Of a stretch of 59,234 bases of DNA, positions 1-59,234 are shown piece by piece. Numbering within the stretch: the first letter of the stretch is position 1; each line of letters opens with the position of its first letter. The stretch covers positions 1 to 59,234 of the forward strand of contig JAHDID010000037.1 of the NCBI GenBank assembly GCA_020630975.1. The letters are read 5' to 3'. The notes under the pieces are model-generated. The model worked only from the letters and a program-made list of their open reading frames with translations, searched no databases and was not told where the DNA came from. The translations under genes were made by a program, and so were the position numbers. The DNA is from Verrucomicrobiota bacterium. GTDB lineage: Bacteria; Verrucomicrobiota; Verrucomicrobiia; Verrucomicrobiales; DEV007.

Positions 1-54
1 GGTGTGGGTGTGGGTGTGGGTGTGGGTGTGGGTGTGGGTGTGGGTGTGGGTGTG
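1..54. repeat. Nine perfect GGTGTG hexamers
   Basis: Nine identical copies of GGTGTG run from the window edge, followed by one variant copy (GGTGTT, 55-60). On the minus strand they encode alternating Thr and Pro in the linker of the autotransporter. The array may continue to the left. Because the unit is six bases, gain or loss of units would keep the frame and change linker length by two residues at a time. Confidence 0.95.
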
Positions 55-689
55 GGTGTTGGGAAGAAAAAGATAAACTGGTCATCGGCAGTAGTTGTGC
101 CGGGAAGCGTCACGGTGAAGGGTGTGGTATCCCAATTCACTCCTGTTGCCGAAGTGTCTCCGGTAAAAGTAAGTGTATTATTGATGTTAAAGATGCCGCC
201 CGAAGTGAAGTCACCGGGAAGTACAATGGTCGTACCAGTCAACTGGAACTGACCAGCGGGAAAATCGGAAGCAATAGCTGAGTCAAAGCCCAAAATATTA
301 AAATCGGTAATGCCTGAGACCGATCCCCACTGAGTCGAGTCCGCAGAACCATTACCAGCGTTAATCGCACCCGCTGAACTTATTGTATTGGCGCCGGATG
401 CACCAGAAACCAGGAAGGCTCCGGCTGAAAACAAACTCGTGTCGATCGAACCATTGAATGACAATTCCGTGTTCCCGCCGACAACTGCTGCGTTGACTGA
501 GATGTCGGCGCGTCCCATTGGCACAACTGCGCACTGGCAAAACACTGCAAGAGTCAGCATCATAACCCTCACCCCGGACTTCGCGCGCGTTGAATGCAGT
601 GATGGCCTATGAGTTCTACGCTGCCAGGAGAGTTTCCCTGCAGTAAAAATGTGTGATTCCTGTAAAAGACTTTTTTTGAGAATTCTCAT
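1..689 (-). CDS. Autotransporter-like surface protein, N-terminal part (runs off left edge)
   Basis: This leftward reading frame starts with ATG at 689-687 and is open to the window edge. About 229 codons are visible. Residues 1-60 look like an extended signal peptide: a basic stretch followed by a hydrophobic core (MLTLAVFCQC) that begins at a second possible start, the ATG pair at 563-558. A Gly/Ser/Thr/Asn-rich passenger of about 150 residues follows, ending in a Thr-Pro dipeptide repeat encoded by the hexamer array at 1-54. The 11653-13584 autotransporter has the same layout of signal, passenger and Thr-Pro linker before its barrel, so I infer a fourth paralogue whose barrel lies outside the window. 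The response regulator gene lies 149 bases upstream. The passenger has no recognised enzyme motif. Confidence 0.75.
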   Translation of the reverse strand, partial: MRILKKSLLQESHIFTAGKLSWQRRTHRPSLHSTRAKSGVRVMMLTLAVFCQCAVVPMGRADISVNAAVVGGNTELSFNGSIDTSLFSAGAFLVSGASGANTISSAGAINAGNGSADSTQWGSVSGITDFNILGFDSAIASDFPAGQFQLTGTTIVLPGDFTSGGIFNINNTLTFTGDTSATGVNWDTTPFTVTLPGTTTADDQFIFFFPTPTPTPTPTPTPTPTPTPT

Positions 690-768
690 CTGTCTGTGTG
701 TGTTGTGGCTGGGCAGCGATGCCTTTGTCCTAATCCAACGCCGATCATGTTGAACAAAAAAAGACAAG

Positions 769-802
769 TTGTCATGCCACCGAATCCAGTCACATAACTG
801 GT
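769..802. repeat. Degenerate copy of the dispersed ATGCC-palindrome element
   Basis: TTGTCATGCCACCGAATCCA begins a stretch resembling the elements at 13628-13668 and 15798-15838, but its right arm has decayed. It lies about 80 bases upstream of the start of the first autotransporter gene. The better copies lie about 45-60 bases upstream of two other autotransporter genes. Confidence 0.55.
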
Positions 803-810
803 TTACTATT

Positions 811-830
811 AAAATTCGTTAACGAATTTT
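811..830. promoter_or_regulatory. Perfect 20-base palindrome downstream of the response regulator gene
   Basis: AAAATTCGTTAACGAATTTT is its own reverse complement. It ends eight bases before the stop end of the response regulator gene and lies about 120 bases upstream of the first autotransporter. As RNA it would form a stem of about 8 pairs around TTAA without a clear T tract, so it could be a weak two-way terminator or a dimeric regulator site. The palindrome is seen; its role is a guess. Confidence 0.45.
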
Positions 831-838
831 CATTGCTT

Positions 839-1540
839 TCAAATCAGTCCCTCGCGAAATGCCTTAGCGACGGCTCCACCGACGGTGCAGACGTGTAGCT
901 TTTTGTAGATCCGGCGAATGTAATTGTCGATGGTGTGAGGACTCAATCCCAATTGTATAGAGATTTCTTTTCGAGTCAGGCCATCGGCGAGTAGATTCAG
1001 AACATTGAGTTCCTGCTCGGATAGCGGCACGGTTTTGCCTACGCTTTCGGATGCGGGTTCACGATCGTTGGGTGATTGGGGATCACTATTCTTAAACTGA
1101 TTAATGACTTGGCGGGCGATTTCCGGACTCATCGGGACTCCCCCGTCTTTGATTTCTTCAACGGCAGAGACGATGCGATCGACGCTTTCTTTCTTTAATA
1201 AGAAACCGGAAGCACCCGCACTGATGGCTTCAAAAATTCGATCACGGTCATCGCTTGTCGTGAACATGAGAATTTCGGTATCGGGAATGGCGCTTTTCAA
1301 CAGACGGATATCCTCAAGACCGGAGGTACCCTGAGGGCCAACCTCAAGTATAACAACCGCAGGGAGTCCGACTGTACCCTGTACGGTCTCGCAGTGTATA
1401 GGGTACAGTCCGTTTCTCTTCAAAGATTCGATCGCATCCTTACAAGTCGGAAATGCTTCCACTTCGTCGCTACCCGACAGAGCAAGTGCTTCTCGAAGCG
1501 TTTTGCGAAGTTTCTCGTGAGTATCGATAATCCAGATCAT
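839..1540 (-). CDS. LuxR/NarL-type response regulator with atypical receiver
   Basis: A 233-residue protein with an N-terminal receiver domain (about residues 1-130) and a C-terminal LuxR helix-turn-helix (about 170-233, with LSEQELNVL, LTRKEISIQLGLS and HTIDNYIRRIYKKL). The usual phospho-acceptor aspartate after beta-3 is a glutamate here (VVILEV where VVLLDI is typical), so ordinary phosphorylation is doubtful and the protein may be locked in one state. The loop before beta-3 carries about 13 extra residues encoded by an inverted repeat (1370-1410). The gene lies 21 bases downstream of the sulfatase gene on the same strand, so cotranscription with the sialidase and sulfatase is likely. No sensor kinase gene is in view. 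Targets are unknown; the adjacent autotransporter is one candidate. Confidence 0.9.
   Translation of the reverse strand: MIWIIDTHEKLRKTLREALALSGSDEVEAFPTCKDAIESLKRNGLYPIHCETVQGTVGLPAVVILEVGPQGTSGLEDIRLLKSAIPDTEILMFTTSDDRDRIFEAISAGASGFLLKKESVDRIVSAVEEIKDGGVPMSPEIARQVINQFKNSDPQSPNDREPASESVGKTVPLSEQELNVLNLLADGLTRKEISIQLGLSPHTIDNYIRRIYKKLHVCTVGGAVAKAFREGLI
1370..1410. repeat. Palindromic element inside the receiver-domain coding sequence
   Basis: Perfect 11-base arms GACTGTACCCT (1370-1380) and AGGGTACAGTC (1400-1410) flank a 19-base loop. The right side, ATAGGGTACAGTCC (1398-1411), matches 14 of 14 bases at 40966-40979, inside the 21-base tandem repeats near the 40,950-41,217 repeat cluster. 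The element is in frame and encodes about 13 residues in the loop before beta-3 of the receiver. GTCCG occurs on both sides (1366-1370, 1408-1412) and could be a target duplication or chance. Confidence 0.7.
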
Positions 1541-1561
1541 GTCGAGTGCTTCGAAGCAGAC

Positions 1562-3028
1562 TCAGTCTTCGAAAAAGTATTCAAGATAAGAGAGATGGAG
1601 ATGTTCCTTGTTCGGTTTGCCCTCCCGGAAGCTGGCATCGATTTCGCGTTTCAGACGGTAGACATTTTCTTCCTTCAGAAAAGGATCGCTGCTCTGTTGC
1701 CGCCATTCCAGCAATACTTCCCGTAGTTCTTTCAGCTTTAACTGATGGCCAGAATGGGAAGCAAGGTTGGTGAATTCATACGGATCGTTATCGAGGTCGT
1801 AGAGTTCAAATTCCGGAGGGCGCTCCATGATCCGGTAGGCAGATTGAACTTTCTCCGGAGCTGTATTGATCGCGTTTTCTATATCTGGAAAAAACATTTC
1901 TAAGGTGAATGCATATCCCGGATTAATCATTCCGGGAATCAGGTTGTGAATCAATTTGTAGCGGCTGTCTCGAACCGTTCGCTGCGGGAAATAGTTATGA
2001 GCCGAGTGCAGTTGGAATTCGGTAAACAGGTATTTTCGCCATTCGACTTCGCTCTCATCGAATAAATCAAGTAACGATCTGCCCGGCAGTCCTGTCGGTA
2101 TTTCCGCCCCGGCAGCTTCGAGGATGGTTGGCATTAGGTCGAGAGTGGAAACGAGTTCCTCTCTAATTTTCTCTTTGGGGACTTTACCAGGCCAACGAAC
2201 AATGAGAGGGATTCGCAGCCCTCCTTCATAAGAGGTTCGTTTACCACGGAGTAGATCGGCACCGTGATCGCCAAGATAAATTACCAGGGTGTTATCGCGT
2301 TTACCCGACTCATCCAAAATCTGTAGCAAATCACCGATCTGTGCATCAAGCCTGACCATGCAGTTGTAATAGTTTGCCGTTTGTTGCCTCAAATCCGGAG
2401 AGTCGAGTCCAAAATACGCCAACGGCCTCACTTCATCGGCTGTCAGAGGTTCATCGGGCAAGCCTTCAACTTGCGGAGTGAACGGGCGGTGGGCATCGGG
2501 AAAATTGACGCTCAGAAAAAAGGGTTGATCGGATTGATTGATAAAAGTTCCAGCTTCTTTCGCATAGGCACTTATATCCTTTCGAGCAAAGTTGGCGGAA
2601 GGGATCTTTTTATAGTCAAAGGGAAACGCCGATTCAGGATTAATATGTAGTTTGCCGATGATCCCGGTTCGATACCCTGTCTCTTTTAAGCACCTCACCA
2701 GGTTTGGAGTCGATTGATCGTAGAGCCTGAATTTCCAGGTCGCCAATCCAATCTGTCCATTCTGATGAGGGTAGAGACCGGTGAGAAGGGCTGCCCGGGA
2801 TTGACTGCAACCTGCCTGCGGTACAAAGGCTCGCTTAAAGAGAACTCCCTCGGTAGCAAAATGATCCAATACCGGAGTTTTTACATAGGGTTCACCGTAA
2901 CAGGATAACTCCGGGCCGTTGTCTTCTGAGACGATGAGAAGGATGTTTGGCCGCTTGTTTTCGCTCTGGCACGATATGGCCAAAAGCGAGAGCAGAATGA
3001 TTGGCAAAATGTAGCGTAATCGGCTCAT
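1562..3028 (-). CDS. Sulfatase, formylglycine-dependent type (S1 family), exported
   Basis: A 488-residue arylsulfatase-superfamily enzyme, expected to remove sulfate esters from glycans outside the cytoplasm. An N-terminal signal ends in AISC with Cys20, a possible lipobox. Metal ligands are visible as SEDNG (D36, N37) and GDHG (D254, H255), with GKLH at about 125-128. The active-site motif is C74-S-Q-S-R78; the usual third residue is Pro or Ala, so conversion of the Cys to formylglycine must tolerate Gln. The start overlaps the end of the sialidase gene by four bases (ATGA, 3025-3028), which indicates translational coupling. In the sialic acid context it may desulfate mucin-like or marine glycans so that the sialidase can act; the true substrate cannot be read from the sequence. 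Confidence 0.93.
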
Positions 3029-4254
3029 TTCCTGCCAAGTATCCGATCTGTATCAGAGATTTTAAATCGAGTCGACATCACTGAATGCTTCTCGGACCCT
3101 GGTCGGTGCTTGATATAAGTCGTCGCCACAATGGTACCGTCTTCCAGTAACTCAAGCCCTGGATAGCCACAGTCACGAACACCCTTGGCGTAGCTGTGCA
3201 GGAGCTTAATTCTATACTGACCGGGGCGGCCTTTCTTGATCGCATCATAGGGACCGACCCATGCGACAAAATGGCCCCAGGTTGGGCTGTTGATCGCCAT
3301 ATCGCGAAAGGCAAAAACATACCGTCCATCAGGTAACCGAATACCTATATGGCGATCACCGGTCAATCCCCAGGGTGTATCGACAGGTTGACTCCAGGTT
3401 TTACCTTCGTCGTTGGAGTACATCACCAAACTGCGGCCTTTGTGGCTGTTCTCCCGCATCAGGCAACAGATTTCATTTCCGTTTGGTGCGCGAAACATAA
3501 AGGGTTCGCAGGGGCTCTTTCCCTCGACTTCTGCCACAATCTTTGGTTCGCTCCAGGTGAAACCTCCATCTCCGGTAATGGTTTGCAGCACCTTGAGCGG
3601 CGGACGGTCTTTACCATCGGGACCTACGTGATACAACCCGAGATAGCTGCCGTTTTTTAATTTCATGACACTGCTGAAGGTCATCACACAAGGAAGGTTA
3701 AGTGGCGGCATTTCCTTCCAGGAAACGCCATCGTCTTCACTCATAATGCTCGGCATTCCCGGACCACTGCTAGTTCCTTTAGCGGCCGACCATACCCAAA
3801 GTCTGGATTTACCATCGGGGTCGGTGAGCCGATAAATACTCGGGCAGTTGAGATGTTTTTTAAACTCAGCAGGCAACTGGTCATCCAGCCGATTCCAGGT
3901 AAGCCCGCCATCTGTGCTCTTTGCCATCGGTCCGGCTAAACCTCCATGGTTGATACACCAAACGGCAAACAGTGTTTTTTTATCAGGCATCAACAGCGTG
4001 GTTGGGTGACCTTGATAGACCTCCTCTGTGCCCTGAGCGATTATGACATGCCGTTCTGTCGAACCGGAGATATCGACTATCGGGAGGTTGGCTTTTTCCT
4101 GAGCGATAACTGAAAGTGAACCAAAGCTGACAACGAAAATTGCACAGATCACTATGGGGATTGTAACACGGGCCTCCCGGTCCGTGCCAGTACGAATTGC
4201 AGGCACGGACCGGGAGGCCCGTGTTTCTTTGTAAATGACTTCTAAAGGTTTCAT
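3025..4254 (-). CDS. Exo-sialidase-like protein (BNR/Asp-box repeats), exported
   Basis: A 409-residue protein with at least four Asp boxes of the S-x-D-x-G-x-T-W type: [24 protein letters not shown] and SNDEGKTW. These mark the six-bladed sialidase fold (GH33-like), which frees terminal sialic acid from glycans. The hydrophobic signal segment [20 protein letters not shown] ends near residue 51. Ahead of it lie about 20 odd Arg-rich residues encoded by the inverted repeat 4166-4224, so the natural signal peptide was probably MKPLEVIYK joined directly to the hydrophobic core. The gene lies 10 bases downstream of the GntR gene and overlaps the sulfatase gene by four bases. Divergent nanA supports a sialic acid role. 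Related BNR hydrolases with other substrates cannot be excluded. Confidence 0.88.
4166..4224. repeat. Perfect 23-base inverted repeat inside the sialidase signal peptide
   Basis: Arms at 4166-4188 and 4202-4224 are perfect reverse complements around a 13-base loop; the core arm reads GGGCCTCCCGGTCCGTGCC. The 59-base element is GC-rich, unlike the flanks, and is in frame in the sialidase gene. It encodes about 20 residues rich in Arg, Ala, Ser and Thr between the start codon and the hydrophobic signal core. This looks like insertion of a mobile palindrome that left the reading frame intact. Confidence 0.9.
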
Positions 4255-4264
4255 CTATAGATAA

Positions 4265-4960
4265 TTACTGAAAATTTTGTTTGTCAAAAAACTCTAAAAC
4301 TGACTCTCTACCAAACGCGAGTTGCTCTTTGATCAGTTTCTCAGCAGCAGCGCTGTCTCGCCTGGTCAAATGATTCATCAATTGGCGGTGGGACTTCAGG
4401 GTCGTCTCCACGATCTCATTGGACAATAACTCCGGTGATCCGCGATGCACCGAAAAGCAAAGCGAAAGCACGTGAACATCACTGGTGATCTTGGCGAGGA
4501 ATCGATTTCGTGACCCGGAAATCAACAGTTCGTGGAAACGCTCATTGCGATTCAGCCATTTTTCCAGGTCAGCCGATGTTGCGCCGCGTGCCCGGGCGAG
4601 GATTTTTGCTCCTATAGTCTCCCAATCGCCGAGTATTGATTCCAATTCTGAGAACTCATGTTCGGTCATGAATTGTGCCGCTTTACCGGCGGCAAAAGGC
4701 TCGAAAAGGTCCCTGACGTCATAAATTTCAGAGATTTCCTGTCGACTGAATTGCCGAACAAACGCACCGGCACCAGCAACTTGCTCTACCAGGCCCTCAC
4801 TGGCCAGCCGACTAATTGCCTCTCGCACAGGGATAAAGCTGGTACCGAGTTCGGTGGCCAGTGTCCGATTGACCAGGCGATCACCGGGAGCCAGATCGCC
4901 GCTGAATACCTGACGGCGGATATGATGATAAGCTTTCTCACTGAGCGAAACGACCGACAT
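4265..4960 (-). CDS. GntR-family regulator with FCD ligand domain
   Basis: A 231-residue protein. Residues 1-75 form a winged helix (RRQVFSGDLAPGDRL, ATELGTSFIPVREAISRL, VEQVAGAGAFV) of the FadR subgroup. Residues 85-220 form the all-helical FCD effector domain with metal-site His residues in RNERFHELL and LKSHRQLM. Such proteins usually repress catabolic genes until a sugar acid or sialic acid derivative binds. It heads the leftward sialidase-sulfatase group and diverges from nanA, so control of both sides from the shared 91-base gap (4961-5051) is likely. A 12-base palindrome there is a candidate operator. The role as sialate regulator is inferred from position. Confidence 0.9.
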   Translation of the reverse strand: MSVVSLSEKAYHHIRRQVFSGDLAPGDRLVNRTLATELGTSFIPVREAISRLASEGLVEQVAGAGAFVRQFSRQEISEIYDVRDLFEPFAAGKAAQFMTEHEFSELESILGDWETIGAKILARARGATSADLEKWLNRNERFHELLISGSRNRFLAKITSDVHVLSLCFSVHRGSPELLSNEIVETTLKSHRQLMNHLTRRDSAAAEKLIKEQLAFGRESVLEFFDKQNFQ

Positions 4961-4985
4961 TTCAAAATTTATTGCGCGTTTGTCG

Positions 4986-4997
4986 ATGTTATAACAT
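4986..4997. promoter_or_regulatory. Candidate GntR operator in the divergent nanA promoter
   Basis: ATGTTATAACAT is a perfect 12-base palindrome in the gap between the divergent GntR gene and nanA. It fits the GT-N(2-3)-AC core common to FadR-type operators. Position and symmetry support it; no second copy was found in the gap. Confidence 0.45.
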
Positions 4998-5051
4998 AAT
5001 CGATAAAAGCTGGCCAGTCTTTATTTTATTGAGCCAGTCGAAAGGACAAAC

Positions 5052-5984
5052 ATGAAGCTCTCGGGACTGATTTCTGCAACCTACACACCATTTGATCTCG
5101 CAACCGGTGAGGTGAACGCCGATTTGATCGGACCGATGGTCGATTTCATGATCAGCTCTGGTTCCGATGGATTCTACGTGTGCGGCAGCACTGGAGAGGG
5201 CGAGTCGCTTTCGGTTGCTGAACGAAAACGGATCGCTTCTAAAACGGTGAAACACACGGCAGGAAGAGTCCCGGTTATCGTGCAGGTCGGTCATAATTCT
5301 GTGGCCGCCTCCCGGGAGCTTGCAGCTCATGCAGCGGAAATCGGCGCTGCTGCCATCTCTACTTTGCCACCTACCTATTTCAAACCTGCCAATATTGACG
5401 ACTTGGTCAAATTCATCACCGAAGTGACTCGGGAGGCACCTGATTTACCCTATTACTACTACCATATCCCCCGCCTCAGTGGCACTGCCTTCGACATGGC
5501 GGATTTCCTGGAGAAGGCATCGGCTCAAATACCCACATTGAACGGAATCAAATTCAGCGATTTCTATCTCGCCGACATGATGTCCTGCCAGGAGGTTGAA
5601 ACCGGGCGATTTGATATCCTGTTTGGATCAGACGAAATGCTACTCGGCGCCCTGGCCTGTGGGGCAAAGGGAGCGGTTGGCAGTTGCTATACCTTTGCCG
5701 CGCCACTATGGAAAAATATTATCGCCAGTCATGAAGCCGGGCAATCCGAAGAGGCCCTTGCCTGGATGCGTAAAGCCGCCCGGCTGGTTCGTGTGATAGC
5801 AGCCACAGGCAATTTTCACGCCTGCGTCAAACAGGTGATCTGGCCTCTGTTGGGATTTGAACCCGGACCTTTGCGCACGCCTCAAGGTCAGTTTACACCC
5901 GAACAAATTGACAGCGCCAGGAAGTCCTTGGACTTAGAAGGGTTTGCTGAGGAAATCGCTACTGGGAGATTTGAGTTATTATGA
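5052..5984 (+). CDS. nanA: N-acetylneuraminate lyase
   Basis: A 310-residue member of the DapA/NanA class I aldolase family. It splits N-acetylneuraminate into N-acetylmannosamine and pyruvate in the cytoplasm. The opening LSGLISATYTPF, the carboxylate-binding GSTGEG (45-50), tyrosine Y137 in YYYHIPRLSG, and the Schiff-base lysine K167 in GIKFSD fit the sialate lyase branch better than dihydrodipicolinate synthase. Length is normal for the family. It is divergent from the GntR-sialidase-sulfatase group, and its stop overlaps the start of the next gene by four bases (5981-5984), so the two are probably one operon. Genes for kinase, epimerase or deacetylase steps on N-acetylmannosamine are not in the window. 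Confidence 0.93.
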   Translation: MKLSGLISATYTPFDLATGEVNADLIGPMVDFMISSGSDGFYVCGSTGEGESLSVAERKRIASKTVKHTAGRVPVIVQVGHNSVAASRELAAHAAEIGAAAISTLPPTYFKPANIDDLVKFITEVTREAPDLPYYYYHIPRLSGTAFDMADFLEKASAQIPTLNGIKFSDFYLADMMSCQEVETGRFDILFGSDEMLLGALACGAKGAVGSCYTFAAPLWKNIIASHEAGQSEEALAWMRKAARLVRVIAATGNFHACVKQVIWPLLGFEPGPLRTPQGQFTPEQIDSARKSLDLEGFAEEIATGRFELL

Positions 5985-8476
5985 GGTTTGGATTTGTTCT
6001 TATCAGCTTGATTGTATCGACTCTGTGTTACGGAGAACAAAGGTTAAAATGGAATGCTCTACCCGAGCTACCGTCGACACTGGGAGTTGCTGGTCCCTTT
6101 ACAGGTATTCACGAAGACACCCTGATCGTCGCAGGAGGAGCCAATTTTCCCGAACCTGTTTGGGAAAACGACAAGGTTTGGCACGATCAAATCTATACCC
6201 TTTCAATGTCGGAAAAAGATTCCAGCTGGATTACCGTAGCCCAGCTTCCCCGACCACTTGGCTATGGCGCATGCGTCAGTTTACCGACCGGAGTTCTTTG
6301 TGTTGGCGGCAATGATGCCAATTCAGTCTATGACGAGGTTTTCCTGATCAAGCGGGATGGCTCGATTGAAAATTGGCAGGCATTACCAGAGCCCAATGTT
6401 TACGGTGTGGCCGCCATACTTGGAGATTATGTTTACCTACTAGGAGGAACCACCGGACTCGAATTACGCACCGCTTCAGATGCCGTTTATCGATTGAATT
6501 GGAAATCGGGTAAACAGGCTAAATGGGAAAAGTTTGAATCGCTACCAGGCGGTGGTCTGGCATTTGCCAGTGTGGTGGCTCAGCACAATGGTCAAACAGA
6601 TTGCCTGTATCTGCTCGGGGGACGATATGAAAATCAGGATGGAAAAGCTGTATATACCGACCGGGTATACGAATTGAACCCTGAACAACCAAACGCCAGG
6701 TGGCGCAAGCGGGCATCCATGCCGAAACCATTTGCGGCGGGCACCGCATCAGCATTGGGGCAAAGTCATATCATCACCTTGTCCGGCGACGATGGCTCCC
6801 TATTTGGTAGAGCGGATGAATTGAAAGATGATCATCCCGGATTTAGCAAAGAAAGCTATCTGTATCACACCATTACCGATACCTGGGTTTCCGGAGGTCA
6901 ACTCGAAAGCAATCAAGTCACCACGCATGCGGTCACTCGCGGCGACGACATCTACCTGGCTAGTGGAGAATTGCGCCCCAGGGTTCGAAGTAAAAAGGTC
7001 TGGCACCTCACTCCGGTCGAATTACAGGATGCCGGATTTTCAAAGTGGAATTGGGTGGCCATCATAGCATACCTGGGCGCAGTCATGGGGATCGGATTTT
7101 TCTTTTCGCGCAGGAATAAAGATACCGACGACTTTTTCCGTGGGGGGCAACGCATTCCCGGCTGGGTTGCGGGTCTGAGTATTTTTGCCACTTTGTTGAG
7201 CTCGATCACTTTTGTGGCAACACCGGCCCGGGCTTTCGCGACCGATTGGAGTTTTATGCTGATCAATGCTGGTATCCTGATTTGTGCTCCTTTTATTGTC
7301 TTCGTTGTTTTGCCTTACTTTCGCAAAATCAACGCGACCTCAGCCTACGAATACCTGGAACAGCGCTTCAACCTGGCGATTCGATTGTTTGCCAGCCTTT
7401 CCTTTATTCTCTTCCAGATCGGCCGGATGGCGATCGTCATGTATTTACCTGCTCTCGCGCTGGCGGCGATTACTCCGCTATCGTTGAGTTGGTGCATCAT
7501 TATCATGGGACTGATGAGTATCATTTATTGCTCATTGGGTGGCCTGGAAGCGGTGGTGTGGACCGATGCGTTACAAGCGATCGTTCTCCTGGGCGGAGCG
7601 TTCATCAGTTTCGGTTTGATACTGTCAAGTTTGGAAGGCGGGTGGTCGGAATATACTCGGGTCGGCCTGGCATATACCAAATTTCGCCTGGCAGATTTTG
7701 ATTGGAGTCAGCGTTCCTACATGGTTGCGTCCTTCTGGGTTGTATTGATCAGCGGGATTGGTCAATCACTGATCCCCTATAGCTCCGACCAGGCGGTCGT
7801 GCAGCGCTACGTGTCCACCTCGACCGAAGCCAAAGCACGTTCAGCTATTTGGTTGAATGCTGCGATGGCATTGGTCGGCACTCTGCTTTTCTTCGGTTTA
7901 GGCACGGCTCTCTATGTATTTTATAAATCCAATCCCGCCTTGTTGGACCCGAGTTTTAAGACCGATTCCATCTTTCCATTGTTTATCTCACGCGAGCTTC
8001 CAGTAGGCATCGCCGGAATCGTGATCGCTGCCATTTTTGCAGCCGCTCAATCGACGATTTCCACCAGTATGAATAGTACTTCCACCGCTATAGTAACTGA
8101 TTTCTTTCGACGACTCGGCTGGCGAGCATCGGAATCCAGCTATCTAAAATTGGCACGCGGATTTACCGTGTTGCTGGGTGTTATGGGAACCGCATTTGCC
8201 CTGGTTTTGGCGATAGGCAATATCGAATCCGTCTGGAAAACCTTTATGATGGTCATTGGATTCGTAATGGGGCCATTATGCGGGGTGTTCCTTTTGGGCA
8301 TGCTGACCAAATCCGCCAATTCCGTGGGCGCGATAGCTGGAGCAATCTCAGGTGTCAGTGCACTGGTGGCCACGAAATACCTCACTCCAGCGAGCGGTCT
8401 TCTGTATGCGCCAATTGGGATACTGGTAACGTTTGCAGTTGGATGGGTGGCAAGTCGCTTTCTAAAGTACAGATAG
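5981..8476 (+). CDS. Kelch (NanM-like mutarotase) fused to sodium:solute symporter
   Basis: An 831-residue fusion. After a short signal (MRFGFVLISLIVSTLCYG), residues 25-345 carry kelch beta-propeller blades with repeated VYLLGG and LYLLGGRY-type strands, as in sialic acid mutarotase NanM. From about residue 352 the chain is a membrane symporter of the SSS family, with the first helix at WVAIIAYLGAVMGIGFFF, then DDFFRGGQRIPGWVAGLSIFAT, followed by about a dozen helices. The propeller would sit outside the membrane and convert the alpha anomer released by the sialidase for import by the attached symporter with sodium. Overlap with nanA supports sialic acid as substrate. The fusion is continuous, with no stop or frameshift between the parts. 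Confidence 0.9.
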   Translation: MRFGFVLISLIVSTLCYGEQRLKWNALPELPSTLGVAGPFTGIHEDTLIVAGGANFPEPVWENDKVWHDQIYTLSMSEKDSSWITVAQLPRPLGYGACVSLPTGVLCVGGNDANSVYDEVFLIKRDGSIENWQALPEPNVYGVAAILGDYVYLLGGTTGLELRTASDAVYRLNWKSGKQAKWEKFESLPGGGLAFASVVAQHNGQTDCLYLLGGRYENQDGKAVYTDRVYELNPEQPNARWRKRASMPKPFAAGTASALGQSHIITLSGDDGSLFGRADELKDDHPGFSKESYLYHTITDTWVSGGQLESNQVTTHAVTRGDDIYLASGELRPRVRSKKVWHLTPVELQDAGFSKWNWVAIIAYLGAVMGIGFFFSRRNKDTDDFFRGGQRIPGWVAGLSIFATLLSSITFVATPARAFATDWSFMLINAGILICAPFIVFVVLPYFRKINATSAYEYLEQRFNLAIRLFASLSFILFQIGRMAIVMYLPALALAAITPLSLSWCIIIMGLMSIIYCSLGGLEAVVWTDALQAIVLLGGAFISFGLILSSLEGGWSEYTRVGLAYTKFRLADFDWSQRSYMVASFWVVLISGIGQSLIPYSSDQAVVQRYVSTSTEAKARSAIWLNAAMALVGTLLFFGLGTALYVFYKSNPALLDPSFKTDSIFPLFISRELPVGIAGIVIAAIFAAAQSTISTSMNSTSTAIVTDFFRRLGWRASESSYLKLARGFTVLLGVMGTAFALVLAIGNIESVWKTFMMVIGFVMGPLCGVFLLGMLTKSANSVGAIAGAISGVSALVATKYLTPASGLLYAPIGILVTFAVGWVASRFLKYR

Positions 8477-8479
8477 ATT

Positions 8480-9430
8480 TCAGGACGCCACGGAGTCCTG
8501 CAATCCTTTCATGTAACCGATCGCAAAAAGTCGCCCCTGCATTTCGTATCCGGGATGCTCGTTGGTTTCGCCTGCCATCGTTGGTACATGATCAGGACGA
8601 ATCGCTACATCCAGCCCGGCCTCTTCGTAGGTTTTCCAACAGGCCGCCATGTCGGTTTTACCGTTGTCATGAAAGGTTTCCCGAAAGCTTGGTACGCTTC
8701 CAACCACATCTCGAAAATGAACAAACTTGATTAGATCGGCCAACTCAACAATGGCTTCTGTCAGGTTCACATCCCCTCGCGATGCAAAAGTTCCCTGACA
8801 AAAACAGATCCCGTTTCTCTCACTGGGCACCAGCTCAGTTGCCTTGCGCAAGGCAATGGGTGAAGTCATTATCTGAGCCTGCTTACCAAGCATCGGAACA
8901 GGAGGATCGTCAGGATGAATCGCCAGGTCGATGGCATATTCCTCGGCTACCGGAACAACGGCTTCCTGGAAAAGTTTCAGGTTCTCCCACAAATCGTCTT
9001 CCGAGGTGACCGCGCTAGCCGTTTCATGATCCTGACTACGTGGAACACAGGCCTTCCGACCGAGATCAAACTCCGTCACAAGCGCCCCGCCTCTCTCTTT
9101 CGCCTCGACATTGGTCCGGTGCCAATCCTCAGAAGGCATCCAGTTATAGCAGAGCGTTCGCAACCCTGCTTTCCCCATATTGGCAATGAGCTGCTGAAAC
9201 ACCTCCACCTGAGCTTCGAAACCCGGCAAACGATGAACCACCTTGTGGTGAGGAATCAGCCTTTCGATGGTGGTGAGCTCCAACCCCGCTTTGCCCACCC
9301 GTTCCTGAATTCGGAGCAAGTGATCCATTTGTGTCCCGGGAAATACCGAAACAATTTCTTCAACTCCAACCTGGCTGGCGAGTTTAAGATTGTGATCATC
9401 GAGCGGAGTCAACAAGCAGGCGATCTTCAT
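8480..9430 (-). CDS. uxuA: D-mannonate dehydratase
   Basis: A 316-residue TIM-barrel protein of the UxuA family, which converts D-mannonate to 2-keto-3-deoxygluconate in hexuronate breakdown. Family motifs are present in order: YNWMP, IHPDDPP, CQGTFASRGDVN, VHFRDV, TFHDNGKTDM and RPDHVPTMAGE; they supply the His, Cys and Asp metal ligands. It is shorter than the E. coli enzyme (about 394), as many relatives are. Only three bases separate its end from the end of the convergent symporter gene. It diverges from the SDR gene across 83 bases. The link to sialic acid metabolism is unclear; this pair more likely serves uronates from other glycans. Confidence 0.88.
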   Translation of the reverse strand: MKIACLLTPLDDHNLKLASQVGVEEIVSVFPGTQMDHLLRIQERVGKAGLELTTIERLIPHHKVVHRLPGFEAQVEVFQQLIANMGKAGLRTLCYNWMPSEDWHRTNVEAKERGGALVTEFDLGRKACVPRSQDHETASAVTSEDDLWENLKLFQEAVVPVAEEYAIDLAIHPDDPPVPMLGKQAQIMTSPIALRKATELVPSERNGICFCQGTFASRGDVNLTEAIVELADLIKFVHFRDVVGSVPSFRETFHDNGKTDMAACWKTYEEAGLDVAIRPDHVPTMAGETNEHPGYEMQGRLFAIGYMKGLQDSVAS

Positions 9431-9513
9431 GGGTCAGAGACTGGTGTATGAATTTAATGATAGGAAAACATATTCGCTGGCAATAATCAAATGATCGGGT
9501 TGACTGTATTTCA

Positions 9514-10335
9514 ATGGAAATTTCTCTCGATGGAAAAGTGGTGTTGGTCACCGGAGGTGCAGGTACGCTGGGAATGGCCATGGTAAGAGATCTGGCTGCA
9601 GAAGGAGCGCGGGTTGGGATATTGGATTTACCTGAAAAATGTGAAGAGAAACTGATAAATGCTATCCAAACCGAATTTCCAAACCAGGTCTTTTTCTTTC
9701 CTATAGATCTTTCTGAAGAGGTATCCATTCAAGAGTGCGTATCTTCAGTCCTGAAACATTTTGAGTGTATAGATTCTGTGATTCACAATGCCGCAACGTT
9801 TCATTTTTCTTCAATCACTGACTGGACCAGCACCGCTCCCCTTGATCTGCACTATCGTGTAGGAATTCAGGGTCCGGTTCGACTCCAAAGGGAGATCTGG
9901 GAAAAGTGTCCTTCGGCAAAAGGCGGCAGCGTCGTTGTCGTCTCCTCCGTTGCCGGTCATGTAGGCGAACCGGATGCCTTTGCCTATACGCCCATCAAAG
10001 CGGCTCAAAAAGGCTTTGCACTTAGTTGCGCCCAGGAAATGGCAGCCAGCAAGGGATGGGCGGTCACTATATCTCCCGGACACATTTGGGGCCCTGTCCA
10101 CCAGGGCCGTGCCGATGCAGCCGGACTAGATAGACAAGAATATGAAAAGACGATGCCAAATATACAAAGCACTCTCCACGGGCGCTTTCTGGAACCCGAT
10201 GAAGTCGCTAAATGGATCGTGTTAGCTGCGTCTCCAATGGGCCGGTCTCTCACCGGACAGGATCTTCGGATCACTCTTGGAATCGAAGCCGGAGGGTTCA
10301 ATAAAAACTATGACACAACTTCTGGGCAGAGTTGA
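9514..10335 (+). CDS. SDR-family NAD(P)-dependent oxidoreductase, possible mannonate oxidoreductase
   Basis: A 273-residue classical short-chain dehydrogenase. The Rossmann motif TGGAGTLG (13-20), the NAA motif (HNAATF, about 91-96), a serine in VVVSSVAGH near 144, and the catalytic Y158-x3-K162 (YTPIK) are all present. The start at ATG 9514 gives a normal N terminus. It is divergent from uxuA, and SDR enzymes beside uxuA often interconvert fructuronate and mannonate, so D-mannonate oxidoreductase is a reasonable inference. Sequence alone does not settle the substrate. Confidence 0.85.
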   Translation: MEISLDGKVVLVTGGAGTLGMAMVRDLAAEGARVGILDLPEKCEEKLINAIQTEFPNQVFFFPIDLSEEVSIQECVSSVLKHFECIDSVIHNAATFHFSSITDWTSTAPLDLHYRVGIQGPVRLQREIWEKCPSAKGGSVVVVSSVAGHVGEPDAFAYTPIKAAQKGFALSCAQEMAASKGWAVTISPGHIWGPVHQGRADAAGLDRQEYEKTMPNIQSTLHGRFLEPDEVAKWIVLAASPMGRSLTGQDLRITLGIEAGGFNKNYDTTSGQS

Positions 10336-10371
10336 TTGATGTTATGAGCTTGCCGTAATTCTCCCCTTACA

Positions 10372-10455
10372 TCAATCCCTGCCCACCGTGCTGATGTGTA
10401 GCTTGGTATAGATTCGCCGGATGTAGCAATCGATGGTGTGGATGTATTGGCCAAG
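10372..10455 (-). pseudogene. Remnant of a LuxR-type helix-turn-helix
   Basis: Reading leftward from 10455, 27 codons to a stop at 10374-10372 include HTIDCYIRRIYTKLHISTVG, closely matching HTIDNYIRRIYKKLHVCTVG at the C terminus of the response regulator at 839-1540. The codon before it is TGA, and I see no receiver or upstream part. It is therefore a fragment of a second response regulator of the same subgroup, preserved at only its recognition-helix end. The rest of the 255-base gap (10336-10590) holds nothing else I recognise. Confidence 0.8.
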
Positions 10456-10590
10456 TCAAGCTAGTCGGCCGATTAGTGGTAGCGTATTAGAGTTGGAACA
10501 ATATCCCACAATGGACGTTTAGGCAATCGGCGGACCCCGATTATAAACCAGCGTAATGGACAATCTAATGCGTCTGATCTTGAAACCCGA

Positions 10591-11496
10591 TTAATCTTTC
10601 CCGGCCATTGCCTCGGCGAATTTGACACCCAAATCAAGATAGCCAGCACTATCGTAATGCCATTTATCTGACTTCCCGTATTCATCGGTGGATGTCACCA
10701 GTGCTGCGTTTCTGTCTGCTTTAACAAAGTCCGCCTGTGCTTTTCTAACTTCCTCACTGTATTTCCAAACTTCCCAATCAGTAATCCGGCCAATGACTAC
10801 CCTGGCTTCCTGGTTACCCAACTCTTTTCGAATCAGGTTCATGAGTTCAGTCAGATTATCCTTGTATTCATTGGCCACTTCGAGTTCCAGGGAATCACTT
10901 TCGCCCTGCATCCATGCGATACCGGTCGGAATGAGGTGATCATCTTCTCCATCGTCATCAATATCTTTGTCGGCCAAAGCATGTTTCAATGTAGCGAGAA
11001 AATGGTCATACTGATTAATCCCTTTCCCTTCGTTTTCTCCACCTTCCCAATCTGGATCCCAACACCCAGCTTTCTTTGCCGCTCCTGCATCCGGAGCGAT
11101 CGAAGTTCCGCCTTTTGAATACTTCAATATTGCGATTTTGCGGTTTGGATATAGTTCCTTGAGCTTGCGAGCAAATGTCAGCTCGACTCCGAACCTATTC
11201 GAGTATTGATTTGTCTCCCCATCTGATTTAAAATTTCGACCATGGCCTGCCTTTAGGGTGCTCCAAAGGCCACGTCCATCTGGAGCAACACCATCCTTGG
11301 CCACATTGCCGTGAAAAATCCGAACTCCGTCGAAGGTTTCTTCCTTGAGATCTTCTGGAAGTTCTTTAATAAACCCATACCCATCCATATTGGACTGCCC
11401 ACCCAGGTAGTAAAGGTGATAATCCGTTGCGTGGAGTGCGGAAATGCCCGCCGCAATAAAACTATAGAACATGACTGTTTGGACAAGAGTCTTCAT
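10591..11496 (-). CDS. SASA-domain carbohydrate acetylesterase, exported
   Basis: A 301-residue SGNH-like hydrolase of the sialate O-acetylesterase / CE6 group. It has a signal peptide of about 23 residues (MKTLVQTVMFYSFIAAG, ending near LHA), the nucleophile block GGQSNMDGYG (Ser35), the central WMQGESD block, and the C-terminal DKWHYDSAG with the Asp-x-x-His pair near residue 280. Such enzymes remove acetyl groups from sugars outside the cytoplasm. An acidic Asp-rich loop (DKDIDDDGEDD) lies in the middle and may bind calcium. It sits between the sialic acid locus and the autotransporter pair, but is not in an obvious operon with either. Sialate or xylan acetyl groups are both possible targets. 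Confidence 0.85.
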   Translation of the reverse strand: MKTLVQTVMFYSFIAAGISALHATDYHLYYLGGQSNMDGYGFIKELPEDLKEETFDGVRIFHGNVAKDGVAPDGRGLWSTLKAGHGRNFKSDGETNQYSNRFGVELTFARKLKELYPNRKIAILKYSKGGTSIAPDAGAAKKAGCWDPDWEGGENEGKGINQYDHFLATLKHALADKDIDDDGEDDHLIPTGIAWMQGESDSLELEVANEYKDNLTELMNLIRKELGNQEARVVIGRITDWEVWKYSEEVRKAQADFVKADRNAALVTSTDEYGKSDKWHYDSAGYLDLGVKFAEAMAGKD

Positions 11497-11652
11497 ACCT
11501 TATCTTAACTAGATTTTGGAAGTTGCGTAGGTACCGTTATGTGGTCTTTTGCGACAGCTGAGGCACCTCATTGGTTAGAGTTATGAGGTAGAGAAAAGCC
11601 TATATTTCACCACCTCTTTGGTCAGACTGAATCTGTGGGAAACAAAATCCAA

Positions 11653-13584
11653 CTACCACCGCCAACTAGCTTTCACCGTGCCCAAATGCAGCTGCGCATC
11701 CTCCTGGAAGAAACGACTCTGGTAGTCGAAGAATAGACCGAAGTGGTTTTTGAAATCAAAACCCACTCCCGCGCCGAATTCCATCCAACCCTCTCCGGGA
11801 TCGACTTGGCTGAGACTATTGGTTAGAGTGGCTCCACGGCCGACGATAGCATTGGTAGCTGCATTGACTCGGGCAAATGGGCTCTGCTGCAGGGTGCCGC
11901 TGACATTGCGCTCTTGATCCAGATTTTCTCGACCATAACCGGCGCGGAAGGTTGGGCGCATCGCTCCCCAGCTGGTGTCGTGACGCCAATTGAGTTGCCA
12001 ACCTAGAGTCGTGATAAACGATTCATAATCCTGCTCTCTGAACCGAGTATTAAAAGCGGCATTGCCGGTCTCAGTATAGCCATCGAGCGTTCCCCAACTA
12101 TAGTCGGCCCGAAAGGTTGGGCCGTGGACGAAGCGATCTTCTACTGGAATATTGTAGCCGAGGTTAAGTGTGGTTTGGTGCGCCTCAATATCAGGAGTCG
12201 CACGCATGGTCGATCCGAAAGCGTTACGTTTGATGTCTGCCTCATAATCTCCGTAACTATAGAATACATCTGCCCATAGATTGTCTTTAAAATACGAAGT
12301 ATAGAACATGGCGGTATCCCCTTCGATATCGACATTGCCGACTCCGCCAGCTAAAGTATTATCATTCCAGACATGCGACCAACCGACACCGACTGCCCAG
12401 TTTTCGTTGATCACATATTCAATACCAGCGGTAGCAGCATAGGTATTACTTTCCACGCCAGGGCTACCACCAAGAGCATCGAGATCGTATTGGCCAAAAT
12501 CGGCTGAGGCAAAGATTTCCCAGTTATTACCCGCAGCGACGACACTCGGATCGCTAGAGTGGCCCGCCTGTTGAGTGACACTTGGCATCATCCACTCAGC
12601 ACTATCGCTGAAGGTTACTGTGTCAAAATGGATACTATCATCATTGACACTTGGGGTGCTAGCCTCGGTGCGACCAGTGAGATTGATGGTGTTAGTGATT
12701 TCCAGGTCGCGCTCAGCTTGAAAATGTCTAGCAGCAGAGACTTCACGACCACGGCGGATGCGATTTTCTCTCTGGAACTGATGAGTGTGCCTACCTCGTA
12801 ATCGATGGATACGCTGGTTGAGGCTGCGACCGCCGACGTTATGAACATTGCTAGCAATCTGGCCGACCGTCATGTTCATCGGGATAGCACTTGCGAGTAG
12901 CTGAGTAATAGCACCTCTATCAATGACATTGATAAATCGAGGAGTCGGAGTTGGTGTGGGCGTTGGTGTCGGTGTCGGTGTCGGGGTGGGTGTCGGAGTG
13001 ACGGGCCGCGTCTGGAAAAAGAAAATAGTTTCTCCATTTGGTAATGCTATATCAAACGGGGTTGTCGGGCCGATTCGCGCAGCAAAAGTTGTCGCATCAA
13101 AATTGATACCACCTGAAAACTCTGAATCACTGGTATACGTAGGAGGGAGCCATATCGCCCCATTAATCGTGTCAGGGTATAGCACAAATTCGTCGCCAAA
13201 CCCCGTGCCACTTAGATCACCTCCAGAGTTTAAATCAGCCCATGTCGCGACACCATTATACCGAATATAGTTCGTCCCGGTCGCTGATTGAATATTCCAT
13301 AACCGTCCACTTGCCTGCCAAAGGCCATAACGGTCCAAAGTGCTAGCCTGTGGATTGTGTGATGGTGTGAGTGCCGCTGTGTTGATCGAACCTTCGTAGG
13401 CTAATGTGGTAGTTGTCCCTGCTGTGTTAACTGAGACCCATACATCACCCTTGAGATTGCTTGTAAAGGAGAGATTAGATAACAACACAAACGTGAGCAG
13501 TAAAGCATTGATTCGATGGAAAAAACTTCGAGAGCCTGTATTCCGTTGGAATCTGTAAAATTGGGTGCTTTGCGTTTCTGTCAT
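11653..13584 (-). CDS. Autotransporter with Thr-Pro linker
   Basis: A 643-residue type V secretion-like protein. Residues 1-46 form an extended signal (basic start, then INALLLTFVLLSNLSF). A short passenger of about 145 residues follows (to about 190), then a Thr-Pro repeat linker (about 191-213). Next come a FINVID stretch and an Arg/His-rich segment (about 250-295, RSLNQRIHRLRGRHTHQF), and an outer-membrane beta-barrel from about 353 to the end. The last residues, KASWRW, end in an aromatic as expected for the assembly signal. From the FINVID stretch onward it is almost identical to the next gene at 13776-15740. The passenger has no known enzymatic motif and may act in adhesion or surface display. 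Confidence 0.85.
   Translation of the reverse strand: MTETQSTQFYRFQRNTGSRSFFHRINALLLTFVLLSNLSFTSNLKGDVWVSVNTAGTTTTLAYEGSINTAALTPSHNPQASTLDRYGLWQASGRLWNIQSATGTNYIRYNGVATWADLNSGGDLSGTGFGDEFVLYPDTINGAIWLPPTYTSDSEFSGGINFDATTFAARIGPTTPFDIALPNGETIFFFQTRPVTPTPTPTPTPTPTPTPTPTPRFINVIDRGAITQLLASAIPMNMTVGQIASNVHNVGGRSLNQRIHRLRGRHTHQFQRENRIRRGREVSAARHFQAERDLEITNTINLTGRTEASTPSVNDDSIHFDTVTFSDSAEWMMPSVTQQAGHSSDPSVVAAGNNWEIFASADFGQYDLDALGGSPGVESNTYAATAGIEYVINENWAVGVGWSHVWNDNTLAGGVGNVDIEGDTAMFYTSYFKDNLWADVFYSYGDYEADIKRNAFGSTMRATPDIEAHQTTLNLGYNIPVEDRFVHGPTFRADYSWGTLDGYTETGNAAFNTRFREQDYESFITTLGWQLNWRHDTSWGAMRPTFRAGYGRENLDQERNVSGTLQQSPFARVNAATNAIVGRGATLTNSLSQVDPGEGWMEFGAGVGFDFKNHFGLFFDYQSRFFQEDAQLHLGTVKASWRW
12199..12459. 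repeat. 261-base block identical to 14322-14582
   Basis: Every base of this stretch of barrel coding sequence equals 14322-14582 (constant offset 2123). Flanking barrel sequence differs at scattered positions. This indicates recent duplication or gene conversion between the two tandem autotransporter genes. Confidence 0.93.
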
Positions 13585-13627
13585 CGGTTCGTGTGTCGGC
13601 GTCGATACTAGAACGAATTGGGGAAAT

Positions 13628-13668
13628 TTGTCATGCCGCTGAATCCAGCGGCATAGGTGCTTGATTGT
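13628..13668. repeat. Dispersed ATGCC-palindrome element, copy upstream of autotransporter 11653-13584
   Basis: Core palindrome at 13633-13654: arms ATGCCGCTG and CAGCGGCAT around AATC. The 41-base stretch matches 15798-15838 at all but two positions. It lies about 45 bases upstream of an autotransporter start, as does the second copy. It could be a regulatory site or a small mobile palindrome. Confidence 0.75.
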
Positions 13669-13738
13669 TAAGTATCCTTGACTATTTTCATCCCTTCTCT
13701 AACCGCGAGTTTCCCGTTCCCTTCCGTGTCCCCATATT

Positions 13739-13753
13739 CAGTGGCATGCATTT
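13739..13753. repeat. Half copy of the ATGCC-palindrome element
   Basis: CAGTGGCATGCATTT occurs here and again at 21233-21247. CAGTGGCAT is the reverse complement of the left arm of the element at 15803-15824. It lies just downstream of the autotransporter gene at 13776-15740. Confidence 0.55.
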
Positions 13754-13775
13754 CCTCTGAAATTATTGAAAGCTT

Positions 13776-15740
13776 TCACCACCGCCAACTCGCCTTCACC
13801 GTGCCCAAATGCAATTGCGCATCCTCCTGGAAAAAGCGGCCCTGGTAATCGAAGAATAGACCGAAGTTTTTGTGGAAATCGAAACCCACTCCCGCGCCGA
13901 ATTCCATCCAACCCTCTCCGGGATCGACTTGGCTGAGACTATTGGTTACGGTCGCACCACGGCCTACGATTGCGTTAGTCGCAGTATTGACTCGGGCAAA
14001 GGGGCTCTGCTGTAGAGTGCCACTGACATTGCGCTCTTGATCGAGATTTTCTCGACCATAGCCGACGCGGAAGGTTGGGCGCATGGCTCCCCATCTGGTG
14101 TCGTGACGCCAGTTGAGTTGCCAACCTAAAGTCGTGATAAAGGATTCATAATCCTGCTCTCTGAACCGCGTATTAAAAGCGGCGTTGCCGGTCTCGGTGT
14201 AGCCATCGAGTGTTCCCCAGCTGTAGTCGGCACGAAAGGTTGGGCCGTGGACGAAACGATCTTCTACTGGAATATTGTAGCCGAGGTTAAGTGTGGTTTG
14301 GTGCGCTTCGATATCGGGAGCCGCACGCATGGTCGATCCGAAAGCGTTACGTTTGATGTCTGCCTCATAATCTCCGTAACTATAGAATACATCTGCCCAT
14401 AGATTGTCTTTAAAATACGAAGTATAGAACATGGCGGTATCCCCTTCGATATCGACATTGCCGACTCCGCCAGCTAAAGTATTATCATTCCAGACATGCG
14501 ACCAACCGACACCGACTGCCCAGTTTTCGTTGATCACATATTCAATACCAGCGGTAGCAGCATAGGTATTACTTTCCACGCCTGGGCTACCACCAAGAGC
14601 ATCGAGATCGTATTGGCCAAAGTCAGCTAATGCAAAGACTTCCCAATTATTCCCCGCAGCAACGACGCGGGGATCACTGGAGTAAAGCGCATGTTGAGTG
14701 ACACTTGGCATTATCCATTCGGCATTATCGTTGAAAGTTACTGAGTCAAAATGGAGACCACTGGCATTGACGCTCGGAATACTAGCCTCGGTACGACCAG
14801 TGAGATTGATGGTGTTAGTGATTTTTAGGTCACGCTCAGCTTGGAAATGTCTAGCCGCAGAGACTTCGCGGCCACGTCGGATGCGATTTTCTCTCAGGAA
14901 CTCATGTGTGTGTCTACCCCGCAAGCGATGGATGCGCTGGTTGAGACTGCGACCGCCGACATTGTGTATATTGCTGGCAATCTGACCAATAGTCATATTC
15001 ATAGGGATGCCGCTACCGACAAGTTGATTGATAGCACTTGTATCAATGATATTGATAAATTGAGGGACTGGAATAGGTGTCGGAGTGGGTGTCGGAGTCG
15101 ATGTTGTGCATCCTGGCGAAGTCGTATCGTCGATAGGCGAGCCTAAAAGCTGTATTTCGGAGAAGCCAAATCTGGTAAAGCCAACGGCCTGAGACACTGT
15201 GATTTCCAGCGTATGGGAACCGTCTGTCAAAGTGGTTATGAGAGGAATTACGGTGGTTTGAGTGCCACCTGCTGTTCTACCATTAGTATTTGCTCCACCT
15301 GCAGCAGTTCCCGACACCCCGTTAACGTTCACCGCAAATTGCGCTTGTACGGTGATATTATCTTCCAACAGTAGATTACCACCCTCAAAGTAATCATAAG
15401 TCAAAGAAACACCATTAACACTCAAGTTATCAATGCAATGTTGCAGGGCCACATTGAAAGATATTACATAATCGTTTGGCGTTTGATGAGGCTGCTGAAA
15501 TCCAATAAACCCATGAGAATCAGGGTGAATAGCCCCCGGGGTTTCCAGGCCGGAAATAGTCGTGGGAAGGCCATTGATGTTTGGATCAGAATTCCAGCTG
15601 ATGCCGCTAATGCTGGTTGCGTTTGGAGTTGGAATAACACCCGAAAAATCACTAGTGAATAACTGCGCATCGACTTTACCGATGATCAGGCAACAGAAGC
15701 AAATTGCGATAAGCAACTTCAGGTGTGGTTTGTGTGTCAT
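13776..15740 (-). CDS. Autotransporter, tandem paralogue with different passenger
   Basis: A 654-residue protein with a signal peptide (MTHKPHLKLLIAICFCCLIIG, cleavage near VDA). Its passenger of about 185 residues, to about 210, does not align by eye with that of the neighbour. It has a short Thr-Pro linker (about 212-223), an INIIDTSAINQL stretch, the Arg/His-rich segment (about 260-305), and a beta-barrel from about 360 to the C-terminal KASWRW. The passenger has alternating beta-strand patterns and a predicted lectin-like look (FIGFQQPHQTPNDYVISF), but I cannot name a fold. The barrel is near-identical to that of the downstream gene 11653-13584. Its own copy of the palindrome element lies about 60 bases upstream. 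Confidence 0.85.
   Translation of the reverse strand: MTHKPHLKLLIAICFCCLIIGKVDAQLFTSDFSGVIPTPNATSISGISWNSDPNINGLPTTISGLETPGAIHPDSHGFIGFQQPHQTPNDYVISFNVALQHCIDNLSVNGVSLTYDYFEGGNLLLEDNITVQAQFAVNVNGVSGTAAGGANTNGRTAGGTQTTVIPLITTLTDGSHTLEITVSQAVGFTRFGFSEIQLLGSPIDDTTSPGCTTSTPTPTPTPIPVPQFINIIDTSAINQLVGSGIPMNMTIGQIASNIHNVGGRSLNQRIHRLRGRHTHEFLRENRIRRGREVSAARHFQAERDLKITNTINLTGRTEASIPSVNASGLHFDSVTFNDNAEWIMPSVTQHALYSSDPRVVAAGNNWEVFALADFGQYDLDALGGSPGVESNTYAATAGIEYVINENWAVGVGWSHVWNDNTLAGGVGNVDIEGDTAMFYTSYFKDNLWADVFYSYGDYEADIKRNAFGSTMRAAPDIEAHQTTLNLGYNIPVEDRFVHGPTFRADYSWGTLDGYTETGNAAFNTRFREQDYESFITTLGWQLNWRHDTRWGAMRPTFRVGYGRENLDQERNVSGTLQQSPFARVNTATNAIVGRGATVTNSLSQVDPGEGWMEFGAGVGFDFHKNFGLFFDYQGRFFQEDAQLHLGTVKASWRW
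14322..14582. repeat. 261-base block identical to 12199-12459
   Basis: Partner of the identical block in the neighbouring autotransporter gene. Both lie in the middle of the barrel coding sequence. Confidence 0.93.
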
Positions 15741-15797
15741 GATTAGGCCTCGCAGAAATTTCGATTTCCAGAGAGATGCTGAACGAATCCAGCAATT

Positions 15798-15838
15798 TTG
15801 TCATGCCACTGAATCCAGCGGCATAGGTGGTTGATTGT
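15798..15838. repeat. Dispersed ATGCC-palindrome element, copy upstream of autotransporter 13776-15740
   Basis: Core at 15803-15824 (ATGCCACTG, AATC, CAGCGGCAT), with one unpaired position compared with the perfect palindrome at 13633-13654. It is followed by the same ATAGGTG and TTGATTGT bases as the other copy. Confidence 0.75.
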
Positions 15839-15924
15839 CAGGAATATTTAACTAATCCTACTTTGTCATTTAGTTAGATCAGATACTCTCTTGTCTGATC
15901 TCAAAGCCTTTAGCAAACAGGCGC

Positions 15925-15946
15925 AAACAGGCAAGAGTGCCTGTTT
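15925..15946. repeat. Hairpin repeat AAACAGGCA / TGCCTGTTT
   Basis: Perfect 9-base arms around AGAG, preceded by another GCAAACAGGC copy at 15913-15922. It lies about 35 bases beyond the end of the leftward gene 15981-17330, so it may end that transcript, though no T tract follows on that strand. It may equally be another intergenic palindrome. The rest of 15841-15980 shows nothing. Confidence 0.55.
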
Positions 15947-15980
15947 TACATAACCAAAGGCGATAGTGTCTACCCGTCCG

Positions 15981-17330
15981 CTACTTTACAAAAATTGAGG
16001 GACTGGGCCACCGGTCCTGAGGACCTTTGATCTGCTCTTCGGTGGGCGGTTTGACGCGGCTGGGCCAGCCGGAGGCGCGAAGGCGGACAGTCCGTCCCGG
16101 GCGGAAGCCTTCCAAAATCAGGTCGGTGCTAAATTCGATCTCGATGCCACTGTTACCCAAGGTAGCCGATTTAGGATTCTGATTCACAGCAGTGATCTCT
16201 CCTTCCATACCATCGTGGTTCTGCCACCAGGTGCGCAGGGTGCTCTCGGCAGCGCACATTTGCACCCAGGCTTTGGGCTTGAATGCATCATAGAGGCGCT
16301 GGTCCATCCCCCCGTGAAGCACAGCGGTTACCGTGCCGTGGCCAAATTGATCATAATCAACTGCCGTTACTTTTGCGGGTAGCCATCGGTATCGGATGTG
16401 CCGTATATGGATTTGGCGTTGGCGTTCTTTGGCCACCTCCACGGCGATGTTATCCAGCCACAGATCCGCGACGTGAAATTGCTGGTATAGATAGCGAGGG
16501 TGCCAGCCAAGCGCGAGATGAGCGGACTGGTTATTGAGTTGTTTTCTACCGTCCTGCTTCCAGGTCCCTTCGTTGAGCAGGTCTTGAATGCCCAGTAACT
16601 CTTTGCCTCGCCAGATACGGGTAGAGTGGTCGATGGTCAAAGCGTGGTCTTTTTCACCGAAGCGTGCATTGAGGGTGCCTCCATCCCCCTGTATCTCTAT
16701 ATCATTGAGTTGCCAGGCTTTGCCTTCACGGAGATTCTTACTGAGATCGTCTTCTAGGAGTAGGACGTAATTCTCGGCGGGTTTGCCTAGTTTCGGTTTA
16801 TTGATAACGGGGACCAGCGACGTCTCAGCATTGGGAGGCAGGTAGAATTGGCCGTAGAGATTCGTCCCGATAGGGATATCACGTAGTTCTGCTGGAGCTC
16901 CTCGGTAGTAGATGCAGCCATAGGGCAGCATAGCGAATGGGTGCAGACGATCTTCACGGAAATAGTTATCCACGTGCAATCGTAGGGTGCCGCGCCGGTT
17001 GACGTGATCGACAAAGACCAACTCGCCTCGGTAAGCCACTGCTTTGGATGGGTCGGCAAACTGGCCGGGGGTGGGGCGATAGAGTTCGCTTGTTCCTGGT
17101 TCTTCTGCCTGTAGAGGCGGATAGATAAAGGCAGCGACAAGAGTTAATACTATTAAGTGGGTGACTTGATAGTATTGAATGGGTGATTTTTGATCAAGGA
17201 GCGGCGCGCTTTTAGCCGCCGGGCAACCGGAGTCAATTTGCTTTGTTTCAGCCCTCTGTTTAAGCCTGCTTGTGCCAAGGCTCCGGCTTGAAAACCTTGC
17301 TAGCGCTCTAATGGAAATGTGATCGGTCAT
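15981..17330 (-). CDS. Hypothetical exported protein, third gene of the DUF1592/DUF1552 operon
   Basis: The longest frame gives 449 residues, but the first 55 or so are an unlikely basic stretch. A hydrophobic export segment follows ([19 protein letters not shown], about 57-75), so the true start may lie just before it at a non-ATG codon. The mature part has recurring beta-strand-like units ([54 protein letters not shown]), as if built of three OB-like or barrel repeats. It follows the DUF1552 gene on the same strand after 65 bases. I do not recognise the family, and the function is unknown. Confidence 0.6.
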
Positions 17331-17395
17331 TAGCTATTAGGAGGATAGGCTTTGGCTCGGGTTGTTGGGCAGCTAAAGGCAGCCCCTCCTTGAGT

Positions 17396-18748
17396 TTACC
17401 CTAGGCTCAACTGCTGATTGCTGTCGCCAAACTGGTCAGTTTCTACGCCCATCTTGTTGGCCATTAGCAGGAGCAGATTACTCATGTGGGCATCACTGTT
17501 AGCAGGGCGGCTGCAAAGGCGGTAGTGTGCGCCCGGGCTGGCCAGGTTGTAGCCGTCGAAGTGCCCTTGATTCAGGTCCAGATGTTTGCCATGTTGCAGC
17601 CCGCATTGGCTGCCACCTGCTAAGACTAAGGGTAGGTTGGCATTACCGTGGCTGTGACCATAAGCCATACCGCTGCCAAACAGAGACATGGTGCTGTCGA
17701 TTAAAGGCTTACCATCTAGGTCTTTTGTTTCGGCCAGGCGGGTCAGGAAGTAACTATATTGTTCAACCGCGAAGGTGTCGCTCTGCGTTAGTTTTTCCAT
17801 GTGTCCGGGGTCGCCATTGTGATGGCTGAGGGCGTGCCGGGATTGGGATATCTTTAGTTCGGGGATAGGTAGCCCCTGACCCTCCAGCCCACTACTGAAG
17901 GTAGCGACGCGTGTGGCGTCTACCTGAAAGGCTAAAACCATTAGGTCGTAGATGGTGCGAAAGTAGGCTCCGGCTTCGGTTTGTGGTACATCTTTGTTGG
18001 TGCGCTTGCGGTCGTTGTCTTCGATTTTGGGACGTGGTATATCAAGCCAGGCATCGGCTCGCTGAGTGCGGATTTCCGTTTCTCGGACAGCTGTTAAATA
18101 TTGTTCCAGGCGACCTTTATCGTCAGTACCGATCTTTTTCTCCAGGGATTTTACTTCATCCAGGTTGGCATCGAGAACGCTGCCTTTCCGGCGCAAAGCA
18201 CGGCGCTGTGCAGTGGTACCATTTGAAGGTTCTTCGAATAAGTAACTAAAGATCTCCTGGCAACGACTCATCCCGGGGAGCCGAATACCGTCGGCGGTCC
18301 ATGCCAGAGACTCGCCTTTATTAGCGATTTCCAGGGAGTGAAAGCGGGTATGGGTCGAGGTGACTTCAGCAATTTTCTGATCCACCGAAATACTGTTGCG
18401 ATCCGAAGGCCCCAATTGGCCACCAGTAAGCCATATTTTTTGACAATTGTGATGATGTCCGAGCCCCCCCGGATGATGCAGGCCGCTGATTGGCGTGATG
18501 ACATTTCGGTGTTTTTCCAGAGGTTTCAGCGAACGCGAAAAGGTGTAGTCGGCACCGTGATCGGTGATTTGATAGTCCAGTGTATTGACTCCGTTGGGGA
18601 TATAGATGAAGGCTGCTCTCTTTGGGGTGATGGGGGGTGCGGCGCGGAGCGGTCGCATACAGTCGAGTGCTGGCAACGCGATAAAGCTACCCAGAGCACG
18701 CAAGGCATGACGGCGGTCGATTAGCCAGGATTGGTTTAAATAGTTCAT
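17396..18748 (-). CDS. DUF1552 family protein, Tat-type signal
   Basis: A 450-residue protein of the DUF1552 family, found in planctomycetes, verrucomicrobia and myxobacteria, almost always beside DUF1592 proteins. The N terminus carries a twin-arginine pattern ([18 protein letters not shown]), suggesting folded export. Family features include [17 protein letters not shown], the His-rich [37 protein letters not shown], and [13 protein letters not shown] near the end. The alkaline-phosphatase-like fold is known only by prediction. It overlaps the DUF1592 gene by four bases (18745-18748), so the two are translationally coupled. No enzymatic reaction is established for the family. Confidence 0.9.
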
Positions 18749-21174
18749 TTTTTCTTTAACAGTTCAGATGTGGCTACAGCCTTTACCAGGTCCTTTAGTC
18801 GATAATTAGATTCCTTGGCTACTGCTACGATCGCTTCAATATCGTCTGCATCGTCGACTGTCAGTACGCGCCGCAGGCTATAAGTGCAGAGGTGCTCTAC
18901 CATCGCCCTGGCGAATCGATCACGGTCATTGACTAGCAATTGTTTGAAATCATTGGCATTGGCGAAGGCTCGCCCGTCGGGCAGCTCACCACTCGGGTCT
19001 GACACAGGGTTCTCGCCTTTGCCCGTCTCGACTTTTTCGTGGGTGCGGAATTGACCAATGGCATCGAACTGGTCAAAGGCAAAGCCGAGTGGATCGATCG
19101 TTTTGTGGCAGGCAGCACAGTTGGCATCGTGGGTATGGGCTTCCAGTTTCTGACGGATGGTGGTCTTCAAGCCGCCGACTGGATTGGTTTCTATCGGATC
19201 GACATTGGCCGGTGGCGCAGGCGGAGTCTTGCCAAATATAGCTTCGCTAATCCAGACACCTCTATGCACAGGACGATGGCGGGTGCCGTCGGATGTGAGT
19301 CCCAGTATTGCACCGGTGGTAAGCAAACCGCCACGGTTGCTGTCCGGGGTTAAGCTGACTTTTTGAAACCCTCCTTTCGCTGACTCGGGCAGGCCATAAA
19401 ATTCACTCAACCTTGGATTGGCGACAGTCCAGTCGGACTGGATGAATTGATCGATGGGCAGGTTGTTGGTGAAGATTTCTTTGAAATAGTGGATGACTTC
19501 CTTCTGCATACTGGCTTCCAGCCAGGCATCGTAACTGGGGTAGAGCTTTTTGTCAGGAGGGAACATGCCGAGTTTGTGTAGCTGCAGCCACTGGCGGGGA
19601 AAGTCGGCCATGAATCGCTCGATTTTAGGATCGGCTAGCATGCGTTCAACTTGGGTGGCGAGATTCTCGCTGGTGAGCTGACCTTTTTCTGCTGCTGCGA
19701 GCAGGGAAGGATCAGGCATCGAACTCCAGAGAAAATAAGACAGACGAGAAGCTAGCTCCCAATCGTTAAGCCGCTCACGCGGCTTGGTATCACCTTCTAC
19801 TAAATAGGTGAAATTGCGCGAGGTCAGTATGCCCAGCAGCGCAGCCTGGTAAGCAGTGTTGACACTTTCACCTACTTCTCGCTCCTGATCATACAACTTT
19901 AGATAGGGTTTTAGCTCTTGATTTGAAACCGGCCTTCTCCAGGCGCGATTGGCGAAGCTTTGTAAATGCTGAGCCACTGATTCTGGTGACGCATCGTTCG
20001 CAGGAATGATACCTTTCCGTGTGTTTTGCTCGGTTTGGCTGACGATTGGCCCTTCCCATTCGATCCAATCGAGTAGCACCATGGAATAGATTCCGTTACC
20101 CTCTTCGTCGAACATTTTCGGTGCTACCGGATTGAGTAATGCGGTCTCAGTGCTGTGAGTAAACATGTAGTTCTGACTCGCCAGCGCGTTTCTATAGTGC
20201 GCCCCCTTGCGTCGATCGATCACTTCGGTAGCGATCACGTTAAAGTCGAGATTCACCGGCATTTCCAGGAACACTTCGAACTCGATGATCTCCGGTTTAT
20301 CTTCGGGTGCCAGGATATCCAGTTCAACCAGACCTTCGTTGGCGGCTTCAAATGTGCGTTGACCAATGCGCAGGTGAGGAACCTGCCCTCCTGATGGACG
20401 AATGCCACTGGCCTGCATTTTCACCCGATAGAGTCCGCTGTGTTGCGGCCCCGTTTTGCCGAACCAATTGTGTCGGAGGGCTGGCTGTAGACGGCCAGGG
20501 AATAACACGCTTCGAAGCGGACGTTTGATCCCAAATCGATCTAGGTAGGCTTGTTGGTTTTCGCCGCCCTGATAACGCAGTTCGGCTGCGGTCTTGCGTA
20601 CGGTTTTTGGCTCGACAGGTGTTTCGGGAAAGGCCCGGCTGACGACCGTTTCGGCTGCCTTGTAATAGCGCTCGACATGGGAGGGGGACAGGGAAAGCCT
20701 GGAACCGATCCGCTCAAAGCCGTGCCAGAGAGGGTCCGCATTGAGTTCACCGGGTTTGGCGGGATCGTAGCGCACACCGAGTAGGTCATAGACGGTATTT
20801 CGGTATTCCTGGCGGCTGAGACGATAATGTGCAACTGGCGGGCGAGCGGCAAGGCGGGCATCACGACCCTGGCGAATCAGATCGTCGAGCTGCTGGATGA
20901 CTTGGCTAATCTCCACCTCAGATGGCTGGGGTTCATCCTCAGGTGGCATCTCCCCTGCATTGATCCGCTCAATGACTTCGGCCCACAGATGACTGTCGAG
21001 GCCGGATTTGAAATCGCGAGAAAGCGTATCGACCCGGGTGTCTCCCTTTTCTTTTTCGGGTCCGTGACAACGGATACAATGATTCTGCAGAAAAGCCTCA
21101 AAGCCCTCTTTGCCGTGCAATGGCAAAGTGAGCAAGATAAGTGCTGCAAGTATAAGATGAAGCGTAGTCTTCAC
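18745..21174 (-). CDS. DUF1592/DUF1588/DUF1585 protein with two c-type heme motifs
   Basis: An 809-residue exported protein. After a signal peptide ([21 protein letters not shown]) it has a planctomycete-type cytochrome c motif (C33-IRC-H37, followed by [14 protein letters not shown]). The DUF1587, DUF1595, DUF1592, DUF1588 and DUF1585 domains then follow in the usual order. Recognisable pieces are [59 protein letters not shown], and a second heme motif CAACH near residue 685 followed by [14 protein letters not shown]. It is first in a leftward operon with the DUF1552 gene. It diverges from the FAD oxidoreductase gene. Periplasmic electron transfer in glycan or lipid oxidation is a plausible guess only. 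Confidence 0.92.
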
Positions 21175-21232
21175 GGTTTGCTATTCTGGTCCTTATTCCT
21201 TTCAAATAAAAGCAAACAATTGCCCCTATATC

Positions 21233-21247
21233 CAGTGGCATGCATTT
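21233..21247. repeat. Half copy of the ATGCC-palindrome element
   Basis: CAGTGGCATGCATTT, identical over 15 bases to 13739-13753 and preceded by similar ATAT bases. It lies in the divergent gap between the DUF1592 gene and the FAD oxidoreductase gene. Confidence 0.55.
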
Positions 21248-21292
21248 TCCCATAAAATGGTTAGCCTTTCAGGTAATTGTTCAGTCGCTAAC

Positions 21293-23368
21293 ATGAAAAC
21301 CTTATTGAAAGTCCTTTCCCTCTCACTCCTCCTGGTTGGGTTTATCTTCGTCCAGGCCGAAGAAACCTATGACATCGTCATCTACGGCGGTACCAGTGCC
21401 GGGATCGTAGCCGGTATCCAGGCGCAAAAGATGGGCAAATCGGTAGTCGTCATCGAGCCGACCAGTCGCGAAGGCGGCCTGACAACTGGAGGCTTGGGGC
21501 AAACCGACATCGGCAACAAAATGGCGATTGGCGGCCTGTCGCGGGAATTTTACCAGCGCATCGCTCAACACTATGCTGATGACAGCGTCTGGAATTGGCA
21601 GCAGCGTAATGAATACAAAGACGGTGGTCAGACTCGAACCGATAAAGGTGAGTCGGCGATGTGGACGTTTGAGCCGAGCGCAGCTTTAAAAGTCTATCGC
21701 CAATGGATCTCCGAAACCGGCCTGAAACTCATCTACAACGAACGCCTCAACCGCGAAACCGGCGTCACTAAAGATGGAGCCCGCATTGTGAAAATCACCA
21801 TGGAATCGGACCGAACCTTTGCGGGTAGAATGTTTATCGACGCCACTTACGAAGGTGATCTGCTCGCCGCCGCAGGGGTGAGCTACACAGTCGGTCGCGA
21901 GGCAAACAGTCAATATGGCGAAACGCTCAATGGCGTACAGACCGGGATGGCGAAGCATCACAACTTCGTCGACGGAGTCGATCCCTACCGCGTAAAAGGC
22001 GATCCATCGAGCGGGCTGCTGCCGTTTCTCGATTCCGATGGTCCAGGCGAAGAGGGCGCGGCCGATCACCGTGTGCAGGCCTACTGCTTTCGCATGTGCC
22101 TAACCGACCATCCAGAGAACAGGATTCAATTTCACAAGCCGGAGGGTTATGACGAAACGTGGTTTGAACTGCTGCTGCGCAACTACGAGGCAGGTGAAAC
22201 CCGCGTGCCATGGATCAACTCGGCCATGCCCAATCGCAAGACCGACACCAACAACCGGCAGGGGGTCTCAACCGATTTCATCGGTCAGAATTACGACTAT
22301 CCCGATGCCAGCTATCTCGAACGCGAAAAGATTGTCGCTCGACATCGCCTATATCACCAAGGCCTGATGTGGACCCTGGCAAACCACCCACGCATGCCCG
22401 CCGCAGTCCGCAACGAGGTTGCGCGCTGGGGCATGTGCCGCGACGAGTTTACTGAGGGCAACGGCTGGCAGGAACAGCTATACATTCGAGAGGCCCGGCG
22501 CATGGTTAGTGATTTTGTAATGACTCAGCATCACTGCCAAAATCGCGAAACGGCTGAAGACTCCATCGGTATGGGGGCCTACAATATGGATTCGCACCAC
22601 GTGCAGCGTTACGTAACGGCGGACGGTTTCGCCAAAAATGAAGGCGACGTCCAGGTAGCTGTCCCACCTTATCCGATCAGCTATCGAGCCATCGTCCCGA
22701 AACAGTCAGAGGCGAATAATTTACTCGTGCCTGTGTGCCTTTCATCCAGCCACATCGCCTTCGGATCAATCCGCATGGAGCCGGTATTCATGGTCCTCGC
22801 TCAATCCGCAGCCACAGCAGCCAGCTTTGCGATAGATGATGAGATTGCCATTCAGGAAGTGAGTTACGACAAATTGCAGGCACGCTTGAAACAGGACGGC
22901 CAGGTCCTTAGCTACAAACCGACTCTGCTGCCCGAGGAATTGGAGGGAATCATCGTGGATGATACTGAGGCAAAGTTAACCGGCGAATGGAAGCCTGGCA
23001 GTGTCGTATGGGGAATTAACCAGGGCTACATCCATGACGACCGAAAAATGGACGGCAACGCCTCCGCCGAGTTTACTGCCGATTTACCGAAATCAGGTGT
23101 ATACGAAGTACTGGTATCCTACAAGGAACACTACACCCGCGCTTCGAACATCAAAGTATTAGTCCAGCAAGCCGATGGAGTTTCCGAGGTGACTTTAAGT
23201 CAGAGAGAAAAGCCCGATATAGATCAATTCTTCAAATCGATAGGAAGGTTCCAGTTTAACAAATCCGCAAAGGTGACCTTCACGAACCAGGGCGTGGATG
23301 GTAGTGTAGCGGTGGATGCTGTCCGGTGGTTCCCAGTGATCAAGCAAAGTTCGCAGTCAGTGAAATGA
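21293..23368 (+). CDS. Exported FAD-dependent oxidoreductase with C-terminal golvesin-like domain
   Basis: A 691-residue protein when started at ATG 21293, where a clear signal peptide begins (MKTLLKVLSLSLLLVGFIFV); an in-frame ATG at 21257 would add 12 residues ahead of it. The FAD-binding fold starts at DIVIYGGTSAGIVAGIQA (about 27-44), followed by EPTSREGGLTTGGLG and the family block DATYEGDLLAAAGV. Later motifs are RYVTADGF and HIAFGSIRMEPVFMVLAQSAA. Residues from about 560 on form a beta-rich domain like the golvesin C-terminal domain (GVYEVLVSYKEHYTRASN). Such fused enzymes are common in glycan-degrading Verrucomicrobiota and Planctomycetes. The substrate is unknown; a sugar or polyol is likely. 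Confidence 0.88.
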   Translation: MKTLLKVLSLSLLLVGFIFVQAEETYDIVIYGGTSAGIVAGIQAQKMGKSVVVIEPTSREGGLTTGGLGQTDIGNKMAIGGLSREFYQRIAQHYADDSVWNWQQRNEYKDGGQTRTDKGESAMWTFEPSAALKVYRQWISETGLKLIYNERLNRETGVTKDGARIVKITMESDRTFAGRMFIDATYEGDLLAAAGVSYTVGREANSQYGETLNGVQTGMAKHHNFVDGVDPYRVKGDPSSGLLPFLDSDGPGEEGAADHRVQAYCFRMCLTDHPENRIQFHKPEGYDETWFELLLRNYEAGETRVPWINSAMPNRKTDTNNRQGVSTDFIGQNYDYPDASYLEREKIVARHRLYHQGLMWTLANHPRMPAAVRNEVARWGMCRDEFTEGNGWQEQLYIREARRMVSDFVMTQHHCQNRETAEDSIGMGAYNMDSHHVQRYVTADGFAKNEGDVQVAVPPYPISYRAIVPKQSEANNLLVPVCLSSSHIAFGSIRMEPVFMVLAQSAATAASFAIDDEIAIQEVSYDKLQARLKQDGQVLSYKPTLLPEELEGIIVDDTEAKLTGEWKPGSVVWGINQGYIHDDRKMDGNASAEFTADLPKSGVYEVLVSYKEHYTRASNIKVLVQQADGVSEVTLSQREKPDIDQFFKSIGRFQFNKSAKVTFTNQGVDGSVAVDAVRWFPVIKQSSQSVK

Positions 23369-23468
23369 AGATACTTCAAAGCTCCTAAACTTAGCAGTCG
23401 CTGCGATAGCCTCTCTCATCAGATGAAGGCCTCGGCAGGGGTGATTAACTTTCTATTTTGAAGGGCTG

Positions 23469-25961
23469 CTACCAGCGCCAGCTGGCCTTCACAGTGCCCA
23501 GATGCAGCTGGGCATGTTCTTGGAAAAAGCGGGCTTGGTAGTCGAAGAACAACCCAAAGTTACTATTAAAATCTAAACCCATACCAGCACCAAATTCCAT
23601 CCAACCTTCGCCGGGATCGACTTGGCTTAGGCTGCGGCTAACGCTTGCGCCTCGGCCGACAACAGCTCCAGTGGCGGTATTGATTTGCGCGACAGGGCTT
23701 TGTTGTAAGGTTCCACTGACGTTGGTCTCTTGGTTGAAGTTCTCTCTGCCGTAACCGAGACGAAAGGTCGGGCTCATCGCTCCCCACGTTGTGTCGTGAT
23801 TCCAGTTAAGCTGCCAACCGAGGGTGGTGATCAGGGATTCATAATCTTGCTCGCGGAACATACTACTGGCGCGGATGTCGCCGGTTTCGGTATAACCATC
23901 GAGTTGTCCCCAACTGTAGTCGGCGCGGAAAGTCGGACCGTGTACGAAGCGGTTTTCTACAGGAATGTTGTAGCCGAGATTAAGAGTGGTCTGGTGACTC
24001 TCGATATCGGGACTAGCGGTGACCGTGGAGCCTAGTCCTGTATTACGGGTGATATCCGCCTGGTAATCACCATAACTATAGAAAATATCTCCCCAGAAGT
24101 TGTTGTTAAAATAGGAGGCGTAGGTCATATAGGCATCGCCCTCGATATCCACGCCGCCTAGGCCATTGCGCAGGGTGTTATCATTCCATATATGCGACCA
24201 GCCCACGCCTACTGCGCAGTTTTCATTGAGTACATATTCGATACCAGCGGTGGCTGCATAGGTATGACTATCCAGGCCTGGGCTACCGCCGAGAGCATCG
24301 AGATCGTATTGACCAAAGTCGGCGGCGGCAAACACTTCCCAATTGTTGCCGTATGCAATCACATCCGGATCGGCTGAATGATTGGCTGGCTGAGTGACGC
24401 TGGGTACAAATGGATTGGCATCGTTAACGTCTGTCGAACGGCTGTGTGCTGCACTAGAAGTAACACCTGTTGTAGCGGCGGTTGTTTGACCGTTGAGGTT
24501 GATTGTATTGGTTATGTTCATATCTCGCTCTGCTCGGTGATACCTTGAAGCAGAGACTTCGTGCCCACGGCGCATCCTGTGCTCCCGCTCGAAGGGGGTA
24601 TGCCGCATTCTTAGGCGGTAGATACGCTGGTTGAGACTCCGACCCGCGACGTTATGGATATTAGCTGCAACCTGGCCTACTGCCAAATTCATCGGGATCG
24701 CACTATCTATTAATTGATCGATGGCTGCGGTATCGGTAACCTCGATGATTGTCGGAATGACAGTGGTACCACCGCCTCCACCAGTGCTTCCTCCACCCCC
24801 TCCACCAGTGCTTCCTCCACCCCCTCCAGAGGGAGGCTTGATGATCTCTGTGATCACCAGATCGATCGAGCCATCGGCTGTGTTGTGAACAAGCGTCGCG
24901 GTCCAACCAGTCGGTAAAACCAACCCCAGGTCACCAACATTCCCAGTCAGTGCTCCTGAGTAGTCGAAAAGCGGGACGGTTCCAATATTGCATCGCCCAC
25001 TGTCATCAACCACCACGGTTCCCGGAGTGCCTGACAAGTATAGACGGTTCGCATTTATCAAATCACTAGTCGTATCACTGAGATCGAAATGAAAATTACC
25101 ACCAGTTAGATCGAGGCCGGCTCCACCGAAAGTCAGTGTGCCGATACTGTTGTCACCCGGCCTGAGGGTTGCCCCGGCGGTTCGCAGGGCGTTAATGCGA
25201 GTAAGGGTAGTAGGCATCGATACCAAACCTGTGCCGCTTAAAGTTTGGCTCGGTTGTAGCGTGTATCCCAAGTTGGTCACACCCGTTTCAGTGAGATCCC
25301 AGATTCCATTGGCGACAATACTCGGTGAAGCGATCGAAGTGATATCGCGGTGAAAGCGCAGCGTTCCATCGGTGATCCTGGTTTCACCTGTGTAGGAAAA
25401 GGTCCCAGAACGGAAGTAGACATCACCGCTACTGGTATCGTTTACCTCAACCCCGCCCGTACCAGAAAGACCTGACCTAATACGAATGATCGAGTCTCCG
25501 GCAGCATTGAGCTGGATGTCATCGTTTAAAATAACAGGCAAAAACAGATCGAGATTACCTGTGCCACTGCTGTTGACCTGTGCGATGGCTCCATTGTTAT
25601 CGAAAGCAAACTGCTGAGCTCCCGACTGTCGGTTGATAAATCCCGGTGCCGTGGCATTTAAAATCCCGATCGTCACGGAATCTCGCAGTTGAATCACATT
25701 CGTCCCAAAGGCCGCTGAGGGAAAATTGGTGATATTTACGGTAGCGCCGGCGTTATTGGTGGGAGCTGTGCCGCCAGCCCAGTTGCCGCCAAAGGCTGTG
25801 CCCCATAATTGGCTATTGTTGCCGCCAAGGCCGCCGGTGAAATCGAAATTTTGCGCATGAAGGTTATCACTTAGAATCAAGACAATCAAAGCCAAGCCCG
25901 CGCGCAGCCATCCTTTTACGACGCCTGGGGGGAAACTTAAATTGAGAAAGCAACAATCCAT
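23469..25961 (-). CDS. Autotransporter with beta-strand-repeat passenger and Gly-Ser linker
   Basis: An 830-residue paralogue with the largest passenger. A signal region (GWLRAGLALIVLILSDNLHA) ends near residue 36. Residues 40-370 contain autotransporter-associated beta-strand repeats, such as LSGTGGVEVNDTSSGDVYF and YTGETRITDGTLRF, which form right-handed beta-helices in known autotransporters. The linker is GGGGGGSTGGGGGG-like (about 377-399) instead of Thr-Pro. Then follow the Arg/His-rich segment (about 439-485, RSLNQRIYRLRMRHTPF) and the barrel (about 537-830) ending KASWRW. Barrel similarity to the tandem pair is high in protein but lower in DNA, so this copy is older. No palindrome element was seen upstream. 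Confidence 0.88.
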   Translation of the reverse strand: MDCCFLNLSFPPGVVKGWLRAGLALIVLILSDNLHAQNFDFTGGLGGNNSQLWGTAFGGNWAGGTAPTNNAGATVNITNFPSAAFGTNVIQLRDSVTIGILNATAPGFINRQSGAQQFAFDNNGAIAQVNSSGTGNLDLFLPVILNDDIQLNAAGDSIIRIRSGLSGTGGVEVNDTSSGDVYFRSGTFSYTGETRITDGTLRFHRDITSIASPSIVANGIWDLTETGVTNLGYTLQPSQTLSGTGLVSMPTTLTRINALRTAGATLRPGDNSIGTLTFGGAGLDLTGGNFHFDLSDTTSDLINANRLYLSGTPGTVVVDDSGRCNIGTVPLFDYSGALTGNVGDLGLVLPTGWTATLVHNTADGSIDLVITEIIKPPSGGGGGSTGGGGGGSTGGGGGTTVIPTIIEVTDTAAIDQLIDSAIPMNLAVGQVAANIHNVAGRSLNQRIYRLRMRHTPFEREHRMRRGHEVSASRYHRAERDMNITNTINLNGQTTAATTGVTSSAAHSRSTDVNDANPFVPSVTQPANHSADPDVIAYGNNWEVFAAADFGQYDLDALGGSPGLDSHTYAATAGIEYVLNENCAVGVGWSHIWNDNTLRNGLGGVDIEGDAYMTYASYFNNNFWGDIFYSYGDYQADITRNTGLGSTVTASPDIESHQTTLNLGYNIPVENRFVHGPTFRADYSWGQLDGYTETGDIRASSMFREQDYESLITTLGWQLNWNHDTTWGAMSPTFRLGYGRENFNQETNVSGTLQQSPVAQINTATGAVVGRGASVSRSLSQVDPGEGWMEFGAGMGLDFNSNFGLFFDYQARFFQEHAQLHLGTVKASWRW

Positions 25962-26107
25962 CAGTGACCTGACGTGCGCAGCCGTATTTCAGGTGGACAC
26001 GAGTTTCTCAAAAAATAGATTGAAATTTGAGGAAAGTTTATATTTAAGGCTATCTGTCCACTAAGTTCAGTCATCTGACGTGTGGTAATGAGGGAAATCA
26101 ATCTGCC

Positions 26108-26659
26108 TTGAACTCTGCCACCAACAACGATTCAGATTATCCACGCGACGACGTGCTGAAACAGGCCTTCGCCTGTCAGGGGAAGCTCGTCGCCTACGCC
26201 TACACCCTGCTTTCCGACTACGGAGCAGCCGAAGACGTGGTCCAAAATGCCTTTGTCGTCGTGGCGAAAAAATATAACCAATACGAGCCTGGCAGCTCGA
26301 TCTTGGCATGGTGCCGCTCCATCGTTCGACTGGAGGTACTCAACTATCGCCGCAAACATCAGCGCCAGATCCCTGTCGAGCGGTTGATATTGTTCGACTC
26401 CATGGATGCCGCTTTTGCCGAACAGCAGCAGGCCGACCACAATACGTCCGGGCTGGAGGATCTGCACATCTGCCTAGGGGAACTTCCGAAACGCTCCCGT
26501 GAAATCATCCGCCTGCAATATCAGGAGGAGAAAACCTACGAAGAAATAGGCGTTAATATGGGCATGAAAATCGAAGCCGTGCGAAAAGCGCTCTATCGGA
26601 TTCGCAATCAACTAAGAGAGTGCGTGGAGAAGCGCATGGCTGAATCCAATGTAACATGA
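26108..26659 (+). CDS. ECF RNA polymerase sigma factor
   Basis: A 183-residue sigma-70 family factor of the extracytoplasmic type. Region 2 spans about 17-85 (AYAYTLLSDYGAAEDVVQNAFVVV, AWCRSIVRLEVLNYRR). Region 4 spans about 120-175 (LPKRSREIIRLQYQEEKTYEEI, IEAVRKALYRIRNQL). The start is taken as TTG at 26108 with GAGGG about 13 bases upstream; no in-frame ATG fits better. It is followed after 88 bases by a FecR-LamG gene, the usual pairing in Planctomycetes and Verrucomicrobiota. The FecR-like product is a likely partner or anti-sigma. Targets may include the downstream esterase gene. Confidence 0.9.
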   Translation: MNSATNNDSDYPRDDVLKQAFACQGKLVAYAYTLLSDYGAAEDVVQNAFVVVAKKYNQYEPGSSILAWCRSIVRLEVLNYRRKHQRQIPVERLILFDSMDAAFAEQQQADHNTSGLEDLHICLGELPKRSREIIRLQYQEEKTYEEIGVNMGMKIEAVRKALYRIRNQLRECVEKRMAESNVT

Positions 26660-26747
26660 TGATGCTTGAACAGAAGGCAACAAAGGGTGTTTTTAATATC
26701 CTTCGTATCTTTTCCTACCTTCTGTTCCCCAAAGTAAGGCTGCCATA

Positions 26748-28268
26748 ATGACCCCAACAGAAATAAACAGATTGGAAACCCTGATCCAAGCGCAACTCGC
26801 CGGGGAACTCGACAGTGGCGAATGCGAAGAACTGGCTCGCATGCTCGACAGCTCGTCGGAAGCCCGTCAACGGTTTGTGGAACTGGCCGAATTCGAATCC
26901 GCGCTTACCTCGATTCATCGCGAGCCCAATATCCAGGGCGCAGAATATGCCGAAGCCCCCCCTGAGCACTTACTGAGTAAACAGGAGAAATTCTGGAAAA
27001 TCGCTCCCTGGATCGCCGTCGCCGCTTGTCTTCTGTTACTACTGGTTCCGAAAGCTGATCTGCCCACAGATTCCCCAGACCAATCGGTAGCCCGCCTTCT
27101 CAATGAAGTTGGCTCCTCATTTGCCAAAAATACAGAAAACCGATTCCATCCCGGCTCCTACCAGTTAAACAAAGGCACCATCCATCTCGGTTTCATAAAC
27201 GGGGCAGAACTGGTAATCGAGGCACCGGCCAGTTTTCACATCCGCGATGAAAAATATATCCGGCTCGACTATGGCAAAGTTCGCGCCATGATTTCGCCCG
27301 AAGCCCAAGGCTTCACCATCGCCACTCGCGAAGCCAATTTTGAAGACCTCGGCACCGAATTTGCACTGCAGGTCGATCCTCAAGCAGGAGCAGGTACAAT
27401 TCATGTATTCGAAGGGCTGGTAAATGTCCGCCATCCGCAGTCCAACCAACTGATCCGCAGTCTCACCGACGGTGAAAGAGGTGGTTTCCTAAAAGGCGAG
27501 GCCACTACCGATTCACCGGAAACTTTCCAAGCCGAGAATCTACCGGCTCCGGGGCGTATCGGGCTGAAGCGGTGGCAGGCCTCTCATGAGAAACTGCTAA
27601 CCGATCCCGATCTGATCGGCTGCTACTTTTTCCAACGTGACCCACAGTGTGAAGACACGCTCATCAACAGTGCTGGTAGTAGTAGTGATGCCATCATAAA
27701 AGGAGCCCGCTGGGTAACGGGGCGTTGGCCGGGTAAGCAAGCGCTACTGTTCGATAGCGATACGGATTTTGCTGAGTTTGAAATTCCGGGTGACTATAGC
27801 GAATTATCGATCGCTGCTTGGCTACTGGTCGATCGCCTGGACTATACATTAAACGCCGTGGTCGATTCAAACAACTGGCAGCCAGGAGATATACATTTAC
27901 AGATCAATCGCTTTGGTTATCCCTATGTCGATGTCGCTGGGTCCCGCATCATCGGAGCTGTTCCTGGCTGGGCTAGCGCAGTGATCAAGCCGCGCGAATG
28001 GGTGCATCTAGCGACCACAATATCGCTCGATGGAGAAAAAGCCTTCACCTATGTCAATGGCCAGAAGACCGGCGAGTTTCCTATGAGGGAAACCGGCTTA
28101 ATCCGCCCATCAACCTGTCGCATCGGGAATTGGCAATCCAATGGCAGCGATACTCGGCCAAGGGCATTCAAGGGCCGAATCGATGAGCTTGTGATTTGGA
28201 ATAGGGCGATCGATGCGGAGAGGATAATGGCCGAGGTGGAGCGGGGGCGACCAAGTATGGATTGGTAG
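26748..28268 (+). CDS. FecR-domain membrane protein with C-terminal LamG domain
   Basis: A 506-residue protein with a cytoplasmic helical N terminus (1-75; LAGELDSGECEELARML), one membrane helix (about 84-99, APWIAVAACLLLLLV), and a FecR domain (about 140-250; GTIHLGFINGAELVIEAPA, LGTEFALQVDP, IHVFEGLVNV). A concanavalin/LamG domain (about 345-500) follows, with YSELSIAAWLLVDRLDY, WVHLATTISLDG and FKGRIDELVIWNRAI. The layout suggests a cell-surface glycan sensor that relays to the sigma factor encoded just upstream. It lacks a canonical zinc-binding anti-sigma motif, so how it would hold the sigma factor is unclear. Confidence 0.9.
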   Translation: MTPTEINRLETLIQAQLAGELDSGECEELARMLDSSSEARQRFVELAEFESALTSIHREPNIQGAEYAEAPPEHLLSKQEKFWKIAPWIAVAACLLLLLVPKADLPTDSPDQSVARLLNEVGSSFAKNTENRFHPGSYQLNKGTIHLGFINGAELVIEAPASFHIRDEKYIRLDYGKVRAMISPEAQGFTIATREANFEDLGTEFALQVDPQAGAGTIHVFEGLVNVRHPQSNQLIRSLTDGERGGFLKGEATTDSPETFQAENLPAPGRIGLKRWQASHEKLLTDPDLIGCYFFQRDPQCEDTLINSAGSSSDAIIKGARWVTGRWPGKQALLFDSDTDFAEFEIPGDYSELSIAAWLLVDRLDYTLNAVVDSNNWQPGDIHLQINRFGYPYVDVAGSRIIGAVPGWASAVIKPREWVHLATTISLDGEKAFTYVNGQKTGEFPMRETGLIRPSTCRIGNWQSNGSDTRPRAFKGRIDELVIWNRAIDAERIMAEVERGRPSMDW

Positions 28269-28486
28269 CCGTGGCACTGAATTTAGCCGATGAATCAACC
28301 TGTGATTCGCGCAAAGCAAAGATTACGCTACCAGCCGTGGCCAAAGTCATTGGCTCAATCACGGAGTTCCCGATTTCTATGCGTACATCGGGTAAAGTCG
28401 GTGCTGCTTCCCCCAGCTGACAATGTCAGAAATAGTCGATTTGCAGTCCACCTATCCAGGCTTAAGGCGGTACAGTGTTAAACGGA

Positions 28487-30883
28487 ATGAACTTTAAAAT
28501 ATCGATCTTTCTCTTGCTCTTTTGCTTGCCTACCCTCCGGGGAAAAGCGGAACCATTACGCTTCGCTAAAATCTTCACTGACCACGGCATCTTGCAGCGC
28601 GAAATGCCGGTTCCCGTCTGGGGCTGGGCGGAGCCGAAAGCCGAAGTTAGCATCGAATTTGCCGGGCAAACCAAAACTGCTACAGTTGATGAAGGTGGTA
28701 AATGGTTCGTTCATCTCGATCCTCTTTTGGCCAGCGCCGAAGGCAGGGAATTGAAAGTAGCATCTGGCGACCAGTCGGTAGTGCTTTCCAATATCCTGGT
28801 CGGCGAAGTTTGGCTCGCCAGTGGTCAGTCGAATATGGGATTCTCGATTCCCAAATCCACTCATGCCGACGAGGCTCGCGAGGTCATTCCACATACGGAG
28901 TTTCGCCGCTTCAAAGTCGGTCCCTGGCTCGCCGATCAACCATTGGAAGACATTGGAGCTGAGGGCGCTTTCCAGGATAAAAGATGGCGCAAGGGCGACG
29001 AAGTGCAGTGGCGAGTGGTCGATAATGAAAAGTATGGCCTCAACTGGATGAGTGCCGTTGGTTCATGGTTTGCGCACGAAATACGCATTTCCCGGGGCGT
29101 CCCTGTCGGCCTGATCGAATCACACTTTGGTGGTTCACAACTCTATGCCTGGACACCAATTGAAGTTCTGGAAAGCAATCCAGAATACCAGCGCGATATT
29201 CTGGATGTCTATCAAAAGAAGAAACAGGAGTGGCAGCAAAAGTATAGTGAATGGGAGGCTGATCCGAATCGCATTCCCGACAAGCCGCCGACTGAACCCT
29301 GGCGTCCCGCCTGCCTATACAATGCTCAAATTGCATCAATCACTCCGTTTGCGATGCGTGGTGTGATCTGGTATCAGGGCGAATCGAACCAAGGTGGAGC
29401 CGAGGCTTATCGCAGACAGTTGCCCGATATGGTGTCTGGCTGGCGCAAGGCTTTTCAGAAAGACGATCTGGCATTTCTCGCCGTGCAGCTCCCGTCTTTT
29501 GGTAAAGTTCGCGATTGGCATTCCAGCCCATGGTCCGAGATAAATGAGTCAATATCTCTACTGGAGAAAACTCTACCAAACACCGCGTCGGTCGTGTCGA
29601 TCGATTGTGGACTACCAAACGAAATTCATCCACCACTCAAGAAGCCGATCGGGCAACGCTTGGCCTTAGCGGCACGGGCAAAAGTCTATGGAGAAAAAGA
29701 ACTGGTATGGAGCGGACCGACATTTCGGAAAGCCGAGTTCAAAGAGGGCAAAGCGATCATCCATTTCGATCATGTGGGCTCCGGCCTGGTAGCGAAAGAC
29801 GGTCCTTTAACGGGGTTCACCCTCGCAGGAATAGATCAACAGCGCGCTGCTGGAAAGGGCGTCGTGCGAGCATACGAGTCTAAGTTTCACAAAGCGACTG
29901 CCGAGATCGTCGGTGATACCGTAGTGGTGCAATCCGAATCGATCACTGCCCCTGTAGCCGTCCGCTACGCCTGGCAGGATTCTCCGATTGCCAATTTATG
30001 GAATAAAGAAGGTTTGCCAGCCGGGGCATTTCGTAGTGATATTTGGCGGCTGCAGACCCAGGCGACCATTAGGGAGCCATTGGTATTGAAACAAGGCGGA
30101 ACCGCTGAACAGCCTGTTATTTTTGATGGGCAGGGTATGCTCATCGATCTCGGTATCGAAGTGGTCGATCACCCGTGGGAAAAGAACGGCGACGTCTGGA
30201 CTTCTTCCCCCGACCTGCTAGCTGATCACGGATTAAAACCACGTATCGCGGGCCAAAGCGCTGGCCTGTTCGTGGAAGGAATCCCGATTACCATACCGCG
30301 AGATATCGAAACCGAGAAACAATACGGCAAAGAAAAGCGATCTCGCTGCTACTTCCCCCCCGATCAACTTGAACCAGGCGAGATGGGCTACAAAGACGAT
30401 GGCAGTCTCTACTTTCGTTGGCCCAAAGATGTCTCTCCGACCAACCTAAAACTATATCTACCGCCGAAAGCGGGGACCAACTGTGTCTCGATCGCTTGCT
30501 CCCACATCACGATCCGCAATCTCACCGTGATGCGCGCAGGCAACGATGGTTTCAACATCCACGGCGACCGCATCGGCATCCGTCTCGAAAACATCCGAGC
30601 TTTCTCCTGCGCCGACGAAGGTATCAGCGCACATGAGGCAACTGAGATGGAAGTCCGCAGTAGCGAAATCGCCTGGAACGGTTCCGCTTCAGGTGGCGTC
30701 GCCGATGTGAATGATTCGGTTACTAGCTATACCGATTGCACTGTTCATGATAATGCTGGGGCAGCGTTTTATTTTGCTGGTAAAAAGCACAGTGTAGAAA
30801 ATGTGATTATCTACAATCAGGAGAGAGAATTTTCGGTACAGAATGGGACGGAATTCATCAATCACGAAGGCTCCAAAAAGTAG
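28487..30883 (+). CDS. SASA-type acetylesterase fused to right-handed beta-helix domain
   Basis: A 798-residue protein if started at ATG 28487, which gives a signal peptide (MNFKISIFLLLFCLPTLRG). Residues 20-530 form a sialate O-acetylesterase-like enzyme: a WGWAEPKAEVSIEFAG accessory strand region, the nucleophile block ASGQSNMGFS near 110, the YQGESNQGG block, and the EIHPPLKKPIGQRLALAA block with the catalytic His. Residues from about 540 to the end form a parallel beta-helix with repeated turns (HITIRNLTVMRAGNDGFNIH, IRLENIRAFSCADEGISAH), as in pectate-lyase-like carbohydrate enzymes. One chain may both deacetylate and bind or cut a polysaccharide. It follows the ECF/FecR-LamG pair after 218 bases. 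Confidence 0.85.
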   Translation: MNFKISIFLLLFCLPTLRGKAEPLRFAKIFTDHGILQREMPVPVWGWAEPKAEVSIEFAGQTKTATVDEGGKWFVHLDPLLASAEGRELKVASGDQSVVLSNILVGEVWLASGQSNMGFSIPKSTHADEAREVIPHTEFRRFKVGPWLADQPLEDIGAEGAFQDKRWRKGDEVQWRVVDNEKYGLNWMSAVGSWFAHEIRISRGVPVGLIESHFGGSQLYAWTPIEVLESNPEYQRDILDVYQKKKQEWQQKYSEWEADPNRIPDKPPTEPWRPACLYNAQIASITPFAMRGVIWYQGESNQGGAEAYRRQLPDMVSGWRKAFQKDDLAFLAVQLPSFGKVRDWHSSPWSEINESISLLEKTLPNTASVVSIDCGLPNEIHPPLKKPIGQRLALAARAKVYGEKELVWSGPTFRKAEFKEGKAIIHFDHVGSGLVAKDGPLTGFTLAGIDQQRAAGKGVVRAYESKFHKATAEIVGDTVVVQSESITAPVAVRYAWQDSPIANLWNKEGLPAGAFRSDIWRLQTQATIREPLVLKQGGTAEQPVIFDGQGMLIDLGIEVVDHPWEKNGDVWTSSPDLLADHGLKPRIAGQSAGLFVEGIPITIPRDIETEKQYGKEKRSRCYFPPDQLEPGEMGYKDDGSLYFRWPKDVSPTNLKLYLPPKAGTNCVSIACSHITIRNLTVMRAGNDGFNIHGDRIGIRLENIRAFSCADEGISAHEATEMEVRSSEIAWNGSASGGVADVNDSVTSYTDCTVHDNAGAAFYFAGKKHSVENVIIYNQEREFSVQNGTEFINHEGSKK

Positions 30884-31144
30884 AATAGGCACTTCTGCCG
30901 CACTTCTGCCTGTTAATTGGGGGATCAGCCTTCATGCTTCTCGAAAAAATACGAGTGAGGCTCTTGGGCTCACCTTCATGGATGAGGCGATCTCGAAGAG
31001 AAGCGATGTCGTGAAGTTCTTTTCCTCAAAGGTTAGCTCATTTCCATCGTCCTACTTATCTCAAATCGAGCTCCCGACATGGGGCGGATTCTTCGCTTGC
31101 CCCGCTGGAAGAAAGGCCCGACACTCCCCGCTTCCATTTTTTCA

Positions 31145-32035
31145 ATGGCTTATGACTTACAGACTCAGATAGAAAAGGCATCCGTGCTATTGGAGGCCTT
31201 ACCCTATCTGCAGCAATTTCGCGGCGAGACTTTTCTGATCAAAGTAGGCGGTAGCGCCATGGACGATCGCCAATTGGTGAAACACCTGCTACGCGATGTG
31301 GTGTTTCTCGAGATCGCAGGGATTAACCCCGTGCTGGTACACGGTGGGGGCAAGGCGATCTCTGCTGCCATGGCAGAGGCAGGGCTGGAGGCGAGCTTCG
31401 TCGGCGGTCTGCGGGTGACGACTGATGAGGCGATGGACATCGTCGAGCAGACGCTGAGCGGTGAGATCAATCCGGGTCTGGTGAGCGATATCCAGGCCTA
31501 TGGTGGTGAGTCTGTAGGCTTGCCTGGGAGCGAAGTCTTTATCGGTGAGCGGATCACTGGCTGGTCTGAGGAGACCGAGAGCGAGGTGAGCCTGGGCCGG
31601 GTCGGGCGGGTAGTCGATATCGATACGACTCAGATCGAAGCGGCTATCAGCAAGAATGTCGTGCCGGTGGTGTCGCCTATCGCAAAGGAGGCTGGCACTG
31701 GGCTGGCACTGAATGTGAATGCGGACCTGGCGGCTAGTGCTTTGGCTGCGCGGTTGCAGCCCGCCAAGCTAGTTTATTTGAGTGATGTGCTCGGAGTCAT
31801 GCAGGATCCGTCTGATGAGAGCACACTGATTCACTCCATCCACGCCGACCAAGTCGAGGGCATGATCGATGATGGTACCCTCGGCGGCGGGATGATCCCC
31901 AAGCTGCGCTCCTCGGTAGAGGCGCTCAATGCCGGTGTCGGCAAAGTACACCTGATCGATGGGCGAGTCAGCCACTCGCTGCTGCTCGAGATCTTCACCG
32001 AAGAGGGTGTCGGCACCGAGATCGTAGCAGGCTAG
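31145..32035 (+). CDS. argB: Acetylglutamate kinase
   Basis: A 296-residue amino acid kinase when started at ATG 31145 (MAYDLQTQIEKASVLLEALP); the longer frame from 31079 adds an unlikely Arg-rich stretch. It phosphorylates N-acetylglutamate in arginine synthesis. Motifs are IKVGGSAMDD, LVHGGGKAIS, the acetylglutamate-binding GLRVTTDEAMDIVE, and LNVNADLAASALAARL, plus GGGMIPKL near the C terminus. It is first in argB-argD-argF, all rightward with short gaps. The gap 30884-31144 ahead of it carries no gene; it probably holds the promoter, but no arginine-repressor site was recognised. Confidence 0.95.
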   Translation: MAYDLQTQIEKASVLLEALPYLQQFRGETFLIKVGGSAMDDRQLVKHLLRDVVFLEIAGINPVLVHGGGKAISAAMAEAGLEASFVGGLRVTTDEAMDIVEQTLSGEINPGLVSDIQAYGGESVGLPGSEVFIGERITGWSEETESEVSLGRVGRVVDIDTTQIEAAISKNVVPVVSPIAKEAGTGLALNVNADLAASALAARLQPAKLVYLSDVLGVMQDPSDESTLIHSIHADQVEGMIDDGTLGGGMIPKLRSSVEALNAGVGKVHLIDGRVSHSLLLEIFTEEGVGTEIVAG

Positions 32036-32079
32036 AGCTGCTTGCTATCTCTTTTTTTCCAACTAACCAAAACAAAGCG

Positions 32080-33309
32080 ATGACTACCTTTGAAAAGACT
32101 GAGCAATTCGTACTAGGCAACTACGGCAGATTTCCCGTGGCCATGTCTCGTGGCGAGGGGGCTCGCATCTGGGATGAGGCGGGGCAGGAGTATCTCGACT
32201 TCTGCACAGGCATCGCTGTGTGTTCGCTGGGGCACTCTCATCCAGTATTGGTGAATGCTATTACGGAGCAGGCTGGTCAGCTGTTGCATTGCTCGAATCT
32301 CTACCACATCCCACAGCAGTCGGAGCTGGCGCAGTTCATCGTCGAGCAGGCGATGGAGCTACCGGGTAAGGTATTTTTCTGCAATAGCGGTGCCGAGGCC
32401 AATGATGGTGCGGTGAAGACGGCGCGGAAGTATCACTACGACCAGACTGGCACCAATGATCGCTACGAGATCATCACCTGTCAGCAGTCTTTCCATGGGC
32501 GGACCCTCGGTGGCATCGCCGCGACAGGGCAGGAGAAGGTGAAGGTGGGCTTTGATCCGCTACTACCTGGTTTCGTTCATATCCCCTTCAATGATGCTGA
32601 GGCTCTGCGCGAGGCGGTGACGGATAAGACCGCAGCGATCCTTTTCGAGCCGATCCAGGGCGAGGGTGGTATCACACCGGCGACGGCAGAATTTTTCCAG
32701 ACGGCAGCTGAGCTGCGTGACGAGCATGGCCTGCTACTGATGTACGATGAGGTGCAGTGTGGCTTCGGGCGGACGGGTGACTGGTGTGGCTGGCGCACGA
32801 TCCTGCGGGACAGCGGTGTGGTAGCCGAGCCAGATGTGGTCACCTGGGCCAAGGGCATGGGCGGCGGTTTCCCGATCGGGTCGTTTTGGGTATCTGACAG
32901 GTGCGCAGCGGCGATGGGGCCGGGGACACATGGCTCGACTTTTGGCGGCACACCTCTGGCCAGTACAGCCTCGCTAGCTGTGCTCAGAGAGATACAGAGC
33001 AGCGGCTGTATGGCGCAGATCCCGCAGCTGGAGGCCAAGGTGAAAGCTAGAGTCGCAGGCTGGGATTACCCGCAGATCGCAGGTGTCCGAGGTGTCGGCC
33101 TGATGCTCGGTTTTCAGGTAAATCTAGATACTCTCCCAGAGGGCGAGCAGACGCCGATCTATCTGGTGAAGCTGCTGATGGCGGCTGGCCTACTCACTGT
33201 CCCTGCTGGGGCGGATATCGTTCGGTGGCTGCCACCGCTGAATGTGACCGAGGCTGAGATCGATGAGGCGTTCGAGAAATTCGAGAGCGTGCTCGACCAG
33301 CTCAATTGA
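32080..33309 (+). CDS. argD: Acetylornithine aminotransferase
   Basis: A 409-residue class III PLP aminotransferase, making N-acetylornithine from the semialdehyde. Features are YLDFCTGIAVCSLGHSHP near the N terminus, FCNSGAEANDGAVKTARK, the glycine-rich SFHGRTLGG, the PLP-contacting LLMYDEVQCGFGRTG, and the lysine of TWAKGMGGGFP. GSTFGGTPLAS follows. It lies 44 bases after argB. Ornithine-type relatives share these motifs, but the arg operon context settles the choice. Confidence 0.95.
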   Translation: MTTFEKTEQFVLGNYGRFPVAMSRGEGARIWDEAGQEYLDFCTGIAVCSLGHSHPVLVNAITEQAGQLLHCSNLYHIPQQSELAQFIVEQAMELPGKVFFCNSGAEANDGAVKTARKYHYDQTGTNDRYEIITCQQSFHGRTLGGIAATGQEKVKVGFDPLLPGFVHIPFNDAEALREAVTDKTAAILFEPIQGEGGITPATAEFFQTAAELRDEHGLLLMYDEVQCGFGRTGDWCGWRTILRDSGVVAEPDVVTWAKGMGGGFPIGSFWVSDRCAAAMGPGTHGSTFGGTPLASTASLAVLREIQSSGCMAQIPQLEAKVKARVAGWDYPQIAGVRGVGLMLGFQVNLDTLPEGEQTPIYLVKLLMAAGLLTVPAGADIVRWLPPLNVTEAEIDEAFEKFESVLDQLN

Positions 33310-33372
33310 ACCCAATAAATTTCGGAAGATCGACGTCTTCCATTACCCAGAAAATCCAACAACTCACATCCT

Positions 33373-34290
33373 ATGAATCACTTACTAGGTATCGAGGATC
33401 TATCGAAAACTGAGATCGAAGAATTGATCGATCTCGCTATCGCTCTGAAGGCAGAGCGTGCAAGCGGTCATGTGCAGCAGCCATTGGCTGGACAGACATG
33501 GGGCATGATCTTTACCAAGTCCTCGACTCGTACGCGCGTCAGCTTCGAGGTAGGCATCCATGAGCTCGGCGGCAGGCCGATGTTTCTCAATGCCAATGAC
33601 ATTCAGCTCGGTCGTGGCGAGCCGATCAAAGACACCGCACGGGTGCTCGGTCGCATGGTGCACGGCTGCGTGATCCGGACTTTCGATCAGCAGGACGTGG
33701 TCGACTTCGCTGACTACGGTCAAATCCCGACCATCAATGCGCTGACCGACGAGGAGCACCCTTGCCAAATCTTGGCCGATCTGCAGACCATCCGCGAAAA
33801 GCTAGGCACCTGGGAGGGCAAGAAAGTCGTCTTCTACGGCGATGGCGATTGCAATATGGGGCGCAGCTGGGCCTGGGCGGCGAAGCGGCTCGGATTCGAG
33901 CTGGTCATCGCGGCTCCAGATGAGTTTCAGCTGAAAGGCGACATCCTCGATCGACTCGGAGACGCGCCCGTCACGCTCACAGATGATCCCGTGGCAGCTG
34001 CCACAGGTGCCGACGTGCTCTACACCGATACCTGGGTGAGCATGGGCAAAGAAGCGGAGGCAGAGGGCCGGCTCAAGATATTGGCACCATTCCAGATCAA
34101 TCATGATCTAGTCGCTCTGGCCAATGACGGAGCTATCGTCCAGCACTGCCTACCCGCCTATCGCGACAAGGAGTTGACCGAGGCGGTTCTCGAGGAGCGT
34201 GCCACAGAAATCTTTGATCAAGCCGAGAATAGGCTTCACGCCCAGAAGGCTGTTCTGGTAAAACTCGCTGAGGCACATAGAGCTGCCTAG
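33373..34290 (+). CDS. argF: Ornithine carbamoyltransferase
   Basis: A 305-residue transcarbamoylase that makes citrulline from ornithine and carbamoyl phosphate. Motifs are SSTRTRVSFE (carbamoyl phosphate), EEHPCQILADLQT in place of the usual HPxQxLAD core, YGDGDCNMGRSWAWAA, TDTWVSMGKE, and HCLPAYRDKE with the catalytic Cys near residue 258. It is 63 bases after argD and five bases before the GYF gene. Length is typical. Confidence 0.95.
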   Translation: MNHLLGIEDLSKTEIEELIDLAIALKAERASGHVQQPLAGQTWGMIFTKSSTRTRVSFEVGIHELGGRPMFLNANDIQLGRGEPIKDTARVLGRMVHGCVIRTFDQQDVVDFADYGQIPTINALTDEEHPCQILADLQTIREKLGTWEGKKVVFYGDGDCNMGRSWAWAAKRLGFELVIAAPDEFQLKGDILDRLGDAPVTLTDDPVAAATGADVLYTDTWVSMGKEAEAEGRLKILAPFQINHDLVALANDGAIVQHCLPAYRDKELTEAVLEERATEIFDQAENRLHAQKAVLVKLAEAHRAA

Positions 34291-34295
34291 TAAGT

Positions 34296-35357
34296 ATGAG
34301 CGAGGATACAGAGTGGTTTTATGAGAAAGATGGTGCCCAGCAGGGCCCTGTCTCGGCAAAGGATATTCAGCAGCTAGCGGCAGATGGTATCGTCCAGCCG
34401 AAGACGCTACTGTGGTGCGAGGGCATGGAGAATTGGCTCTCCTACCAGAGCAGTGCTATCTACGTGGCCACACCGGCCTCTGCTCCTCCAGCAGTGCCGG
34501 AGCAATCGGTAGGTAGCGATGGGGCGAAAGCTCCGCCGCCGATCCAGGAGTCATCTGTCTATGCGCCTCCGGTAGCGTCGCAGCCTGCTGCACCACTGTC
34601 ACCAGCTCCTGGGAGTAGCCTGCCAGCGCCACGTGCGTTTCGGTATAATGAAGATTACAGCTTCAGTATTCGCGAGGTGCTCGGTACGGGGTGGACTGCG
34701 TTTGCAGCTAATTTTTGGCCGACTCTGGGCTTCCTATTTATAGCAGCCATGATTCTGGGAGTGGCTTCAAATTTCTTGCTACCAGTATTTTTCCTGACTT
34801 ATCCGCTGCTAGGTGGATTTATGTTTTATACGGTCCGGTTGCTGCGCGGGGAGCGTCCGACAGTGGAGTGTGTGTTCGATGGATTTAGACGGCGCTTTGG
34901 CGCTCTGGCCATGCTTTCGTTGATTATCTCATTGGTCAGCATTGCTTTGATGCTGTTTCTAAGTGTCGGTCTTTTGGGGGCGATTTTTTCCTTTAGCGGA
35001 GAGATACCAGCGGAGTATGAGATGATGGGTCAGATCGGGTCTATTGTGGGTGGAGTCATCGGGCTGATTCTTATTCCGGTTATCTTTATTGTTAGTTTTA
35101 ATTGCTTCATAGCGACTCTGCTATGCCTTGATTGTGATCTCGGATTTCGCGAAGCCTACAGCGCTGCCTGGCGTGCGTTTCGCAGGCGGCCATGGAAGGT
35201 TCTCCTATTTATGCTGGTTGCTGGATTGATCAGTTACGGAGGTGTATTGGCGCTTTATTTCGGTGTATTCGTTACCGGCACGTGGATGTATGTCTGCTAT
35301 GGAGCGATTTACGAGAAGGCGTTTGGCGATGAGAAGCCTGCGCTTCCTTCTGCTTGA
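34296..35357 (+). CDS. GYF_2-domain integral membrane protein
   Basis: A 353-residue protein. Residues 5-55 form a GYF_2 domain (WFYEKDGAQQGPVSAKDI, LLWCEGMENWLSY), a protein-interaction fold. A Pro/Ala-rich linker (60-105) follows, and then at least five membrane helices, including FWPTLGFLFIAAMILGVAS, ALAMLSLIISLVSIALML and VLLFMLVAGLISYGGVLAL. It lies five bases after argF and may be cotranscribed, but this domain pair occurs widely in Planctomycetes and Verrucomicrobiota without arginine genes. The function is unknown. Confidence 0.85.
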   Translation: MSEDTEWFYEKDGAQQGPVSAKDIQQLAADGIVQPKTLLWCEGMENWLSYQSSAIYVATPASAPPAVPEQSVGSDGAKAPPPIQESSVYAPPVASQPAAPLSPAPGSSLPAPRAFRYNEDYSFSIREVLGTGWTAFAANFWPTLGFLFIAAMILGVASNFLLPVFFLTYPLLGGFMFYTVRLLRGERPTVECVFDGFRRRFGALAMLSLIISLVSIALMLFLSVGLLGAIFSFSGEIPAEYEMMGQIGSIVGGVIGLILIPVIFIVSFNCFIATLLCLDCDLGFREAYSAAWRAFRRRPWKVLLFMLVAGLISYGGVLALYFGVFVTGTWMYVCYGAIYEKAFGDEKPALPSA

Positions 35358-35389
35358 TTGCTCACATTTTCAGTGGCACGGTTTAGTGC

Positions 35390-35629
35390 ATGACACTGAA
35401 TCTTTCAGAGGACCTTCTTTTGGCAGCGGAAGATGCTGCTGAGAGAAGCGGTTGTTCGCTAGATGAGTGGCTGGTCTCCTTGGTTGAAAAAAATACTTCC
35501 CAATTCGGTGTAGGAGGAGAGGGGGCACCTCCACCATGGCTTAAACTCGCTGGGGTTTTAGATAATAGCCCTGAAAATAGAGAAGAAGTTGCTGCAATAA
35601 AAAAAGCAGTGGCTAAGGAGTTTCGTTAA
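35390..35629 (+). CDS. Small antitoxin-like protein
   Basis: A 79-residue protein starting TLNLSEDLLLAAEDAAERSG, which resembles the ribbon-helix-helix N terminus of VapB-type antitoxins (strand, then two helices, then CSLDEWLVSLVEKN). The C terminus is acidic and lysine-mixed, as in partner-binding tails. No PIN-type toxin follows. Instead there is an interrupted small frame and a sirtuin gene, and the three are spaced like one operon. Base composition becomes AT-richer from here. It may be an orphan antitoxin or the regulator of the small locus. Confidence 0.6.
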   Translation: MTLNLSEDLLLAAEDAAERSGCSLDEWLVSLVEKNTSQFGVGGEGAPPPWLKLAGVLDNSPENREEVAAIKKAVAKEFR

Positions 35630-35630
35630 A

Positions 35631-35807
35631 TTGATCCGTTGGAATCATGATTCTGGATAAGAAAGAGATGGTGTCTCAAACGCTTATTTAAGAATTTTTC
35701 GGGTATTTGAAGAAAATAGAGTGAAATACGCTGGTTGGGCGTTTGTATCTTATGATATTTTAACAGGATGGGATTGTATCGAAAGTCCTCTTCCTATATC
35801 AGAATGA
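35631..35807 (+). pseudogene. Small frame broken by one stop codon, coupled to the sirtuin gene
   Basis: A frame from TTG at 35631 runs to TGA at 35805-35807 with one internal TAA at 35658-35660. Read through, it gives about 58 residues including YLRIFRVFEENRVKYAGWAF and SYDILTGWDCIESPLP, which look like real protein. It starts one base after the stop of the antitoxin-like gene. Its end overlaps a sirtuin start as ATGA (35804-35807), typical of coupled genes. Either the gene is freshly broken, the base call is wrong, or translation begins later (GTG 35721). Confidence 0.55.
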
Positions 35808-36622
35808 TCTCCCGTGCTGCGAAAGAGATTGCGTCTGCTGATGGTATTCTGATAACGGCTGGGGCCGGTATGGGTGTTGATTCTGGGTTGCCGGATTTTC
35901 GTAGTAAAGACGGATTTTGGAATGCGTATCCAAGCTTAAAATCTAAGCGGATAGGGTTTCAGCAAATGGCGACCCCAGATTGGTTCGACACAGATCCTTC
36001 AATGGCTTGGGCGTTTTATGGACATCGCTTCAATTTGTATCAAGAGACTGTACCTCATGAGGGGTTTGGGATACTGAAAAAGTGGGCTTCATTAATGGAA
36101 TACGGTGCCTTTGTGTTCACTTCTAATGTGGATGGGCAATTTCAAAGGGCAGGATTTTCTCCGGAACGCATTTGTGAATGCCACGGATCTATTAATCAGC
36201 TCCAATGCTCGAAGCCTTGCGATGGTATTTGGTCGCATGAAGGGCTTGGTTTCGATGTTGATTTGGAATCGTTGTCGGTGTCAGGTGTGATGCCGGTTTG
36301 TAAATGTTGTGGGTCTGTTGCTAGGCCAAATATTAAGATGTTTAATGATTGGAGCTGGTTGCCAGGGTGCTCGAAGGCACAGAAAATTGAATTAAGTGTA
36401 TGGCTTGAAAAATTCGATTCGCACAAATTGGTTGTGCTCGAAGTTGGTGCGGGTTCTTCGGTTCCTACAGTACGTTGGCATTCACAAATTTATTCCGAGG
36501 TTTATGATGCACCTCTCATTCGAATTAACCCCACTGAAAGTCAGGGGCCTAGACGTACAATTGCGCTACCTATGGGTGGGCTAGAGGCTTTAAAAGAAAT
36601 CGATGGTTTGATAAGTCGCTAG
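35804..36622 (+). CDS. Sir2-family NAD-dependent protein deacylase
   Basis: A 272-residue sirtuin if started at ATG 35804; an in-frame ATG at 35768 would add 12 residues. Motifs are the NAD loop GAGMGVDSGLPDFRS, TSNVDGQFQRAG, the catalytic ECHGS histidine, and a zinc site with Cys pairs in LQCSKPC and CKCCG. EVGAGSSVPT near the C terminus is the later NAD contact. It removes acyl groups from lysines using NAD, or may act as an NAD-consuming defence protein as some Sir2 relatives do. The gene is AT-richer than its neighbours, with codon choice (AAA, TTT, GAT) unlike the nearby GC-rich genes, suggesting transfer. It ends three bases from the convergent DUF3820 gene. Confidence 0.85.
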   Translation: MISRAAKEIASADGILITAGAGMGVDSGLPDFRSKDGFWNAYPSLKSKRIGFQQMATPDWFDTDPSMAWAFYGHRFNLYQETVPHEGFGILKKWASLMEYGAFVFTSNVDGQFQRAGFSPERICECHGSINQLQCSKPCDGIWSHEGLGFDVDLESLSVSGVMPVCKCCGSVARPNIKMFNDWSWLPGCSKAQKIELSVWLEKFDSHKLVVLEVGAGSSVPTVRWHSQIYSEVYDAPLIRINPTESQGPRRTIALPMGGLEALKEIDGLISR

Positions 36623-36625
36623 CTG

Positions 36626-36928
36626 CTACCCACGCTTCACCCCACCCTTTTTCCGCTGTACATCCAGCTCCTTGAACACGATTTCTGCACCCACTGATTT
36701 GGTGTGGTACACAAAGGCCATCAGTTCGCCTAAACGGCCGGATGGGAAGCCGCCGCAGCGCTCGGGGAACCAGTGTAGGTACTCGTAGGGGAGGTGATCT
36801 AGGTGGCGGTCTTTGTACTTACCAAATGGCATGCGGTAGGTGAGCAGGTCGTCGAAGTAGTCGATCAGGTCTTGCTGGAAGTTTGCCGCAAAATCGTCTG
36901 GGCCATTGGCTGCTGGCGAGTCGCTCAT
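36626..36928 (-). CDS. DUF3820 family protein
   Basis: A 100-residue cytoplasmic protein with the family core MPFGKYKDRHLDHLPYEYLH, followed by GFPSGRLGELMAFVY. The family is small and widespread; no reaction is established. Its start overlaps the end of the methyltransferase gene by four bases (36925-36928), so the two are probably one operon. The C-terminal tail is Lys/Arg-rich (QRKKGGVKRG). Confidence 0.85.
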   Translation of the reverse strand: MSDSPAANGPDDFAANFQQDLIDYFDDLLTYRMPFGKYKDRHLDHLPYEYLHWFPERCGGFPSGRLGELMAFVYHTKSVGAEIVFKELDVQRKKGGVKRG

Positions 36929-37281
36929 GCTTGGGTGTCGTCGTGTTTGCTGATGGGAAATGTGTAGTGATGGCTGGCGGCGATCTTGCCAGCTGAGGTG
37001 AACTCTATACCCTCGTCGAGTAGTCGCTGGCGTTTGCGCTGTAGGGTGGGGCCTTCCTCAGTTTCACCATGGTAGCCGCCTAGGCCCATGTCAGCCTTTA
37101 CCACTCGGTGGCAGGGGACTTCGGGAGCGTAGGGATTTCGCTTCAGCGCCTGCCCGATAGCTTGAGCTGAGCCGCAGTCCAGATAGCGAGCCAGTTCGCG
37201 ATAGGTGGTGACGCAGCCAGCCGGGATCTGGCTGATGGCGGCATACACTCGCTGCTCGAAGGCTGTGGGTGGTCTATCCAT
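36925..37281 (-). CDS. MGMT-type methylated-DNA-cysteine methyltransferase, single domain
   Basis: A 118-residue protein if started at ATG 37281 (MDRPPTAFEQRVYAAISQIP). The longer frame to 37434 would run across the divergent promoter and is unlikely. It is the DNA-binding catalytic domain of O6-alkylguanine repair proteins: VTTYRELARYL, AQAIGQALKRNP, and the acceptor cysteine in PCHRVVKAD, then GGYHG. It repairs alkylated guanine by moving the alkyl group to that Cys. The N-terminal domain of full-length Ogt is missing, as in alkyltransferase-like proteins, but the Cys is kept (those have Trp). It is cotranscribed with the DUF3820 gene. Confidence 0.85.
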   Translation of the reverse strand: MDRPPTAFEQRVYAAISQIPAGCVTTYRELARYLDCGSAQAIGQALKRNPYAPEVPCHRVVKADMGLGGYHGETEEGPTLQRKRQRLLDEGIEFTSAGKIAASHHYTFPISKHDDTQA

Positions 37282-37286
37282 AGGTA

Positions 37287-37304
37287 ATGGTGTGCGCACA
37301 CCAT
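37287..37304. promoter_or_regulatory. Perfect 18-base palindrome in a divergent promoter
   Basis: ATGGTGTGCGCACACCAT is fully self-complementary. It lies six bases upstream of the methyltransferase start and about 75 bases upstream of the transporter start. A dimeric regulator site for one or both genes is likely; the regulator is not identified. Confidence 0.55.
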
Positions 37305-37378
37305 GCCATGAACAGAGGTGATTGGAAAGTCGCACGCGATTTGCGGATATCGGATCGCTGTGTACCTTTCCTGCACCC

Positions 37379-39211
37379 ATGCTCGACCTGATCCAGCCCT
37401 TCATCTCCTTTCTCGATCTCAAGATCGTCGCCATCTACATCATCCTCACGGTGGTGGTGGTGGCATTCTTTCGCGAGTGGGGCACTCCCGATCTGGTCGC
37501 CATCGCTGCGATGGGTGCGGTGCTGCTGCTAGGCATCTTGCCGCTGACTGATACCGATACCGAGCGAGGTCTGCTCAGTGTCTTTAGCAATGGCGCACCG
37601 ATCACGATCGCCTGCATGTTTGTCCTCAGTGCGGGGCTGGAGCGCACGGGCGCGATCGATGCCATGGGCCGATTTTTTACCAAAGTCGCCGGCCAGAGCG
37701 AGCTGCGTGTGCTGCTGGTGCTCATGCTGATGGGGGCTGTGCTGTCGGCTTTCGTCAATAACACACCCATCGTGGTGGTCTTTCTACCGATCGTACTAGC
37801 CCACGCTCGGGCGACCAAGCTGCGCGCCTCGAAGCTGCTCATCCCGCTATCCTTCGCATCGATCCTCGGCGGCACCTGCACGCTGACTGGTACCTCGACT
37901 AATCTGATCATCGATGGCGTGGCTCAGGAGTATGATCAGCCTGCTTTCGGTATGTTCGAGCTGACCAAGCTGGGTCTGATCTATGCGCTGATCGGCTTCG
38001 TCTACCTACTCACTATCGGTAGAAAACTGCTGCCTGCCCGCAGCTCGCTATCAGAGCTGCTCGATACCTCCTCGGATCGCCGGTTTTTGACTCAATTCGA
38101 AGTCGAACCAGAGTCGGCCCTCGTCGGCAAGCCGCTCACCGATACGTTGTTGAAAAATTTTCCTACCGCCTCGGTACACGAAGTGAAGCGGCGTGGCCGC
38201 GTGCTGCAGACGCCGCTGAATAAGCTGGTCGTGCGCGAGCGCGACCGTATCCTTATCACATTGCATGGGACTAGCTTTCAGCGGCTCAAGGAAAGCGCCG
38301 GTGTGCGCTTTGAGGAGCAGAAAGACATGCACCTGAGGAAGCTCGAGGAGCGCGAGCTAAAGATGATGGAGGCGATCATCGGGCCTCGCTCGACCCTAGT
38401 CGGCCGCACGTTGGAGCAAGTCGGCTTTCGCCGCCTGCACGGTATCAATGTGCTGGCTATCCATCGGCAGAATCGCAACCTGCGCAAAAATCTGAGCAAA
38501 GTCCGACTCGAGTACGGCGATACCCTGCTCATGGAGGGGCCGCCCGATGCCCTAGCTGAGCTGCAGGGGGAGCACCAGTTTATCTCGATGACGGATCCGC
38601 CCGAGATCAAAGTCGATCCGACAAAGGTCTGGATCGGTGTCGGCATCGCTTTGGCATTTGTACTCGGCGCTTCCTTTAAGGTGATGGGCATCCCGGCTCT
38701 AGCCATCCTGGCGGCGATCGCCATGATCCTCTGCCGCTGTGTGACCACCACGCAGGCTTATCAGGCTGTGCAGTGGAATATTGTGTTTCTCATCTTCGGT
38801 ATGCTGGCTCTGGGGCTAGCCATGGACCAGAGTGGTGCGGCTCAGCAGTTGGTCAGCGGTATCATGTCGATTTTCGGCGAAAAAGCAGCGCCCATGGTGG
38901 TTCTGTCAGTCATTTATCTGCTCAGTTCGATTTTGACCGAGTTGATCAGTAATAATGCGGTGGCTGCTTTGCTCACCCCTATCGTCATCGGTATCGCGCA
39001 GCAGTTGGATGTCGATGCTCGCCCTTTCATCGTTGCCATGATGTTTGGCTGCAGTGCGAGTTTCGCGACGCCTATTGGCTATCAGACAAACACTTATGTC
39101 TACGGAGCGGGAGGCTATAAGTTCACCGATTTTCCCAAAGTAGGCGTGCCGCTGAATTTGCTCTTGTGGATCGTTGCAACCTTCTTGGTGCCAGTGTTTT
39201 GGCCGTTTTGA
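37379..39211 (+). CDS. SLC13-type sodium/anion symporter with two RCK_C domains
   Basis: A 610-residue membrane protein when started at ATG 37379 (MLDLIQPFISFLDLKIVAIY); a frame from 37322 adds 19 unlikely residues. N-terminal helices carry the SLC13 signature NNTPIVVVFLPIV and GGTCTLTGTSTNLIIDG. In the middle lie two TrkA-C/RCK_C domains (about 235-315 and 330-410; SALVGKPLTDTLL and STLVGRTLEQVGF), which sense ligands. The C-terminal half repeats the transporter fold with NAVAALLTPIVIGIA and FATPIGYQTNTYVYGAGGY. Sulfate or dicarboxylate uptake is the usual role of this branch; the substrate cannot be told here. Confidence 0.9.
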   Translation: MLDLIQPFISFLDLKIVAIYIILTVVVVAFFREWGTPDLVAIAAMGAVLLLGILPLTDTDTERGLLSVFSNGAPITIACMFVLSAGLERTGAIDAMGRFFTKVAGQSELRVLLVLMLMGAVLSAFVNNTPIVVVFLPIVLAHARATKLRASKLLIPLSFASILGGTCTLTGTSTNLIIDGVAQEYDQPAFGMFELTKLGLIYALIGFVYLLTIGRKLLPARSSLSELLDTSSDRRFLTQFEVEPESALVGKPLTDTLLKNFPTASVHEVKRRGRVLQTPLNKLVVRERDRILITLHGTSFQRLKESAGVRFEEQKDMHLRKLEERELKMMEAIIGPRSTLVGRTLEQVGFRRLHGINVLAIHRQNRNLRKNLSKVRLEYGDTLLMEGPPDALAELQGEHQFISMTDPPEIKVDPTKVWIGVGIALAFVLGASFKVMGIPALAILAAIAMILCRCVTTTQAYQAVQWNIVFLIFGMLALGLAMDQSGAAQQLVSGIMSIFGEKAAPMVVLSVIYLLSSILTELISNNAVAALLTPIVIGIAQQLDVDARPFIVAMMFGCSASFATPIGYQTNTYVYGAGGYKFTDFPKVGVPLNLLLWIVATFLVPVFWPF

Positions 39212-39297
39212 TTCTCTTATGTGAAAGTTTCGTCAAAAAAACTATTGATCGATCCTTTCGAATCTGAGATCGTGTGAGACTCCCCTCAAACACACAC

Positions 39298-40950
39298 ATG
39301 AAAAAACGAGAAATGTTAATCATAGGCGGAATCCTTGGGATCGCCTGCGCTCTGTTCACTTTTTCTTTCCTGCCTTCGTTGCAGGAGTTCAGCAAGATAA
39401 CTTTAGCCAAAGTGGCTCAACCTGCGTCTAGCGAAGTCGTTGCCATGTCCTCAGTTAGTGCCGTTCAACCATTATTGGATGAAGTGACGGTGAAGCTGAA
39501 TGACGCCATCAAGGATGAGCCTGCAGATGTGAATGTCGCCACTGTTCAGGTGGAAAAGTCTGAGCCCGAGACAGTCGTGGTAGAGCAAAAAGTGGAGCCG
39601 GCTCCACAGCCAGTCGTCGTGGTAGAGAAGCCTGTCGTGGTTCGCGAGATGCCTGCGCCTGCAGTCGTCCAAGTCGCAGCTCCTAGCGATGCGGATCGGG
39701 CTCAGCTCGCTGCTCACGCTCTACAAGTGGCAGAAAAGGCGCTGGAGCTAGCAGACAAAGCCTTACAGGTGGTGAATGATCCCCAGGGTGATGATCAAGT
39801 CCGAGTCCCTGCTGCCACAGCCAAGTCTACCAAAGGAATTTCAGTGAAGCCTGAGCCGCTTATCGAAAAGGCCGCGACTCAAAGCGTGCCGGAAGTAGAG
39901 CCTAAGCAGGCAGCTGTGGAGATGCCACAATCGATCTCGCCCGCTACCGAGGAAGTGAAGACTGCTGCGGTAGAGCCTGCTGCTGCTGCGGTGAAAGAGG
40001 CGGCCGCATCTGTGGCAGCTGCTGCGATGAGTGTGCGTGAGCCGAGTCATGCGACTCCGCTAGAAGTTGCAGTGGGGCATGCCGCAGTCGCCAAGGGTGT
40101 TGAGGAGGCAATGCCTGTTCTGGATCAGCAGGAAGAGCAGTTGGTAGAAACTGGCTCTTTGCCGGAGTTGGTCGAGGAGACCGCGATGTCCGCCATTACC
40201 TCTAGTGATGAGCCTGCCGCAGTGACAGTCGTTGCGGAGGGTAGTGTCGCTGAGGAGTTGCCTACCACTACTGTGGCGGCCGAGCCGACTATCGTGGCAG
40301 CAGTCAGCGGTAAAAAAAAAGACACTCGAAACTTTGTAGCACCGGCTCCGACTATCAAAACGCCGCCTGTGCAGCGTGAGGTAGTGAGCCGTCCGCTAAC
40401 TCCTGCAGCACCGAAAGCACCAGCATCTCCTGCTACTCTACTCTCGTCAGCAGAGCGCGAGGTATTGGAGGATGCGTTTCATCAGGCGTCGAAAAATATC
40501 GAGACACCAGCAGTGCCAGAAGAGGCCGACGCATCCGAGCCGATGTTAGTGGCTTGGGGAGTGACTGATGAGCGTCGTTTTACCGTGCCAGAGGCGCAGA
40601 AAGTCGGCGATCTGGTGGCGGGCAGCGCCATGCAGCAGCGCGTCGACAATGCAGTTGGGGCGGCAGATCGCTCGACCGATGTGATCACTGTCTACTCAGA
40701 TCCCACTGGGACTGTCTATTCGGCAGAGTCGCCCGAAATACCGAATGGTGAGCAATTTATCACCACCACTCAAGTGATCCGGCTCGATGCCGAGTCTGCC
40801 CAAGCTATGCTCGCTGCGCTAAAGGCTCAGGATAGCAAAAGCGTTGGCATGCAGGTCGAGCACATGCTGCAGAGCGGTATCGATCGAGCGGCCAATTTTG
40901 TGCGTGATCAGGCTGGCTCAGAAGAGCTGGGAGAGATCCACAAGCTCTAG
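39298..40950 (+). CDS. Membrane-anchored Ala/Val/Glu/Pro-rich protein
   Basis: A 550-residue protein if started at ATG 39298 (MKKREMLIIGGILGIACALF). One membrane helix (about 6-23) is followed by a long low-complexity region to about 460, with stretches such as KVEPAPQPVVVVEKPVVV and AAAVKEAAASVAAAAM. A coiled-coil-like stretch (QLAAHALQVAEKALELADKA) lies near 145-165. The last 100 residues look folded (MLVAWGVTDERRFTVPEA, TQVIRLDAESAQAMLAAL). I do not recognise it. A spacer or envelope-linking role, as in TonB-like or lipoprotein stalks, is possible. The DNA is in the GC-rich codon style of its neighbours. Confidence 0.8.
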   Translation: MKKREMLIIGGILGIACALFTFSFLPSLQEFSKITLAKVAQPASSEVVAMSSVSAVQPLLDEVTVKLNDAIKDEPADVNVATVQVEKSEPETVVVEQKVEPAPQPVVVVEKPVVVREMPAPAVVQVAAPSDADRAQLAAHALQVAEKALELADKALQVVNDPQGDDQVRVPAATAKSTKGISVKPEPLIEKAATQSVPEVEPKQAAVEMPQSISPATEEVKTAAVEPAAAAVKEAAASVAAAAMSVREPSHATPLEVAVGHAAVAKGVEEAMPVLDQQEEQLVETGSLPELVEETAMSAITSSDEPAAVTVVAEGSVAEELPTTTVAAEPTIVAAVSGKKKDTRNFVAPAPTIKTPPVQREVVSRPLTPAAPKAPASPATLLSSAEREVLEDAFHQASKNIETPAVPEEADASEPMLVAWGVTDERRFTVPEAQKVGDLVAGSAMQQRVDNAVGAADRSTDVITVYSDPTGTVYSAESPEIPNGEQFITTTQVIRLDAESAQAMLAALKAQDSKSVGMQVEHMLQSGIDRAANFVRDQAGSEELGEIHKL

Positions 40951-40962
40951 AAACGACCGAAT

Positions 40963-41016
40963 TCAATAGGGTACAGTCCCGACTGAATAGGGTACAATTT
41001 TCATTCAATAGGGTAC
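40963..41016. repeat. Three 21-base-spaced copies of TCAATAGGGTAC
   Basis: Copies begin at 40963, 40984 (TGAATAGGGTAC) and 41005, exactly 21 bases apart, which is two turns of the helix. The second and third are separated by AATTTTCAT. The same unit occurs twice at 53117-53149. The first copy continues as AGTCC, giving the 14-base match to the palindrome in the response regulator gene. It forms the left part of a 337-base gap (40951-41287) with no gene. Confidence 0.85.
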
Positions 41017-41052
41017 GAAGCCGCGAGAGCGGTACAACTTCCTAGGTGGAGT

Positions 41053-41217
41053 CGTCCCAGAGGGACGAAAGAAAATAGCTGGTGGTGTAGCGCAGTGAAA
41101 CCACCGGATTTCTAGCGTCTCATCAGGCAAGTCCCGGCAGGGACGACGGAAGCCTACTATTCCCTACCGAATGGAATAATGGTTTGCCGTCGTCTGGCCT
41201 AGGCGTGCCTCCGGCAC
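41053..41217. repeat. Cluster of four intergenic hairpins (REP-like)
   Basis: Four hairpins occur in a row: CGTCCC/GGGACG at 41053-41067, GGTGGT/ACCACC at 41081-41105, GTCCC/GGGAC at 41131-41144, and GTGCC/GGCAC at 41205-41217. The style matches REP-type repeats common between genes in Planctomycetes and Verrucomicrobiota. The cluster fills most of the gap between 40950 and the end of the cysteine desulfurase gene. Confidence 0.7.
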
Positions 41218-41287
41218 TTTGGTGGAGCTTAAACCCCTGAAAAAAGAGTTTTCATACCTTCAAGAAGAGTGTGAAGCGCGGGGCGGC

Positions 41288-42427
41288 TCAACTCTGGATT
41301 TCGTCCTCCACTTTGAGGAAAGCATCGAACAGGGCTCGCCATTCGCGTTCGCCTTGCCCGGGGCCACTGCTGACACGTATGAGACTGCCCATCTCTTCGA
41401 AAGGGATGTCCATCGCCAGCACGACTTGGCTGGGATTGCCCTCGCCTGCGCTGCATGCCGAGCTGGTAGAGACCACGAAGCCAAGCTCATAGAGGCGCTT
41501 GATCCACTCGTGGCTGGGGGCGTGGGGGACTACGACCAGCGAGGTATTGGCTAGGCGTGGGGACTGTTTGCCGACGATCTTGTAGTCGCCGGTGAACTCG
41601 AGGGCTTTCTCAAATTGATCGCGGCCATCGCCGGTGGAGTAGCCTTCGTGCTGCTGCTGGTAGGCGGCGACCATGGCCGAGATCCCAGCGAGATCTTCCG
41701 TACCGCCTCGGCGTCCATTTTCCTGCGGACCGCCTAGCTGTCCGATGAAGTCGCACTGGTCTGAGTCCTCGGGTAGCACGATAAAACCGACGCCTTTGGG
41801 GCCGCCGAATTTGTGCGCGCTGCCGATGAAGTAATCCAGATTCGCCAGTCCGCGAGCGGGCTTTTTGCCGAGCCATTGGGTGGCATCGCAGAGTAGTGGG
41901 ACGCCTTTACTACGGCAGATGGCCTGTATATCATCCCATGGCTGGAGCACACCAGTCTCGTGGTTGGCCGCCATCACAGCGACGCCGGCTAGATTTTTTC
42001 CCATCGAGGTGATGCGCTCGACTGTCTCCAGATCGATCACACCTAGACTGGGCTCCACGCCGATGTCGAGCATCCGGTCTGGCCCGAAGTAGCCAGCGGC
42101 GGCCAGTCGCACACAGGGGTGCTCGATGCTGGAGATGGCGATGGCACCGCCCTCCTGACTCCAGTGCTGGATCACCGCATTGGTGCCCTCTGTCGCACCC
42201 GAGGTAAACACAATACGCTCGGGAGCCGAGACGCCGAGTAGGCTGGCCATCTCGCCGCGCAGCTCGTCGAGTAGCTGGCGGCCGCGCTGTGCGGCTGGGA
42301 ATACGCTCGAGGCATTGGTCCAGTGGCGATCTGCTACCTCCAGCCATGCCTGCCTGGCTGCAGGGCATAGGGGGGCAGTGGCATTATAGTCGAAATAACG
42401 CTCCAGCTCGATCATCCCAAGGGTCAT
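41288..42427 (-). CDS. Cysteine desulfurase family protein (NifS/IscS type)
   Basis: A 379-residue fold-type I PLP enzyme when started at ATG 42427 (MTLGMIELERYFDYNATAP); ATG 42415 is an equally good alternative. Features are DYNATAPLCPAARQAW, FTSGATEGTNAVI, EHPCVR, AANHETGV, the PLP lysine in IGSAHKFGGPKGVG, RRGGTEDLAG, and the catalytic cysteine in TSSACSAGEG. It takes sulfur from cysteine for iron-sulfur clusters or other thio-cofactors. No isc or suf partner genes are nearby. It is divergent from the DUF1080 gene. Confidence 0.9.
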   Translation of the reverse strand: MTLGMIELERYFDYNATAPLCPAARQAWLEVADRHWTNASSVFPAAQRGRQLLDELRGEMASLLGVSAPERIVFTSGATEGTNAVIQHWSQEGGAIAISSIEHPCVRLAAAGYFGPDRMLDIGVEPSLGVIDLETVERITSMGKNLAGVAVMAANHETGVLQPWDDIQAICRSKGVPLLCDATQWLGKKPARGLANLDYFIGSAHKFGGPKGVGFIVLPEDSDQCDFIGQLGGPQENGRRGGTEDLAGISAMVAAYQQQHEGYSTGDGRDQFEKALEFTGDYKIVGKQSPRLANTSLVVVPHAPSHEWIKRLYELGFVVSTSSACSAGEGNPSQVVLAMDIPFEEMGSLIRVSSGPGQGEREWRALFDAFLKVEDEIQS

Positions 42428-42516
42428 TGTTAACAGATCTTTACCAATCCGACAACAGCGGAAGACCACGATCACGCATTTGGTTTATTCGGCTTTTACA
42501 AGCAAGATTCATACCC

Positions 42517-43797
42517 ATGAGAGTTAGACTGATTTTTGCCTTTGCCATCGCCCTATCTACTGGTCTCCAGCTATCGGCTCAGGAGCAGGCGGTTTCCATC
42601 TTCAATGGGCAGGACTACTCAGGCTGGCATGGCAACAATCCTCACACCACTGCCAAGGCCAAAGATCGCGAAGCCTCTCTGGAGAAGCAGGCTGCGGAAT
42701 TCGCCAACCACTGGTCGGTCGAGGCTGGCGAGATGGTCAATGATGGCAAGGGGCCCTACGCCACCACAGATAAGGAGTATGGCGACGTGGAGCTCGAGCT
42801 GCAGTACAAAACCGTGGCGAAAGGCGATAGCGGTATCTACATGAAGAGCACGCCTCAGATCCAGATCTGGGACTACACCGAGGAGGGTGGTAAGTGGAAG
42901 CTAGGTGCAGACAAAGGCTCCGGGGGGCTGTGGAATAACTCCAAGGGAGCTCCGGGCAAGGACCCGCTAGTGCTGGCCGATAAGCCTTTTGGCGAGTGGA
43001 ATCATGTGAAAACTCGCTTACTCGGCAGCCGCACGTGGGTCTGGCTGAATGATAAGCTGGTGGTCGATGGTGTGGTCTGGGAAAACTACTGGGATCGCAG
43101 CAAGCCGCTGCCGCCGACTGGGCCTATCCACCTGCAGACTCATGGTGCCGAGATCCGATGGAAAGATATCACAGCACGCGAGATACCGGCAGACGAGGCC
43201 AATCAGCTGCTCCGAGCCGATGATGCCGAGCAGGGTTTTACCTCTATTTTCGATGGAAAGAGTCTGTCTGGCTGGGCCGGCGCGACTGACAACTACGAGG
43301 TGGTCGATGGAGCGATCCAGTGTATCAAAGGCAAAGGCGGTACTCTCTACCACGAGAAAGAGTTGGCCGATTTTGCCGTGCGTCTCGAGTTCAAACTGCC
43401 TCCTGGTGGCAATAATGGTCTAGCTATCCGCTACCCAGGCCATGGCAACTCTGCCTATATCGCCATGACCGAGCTGCAGGTGCTCGATAATACGGCAAAA
43501 AAATACGCCAAGCTCGACAAGCGTCAGTACCATGGCAGTGCCTACGGCATGGCCGCCGCTCATCGCGGTTACCTCCGCCCGGTGGGTCAGTGGAATACTC
43601 AGGAAGTCACTGTGGTGGGCAGCACCATCACCGTCGAGCTGAATGGCTCCATCATCCTCAAGACCGATTTGGCGGATATCACCTCCTACATGCAAGATCG
43701 ACAGCACCCAGGCAAGCTACGCGAGACAGGTTTCTTCGGCTTTGCTGGGCATAGCGATCCGGTGGCATTTAAGAATATCGCCATCAAGGAATTGTGA
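42517..43797 (+). CDS. Exported protein with two DUF1080 (3-keto-glycoside hydrolase-like) domains
   Basis: A 426-residue protein from ATG 42517 with signal peptide MRVRLIFAFAIALSTGLQLS, cleaved near LSA-QE. Two DUF1080 domains follow, at about 25-225 (VSIFNGQDYSGWHG, DSGIYMKSTPQIQIWD) and about 238-425 (FTSIFDGKSLSGWAG, NNGLAIRYPGHG, ITVELNGSIIL). The lectin-like jellyroll family contains enzymes that cleave 3-keto-disaccharides; a two-domain form may bind and cut. The first 75 codons of the longer frame cover the divergent promoter and are not used. It occurs next to a PhoD-like phosphatase gene on the same strand. Confidence 0.9.
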   Translation: MRVRLIFAFAIALSTGLQLSAQEQAVSIFNGQDYSGWHGNNPHTTAKAKDREASLEKQAAEFANHWSVEAGEMVNDGKGPYATTDKEYGDVELELQYKTVAKGDSGIYMKSTPQIQIWDYTEEGGKWKLGADKGSGGLWNNSKGAPGKDPLVLADKPFGEWNHVKTRLLGSRTWVWLNDKLVVDGVVWENYWDRSKPLPPTGPIHLQTHGAEIRWKDITAREIPADEANQLLRADDAEQGFTSIFDGKSLSGWAGATDNYEVVDGAIQCIKGKGGTLYHEKELADFAVRLEFKLPPGGNNGLAIRYPGHGNSAYIAMTELQVLDNTAKKYAKLDKRQYHGSAYGMAAAHRGYLRPVGQWNTQEVTVVGSTITVELNGSIILKTDLADITSYMQDRQHPGKLRETGFFGFAGHSDPVAFKNIAIKEL

Positions 43798-43914
43798 TTC
43801 TGTTAGGCAGTCTGCTGTCGATTAGTTGGACAAAGATAATTTTTCCAAGTATCTTTGCTAAGGTTTTTGGCCGGAGCGGTTAGCTTTTGGCAAACAGCCT
43901 GTTATCCCGCACTT

Positions 43915-45477
43915 ATGACCCGTATCCCCACGGCTCCCTTTATTCTTTTTCTCGTCATTCTAAGTATCTCGCCCTTGCGCGGCGCAGAGATCCTTTGGGC
44001 GCAGTACACTCAAGATCGCGATATGATGCGCCTCATGGTGCATCTGGATGCTCTGCCATCCGAGCCGGAGGCTGCCGATGTGAAGCTGAAGCTGAAGGCA
44101 TCCGACGATACTTGGATGGTGGCAGGTGTGCAGCCGATGTACACCCTCACCTCTACAGCTCTATTCGTGCTAAATAATTGGCCGAGGCACCAGGCTGTTC
44201 GTTATCAGGTGTCGTGCGGCGATTCCAAGCTGGAAGGTGTTTTCCGAGCCGAGCCGCAGCCCGACGAGAAGGTTAAGATGGTCGGCCTGTCCTGCCTAGC
44301 AGAGCACCGCTGGCCGTGGAAAGAAGCCATAGATAGCATCGCCTCCTACGATCCGGATATTCTGTTTTTCTCGGGCGACCAGGTTTACAGTTACTTTGGC
44401 TTTTCGTCTCCCGAGCAGCGCCCTCAAAATTCCGCTGACATGTACGTGGCGATGGATCGGTATCTGGATCAGTATCGTCGTTTTGGTTTGGCTTTCCGAG
44501 ATCTGCTGAAAGACCGCCCGAGTATATTTATCACCGACGATAGAGACCTGAATTCTCGTGGTTTGTGGGGCGCTGGTGGCCTCAGGCGCAAGAGCGACAA
44601 AAACACGCTCGGGTATCCATCGCACCTCAATTGGGTGAATGCGGTGGAGTTTCTCCAGACAGGGACCCTGCCTGCACCTCACGACAAGGGGCCGCATGGC
44701 GATGGCGTGCTCGCCTACTACACCCAGCTCCAGTATGGCGGTGTCGACTTTGCTATCCTCGAGGATAGAAAGTTTAAGAGCTCACCAGAGGAGGCGCTGC
44801 TCCTGCCTAATGTCCAAGAAAAACTAGGACCTGAGTCGGTAGATATGTCGCGATATGGATTGGTGAAAAATTCTGACTTCGATTGCGATCTGCTGGATGG
44901 CGATGGTCTGCAGTTACTCGGTCCCGAGCAGGAAGACTTTCTGGAAAAGTGGTGCCGCCAGCTCGAGCGTAGCGATCGGATCGGGGCTATCCTGACGCAG
45001 AGTCCATGGGTGCAGATGGCGATGTGCACATCCAAATTTCCCGATCTACACTCGAATGGATGGCCACAGGCCGGTCGCCGTAGAGCCGTCGCGGCTATCA
45101 AAGAAGCCCCAGTGCTACTCATCCATGGGGATTCGCATCTGGGCGCTATCATGCGCTATAGCAGTGAATCCAAATGGGGTCAAGGCCCATTGGCCTATTC
45201 ACTGCCAGCTTTTTCGGAATACGTCAGTCGGAGTTGGCAGCCGTCTAAGGCGGGTTTTCAAAAAACGGAAGGGGCCCCAGATTACACGGGTGGATTCTTT
45301 GATTGTTTTGGCAATCCGCTCACGGTGAACTGCGTGGCCAACAAGCAAAACGGCTTTGGAGTGATCACTTTCGACCCTGCCGAAAAGTCAGCTATCATCG
45401 AGCTCCGCCCTCTGGACGAAAACTGCAGACCACTCGAAAAGCCGGTCGTCGGCTGGCCGCGAGTGGAGAAGCTGTAA
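43915..45477 (+). CDS. PhoD-like metallophosphoesterase, exported
   Basis: A 520-residue protein from ATG 43915 with a signal peptide (MTRIPTAPFILFLVILSISP, ending at LRGA). It has a PhoD-type catalytic core: FFSGDQVYSYFG, ITDDRDLNSRGLWGAGGL, ILTQSPWVQMA, and LIHGDSHLGAIM with the metal-binding GD-H pattern. Phosphodiesters or phosphate monoesters outside the cytoplasm are the expected substrates. Two insertions around residues 240-300 differ from standard PhoD. It lies 117 bases after the DUF1080 gene. No pho-box-like repeat was seen upstream. Confidence 0.85.
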   Translation: MTRIPTAPFILFLVILSISPLRGAEILWAQYTQDRDMMRLMVHLDALPSEPEAADVKLKLKASDDTWMVAGVQPMYTLTSTALFVLNNWPRHQAVRYQVSCGDSKLEGVFRAEPQPDEKVKMVGLSCLAEHRWPWKEAIDSIASYDPDILFFSGDQVYSYFGFSSPEQRPQNSADMYVAMDRYLDQYRRFGLAFRDLLKDRPSIFITDDRDLNSRGLWGAGGLRRKSDKNTLGYPSHLNWVNAVEFLQTGTLPAPHDKGPHGDGVLAYYTQLQYGGVDFAILEDRKFKSSPEEALLLPNVQEKLGPESVDMSRYGLVKNSDFDCDLLDGDGLQLLGPEQEDFLEKWCRQLERSDRIGAILTQSPWVQMAMCTSKFPDLHSNGWPQAGRRRAVAAIKEAPVLLIHGDSHLGAIMRYSSESKWGQGPLAYSLPAFSEYVSRSWQPSKAGFQKTEGAPDYTGGFFDCFGNPLTVNCVANKQNGFGVITFDPAEKSAIIELRPLDENCRPLEKPVVGWPRVEKL

Positions 45478-45492
45478 AGAGCCAAGCTACCC

Positions 45493-45900
45493 TTAGCTCA
45501 TTCCTCGGAAGGTGAGCTGTAGATAGGCCTCGAGGCCGTCGGCAAAGACAGTGGAGCTATTATCATCGCCATTTGCGACTTGTCTCACCTGTCCAGGTTC
45601 TTTCGCCTGCAGGTGGTAGCAGTGGGTCAGAGACTGGCCGACTGCTACCCAGCCATCGGAGGTGACTTGCCAGTCCTCGATGGGTAGGATCGGCCATAGC
45701 TCACCACGCATCGCCTCTAGCCCATTCGATATCAGCATGTAGCTGCGCCATACCTCAGGCAATATCACGCTGTGCTCTGCCTCCCATCTCGATAGCTCGG
45801 CCTCAGACACTGGGGGAAAGAAGGTCGAATCGATCTTCTTAGCCCTAGCTTCCGGCATCTCGGTCCAGCGGATAATGGTCGGTTTCCAGTCGGTCTGCAT
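45493..45900 (-). CDS. SMI1/KNR4-like (SUKH) protein
   Basis: A 135-residue protein from ATG 45900 (MQTDWKPTIIRW); a longer frame from 45996 would add a hydrophobic 32-residue stretch and might be a membrane anchor. The core SEAELSRWEAEHSVILPEVW and SYMLISNGLEAMRG fits the SUKH superfamily. Many bacterial members are immunity proteins against secreted toxins, while others have no toxin partner. No toxin gene is next to it. It is convergent with the phosphoesterase gene. Confidence 0.7.
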   Translation of the reverse strand: MQTDWKPTIIRWTEMPEARAKKIDSTFFPPVSEAELSRWEAEHSVILPEVWRSYMLISNGLEAMRGELWPILPIEDWQVTSDGWVAVGQSLTHCYHLQAKEPGQVRQVANGDDNSSTVFADGLEAYLQLTFRGMS

Positions 45901-46076
45901 TCTGTTGGTCTTGCAGGACAGATAAGCCCACACCTGAGAGGCGACAATCACTGGCGATAAATAAATAAAAACACTGCACGCAATAAAACTGTTCATTTTT
46001 ACCTTTACAGATGAACAGCTGGGCTGTAATCATACCAATCGACTGAATCAATAACTAACAAATCCTTTGTAAAACC

Positions 46077-47315
46077 ATGGTTGAACTGCTATCTCCTACC
46101 GAACAAAAGGCTGCTGTAGCTGACGCTAAGCCCGAGAAATCATCCACCACACCTTCATCGTCATCCTCGAAAGCGACGACCAAGGCAAAGACCGGGAAAG
46201 CCGCTGCGCCGAAGTCAAAAGCAGCCACTTCACCCAAACCATCTCAATCCACCATGGCTAACAGCACTGAAAAGAACGAGCTCGATCCTGCCCGCAAAAA
46301 GAATCTAGAGTCGGCGATCTCGCAGATCCAGAAAGACTATGGCGAGGCTGCCATTATGCGCTTGGGTGATGATCGCAGCATGGATGTCGAGACCATCCCG
46401 ACTGGCAATCTCCTCATCGACAGAGCGCTCGGCGCTGGTGGTTTCCCACGTGGCCGTATCATCGAGATTTATGGTCCTGAGTCTTCTGGTAAGACCACAC
46501 TCACACTCACCGTCATCGCACAGGCTCAGAAAGCTGGTGGTTTGGCAGGATTCGTCGATGTCGAGCACGCCCTCGATCCCGAGTATGCTCGTCGTCTCGG
46601 TGTGAATCTCGAGGAGCTTCTCGTGTCTCAGCCCAACTCGGGCGAGGAGGCGCTGCGTATCGTCGAGACACTGGTTCGTTCGAATGCACTCGATGTCATC
46701 GTGCTCGATTCGGTCGCAGCCCTCGTGACCAAACAGGAGATGGATGGTGAGATCGGCGATGCCACTGTCGGTGCACAAGCCCGTCTGATGAGTGCTGCCC
46801 TGCGCAAGCTCACAGCGATGATCTCCAAGGCTCAGACCGTCGTTATTTTCACCAACCAGATCCGCGAGAAAATCGGGGTTATGTTTGGTAGCCCAGAGAC
46901 CACACCTGGTGGTCGTGCGCTCAAGTTCTACAGCTCTGTCCGCTGCGACATCCGCCGGATCGGTTCTATCAAAGGTTCCGACGGAAGTGTTCTAGGCAAC
47001 CGTACTAAGATCAAAGTGGTGAAGAACAAAGTCGCTCCACCTTATGGAGAGGCAGAGTTCGACATCATGTACAACGAAGGGATCTCCGCCGTCGGCTCCT
47101 TACTGGATCTAGCCGTCGAGCACGACATCATCCAGAAGCGAGGCTCCTGGATGAGCTACAAAGGCTCCCAGCTAGCTCAAGGCCGCGACGCCGCCAAGAT
47201 CGCCCTAAAGGACGACGAAGACCTCTACAACGAGATCGAGTGCGAAGTCATCGAGGCCATGGACAAAGCCGAAGCAGAGGCCAAAAAGCCCAAAGGCCGC
47301 AAAAAGGCCAGCTAG
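46077..47315 (+). CDS. recA: Recombinase A with Ala/Lys/Ser-rich N-terminal extension
   Basis: A 412-residue RecA from ATG 46077. Residues 1-59 form an unusual low-complexity, positively charged extension ([20 protein letters not shown]) before the normal start-like [12 protein letters not shown] (ATG 46254). The core has [17 protein letters not shown], Walker [11 protein letters not shown] (residues about 140-149), Walker [11 protein letters not shown], the L2 loop [19 protein letters not shown], and the C-terminal region ending [10 protein letters not shown]. It catalyses strand exchange and SOS signalling. No LexA box was recognised upstream. The extension may be translated or may be bypassed by starting at 46254; codon use looks coding. 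Confidence 0.93.
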
Positions 47316-47332
47316 TCAGTAGGCTCGTAGAA

Positions 47333-47497
47333 GCGGCTTTCCAGCCGCCTCGGCTACCCGAGACTGACCTAGCATGGGAAGCGATATAGGTCATATAGGC
47401 CCTATACGACCTATAACGCAGCCTCTCGATAATCTTAAAGCCCAAGCCTAGTGAGGAGGGCCCACTTTCCCCCGGGAGCGCCGACGTCCTCGTCGGC
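47333..47497. repeat. Palindrome cluster downstream of recA
   Basis: Three structures follow recA. The first is a GCGGCT/AGCCGC hairpin (47333-47348), possibly the recA terminator. The second is a nested palindrome with outer arms TATAGGTC and GACCTATA (47385-47415) around TATAGGCCCTATA. The third is a GCCGAC/GTCGGC hairpin (47480-47497). No gene lies in 47316-47539. Confidence 0.7.
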
Positions 47498-47539
47498 TTC
47501 ACTACCCAAGTTAATCAAAAACCTTCAGTTCACACCAGC

Positions 47540-48778
47540 TCACTTCCCACACACCCTCAAAGCCGCTTGCGCAGCTATCTGCCCAGTCGCGAAACACCCT
47601 TGCAAAAGATACCCACCGGTAGGTGCTTCCCAGTCTAGCATCTCACCTGCCACATAGGCGTTCGGCATTTTTTTCAGCTTCAGCTCTTCACTCACTAGCT
47701 CCGACCAGCACACCCCGCCAGCTGTCGAGATCGCTTCATCGATAGGTCTAGGTCTGGTCAATGGTATTGGGCATCCTTTGATGGCTTTGGCCAGTGTCTC
47801 GGCGCTATCCCATGGGCCTAAGTTTGGCAGAGTCTTAAGCAAAGCGGCTCCCACATCACACAGCCGCAGGCGGCGGCGAGCTTCGCGGATGTAATTTTTC
47901 CTCACAGGCGCGAGCTTCTTTTCGACCGCCTGGAGAGCGAGACTGGGTTTGAGATCGAGCATCAGTTCGACTACTGGTCCGTCATTCGCAGCGGCTCGCA
48001 GCGCAGGACCGAGGCGATAGATCGGTCCGCCTTCGAGTCCGTATCGGGTGATCATCAGCTCGCCGAGGACAGAGTTTTTTGGACCATCTTCAAGGTTTTT
48101 GCTCGATTGTGTGGAGATGGCCACATTCTTTAGCGGCTTGCCCTCTGATTGCTCAAGGAAAGCAGCCGGCCACTCGACTTCCCAGCCACAGTTGGCGGGC
48201 TGTAGCGGGTTCACTTCGATCCCAGCTTTTTGAAACCAGCTGACCCAACTACCATCGGACCCAGTCCTCGGCCATGAGGCGCCCCCAAGTGCAAAAATAA
48301 CAGCGCTGTAGGCAACTGACTCACCGCCCTCCAGCTCTAGGGTGTTGGTCTCGGGGTGCCAATCAACGACGCGTTTTCCTAGCCGAAAGTTCACCCCAAA
48401 GTCGTTGAGCCGCTGGAGCCAGGCTCTCAGTAGCGGTGCGCCACGCATGCATTCGGGAAATACTTTGCCACCCGCCGACTCAAAAGTCTCGTAGCCGAGA
48501 TCGGCCGACCAGTCGCGCAGGGCATCGGGGCTAAAGGTCGCCATGGCCCTCTGCCAAAAGTCTTCATCTGCGGCATTCGTGTAGTGGGTGGCGAAGTCTG
48601 CGGTGCGGGCATTAGTCAGGTTTAGGCCACTTTTACCAGCCAGCAGAAATTTCCTGCCAGGGGTGCGGCTGCCTTCGATTATTTCGACTTTGGTACCTGC
48701 CTGTGCGGCTATCTCGGCAGCCCGTAGTCCTGCCGGGCCGCCGCCTACGATCACGATGGTTGATATTTCGTTCTTCAA
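47540..48778 (-). CDS. FAD-dependent oxidoreductase of the YhiN/HI0933 family
   Basis: A 412-residue flavoprotein with N-terminal GGGPAGLRAAEIAAQAG, then GRKFLLAGKSGLNLTN, a GGKVFP motif, the family's FALGGASWPRTGSDG, and the C-terminal YVAGEMLDWEAPTGGYLLQG. These match the family long annotated HI0933/YhiN. Close relatives act as reductases of unknown or steroid-like substrates. It diverges from the membrane protein at 48849. The function in this organism is unknown. Confidence 0.9.
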   Translation of the reverse strand: MKNEISTIVIVGGGPAGLRAAEIAAQAGTKVEIIEGSRTPGRKFLLAGKSGLNLTNARTADFATHYTNAADEDFWQRAMATFSPDALRDWSADLGYETFESAGGKVFPECMRGAPLLRAWLQRLNDFGVNFRLGKRVVDWHPETNTLELEGGESVAYSAVIFALGGASWPRTGSDGSWVSWFQKAGIEVNPLQPANCGWEVEWPAAFLEQSEGKPLKNVAISTQSSKNLEDGPKNSVLGELMITRYGLEGGPIYRLGPALRAAANDGPVVELMLDLKPSLALQAVEKKLAPVRKNYIREARRRLRLCDVGAALLKTLPNLGPWDSAETLAKAIKGCPIPLTRPRPIDEAISTAGGVCWSELVSEELKLKKMPNAYVAGEMLDWEAPTGGYLLQGCFATGQIAAQAALRVCGK

Positions 48779-48848
48779 AAATGCCGCTGTTGCCTTGTCG
48801 TATAGACCATGGCGTGGGATAATTCCTTGTCAGCTCCTGATTATCACC

Positions 48849-49538
48849 ATGTTCTCCTACGCCTCAGCCGAACAAAAGCAGTCCGTCTTAGCGACTGGCT
48901 TGGTGTTGTTTGCCGCCAACTTGCTGCCTCTCATCGCAGTTTGGAAGCTCGAGTGGAAGCTCTACGATCTCCTAGTCCTGTATTGGGTGGAGGTGATCAT
49001 CATCGGCCTGATCAATGTGGGCCGGATGGTGCTGATCAAGCCCTCGGATAGCAAGCTCACCTATCACTTGCTCAAGGCGGCTTTTATCCCTTTCTTCATC
49101 TGTCACTTCGGCTGCTTCTGTGTGGGCATTGGTATTGCCATGCAGTTTGTTTTTGGGAAAGAGAACTTCACTGCCGGAGAGCAGATCAACGGCATGCTCT
49201 ACAAAGATGGCGGCAAGATGTTTTGGCCCTTGGTGATTGCCCACATCTACCCATTTTTTTGGAACTACCTGCGCCATCGTGAGTATGGCAAGACTCGGAC
49301 CCGCAGGCGGATGATCATGCCCTACCTGCGCGTCCTACCGACATTGATCATTGTCTTTGCTGGTGGGTTTTGGCTGATCAAGTCAGACCTACCATCGTGG
49401 GGGCTGTATGTGTTGATCTCTCTGAAGGCCGTGGTCGATTGGATTTTACACTCTGTGCTGCACCTGCGATTGATGTGCTACGACATCATCACCACGCATC
49501 TGCGCAAGCCAGAGATCACTCCGGAGCTGGTTGGATAG
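48849..49538 (+). CDS. DUF6498-like integral membrane protein
   Basis: A 229-residue protein from ATG 48849 with about six hydrophobic segments, including VLFAANLLPLIAVWKL, LLVLYWVEVIIIGLINVGRM and FIPFFICHFGCFCVGIG. The YWVEVIIIGLINVGRM stretch fits the DUF6498 family, as far as I can judge by eye. Frames reaching back to 48588 are antisense to the flavoprotein gene and are not used. A sugar-isomerase-like gene follows after 57 bases. The function is unknown. Confidence 0.75.
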   Translation: MFSYASAEQKQSVLATGLVLFAANLLPLIAVWKLEWKLYDLLVLYWVEVIIIGLINVGRMVLIKPSDSKLTYHLLKAAFIPFFICHFGCFCVGIGIAMQFVFGKENFTAGEQINGMLYKDGGKMFWPLVIAHIYPFFWNYLRHREYGKTRTRRRMIMPYLRVLPTLIIVFAGGFWLIKSDLPSWGLYVLISLKAVVDWILHSVLHLRLMCYDIITTHLRKPEITPELVG

Positions 49539-49595
49539 GGCTGCATTGCGGCATTGCCAGATCAGCGTCGGGCCGCGATGCTGAGGGGTAAACTT

Positions 49596-50444
49596 ATGGA
49601 ACGACGGAACTTCTTTCGAAACTCTGCGCTCTACGCGGGGACGGCTCTGGCATCGGCTAGCCAGCTCAGTTTTGGGCAGGGGGAGTTCTCTGGTGTCATC
49701 AAAAAGGGCATCAAGTTTGGCATGGTCCAAGTGCCTGAGCTATCGATAGCCGATCGCTTCAAGCTGCTCAAAGATCTCGGTTATCATGGTACGGAGCTGC
49801 AGATTGGCGATGTGGAGAAAAGTGCCGAGTTTCTCAAAGCTGTGCAGCAGACAGATTTTCCAGTGCATGGTGTGGTCAGTTCAAGTGATCCAGATCTGGA
49901 GACAGCTGCTAAGTTTGCGGCTGATCTGGGTGGCGATTCCGTGCTATATGTCGCCCGTTACGATAAGTCCCGCCCGCTCATGGCCAGCTGGAGGGAGACT
50001 CAGGCGATTATCCAGAAAGGTCTGCCTGCTGCCGAGAAGCTAGGAGTGAAGATCCTGGTCGAAAATGTCTGGGCCAGCTTTTTGATCAGCGCCCTCGATA
50101 TGGAGCGCTATATCGATGAGATCGATCACCCGTCGTTTGGTGGCTACTTCGATGTCGGCAACAATGCGCGCTGGGGAGTGCCCGAGCATTGGATCGAGGT
50201 GCTCGGTGAGCGCGTGGTGAAGCTGGATATCAAAGAGTGGAACGAAAAGCTCCATCAAAAAGAGGGCCTACGAGCCGGATTTCAGTCCGAGCTAGGAGAT
50301 GGCACGATCAAGTGGGACCGCGTGCGTAGTGCATTGAAGGCTACCAATTTCTCCGGCTGGGCCACAGCAGAAGTCCGCGGCGGCGATAGGATGCGTCTAC
50401 TAGATATTTCGCAGCGGATGGATCGGGTGCTGGGATTGGTGTAG
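49596..50444 (+). CDS. Sugar-phosphate isomerase/epimerase-like TIM-barrel protein, Tat-like signal
   Basis: A 282-residue protein from ATG 49596, with GAGGGG about ten bases upstream as ribosome site. The signal MERRNFFRNSALYAGTALAS is twin-arginine-like. The mature part is a xylose-isomerase-like barrel (KFGMVQVPELSIADRFKLL, LGVKILVENVW, YFDVGNNARWG, VVKLDIKEW, WATAEVRGGD) with metal ligands E, D, H and E in the usual places. Substrates in this family vary. It may be exported, as is common in Planctomycetes and Verrucomicrobiota. Confidence 0.85.
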   Translation: MERRNFFRNSALYAGTALASASQLSFGQGEFSGVIKKGIKFGMVQVPELSIADRFKLLKDLGYHGTELQIGDVEKSAEFLKAVQQTDFPVHGVVSSSDPDLETAAKFAADLGGDSVLYVARYDKSRPLMASWRETQAIIQKGLPAAEKLGVKILVENVWASFLISALDMERYIDEIDHPSFGGYFDVGNNARWGVPEHWIEVLGERVVKLDIKEWNEKLHQKEGLRAGFQSELGDGTIKWDRVRSALKATNFSGWATAEVRGGDRMRLLDISQRMDRVLGLV

Positions 50445-50455
50445 GTTTCTAGGTA

Positions 50456-50719
50456 ATGACCAACTCTGAACTGGTGATACGGATTTTGAGATGGAAAGTG
50501 GTTGGGAGACTGGCTCTTCTCATCGCCCTTAGCTGTTTTTGTTTGTGTAGAGTGGTGCAGCTGGTCGACCTTTTCTCAAGCACCTTCTCGACTTACACCA
50601 GAGGGATAAAGTTTTCCCCGATCTTTAATCAAGCTGAGTTTTGTATCATCGCTATCATGCTGTTTCTGTTTGGATTGGCTTATGTCAGAATGCTGCAGCT
50701 ACGCAATCGGATGGTATAA
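50456..50719 (+). CDS. Small two-helix membrane protein
   Basis: An 87-residue hypothetical protein with hydrophobic segments at about 19-37 (LALLIALSCFCLCRVVQL) and 62-78 (FCIIAIMLFLFGLAYVR). It begins 11 bases after the preceding gene. I do not recognise it. It converges with the large SLOG membrane protein gene. Confidence 0.6.
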   Translation: MTNSELVIRILRWKVVGRLALLIALSCFCLCRVVQLVDLFSSTFSTYTRGIKFSPIFNQAEFCIIAIMLFLFGLAYVRMLQLRNRMV

Positions 50720-50757
50720 GCGTGAGTGGGCCGATAGGGCTTGTTGCTGATAATTGT

Positions 50758-50786
50758 GGTCGGGAGTCTTTGCGAAAATTCCGACC
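50758..50786. terminator. Possible bidirectional terminator between convergent genes
   Basis: GGTCGG (50758-50763) and CCGACC (50781-50786) pair around a 17-base loop in the 113-base gap between the ends of 50456-50719 and 50833-52989. No T tract is obvious, so a terminator role is only suggested by position. Confidence 0.35.
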
Positions 50787-50832
50787 GGGCTTGTGAGCCG
50801 TCCTTACCACGGGTATTTTTCGTTCGTTCGGC

Positions 50833-52989
50833 CTACCGCACCTTAGCCACAGGCTCCACTGGTCGACTCCGGCGGATGAGTAGCCATTCTGTCGTTTCGT
50901 ATAGAGCCTCTCTGCCGAGTGTTTGATACAGAGACTGGATGCCTCGCTCCAGCATCTGTAGTTCGTCATCGCCGGCATTTCGTTCGATCGCTTTGCGGTA
51001 TTCCTGGATCAGCGAGTGGATCTTTTTGTGGGCAGATCCGAATTGGCCACGCATGTCGTTGTTGCGTTTGCTGTCCTCTGTCGCAAAACGGGTCGCGGAA
51101 TACCCTAGCCATAGTCCACCCAGCGCGAGCATCAGGGTGCGAGCTAGACTGATCATCTGCGCCTGCACCTCCTCCGCCACATACACGTAGATAGCAGAGT
51201 AGATCACGAAGCCTAGGAGCACACCGCATATCACCTTGAAGGCGTGGCTTTTATACACATCGAATACTTTGAGATCGTAATTGAGCGAGATGGAGGATTC
51301 CTCTCTGCCGATCGAGGAAGAGAAGCGAAAGTCGGTGCAGAGAAAGCCAATCACCAAAATGACAGCTGTAGCCGCCCATAGCGGATAGATCGATGCGCCG
51401 TAGTGATTTAGCGCTATCTCGAGGATCTCGGTGATGGATGCCTCTGCGTGATGAGTCAGGAAGAAAGTGATAGTCACGATCGCTCCACCAGCGGCCAGAC
51501 AGGCGTAGCCAAGAAAGCTGAGGACTTCGCGTAGCTTGGTCTTTCGGTAGGTCTCGATCGAGAAGTGGTTTTCTCTCTCTCGCACCCAGGCAGATAGCAC
51601 TTTCTGGAAGACGACACAGCGATCGATCGGCCGGCTCAGCTGATGGTAGCTCGTGGTGGTGCGCTCGAGAGGTAGCACGAGACTATCGATCGCCGACTGC
51701 AGCCACTGGATGTCGCCGCGCAGGCGCTGCATGTAGTAGCCAGCTACCGATTGGCAGATGCCTACCTCGCTCCAAAACATCTGCGTACGGATCGCTTCGG
51801 CCAGTGCGCGGTAGTCTTCGCGTTTCTTAAAGATACGGCTATGCCATCTGGCCATCACTTGGGTCGTGGTGGCGATCAGCGTCAGGCCGATGCCGATGTA
51901 GAGCCACATGGGATTGCCAGCCTCGTAGCCGAGGAGGCAGAGGAATACCAGAAAGCCGATCAGGTAAGAGGTGTTGGTGTGGCGATTGGCGATCTGGTTG
52001 TGCCGGTCGGCTAGCTGGTCGATCTGGCAGAAATGCTCGACTAGCTCCTCGGAGCTGTCGCTCATGCCGTGTGCACCGATGGTGGTGCCAGATGAGGATT
52101 GTCGGAGTTTGCCTGTTTTCCCCAGGTCTTCGCTCAGGTACTCCAGACTGTCCGCTAGGTCGCGCAGCTCGCTCATCTCGCGTTTGTGGATGCGCTCTGG
52201 GGTATCGCCCAGCAGCTTGGAGTCGGCAGGGTGCCAGATCGCTAGTTCACCCACCTGGTGTTGTTCGCTACCGGTGACTGGCTGGTCGGGTCGGGGGCTG
52301 TAGATACGGATCAGTGGGCCATTCTCTTGCCACGATAGCGATGTCGGCAGCGGCAGTATGCCGGGGCGTAGGCCGTTGATGTAGGATTTGGCGATGGTGC
52401 GGGTCCCAGGCTGGGCGATGGAGGTGAGCTCGGCGTCCCACTGTGGATCGTCGGTGTAGTCGGTCTGGTCCGAGATGACGATCAGCAGATTGCAGTGAGC
52501 GGCTACATACTCGCCCGATGCTCGGTAGCGTCGATTGCGTAGTTCGCGATCGACTAGCTGCTCTTGCCAAAAGGTATCGTCATAGTCCTCGGGATCGTCT
52601 CGATGGCGGACTACGAATGCCTGCTCGTAGCCGATCTGGTTGAGTAGGCGGTCCATGCTCTCTGACCCTGTTTTCTCAAAGGTGCTGGCTAGGCGATAGT
52701 ATTCGATGGGGAAAGGTAGTGGGCATTTCACCTCGAACTGGAATGGCTCTGTCAGTGCTACCTCGGCCGCCAGCTGATCGGCTCCCGGAGCGAGTGGCGA
52801 TAGTAGGGTGATCGGTGTGTGGCGAAGTCCTAGCGGCTTGCCAAAGGTCTCAGCCACGGCGGGGTCTGAGACAGCAGTGTCGCGCAGCCAAGCAAAGATC
52901 TGGGCTAGCCGCTTTCGAAGTACCACCTCGCTACCCTGAGCGAGATCGATCTGGCCAGTGATGCCTACGGTGAATGATGGCGATGACAT
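50833..52989 (-). CDS. SLOG-like sensor fused to multi-pass SLATT-like membrane region
   Basis: A 718-residue protein. Residues 5-260 resemble a SLOG nucleotide-binding fold: FTVGITGQIDL opens the domain, SPLAPGADQLAAEVAL gives the loop that contacts ligand, and LLIVISDQTDY a later strand. About six membrane helices follow in three pairs (about 343-385, 490-550 and 595-650; SYLIGFLVFLCLLG, VLSFLGYACLAAGGAIVTIT, VICGVLLGFVIYSAIYVYV). Between them lie conserved cytoplasmic pieces such as YRALAEAIRTQMFWSEVGI. Proteins joining SLOG to SLATT-like helices are predicted nucleotide-triggered membrane effectors of conflict systems. No nuclease, cyclase or toxin gene is adjacent, so it may act alone. 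Confidence 0.7.
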   Translation of the reverse strand: MSSPSFTVGITGQIDLAQGSEVVLRKRLAQIFAWLRDTAVSDPAVAETFGKPLGLRHTPITLLSPLAPGADQLAAEVALTEPFQFEVKCPLPFPIEYYRLASTFEKTGSESMDRLLNQIGYEQAFVVRHRDDPEDYDDTFWQEQLVDRELRNRRYRASGEYVAAHCNLLIVISDQTDYTDDPQWDAELTSIAQPGTRTIAKSYINGLRPGILPLPTSLSWQENGPLIRIYSPRPDQPVTGSEQHQVGELAIWHPADSKLLGDTPERIHKREMSELRDLADSLEYLSEDLGKTGKLRQSSSGTTIGAHGMSDSSEELVEHFCQIDQLADRHNQIANRHTNTSYLIGFLVFLCLLGYEAGNPMWLYIGIGLTLIATTTQVMARWHSRIFKKREDYRALAEAIRTQMFWSEVGICQSVAGYYMQRLRGDIQWLQSAIDSLVLPLERTTTSYHQLSRPIDRCVVFQKVLSAWVRERENHFSIETYRKTKLREVLSFLGYACLAAGGAIVTITFFLTHHAEASITEILEIALNHYGASIYPLWAATAVILVIGFLCTDFRFSSSIGREESSISLNYDLKVFDVYKSHAFKVICGVLLGFVIYSAIYVYVAEEVQAQMISLARTLMLALGGLWLGYSATRFATEDSKRNNDMRGQFGSAHKKIHSLIQEYRKAIERNAGDDELQMLERGIQSLYQTLGREALYETTEWLLIRRSRPVEPVAKVR

Positions 52990-53116
52990 GTGTGTGTATG
53001 CGTGTTCCTAGACGGATCAAACAGTCGCCTATGTGTCTGAGCAACTGAATATCTGAGACGGGATGCGCTCCGCTACCGGTGCAGATGGAGCGCGACAGGC
53101 CTGAAATCCCTAAAAT

Positions 53117-53149
53117 TCAATAGGGTACAATTTTCATTCAATAGGGTAC
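53117..53149. repeat. Two 21-base-spaced copies of TCAATAGGGTAC
   Basis: Identical 12-base units start at 53117 and 53138, with AATTTTCAT between, matching the array at 40963-41016. The pair ends 13 bases before the start codon of the next gene (53163). The rest of 52990-53162 shows no gene. Confidence 0.85.
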
Positions 53150-53162
53150 AATCGGTCTATCC

Positions 53163-54206
53163 ATGCCGCAGTGGCTTGTGCTAGGCTGCCCTGTAGTGGC
53201 GGCTTTGGCAAAATCGATCCTAGGAGGTGGGCTCCTATTCATCTGCAGTCTCTGGCAGTGCCAGGGGCAGCTACAGCTGCGTCTCCCTCAGCAGTCGCAG
53301 GCTGGCTATGGTGTGGTGCCGCAGGTGGGCCAGATCTGGCAGACAGTGGCAGATCAGAGCTTCGAGCCGACGGAGCTGCGAGCCGAATTGAAGGCGGGGA
53401 ACACTTATCGGTTTCTCGTGAAGACCGATGTTACGTTATCGCCGCCGGGGCAGACGCAGCGGCTGTTTTCCATGGAGCAGCAGGCGCGATACGATGTCGG
53501 TCTGCGCGAAGCTGGAAAGGGCGTGGCGGTGCGCGGTATCACCGAGCGACTGAAGGTGGACATACAGGCTGCAGGTAGGTCGGTGAGCTATGACTCGCTG
53601 GTCAAAAATCCCGCAGATGCTGAGCTGGCGAAGCACTTCGAGGCGGCAGTCTACCGCTATGTGAAGATGGAGCTGAATACGCAGATGAAGATCCTCTCTC
53701 GGCACGAGGCGGGGCGGCAGGTGGAGAATGCGGGCTCTCCGCTAGCTGTGCTGCCGCACTTTGGTCCGGATGAGCTGGTGCAGATCGTCGAGTCGCTGCC
53801 GCAGCCTTTCACCAGCCGAGTCGTAGCCGTGGGCGATCAATGGCAGCTGCAGGGGCAGCAGCCTGTGGGGGAGCTGGGAGAGTTGAGCTTTAGTATCGAC
53901 TACCGACTGGCAGAGGTGGTCGAGTATCAGCGTCACCGATGTGTCGCGATTGATTTTTATGGTAGGCTCAGCGGCGAGCTGGCTGACGAGGCGGCCAGTC
54001 GTGTCGACTTTCACGAGGCGCAGCTATCTGGTAGGCTGCTCTACGATCCAGCTATCCAGATGATCCGCTACAGCGATCAGCAGCTGCTGATGGTGGCGAA
54101 TCTACCTGACGAGACCGATCACCAGAAAAAGGTGCATGTGCCTCTGAGCCAAAAAATCGTGCTCGAGCTGATGCAGGTGGTACCGAAGAAAAAGCCAAAG
54201 AAGTGA
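53163..54206 (+). CDS. Hypothetical exported protein, DUF6263-like
   Basis: A 347-residue protein with a signal segment (VAALAKSILGGGLLFICSLW) and a beta-rich mature part (ELKAGNTYRFLVKTDVTLSP, SMEQQARYDVGLREAGKGVA, LSFSIDYRLAEVVEY). The repeated pattern of long strands and Gly-turns resembles DUF6263-type periplasmic proteins, but this is by eye only. A Lys-rich C terminus (VPKKKPKK) ends it. The 21-base repeats lie just ahead of its start, inside the expected promoter or leader. The function is unknown. Confidence 0.7.
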   Translation: MPQWLVLGCPVVAALAKSILGGGLLFICSLWQCQGQLQLRLPQQSQAGYGVVPQVGQIWQTVADQSFEPTELRAELKAGNTYRFLVKTDVTLSPPGQTQRLFSMEQQARYDVGLREAGKGVAVRGITERLKVDIQAAGRSVSYDSLVKNPADAELAKHFEAAVYRYVKMELNTQMKILSRHEAGRQVENAGSPLAVLPHFGPDELVQIVESLPQPFTSRVVAVGDQWQLQGQQPVGELGELSFSIDYRLAEVVEYQRHRCVAIDFYGRLSGELADEAASRVDFHEAQLSGRLLYDPAIQMIRYSDQQLLMVANLPDETDHQKKVHVPLSQKIVLELMQVVPKKKPKK

Positions 54207-54215
54207 GAGGCTACC

Positions 54216-54761
54216 TTATTGGCGGGCAGCCCCTTGCCAGTTGTTCAGGATCTCCACAGTGATGTCGCCCTCGGTCTGATCGTAGAATAGCTCAGCCATA
54301 TCCTCTGGGAGGCAGATGGAGTTTTGGTCGCTCGGGTGGCGGTCGGTAGGTCCAGCGTGCATCGCCCATTTCGACTGAGCTAGCTCGACTCGATATGGGT
54401 GCTCGCCAGGGATGCCACCGCGACTGCGGCGAGAGATAGCAAAGGTTCCCGTATTGCCGATGCTGGCAGAGTGCGAGATAGCGATAGGGGTGGAGGCCGT
54501 CACCGTACCATCGACTACTAGGAATCCCATCTGATCTCGGACATCGATGATGATTTGGTTGCCATCTGCCACGTTCCCTTCGGCGATTTTGCCTGAGTAA
54601 GCCGCCTCTGCAGTGCCTGCTTCTGGCATCTGCCAGCGCACATGCGAGATTTTTACTGAGGAAGGTGTCATCTCGTCAGGCTCCTCGATCAGCCAGAGGT
54701 CGACTAGGACGACTGCTAAGAGGATGAGGACGATCACACACAGTGGATGGCTCTTTGTCAT
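54216..54761 (-). CDS. YkuD-like protein lacking the catalytic cysteine
   Basis: A 181-residue protein with one N-terminal membrane helix (LCVIVLILLAVVLVDLWLI). The rest follows the L,D-transpeptidase (YkuD) order: IIIDVRDQMGFLVVDGTV, TPIAISHSASIGNTGTFAIS, the MHAG motif (MHAGPTDRH), and then SDQNSICLPEDMAELFYD. In active enzymes that last part reads SHGCxRLP, where His and Cys form the active site; here the aligned triplet is Gln-Asn-Ser. The protein is thus a likely inactive relative, perhaps a peptidoglycan or glycan binder. The alignment is by eye but the flanking pattern is clear. Confidence 0.75.
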   Translation of the reverse strand: MTKSHPLCVIVLILLAVVLVDLWLIEEPDEMTPSSVKISHVRWQMPEAGTAEAAYSGKIAEGNVADGNQIIIDVRDQMGFLVVDGTVTASTPIAISHSASIGNTGTFAISRRSRGGIPGEHPYRVELAQSKWAMHAGPTDRHPSDQNSICLPEDMAELFYDQTEGDITVEILNNWQGAARQ

Positions 54762-54774
54762 GGTAATTTTGGGA

Positions 54775-54845
54775 TTTGATTACCATAATATGCAATAATT
54801 TTATAAAAAATCTATAAATTTTTAAAATTAATTAAACTTAAAGAA
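54775..54845. other. Short very AT-rich spacer
   Basis: The spacer between the YkuD-like gene and alr is almost all A and T (for example AAAATTAATTAAACTTAAAG), while both flanking genes are GC-rich. It lies upstream of the YkuD-like gene on its strand and at the end of alr. It may hold the promoter of the former. Confidence 0.5.
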
Positions 54846-55970
54846 TTATTCACTGGGTTTTAGGATTCTTTCGACGCGTTTGGTGATGCTGGTGAGTATC
54901 TCCCATGGGATGGTGTGGGCCCAGCTGGCCACTTCTGCCGTACTGATCTGTGTGTCTCCCTGGCGACCGTAGAGCACGACTTCGTCGCCGGCTGCAGCCT
55001 CGCTGAGGTGGGTCACATCGACCACGATCTGATCCATGGTCACTCGGCCTAGTAGGGTGCAGCGCATCCCGCGGATCAGCACAGAGGCTCCCTGCCCGGA
55101 CACATGGCGAGGGTAGCCGTCCCCATAGCCGAGGGCGATCGTAGCGATGCGCATGGGGCGATCTGCTCGGTAGGTGCTGCCGTAGCTCACGGTGGTGCCT
55201 GCTGGCACTTCTTTCACCAGAGTCACTTTTGACTTCAGCGTCAGCGCGGGTGCGAGATCTATGGTGTGGCGGCAGCTCGGCGATACGCCATAGATCGCCA
55301 GCCCCGGGCGTGCTAGGGTGGCGTAGTCGGTCTGTTTGGCGAAATCAATGATCCCGGCGCTATTGGCCACGTGGATCAGACAGTCGAGCCCCTGAGTCAT
55401 CTCTCGAAAGCTGGCGATCTGCTGCAATGTGAATTCAGCGTCTTCGTCGGCATTGGGGAAGTGTGTGGCGGCACCTTCTAGCAGGCAGCCGTCCTCGATA
55501 TCGATCTGGTGTAGTAGAGCGCTCCAGTCACTGGGCAGGGCGCCCATTCTGCCCATACCGGTATCTGCCACGGCATGGAGCTTGGCGGGTAGTGATAGCT
55601 CGCGGGCGATTCTGCCAAATTCTTTTACCTCGGCGACTGTCGATACTGAGCAGGATAGACTGTGGCGCACTGCCTCCGGTATCTCATCGGGCAAGATCGG
55701 GCTCAGGATGAGGATAGGCGGGCTATCGGACTGCAGGGTGGTCCGTAGGCGCAGTGCCTCGCCGAGATTGGCCACGCACAGCCAGTCGACCTCCTGGCTT
55801 ATTGTGTGGGCCGTCAGCTCTAGGCCATGGCCGTAGGCATCTGCCTTTACCACAGCCATCAGGCCGGTGTGTGGCCCGAGATGGCTGCGTAGCGAGCGTA
55901 GATTGTGCTGCAGGGCGTTGGGATCGATTTCGGCCCAGCAGCGCCTGCTGTGATAAATGGTGTCCGACAT
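54846..55970 (-). CDS. alr: Alanine racemase
   Basis: A 374-residue fold-type III PLP enzyme if started at ATG 55970 (MSDTIYHSRRCWAEIDPNAL). It interconverts L- and D-alanine for peptidoglycan. The PLP lysine is in AVVKADAYGHG, the catalytic tyrosine region in VSYGSTYRADRPMRIATIALGYGDGYPR, and the phosphate contacts in ANSAGIIDF and YGVSP. The longer frame from 56015 adds 15 residues without support. It is followed at a short distance by the YkuD-like gene on the same strand. Confidence 0.93.
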   Translation of the reverse strand: MSDTIYHSRRCWAEIDPNALQHNLRSLRSHLGPHTGLMAVVKADAYGHGLELTAHTISQEVDWLCVANLGEALRLRTTLQSDSPPILILSPILPDEIPEAVRHSLSCSVSTVAEVKEFGRIARELSLPAKLHAVADTGMGRMGALPSDWSALLHQIDIEDGCLLEGAATHFPNADEDAEFTLQQIASFREMTQGLDCLIHVANSAGIIDFAKQTDYATLARPGLAIYGVSPSCRHTIDLAPALTLKSKVTLVKEVPAGTTVSYGSTYRADRPMRIATIALGYGDGYPRHVSGQGASVLIRGMRCTLLGRVTMDQIVVDVTHLSEAAAGDEVVLYGRQGDTQISTAEVASWAHTIPWEILTSITKRVERILKPSE

Positions 55971-56033
55971 GTGAGCTAGCCGAGGGTAGACGGGTACCCT
56001 ACTACCGGCAGCCACAGCAGGTAAGGAAAAATT

Positions 56034-56513
56034 TTAGCTCTGGTTCAGATCTTTTTGGATCTGCTCGAAGTCGCCCTCCTCGCAGCAGCGGACGAAGCCC
56101 TCGCAGAAAGCCTTCAGCTTGTCCCAGACCACGCGGATGTCGGCGGATTCGTCGGGAGTGATGGTGTTGTCCATGGCTGCCTGAGAGACCACATTTAGCA
56201 GTCCGGCGAACTGAGTGACGATCTCGTGGGTCGCAGGCACCACCTCATAGCCCTCTCGGCATGAACTCTGTGGATTGCGCACGTAGTAGCCACCAGCCTG
56301 CTGGCACAGCCACTCGACGATGCCGTCGTGCTTGGTCAGGTCGACCAGTTGCGACACTCGATCGAGGGGGTTTTTGCTGCCAGATCCTGCGTCGTCATTG
56401 GGTTGGGCCCATTTGTAGACAAGGGACAGTGAGACTCCCATCTCAGATGAGATCTCTTTGGGGCTAGTGGTTGGGCTTTCAAAGGCCTCCTTTAAAACTT
56501 CATGCGAGTCCAT
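56034..56513 (-). CDS. CII-like (Phage_CP76) regulatory protein
   Basis: A 159-residue protein whose first 80 residues resemble the phage regulatory protein CII / CP76 family: HEVLKEAFESPTTSPKEI, then a helix-turn-helix-like SSEMGVSLSLVYKWAQP, then LDRVSQLVDLTKHDGIVEWL. The C-terminal half is helical and acidic. Such genes occur as lone chromosomal regulators in Verrucomicrobiota and do not prove a prophage; no other phage gene is nearby. It lies 63 bases upstream of alr on the same strand. Confidence 0.75.
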   Translation of the reverse strand: MDSHEVLKEAFESPTTSPKEISSEMGVSLSLVYKWAQPNDDAGSGSKNPLDRVSQLVDLTKHDGIVEWLCQQAGGYYVRNPQSSCREGYEVVPATHEIVTQFAGLLNVVSQAAMDNTITPDESADIRVVWDKLKAFCEGFVRCCEEGDFEQIQKDLNQS

Positions 56514-56672
56514 CGGTGGAGATATTGCCTGAATCTGTAACGAAACACAAGCAAAGAAAAACTAAGAAAGTGCCCTTACAAACCAAGGATTGCTTTGTAA
56601 TCGAAGTCTAGACTTTTTGAGATACACTCCTCACCGTGCTGCTCCGCTTGTCTTCAAACTATTTAATCTGTA

Positions 56673-56694
56673 TTAGGAATAGATCGATTCCTAA
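56673..56694. promoter_or_regulatory. Inverted repeat upstream of the yqiJ-like/flotillin operon
   Basis: Perfect arms TTAGGAAT (56673-56680) and ATTCCTAA (56687-56694) surround AGATCG, 42 bases upstream of the first gene of the pair. This could be an operator or a leader hairpin. The rest of 56514-56736 shows no gene. Confidence 0.5.
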
Positions 56695-56736
56695 ATAATT
56701 TGAGGATAGCTGTGCGCTTGCTGCTATACCTATACT

Positions 56737-57354
56737 ATGACTGAACTACTACAAGAGGCGATAAAAGGATACAATCTTCCGTTCACCATCCTGCTCATAG
56801 TGATTATACTTTATTGGGGTGTCGCTTTATTCGGCATTGTCGATATTGATGATGCGGGCTTGGATTTGGATGGTGTGGATGGAGATGGCGAATCAAGTGG
56901 CGGAGTGTTCAGTTCTATACTTAAAATAATGGGGTTATCTGATGCTCCTTTGATATTGGCGATATCCTTATTCACGATATTTATTTGGGGTTACAATTTA
57001 ATAGCTAATTTCTATTTGAATAGTGCTGGTGAAACCTGTACGGCTATTATAATAATTTTAGGATCTGTGATTGGGGCCTGGATTACAACTCGATTACTCA
57101 TTCAACCGCTTAAACCTCTTATGAATTTAATTAAAGCCAGTGAACCTGTTACGGAGATTATTGGTGCGGAGGGGCGGGTGATTTCAGCCAGTCTTGATAG
57201 CGAATTCGGGAGGGTTGAGATCGAGACTGAAGGGAAGAATCTGATTGTGAACGCCGTAATTTCCGAAGGCGAAGAGCCATTAGCGAAGGGTGGGAGAGTG
57301 CTTGTGGTATCTCGGAAAGACGATTCGGATACCTATATAGTCAGATCTCTGTAG
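56737..57354 (+). CDS. YqiJ/NfeD-like membrane protein
   Basis: A 205-residue protein with a hydrophobic segment at about 15-35, an acidic loop (DIDDAGLDLDGVDGDGE), two more helices near 70-90 and 105-125, and a C-terminal OB-like domain (about 138-205; IIGAEGRVISASLDSEFGRV). The layout matches the YqiJ/NfeD group, whose genes are paired with flotillin genes. A flotillin gene follows after 33 bases. The pair is thought to organise membrane microdomains. Confidence 0.85.
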   Translation: MTELLQEAIKGYNLPFTILLIVIILYWGVALFGIVDIDDAGLDLDGVDGDGESSGGVFSSILKIMGLSDAPLILAISLFTIFIWGYNLIANFYLNSAGETCTAIIIILGSVIGAWITTRLLIQPLKPLMNLIKASEPVTEIIGAEGRVISASLDSEFGRVEIETEGKNLIVNAVISEGEEPLAKGGRVLVVSRKDDSDTYIVRSL

Positions 57355-57387
57355 AAATTTAAATAAAATAAACCAAGAAACCAAAAA

Positions 57388-59234
57388 ATGCCAACTGATA
57401 TAACCATGCATATAGCTAACGTATTGAGTTCGGGGATCGCTGTGATCCTGGGGCTTGCCGTATTCATTATTTTCGCCTCTATCATTATAGTGGCCACCTT
57501 TTTGAAAAAGGTAAAGAAAGGATTCGCAGGGGTGCGAACGGGAATCGGTGGTACGGAGATTGCTTTCGATAAGATGATTGTCTTTCCAGTATTTCACCGA
57601 TACGAGGAGATGGACATCTCGGTGAAGCGCATTGAAATCGATCGGCGAGGACAAAACGGCCTGATTTGTAAAGATAACATGCGTGCGGATATCAATGTGG
57701 TATTCTTTATTCGTGTGAATAATCTCAAAGACGATGTGCGCAATGTAGCGAGTTCTATCGGGTGTGATCGTGCTTCGAGTGAAGATGGAATTGCGGCACT
57801 GTTTGATGCGAAATTCTCTGAAGCCTTAAAGACTGTGGGTAAGCGTTTTGAATATGTCGAGCTTCTCACAGAGCGAGACACGTTTCGCGATGAGATTCTA
57901 AAGGTGATCGGGACAGACTTGAACGGCTTTGTCCTAGATGATTGTGCGATTGATTACCTAGAGCAGACGCCGATAGAAGAGCTGGATCCGAATAACATTT
58001 TGGATGCCGAGGGTATCAAAAAGATCATCTCGATCACTTCGGCGGAGAATATTCAGGCCAATCAGTTGCGCCGCACTGAGGAGCGCGAGATCAAGCAGCA
58101 GGATGTGGAAGCTAAGGAGGCTATCCTAGAGCTGGAGCGCCAGCAAGCGGAGGCAGAGGCCAAGCAGGCGAGAGAAGTCGCTACCGTGCAAGCAAGGGAA
58201 GAGGCAGAGGCGCTCAAAGTGCAGGAAGAAGAGCGACTGAAGTCTGAGAGAGCTCGGATCAACACCGAAGAGGAGATAGAGATCGCGACTGAAAACAAAG
58301 ACCGAGAGGTGATCGTGGCTCAGCGAAATAAAGAGCGAACTGATGCAGTCGAGCTAGAGCGTGTCAAGCGAGACCAGGAACTGGAAGCAATCGATCGTGA
58401 ACGTGTCACGACTCTGAAGGAAATCGAAAAGGAGAAGTCGGTGGAGATCGAGAAGAAGAATATCCAGGATGTCATCCGTGAGCGGGTGATGGTGGAGAAA
58501 AATGTGGTAGAAGAAGAGCAGAAGATTCTCGATACCGAGGCGTTTGCGACTGCCGAGCGTGAGAAATCTGTAGCGGTGACCGCTGCTGAGCAGAACGCTC
58601 AGGAGGAATTGATCCGCAAGATCAAGGAGGCCGAAGCTGCCAAGGAAGCGGCTGAGCTAAAGGCTGATCAGGAGCTATATGAAACGCTGAAAGCCGCCGA
58701 GGCCGATAAGTTGGCTGCTGAGCTGCATGCTGAGGAGGTAATAATCGCTGCTGAAGCAGAGATGGCTGCTAGCGAGAAAATGGCTGCTGCCAAGAAATTG
58801 CTGGCAGAAGGCGTGACGGCTGAGACTGCGGCACCTGGCAAGGGGGAAGCTCAGATCATCGAAGCCAAGTCTGCTGCAGAAGCAGAAGGCATAGTCGCCA
58901 AGGCCGAGGCGATGAAGAAATTCAATGATGCTGGTAAGGAGCATGAGGAATTCAAACTCGAGCTAGAGAAAGAGAAGGAAGTCGAACTCGCCGAGATCGC
59001 TGTGCAGGAGGCTATCGCGTCCAGACAGGCTGAGGTGATGGGTGAGGCTCTGAAGAGCGCCAATATCGACATCGTCGGTGGTGAAGGTGAGTTCTTTGAT
59101 AAGATCACCAGCGCTATCACTCAGGGTAAATCGGTAGATAGGCTGGTGCACAATAGTCAGACTCTGACCGATGTGAAGGAGACCTTCTTTAACGGCGATG
59201 GAGCCTACTTCCAGGAGCAGGTGAGTAGTTGGGT
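57388..59234 (+). CDS. Flotillin-family protein (YqiK-like), truncated at right edge
   Basis: From ATG 57388 at least 615 residues are open to the window end. One membrane helix is near the N terminus (about 15-38, GIAVILGLAVFIIFASIIIV), followed by a band-7/SPFH domain (about 40-205; KKVKKGFAGVRTGIGG, DMRADINVVFFIRV-like strands, FEYVELLTERDTFRDEIL). A long Glu/Ala/Lys coiled coil (about 230-560) has repeated AEAEAKQAREVATVQAREEA-like stretches. Such proteins form membrane rafts and scaffolds. It is the second gene of the yqiJ-like pair. The stop codon is outside the window. Confidence 0.93.
   Translation, partial: MPTDITMHIANVLSSGIAVILGLAVFIIFASIIIVATFLKKVKKGFAGVRTGIGGTEIAFDKMIVFPVFHRYEEMDISVKRIEIDRRGQNGLICKDNMRADINVVFFIRVNNLKDDVRNVASSIGCDRASSEDGIAALFDAKFSEALKTVGKRFEYVELLTERDTFRDEILKVIGTDLNGFVLDDCAIDYLEQTPIEELDPNNILDAEGIKKIISITSAENIQANQLRRTEEREIKQQDVEAKEAILELERQQAEAEAKQAREVATVQAREEAEALKVQEEERLKSERARINTEEEIEIATENKDREVIVAQRNKERTDAVELERVKRDQELEAIDRERVTTLKEIEKEKSVEIEKKNIQDVIRERVMVEKNVVEEEQKILDTEAFATAEREKSVAVTAAEQNAQEELIRKIKEAEAAKEAAELKADQELYETLKAAEADKLAAELHAEEVIIAAEAEMAASEKMAAAKKLLAEGVTAETAAPGKGEAQIIEAKSAAEAEGIVAKAEAMKKFNDAGKEHEEFKLELEKEKEVELAEIAVQEAIASRQAEVMGEALKSANIDIVGGEGEFFDKITSAITQGKSVDRLVHNSQTLTDVKETFFNGDGAYFQEQVSSW

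Follow-up and report, generated by a model that had tools for sequence, protein, structure and literature searches.

The minus strand of positions 839–1540 encodes a LuxR/NarL-type response regulator of 233 residues (Pfam Response_reg, 1.8e-13, and GerE, 3.7e-13; alignment with 19 other sequences), and its gene adjoins one for a sulfatase. Positions are those of the window, by which we mean the whole 59,234-nucleotide stretch analysed, and the genome that contains it is called G000. Inside the regulator gene, at 1370–1411 on the minus strand, lies a 42-nt palindromic element delimited by its arms and by a covariance model; it makes up exactly 14 codons, for the peptide GLYPIHCETVQGTV. The left arm, GACTGTACCCT (1370–1380), and the right arm, AGGGTACAGTC (1400–1410), neither assigned to a strand, are complementary over 11 bases without a mismatch, with 19 nt in between; if mismatches are permitted, a repeat finder reports arms of 24 nt at 79%. 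The covariance model matches 1369–1411 with 59 bits, this copy being itself part of the model's training set. The initial annotation had reported perfect 11-base arms in frame within a receiver, and the frame 839–1540 does stay open across the entire palindrome. Gene calls came from a hexamer script that trimmed starts badly (the regulator to 839–1267, the sialidase described below to 3025–3684), and the census of genic sites given later was redone with extended ORFs.

The receiver of the window regulator has Asp-Thr in place of the acidic pair Glu-Asp at 6–7 and Glu in place of the phospho-acceptor Asp (66). Given these substitutions, the protein is perhaps independent of phosphorylation. Elsewhere in the window, the contig starts within a GGTGTG hexamer repeat of 9.8 copies (1–59), three autotransporter beta-domain proteins are encoded (11653–15740 and 23469–25961), and there are sulfatases; planctomycete-type domains occur in the congener G042 and in one protein of G000 and, taken with the sulfatases, suggest a host of the PVC group.

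Taken alone, the arms of the regulator palindrome do not exceed chance expectation. Over thirty mononucleotide shuffles, perfect 11-base arm pairs with a loop of at most 30 averaged 0.47 per window; the real window holds 10, of which one is the regulator hairpin and nine are frames of a hairpin in a sialidase-like ORF (3025–4254). The regulator palindrome stands above chance because it belongs to a repeat family, not because of its arms. The sialidase palindrome (4165–4225) is a perfect 24-bp inverted repeat at codons 10–30 of its ORF; it precedes a stretch that by eye resembles a signal peptide, so that translation may start after it and the palindrome itself may be non-coding. In a sample of about 1.58 Mb from two genomes no other copy occurred, the matches being 13–14 bases at most, and it was rejected as a second family member since it bears no sequence relation to the regulator palindrome. 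The initial annotation had suggested, from both together, that palindromes invade genes at tolerant sites; copies of the regulator family do occupy loops, linkers or positions close to N-termini, but pooling them with the unrelated sialidase palindrome is not supported.

Insertion relative to homologues

Twenty-nine loci with regulator homologues were fetched and 22 of them aligned, the other seven, mostly partial matches, being left out. None of the 22 homologues, all from other genomes, has the insert: 14 residues are absent from 18 of them, and 11, 12, 15 and 16 residues from one each. The earlier estimate of about 13 extra residues ahead of β3 was thus close, and no aligned homologue from another genome carries the loop. 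The insert is placed between helix α2 (33–42) and strand β3 (62–66) of the predicted fold, where pLDDT falls below 50 at residues 49–56 (mean 77.7), so that it is predicted to form a disordered or low-confidence surface loop.

A paralogue in the same genome (G000:C104), 70% identical, keeps both the insert (GLSPEQPETVQGTV versus GLYPIHCETVQGTV in the window) and the hairpin. Compared with the window copy, one A-T pair of its hairpin has become C-G, with full compensation, and another is a G-U pair; each paralogue has one broken pair among 15. The two genes differ at 9 of 42 bases within the element versus 191 of 642 across the rest of the aligned gene. Since both paralogues carry the insert, the insertion is not recent. 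The C104 gene lies directly downstream of a HisKA_3/HATPase histidine kinase gene and retains the receiver's acidic residues. Because this kinase-linked paralogue keeps those residues while the window copy has a degenerate receiver, the insertion was most likely into a functioning two-component gene, before its duplication.

Palindromes elsewhere in the genus

The covariance model, R1, was built from five palindromes of G000, two of which sit in paralogous genes. In G000 it found five places, its five source copies (E 8.7e-12 to 1.7e-10), and the next-best place had E 0.4 (150 of 725 first-look candidates scored). In G042, where 150 of 2445 candidates were scored, there were 82 strand-matches that correspond to 50 distinct places among the matches listed. 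Across the set of 33 genus genomes, G040 and G005 have one place each, and 29 genomes have none. The copies follow a common plan of 42–43 nt. Several genic copies use one reading frame, giving the peptides GLYPVQSESVQGTV, GLYPVLSGTIQGTV and GVYPVRSGSVQGTV in other genes, and others are read in a different frame, such as STVPCSVPVERTGYG within citrate synthase; they sit at loops, linkers or close to N-termini.

Insertion is also seen in two further proteins. A cytochrome-type protein has an exact 14-residue insert relative to orthologues of 65% and 61% identity (alignment of nine relatives, L156 ignored as a wrong-strand artefact). The citrate synthase has 12 extra residues relative to a 74%-identical orthologue and to PDB 2c6x; its alignments with PDB 8gll and 6wgy begin inside the insert and are nearly gapless there. 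For a PSCyt/PSD protein of G042 (C252, peptide GLYPVLSGTIQGTV) insertion is not demonstrable, the G000 orthologue having a linker of similar length. The expectation that the palindrome would prove to be a dispersed repeat, inserted relative to homologues and with kin in frame in other genes, was therefore borne out. As in palindromes of the Rickettsia (RPE) type, several unrelated loci are occupied and the insertion is in frame relative to homologues (regulator, cytochrome-type protein and citrate synthase). As regards a MITE, the inverted arms are present, and two empty-site comparisons, with diverged flanks, revealed no clear target-site duplication.

Loop length does vary among receivers, and chance alone supplies about 0.47 pairs of 11-base arms per window, yet a chance palindrome in an ordinary variable loop is scarcely credible: the same sequence family, with the same encoded peptide, occurs at unrelated loci, and the paralogue has retained both insert and hairpin.

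A second palindrome sub-family, AAGGTACCCTGTACCCTC...GAGGGTACAGGGTACCTTC, was observed at L283 (G042 C219, about 45.5–49.5 kb) and at L119:14162-14202, with copies nearer one another than other sites are.

Direct arrays of the same core

The initial annotation had noted a 14-base match between the right arm and an intergenic repeat. Within the window the 14-mer, ATAGGGTACAGTCC, has exactly two occurrences, 1398–1411 and 40966–40979. The match is real and the matched repeat is far from a unique chance occurrence, being very abundant, but the ATAGGG part is private to the window copy: the paralogue has TCAGGA, and the other three G000 copies have ACAGGG, ACCGGG and GCCGGG. It is the common core, together with G042, that relates palindrome and intergenic repeat, and not the full 14 bases. 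The second occurrence belongs to an intergenic direct array on the plus strand (40961–41016) of three 21-bp units with the core AATAGGGTAC, starting at 40965, 40986 and 41007. Another plus-strand intergenic array (53115–53150) has two 21-bp units and ends 14 bp ahead of a start called at 53163.

The genome-wide search for the repeat that had been proposed found the core ATAGGGTACA 706 times in G000, where the reversed control occurs 9 times. Allowing at most one mismatch, ATTCAATAGGGTACA has 580 occurrences in G000; of 35 relatives, G042 not among them, 7 have one or two. The core AGGGTACA builds direct arrays, mostly of 2–4 units, with AAT in G000 versus AAC in G042. Their period is 21 bp in 29 of 30 gaps in G000 and 22 bp in 22 of 25 gaps in G042. 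Pairs of the form AGGGTAC-N12-16-AGGGTAC number 373 in G000 and 734 in G042; three other genomes have 1–2 and 28 of the 33 have none, and the reversed control gave one each in two genomes. Abundant arrays are thus absent from 31 of the 33 genus genomes. Direct arrays are the abundant form in G000, where five palindromes were found. No match to the repeat was found in viral contigs. A scan of named genomes listed, among its matches, L092 from a Nostoc sp. JL33 MAG, a look-alike of the array core containing AATAGGGTACAGGTTACAGGG; it was rejected as a family member because it is a different, short-period tandem.

We counted 40 sites in 850 kb of G000 and 67 in 731 kb of G042, the coding fractions of the sampled sequence being 0.857 and 0.869, respectively. 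The G000 sites comprise 32 intergenic, 6 in called genes and 2 only in 5'-extended ORFs (one of them the window palindrome); in G042, 56 lie between genes, 6 within genes and a further 5 within extended ORFs alone. Of the six genic G000 arrays, four start in roughly the first 10 codons and may sit ahead of the real start codon; the other two are internal, in a Y-family polymerase-like protein and in porphobilinogen deaminase (L267:17398-18432). In the latter, three in-frame 21-bp units encode FNRVQSGLNRVQKKFNRVQ, which falls between two segments alignable with solved enzymes. The direct arrays showed no consistent place relative to genes (tandem contexts after a stop versus not: 7 and 7 in G000, 8 and 4 in G042). 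A role as 3'-end terminators, at which the first 17 loci had hinted, was abandoned once contigs with gene calls gave no clear preference for one orientation.

Could the unit be an ordinary REP of a REP/BIME family, moved by the Y1 tyrosine transposase (RAYT) of the genus? Short units in inverted and in tandem order are reminiscent of REP/BIME organisation, 27 of 33 genomes have Y1_Tnp matches, and for Opitutus terrae intragenic REP dimers are on record (PMC3733652). However, neither GTAG nor CGTC is a conserved end in the five G000 or 29 G042 elements aligned. At the Y1 loci examined (7 of 16 matches in G000 and 7 of 12 in G042, 14 of 28 altogether), units lay within 500 bp in 0 of 7 and 1 of 7 cases, respectively; one G042 locus had units at about 240 bp and one at about 800 bp, and the nearest in G000 was at about 1.9 kb, apart from one isolated 7-mer. 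These distances are what unit density predicts on a rough estimate, and genomes with 40 (G038) and 33 (G015) Y1 matches are without array pairs. Mobilisation by RAYT, for which the 14 Y1 loci examined gave no support, is an improbable explanation.

Conservation within the direct arrays is concentrated in the core. Outside the search word, core positions A-2, C-1 and A-7 are kept at 67/67, 66/67 and 66/67 in G042, and A-2, A-3 and A-7 each at 49/49 in G000, whereas positions in the middle of the linker vary almost at random. Neighbouring direct units resemble one another no more than shuffled ones do, save for one of 26 position tests at p=0.03, and recent tandem duplication of units was rejected on this ground. 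Near-invariant cores, random linkers and unlike neighbours point to site-wise selection on the direct cores. The palindromes behave differently from the direct units with respect to pairing. In 29 G042 palindromes the two arms co-vary, one outer pair reaching 18 of 29 versus 8.1 expected and one inner pair 22 versus 12.6, with 0 of 2000 shuffles as high, in a test that ignores relatedness among copies; such co-variation points to a retained hairpin or to inverted copying. Direct units show no within-unit co-variation at -6/+8 in either species, and hairpin formation by them was rejected; their -8/+10 pair in G000 is somewhat above expectation (38 versus 27.2). In G000 the palindromes have a 22-bp centre spacing versus 21 bp in direct arrays, and given this difference the two forms may not serve one purpose.

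Sites in both species are more evenly spread than random. The median interval between neighbouring sites is about 16 kb in G000 and 9.6 kb in G042. Under a uniform null, the coefficient of variation (CV) was 0.594 versus 0.937 expected in G000 (n=35, p=0.001), with no interval below 4 kb versus 18% expected, and 0.496 versus 0.865 in G042 (n=46), with 0 of 5000 simulations as low; this set retains the '--++' sites and a 20-kb G000 piece. An intergenic null, which excluded four '--++' G042 palindromes, the 20-kb piece and one N-rich G042 contig, gave 0.585 versus 0.996 in G000 (n=34, p=0.0007) and 0.407 versus 0.977 in G042 (n=42, 0 of 3000 as low), with no G042 pairs below 2 kb versus 13.6 expected. 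Some coding DNA lost to start trimming is treated as intergenic in this second null; the uniform null, which uses no gene calls, agrees with it. The result was repeated with nine G000 contigs, which gave 0.516 versus 0.85 (n=24, p=0.0014), with one interval below 5 kb versus 5.3 expected; these are contigs of known length, seven others with sites being left out and one site of C15 missing, and C15 overlaps the 20-kb piece of the uniform-null set. The window palindrome lies 39.6 kb from the next site and is not itself an example of even spacing.

In the few blocks compared between G000 and G042, no exactly shared site was seen. The nearest case is an array 28 bp past a gene end in G000 versus about 870 bp past the end of the orthologue, beyond another gene, in G042. 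With no site at the same place in both species within these blocks, any function would not fix individual sites.

The strongest rival reading is a selfish element with target immunity, whose transposase-driven copies would repel one another and so account for dispersal, even spacing and gene insertions without a function for the cell. The species-specific abundance, the insertions into genes (cytochrome-type protein and citrate synthase), the deficit of site pairs below about 6–10 kb and the lack of shared sites in those blocks all speak for it. Against it, the core is near-invariant outside the search word while linkers are near random and neighbouring units unlike, and a search for transposases of Y1 type found none linked to the unit; a recent neutral burst is disfavoured because it would preserve linkers as well as cores. 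We regard the selfish element as unlikely, if worth keeping in mind.

Even spacing also recalls DNA uptake sequences, for which it was reported by Karlin et al. according to PMC1939737; the arrays would then be self-marks that tag conspecific DNA for natural transformation. Copies in the hundreds and a species-specific core base (AAT versus AAC) fit this idea. The units, however, occur in fixed-period pairs or more and are mainly intergenic, whereas for two species PMC1939737 puts the share of uptake sequences lying within reading frames at 65% and 35%, and we give the idea little credence.

Interpretation and closest known systems

We consider it probable that the regulator insert is a REP/RPE-like coding palindrome, the genic palindromic form of pseudo-palindromic, probably protein-bound units that are arranged in phased pairs. 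A 42-nt inverted pair of the unit, roughly GACTGTAC-AGG-GTACAGTC, would have entered the α2–β3 loop of an ancestral regulator encoded beside its histidine kinase and been kept in frame as a disordered surface loop. Gene duplication would then have copied the insert, leaving the window copy beside a sulfatase gene and with a degenerate receiver. The unit exists in two arrangements, as inverted pairs, 22 bp from centre to centre, with co-varying arms able to form a hairpin, and as direct arrays of 2–4 units (21-bp period in G000, 22-bp in G042), mostly between genes. Because direct-array cores are kept while linkers drift, and because sites are evenly spaced, the units are candidate sites for a sequence-specific DNA-binding protein that would need at least two sites on one helix face, at intervals of very roughly 10–16 kb. 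The palindrome would have moved in the manner of a REP-like element.

More tentatively, and with somewhat less than even confidence, the arrays could constitute a chromosome-wide marking, in which selected, helically phased groups of 2–4 putative protein-binding units recur about every 10–16 kb with a species-specific core base and period, and the palindromic form lodges in genes. If such a marking system exists, even housekeeping proteins carry the peptide of its palindrome. Two species with hundreds of sites beside 28 congeners free of array pairs would make the distinction between selfish and chromosome-serving repeats directly testable.

In-frame palindromes are already known; evenly spaced arrays that share their core are the new part, and a search of titles and abstracts in the open-access literature found no description of this unit or of evenly spaced paired arrays. 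With its empty-site evidence, which includes citrate synthase, the present case adds another lineage to those with in-frame coding palindromes and ties such palindromes to an abundant array that is seemingly selected and evenly spaced. Rickettsia palindromic elements (RPE; Ogata et al. 2000, 2002) are described in PMC10969869 as in-frame palindromes in many unrelated genes with a recurrent peptide. The likeness to RPEs drawn here is to such descriptions; RPEs are given there as about 150 bp, whereas the element here has 42 nt, belongs to another lineage and shares its core with mostly non-coding direct arrays. The GTAG/CGTC REPs of PMC3733652 are also short palindromic repeats, some of them intragenic. 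By that account most copies are intergenic, over half of the intragenic ones are dimers or groups encoding 20–30 residues, and intragenic GTAG copies are mostly in the verrucomicrobium O. terrae. The unit here differs in having no GTAG/CGTC tag, in an inverted pair of 42 nt or 14 codons, and in a core that is found, too, in direct arrays with even spacing and a fixed period of 21/22 bp. BIMEs have short units at regular spacing and in alternating orientation (PMC2817692), but their unit is a different one and no link to RAYT was found here. The uptake sequences of Pasteurellaceae and Neisseriaceae occur in hundreds to thousands of copies with species variants, and their even spacing, reported by some, is disputed (PMC1939737). 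High copy number, species variants and even spacing are shared with the arrays described here, which differ in occurring as pairs or more at a helical period, in being mostly intergenic and in having a palindromic coding form.
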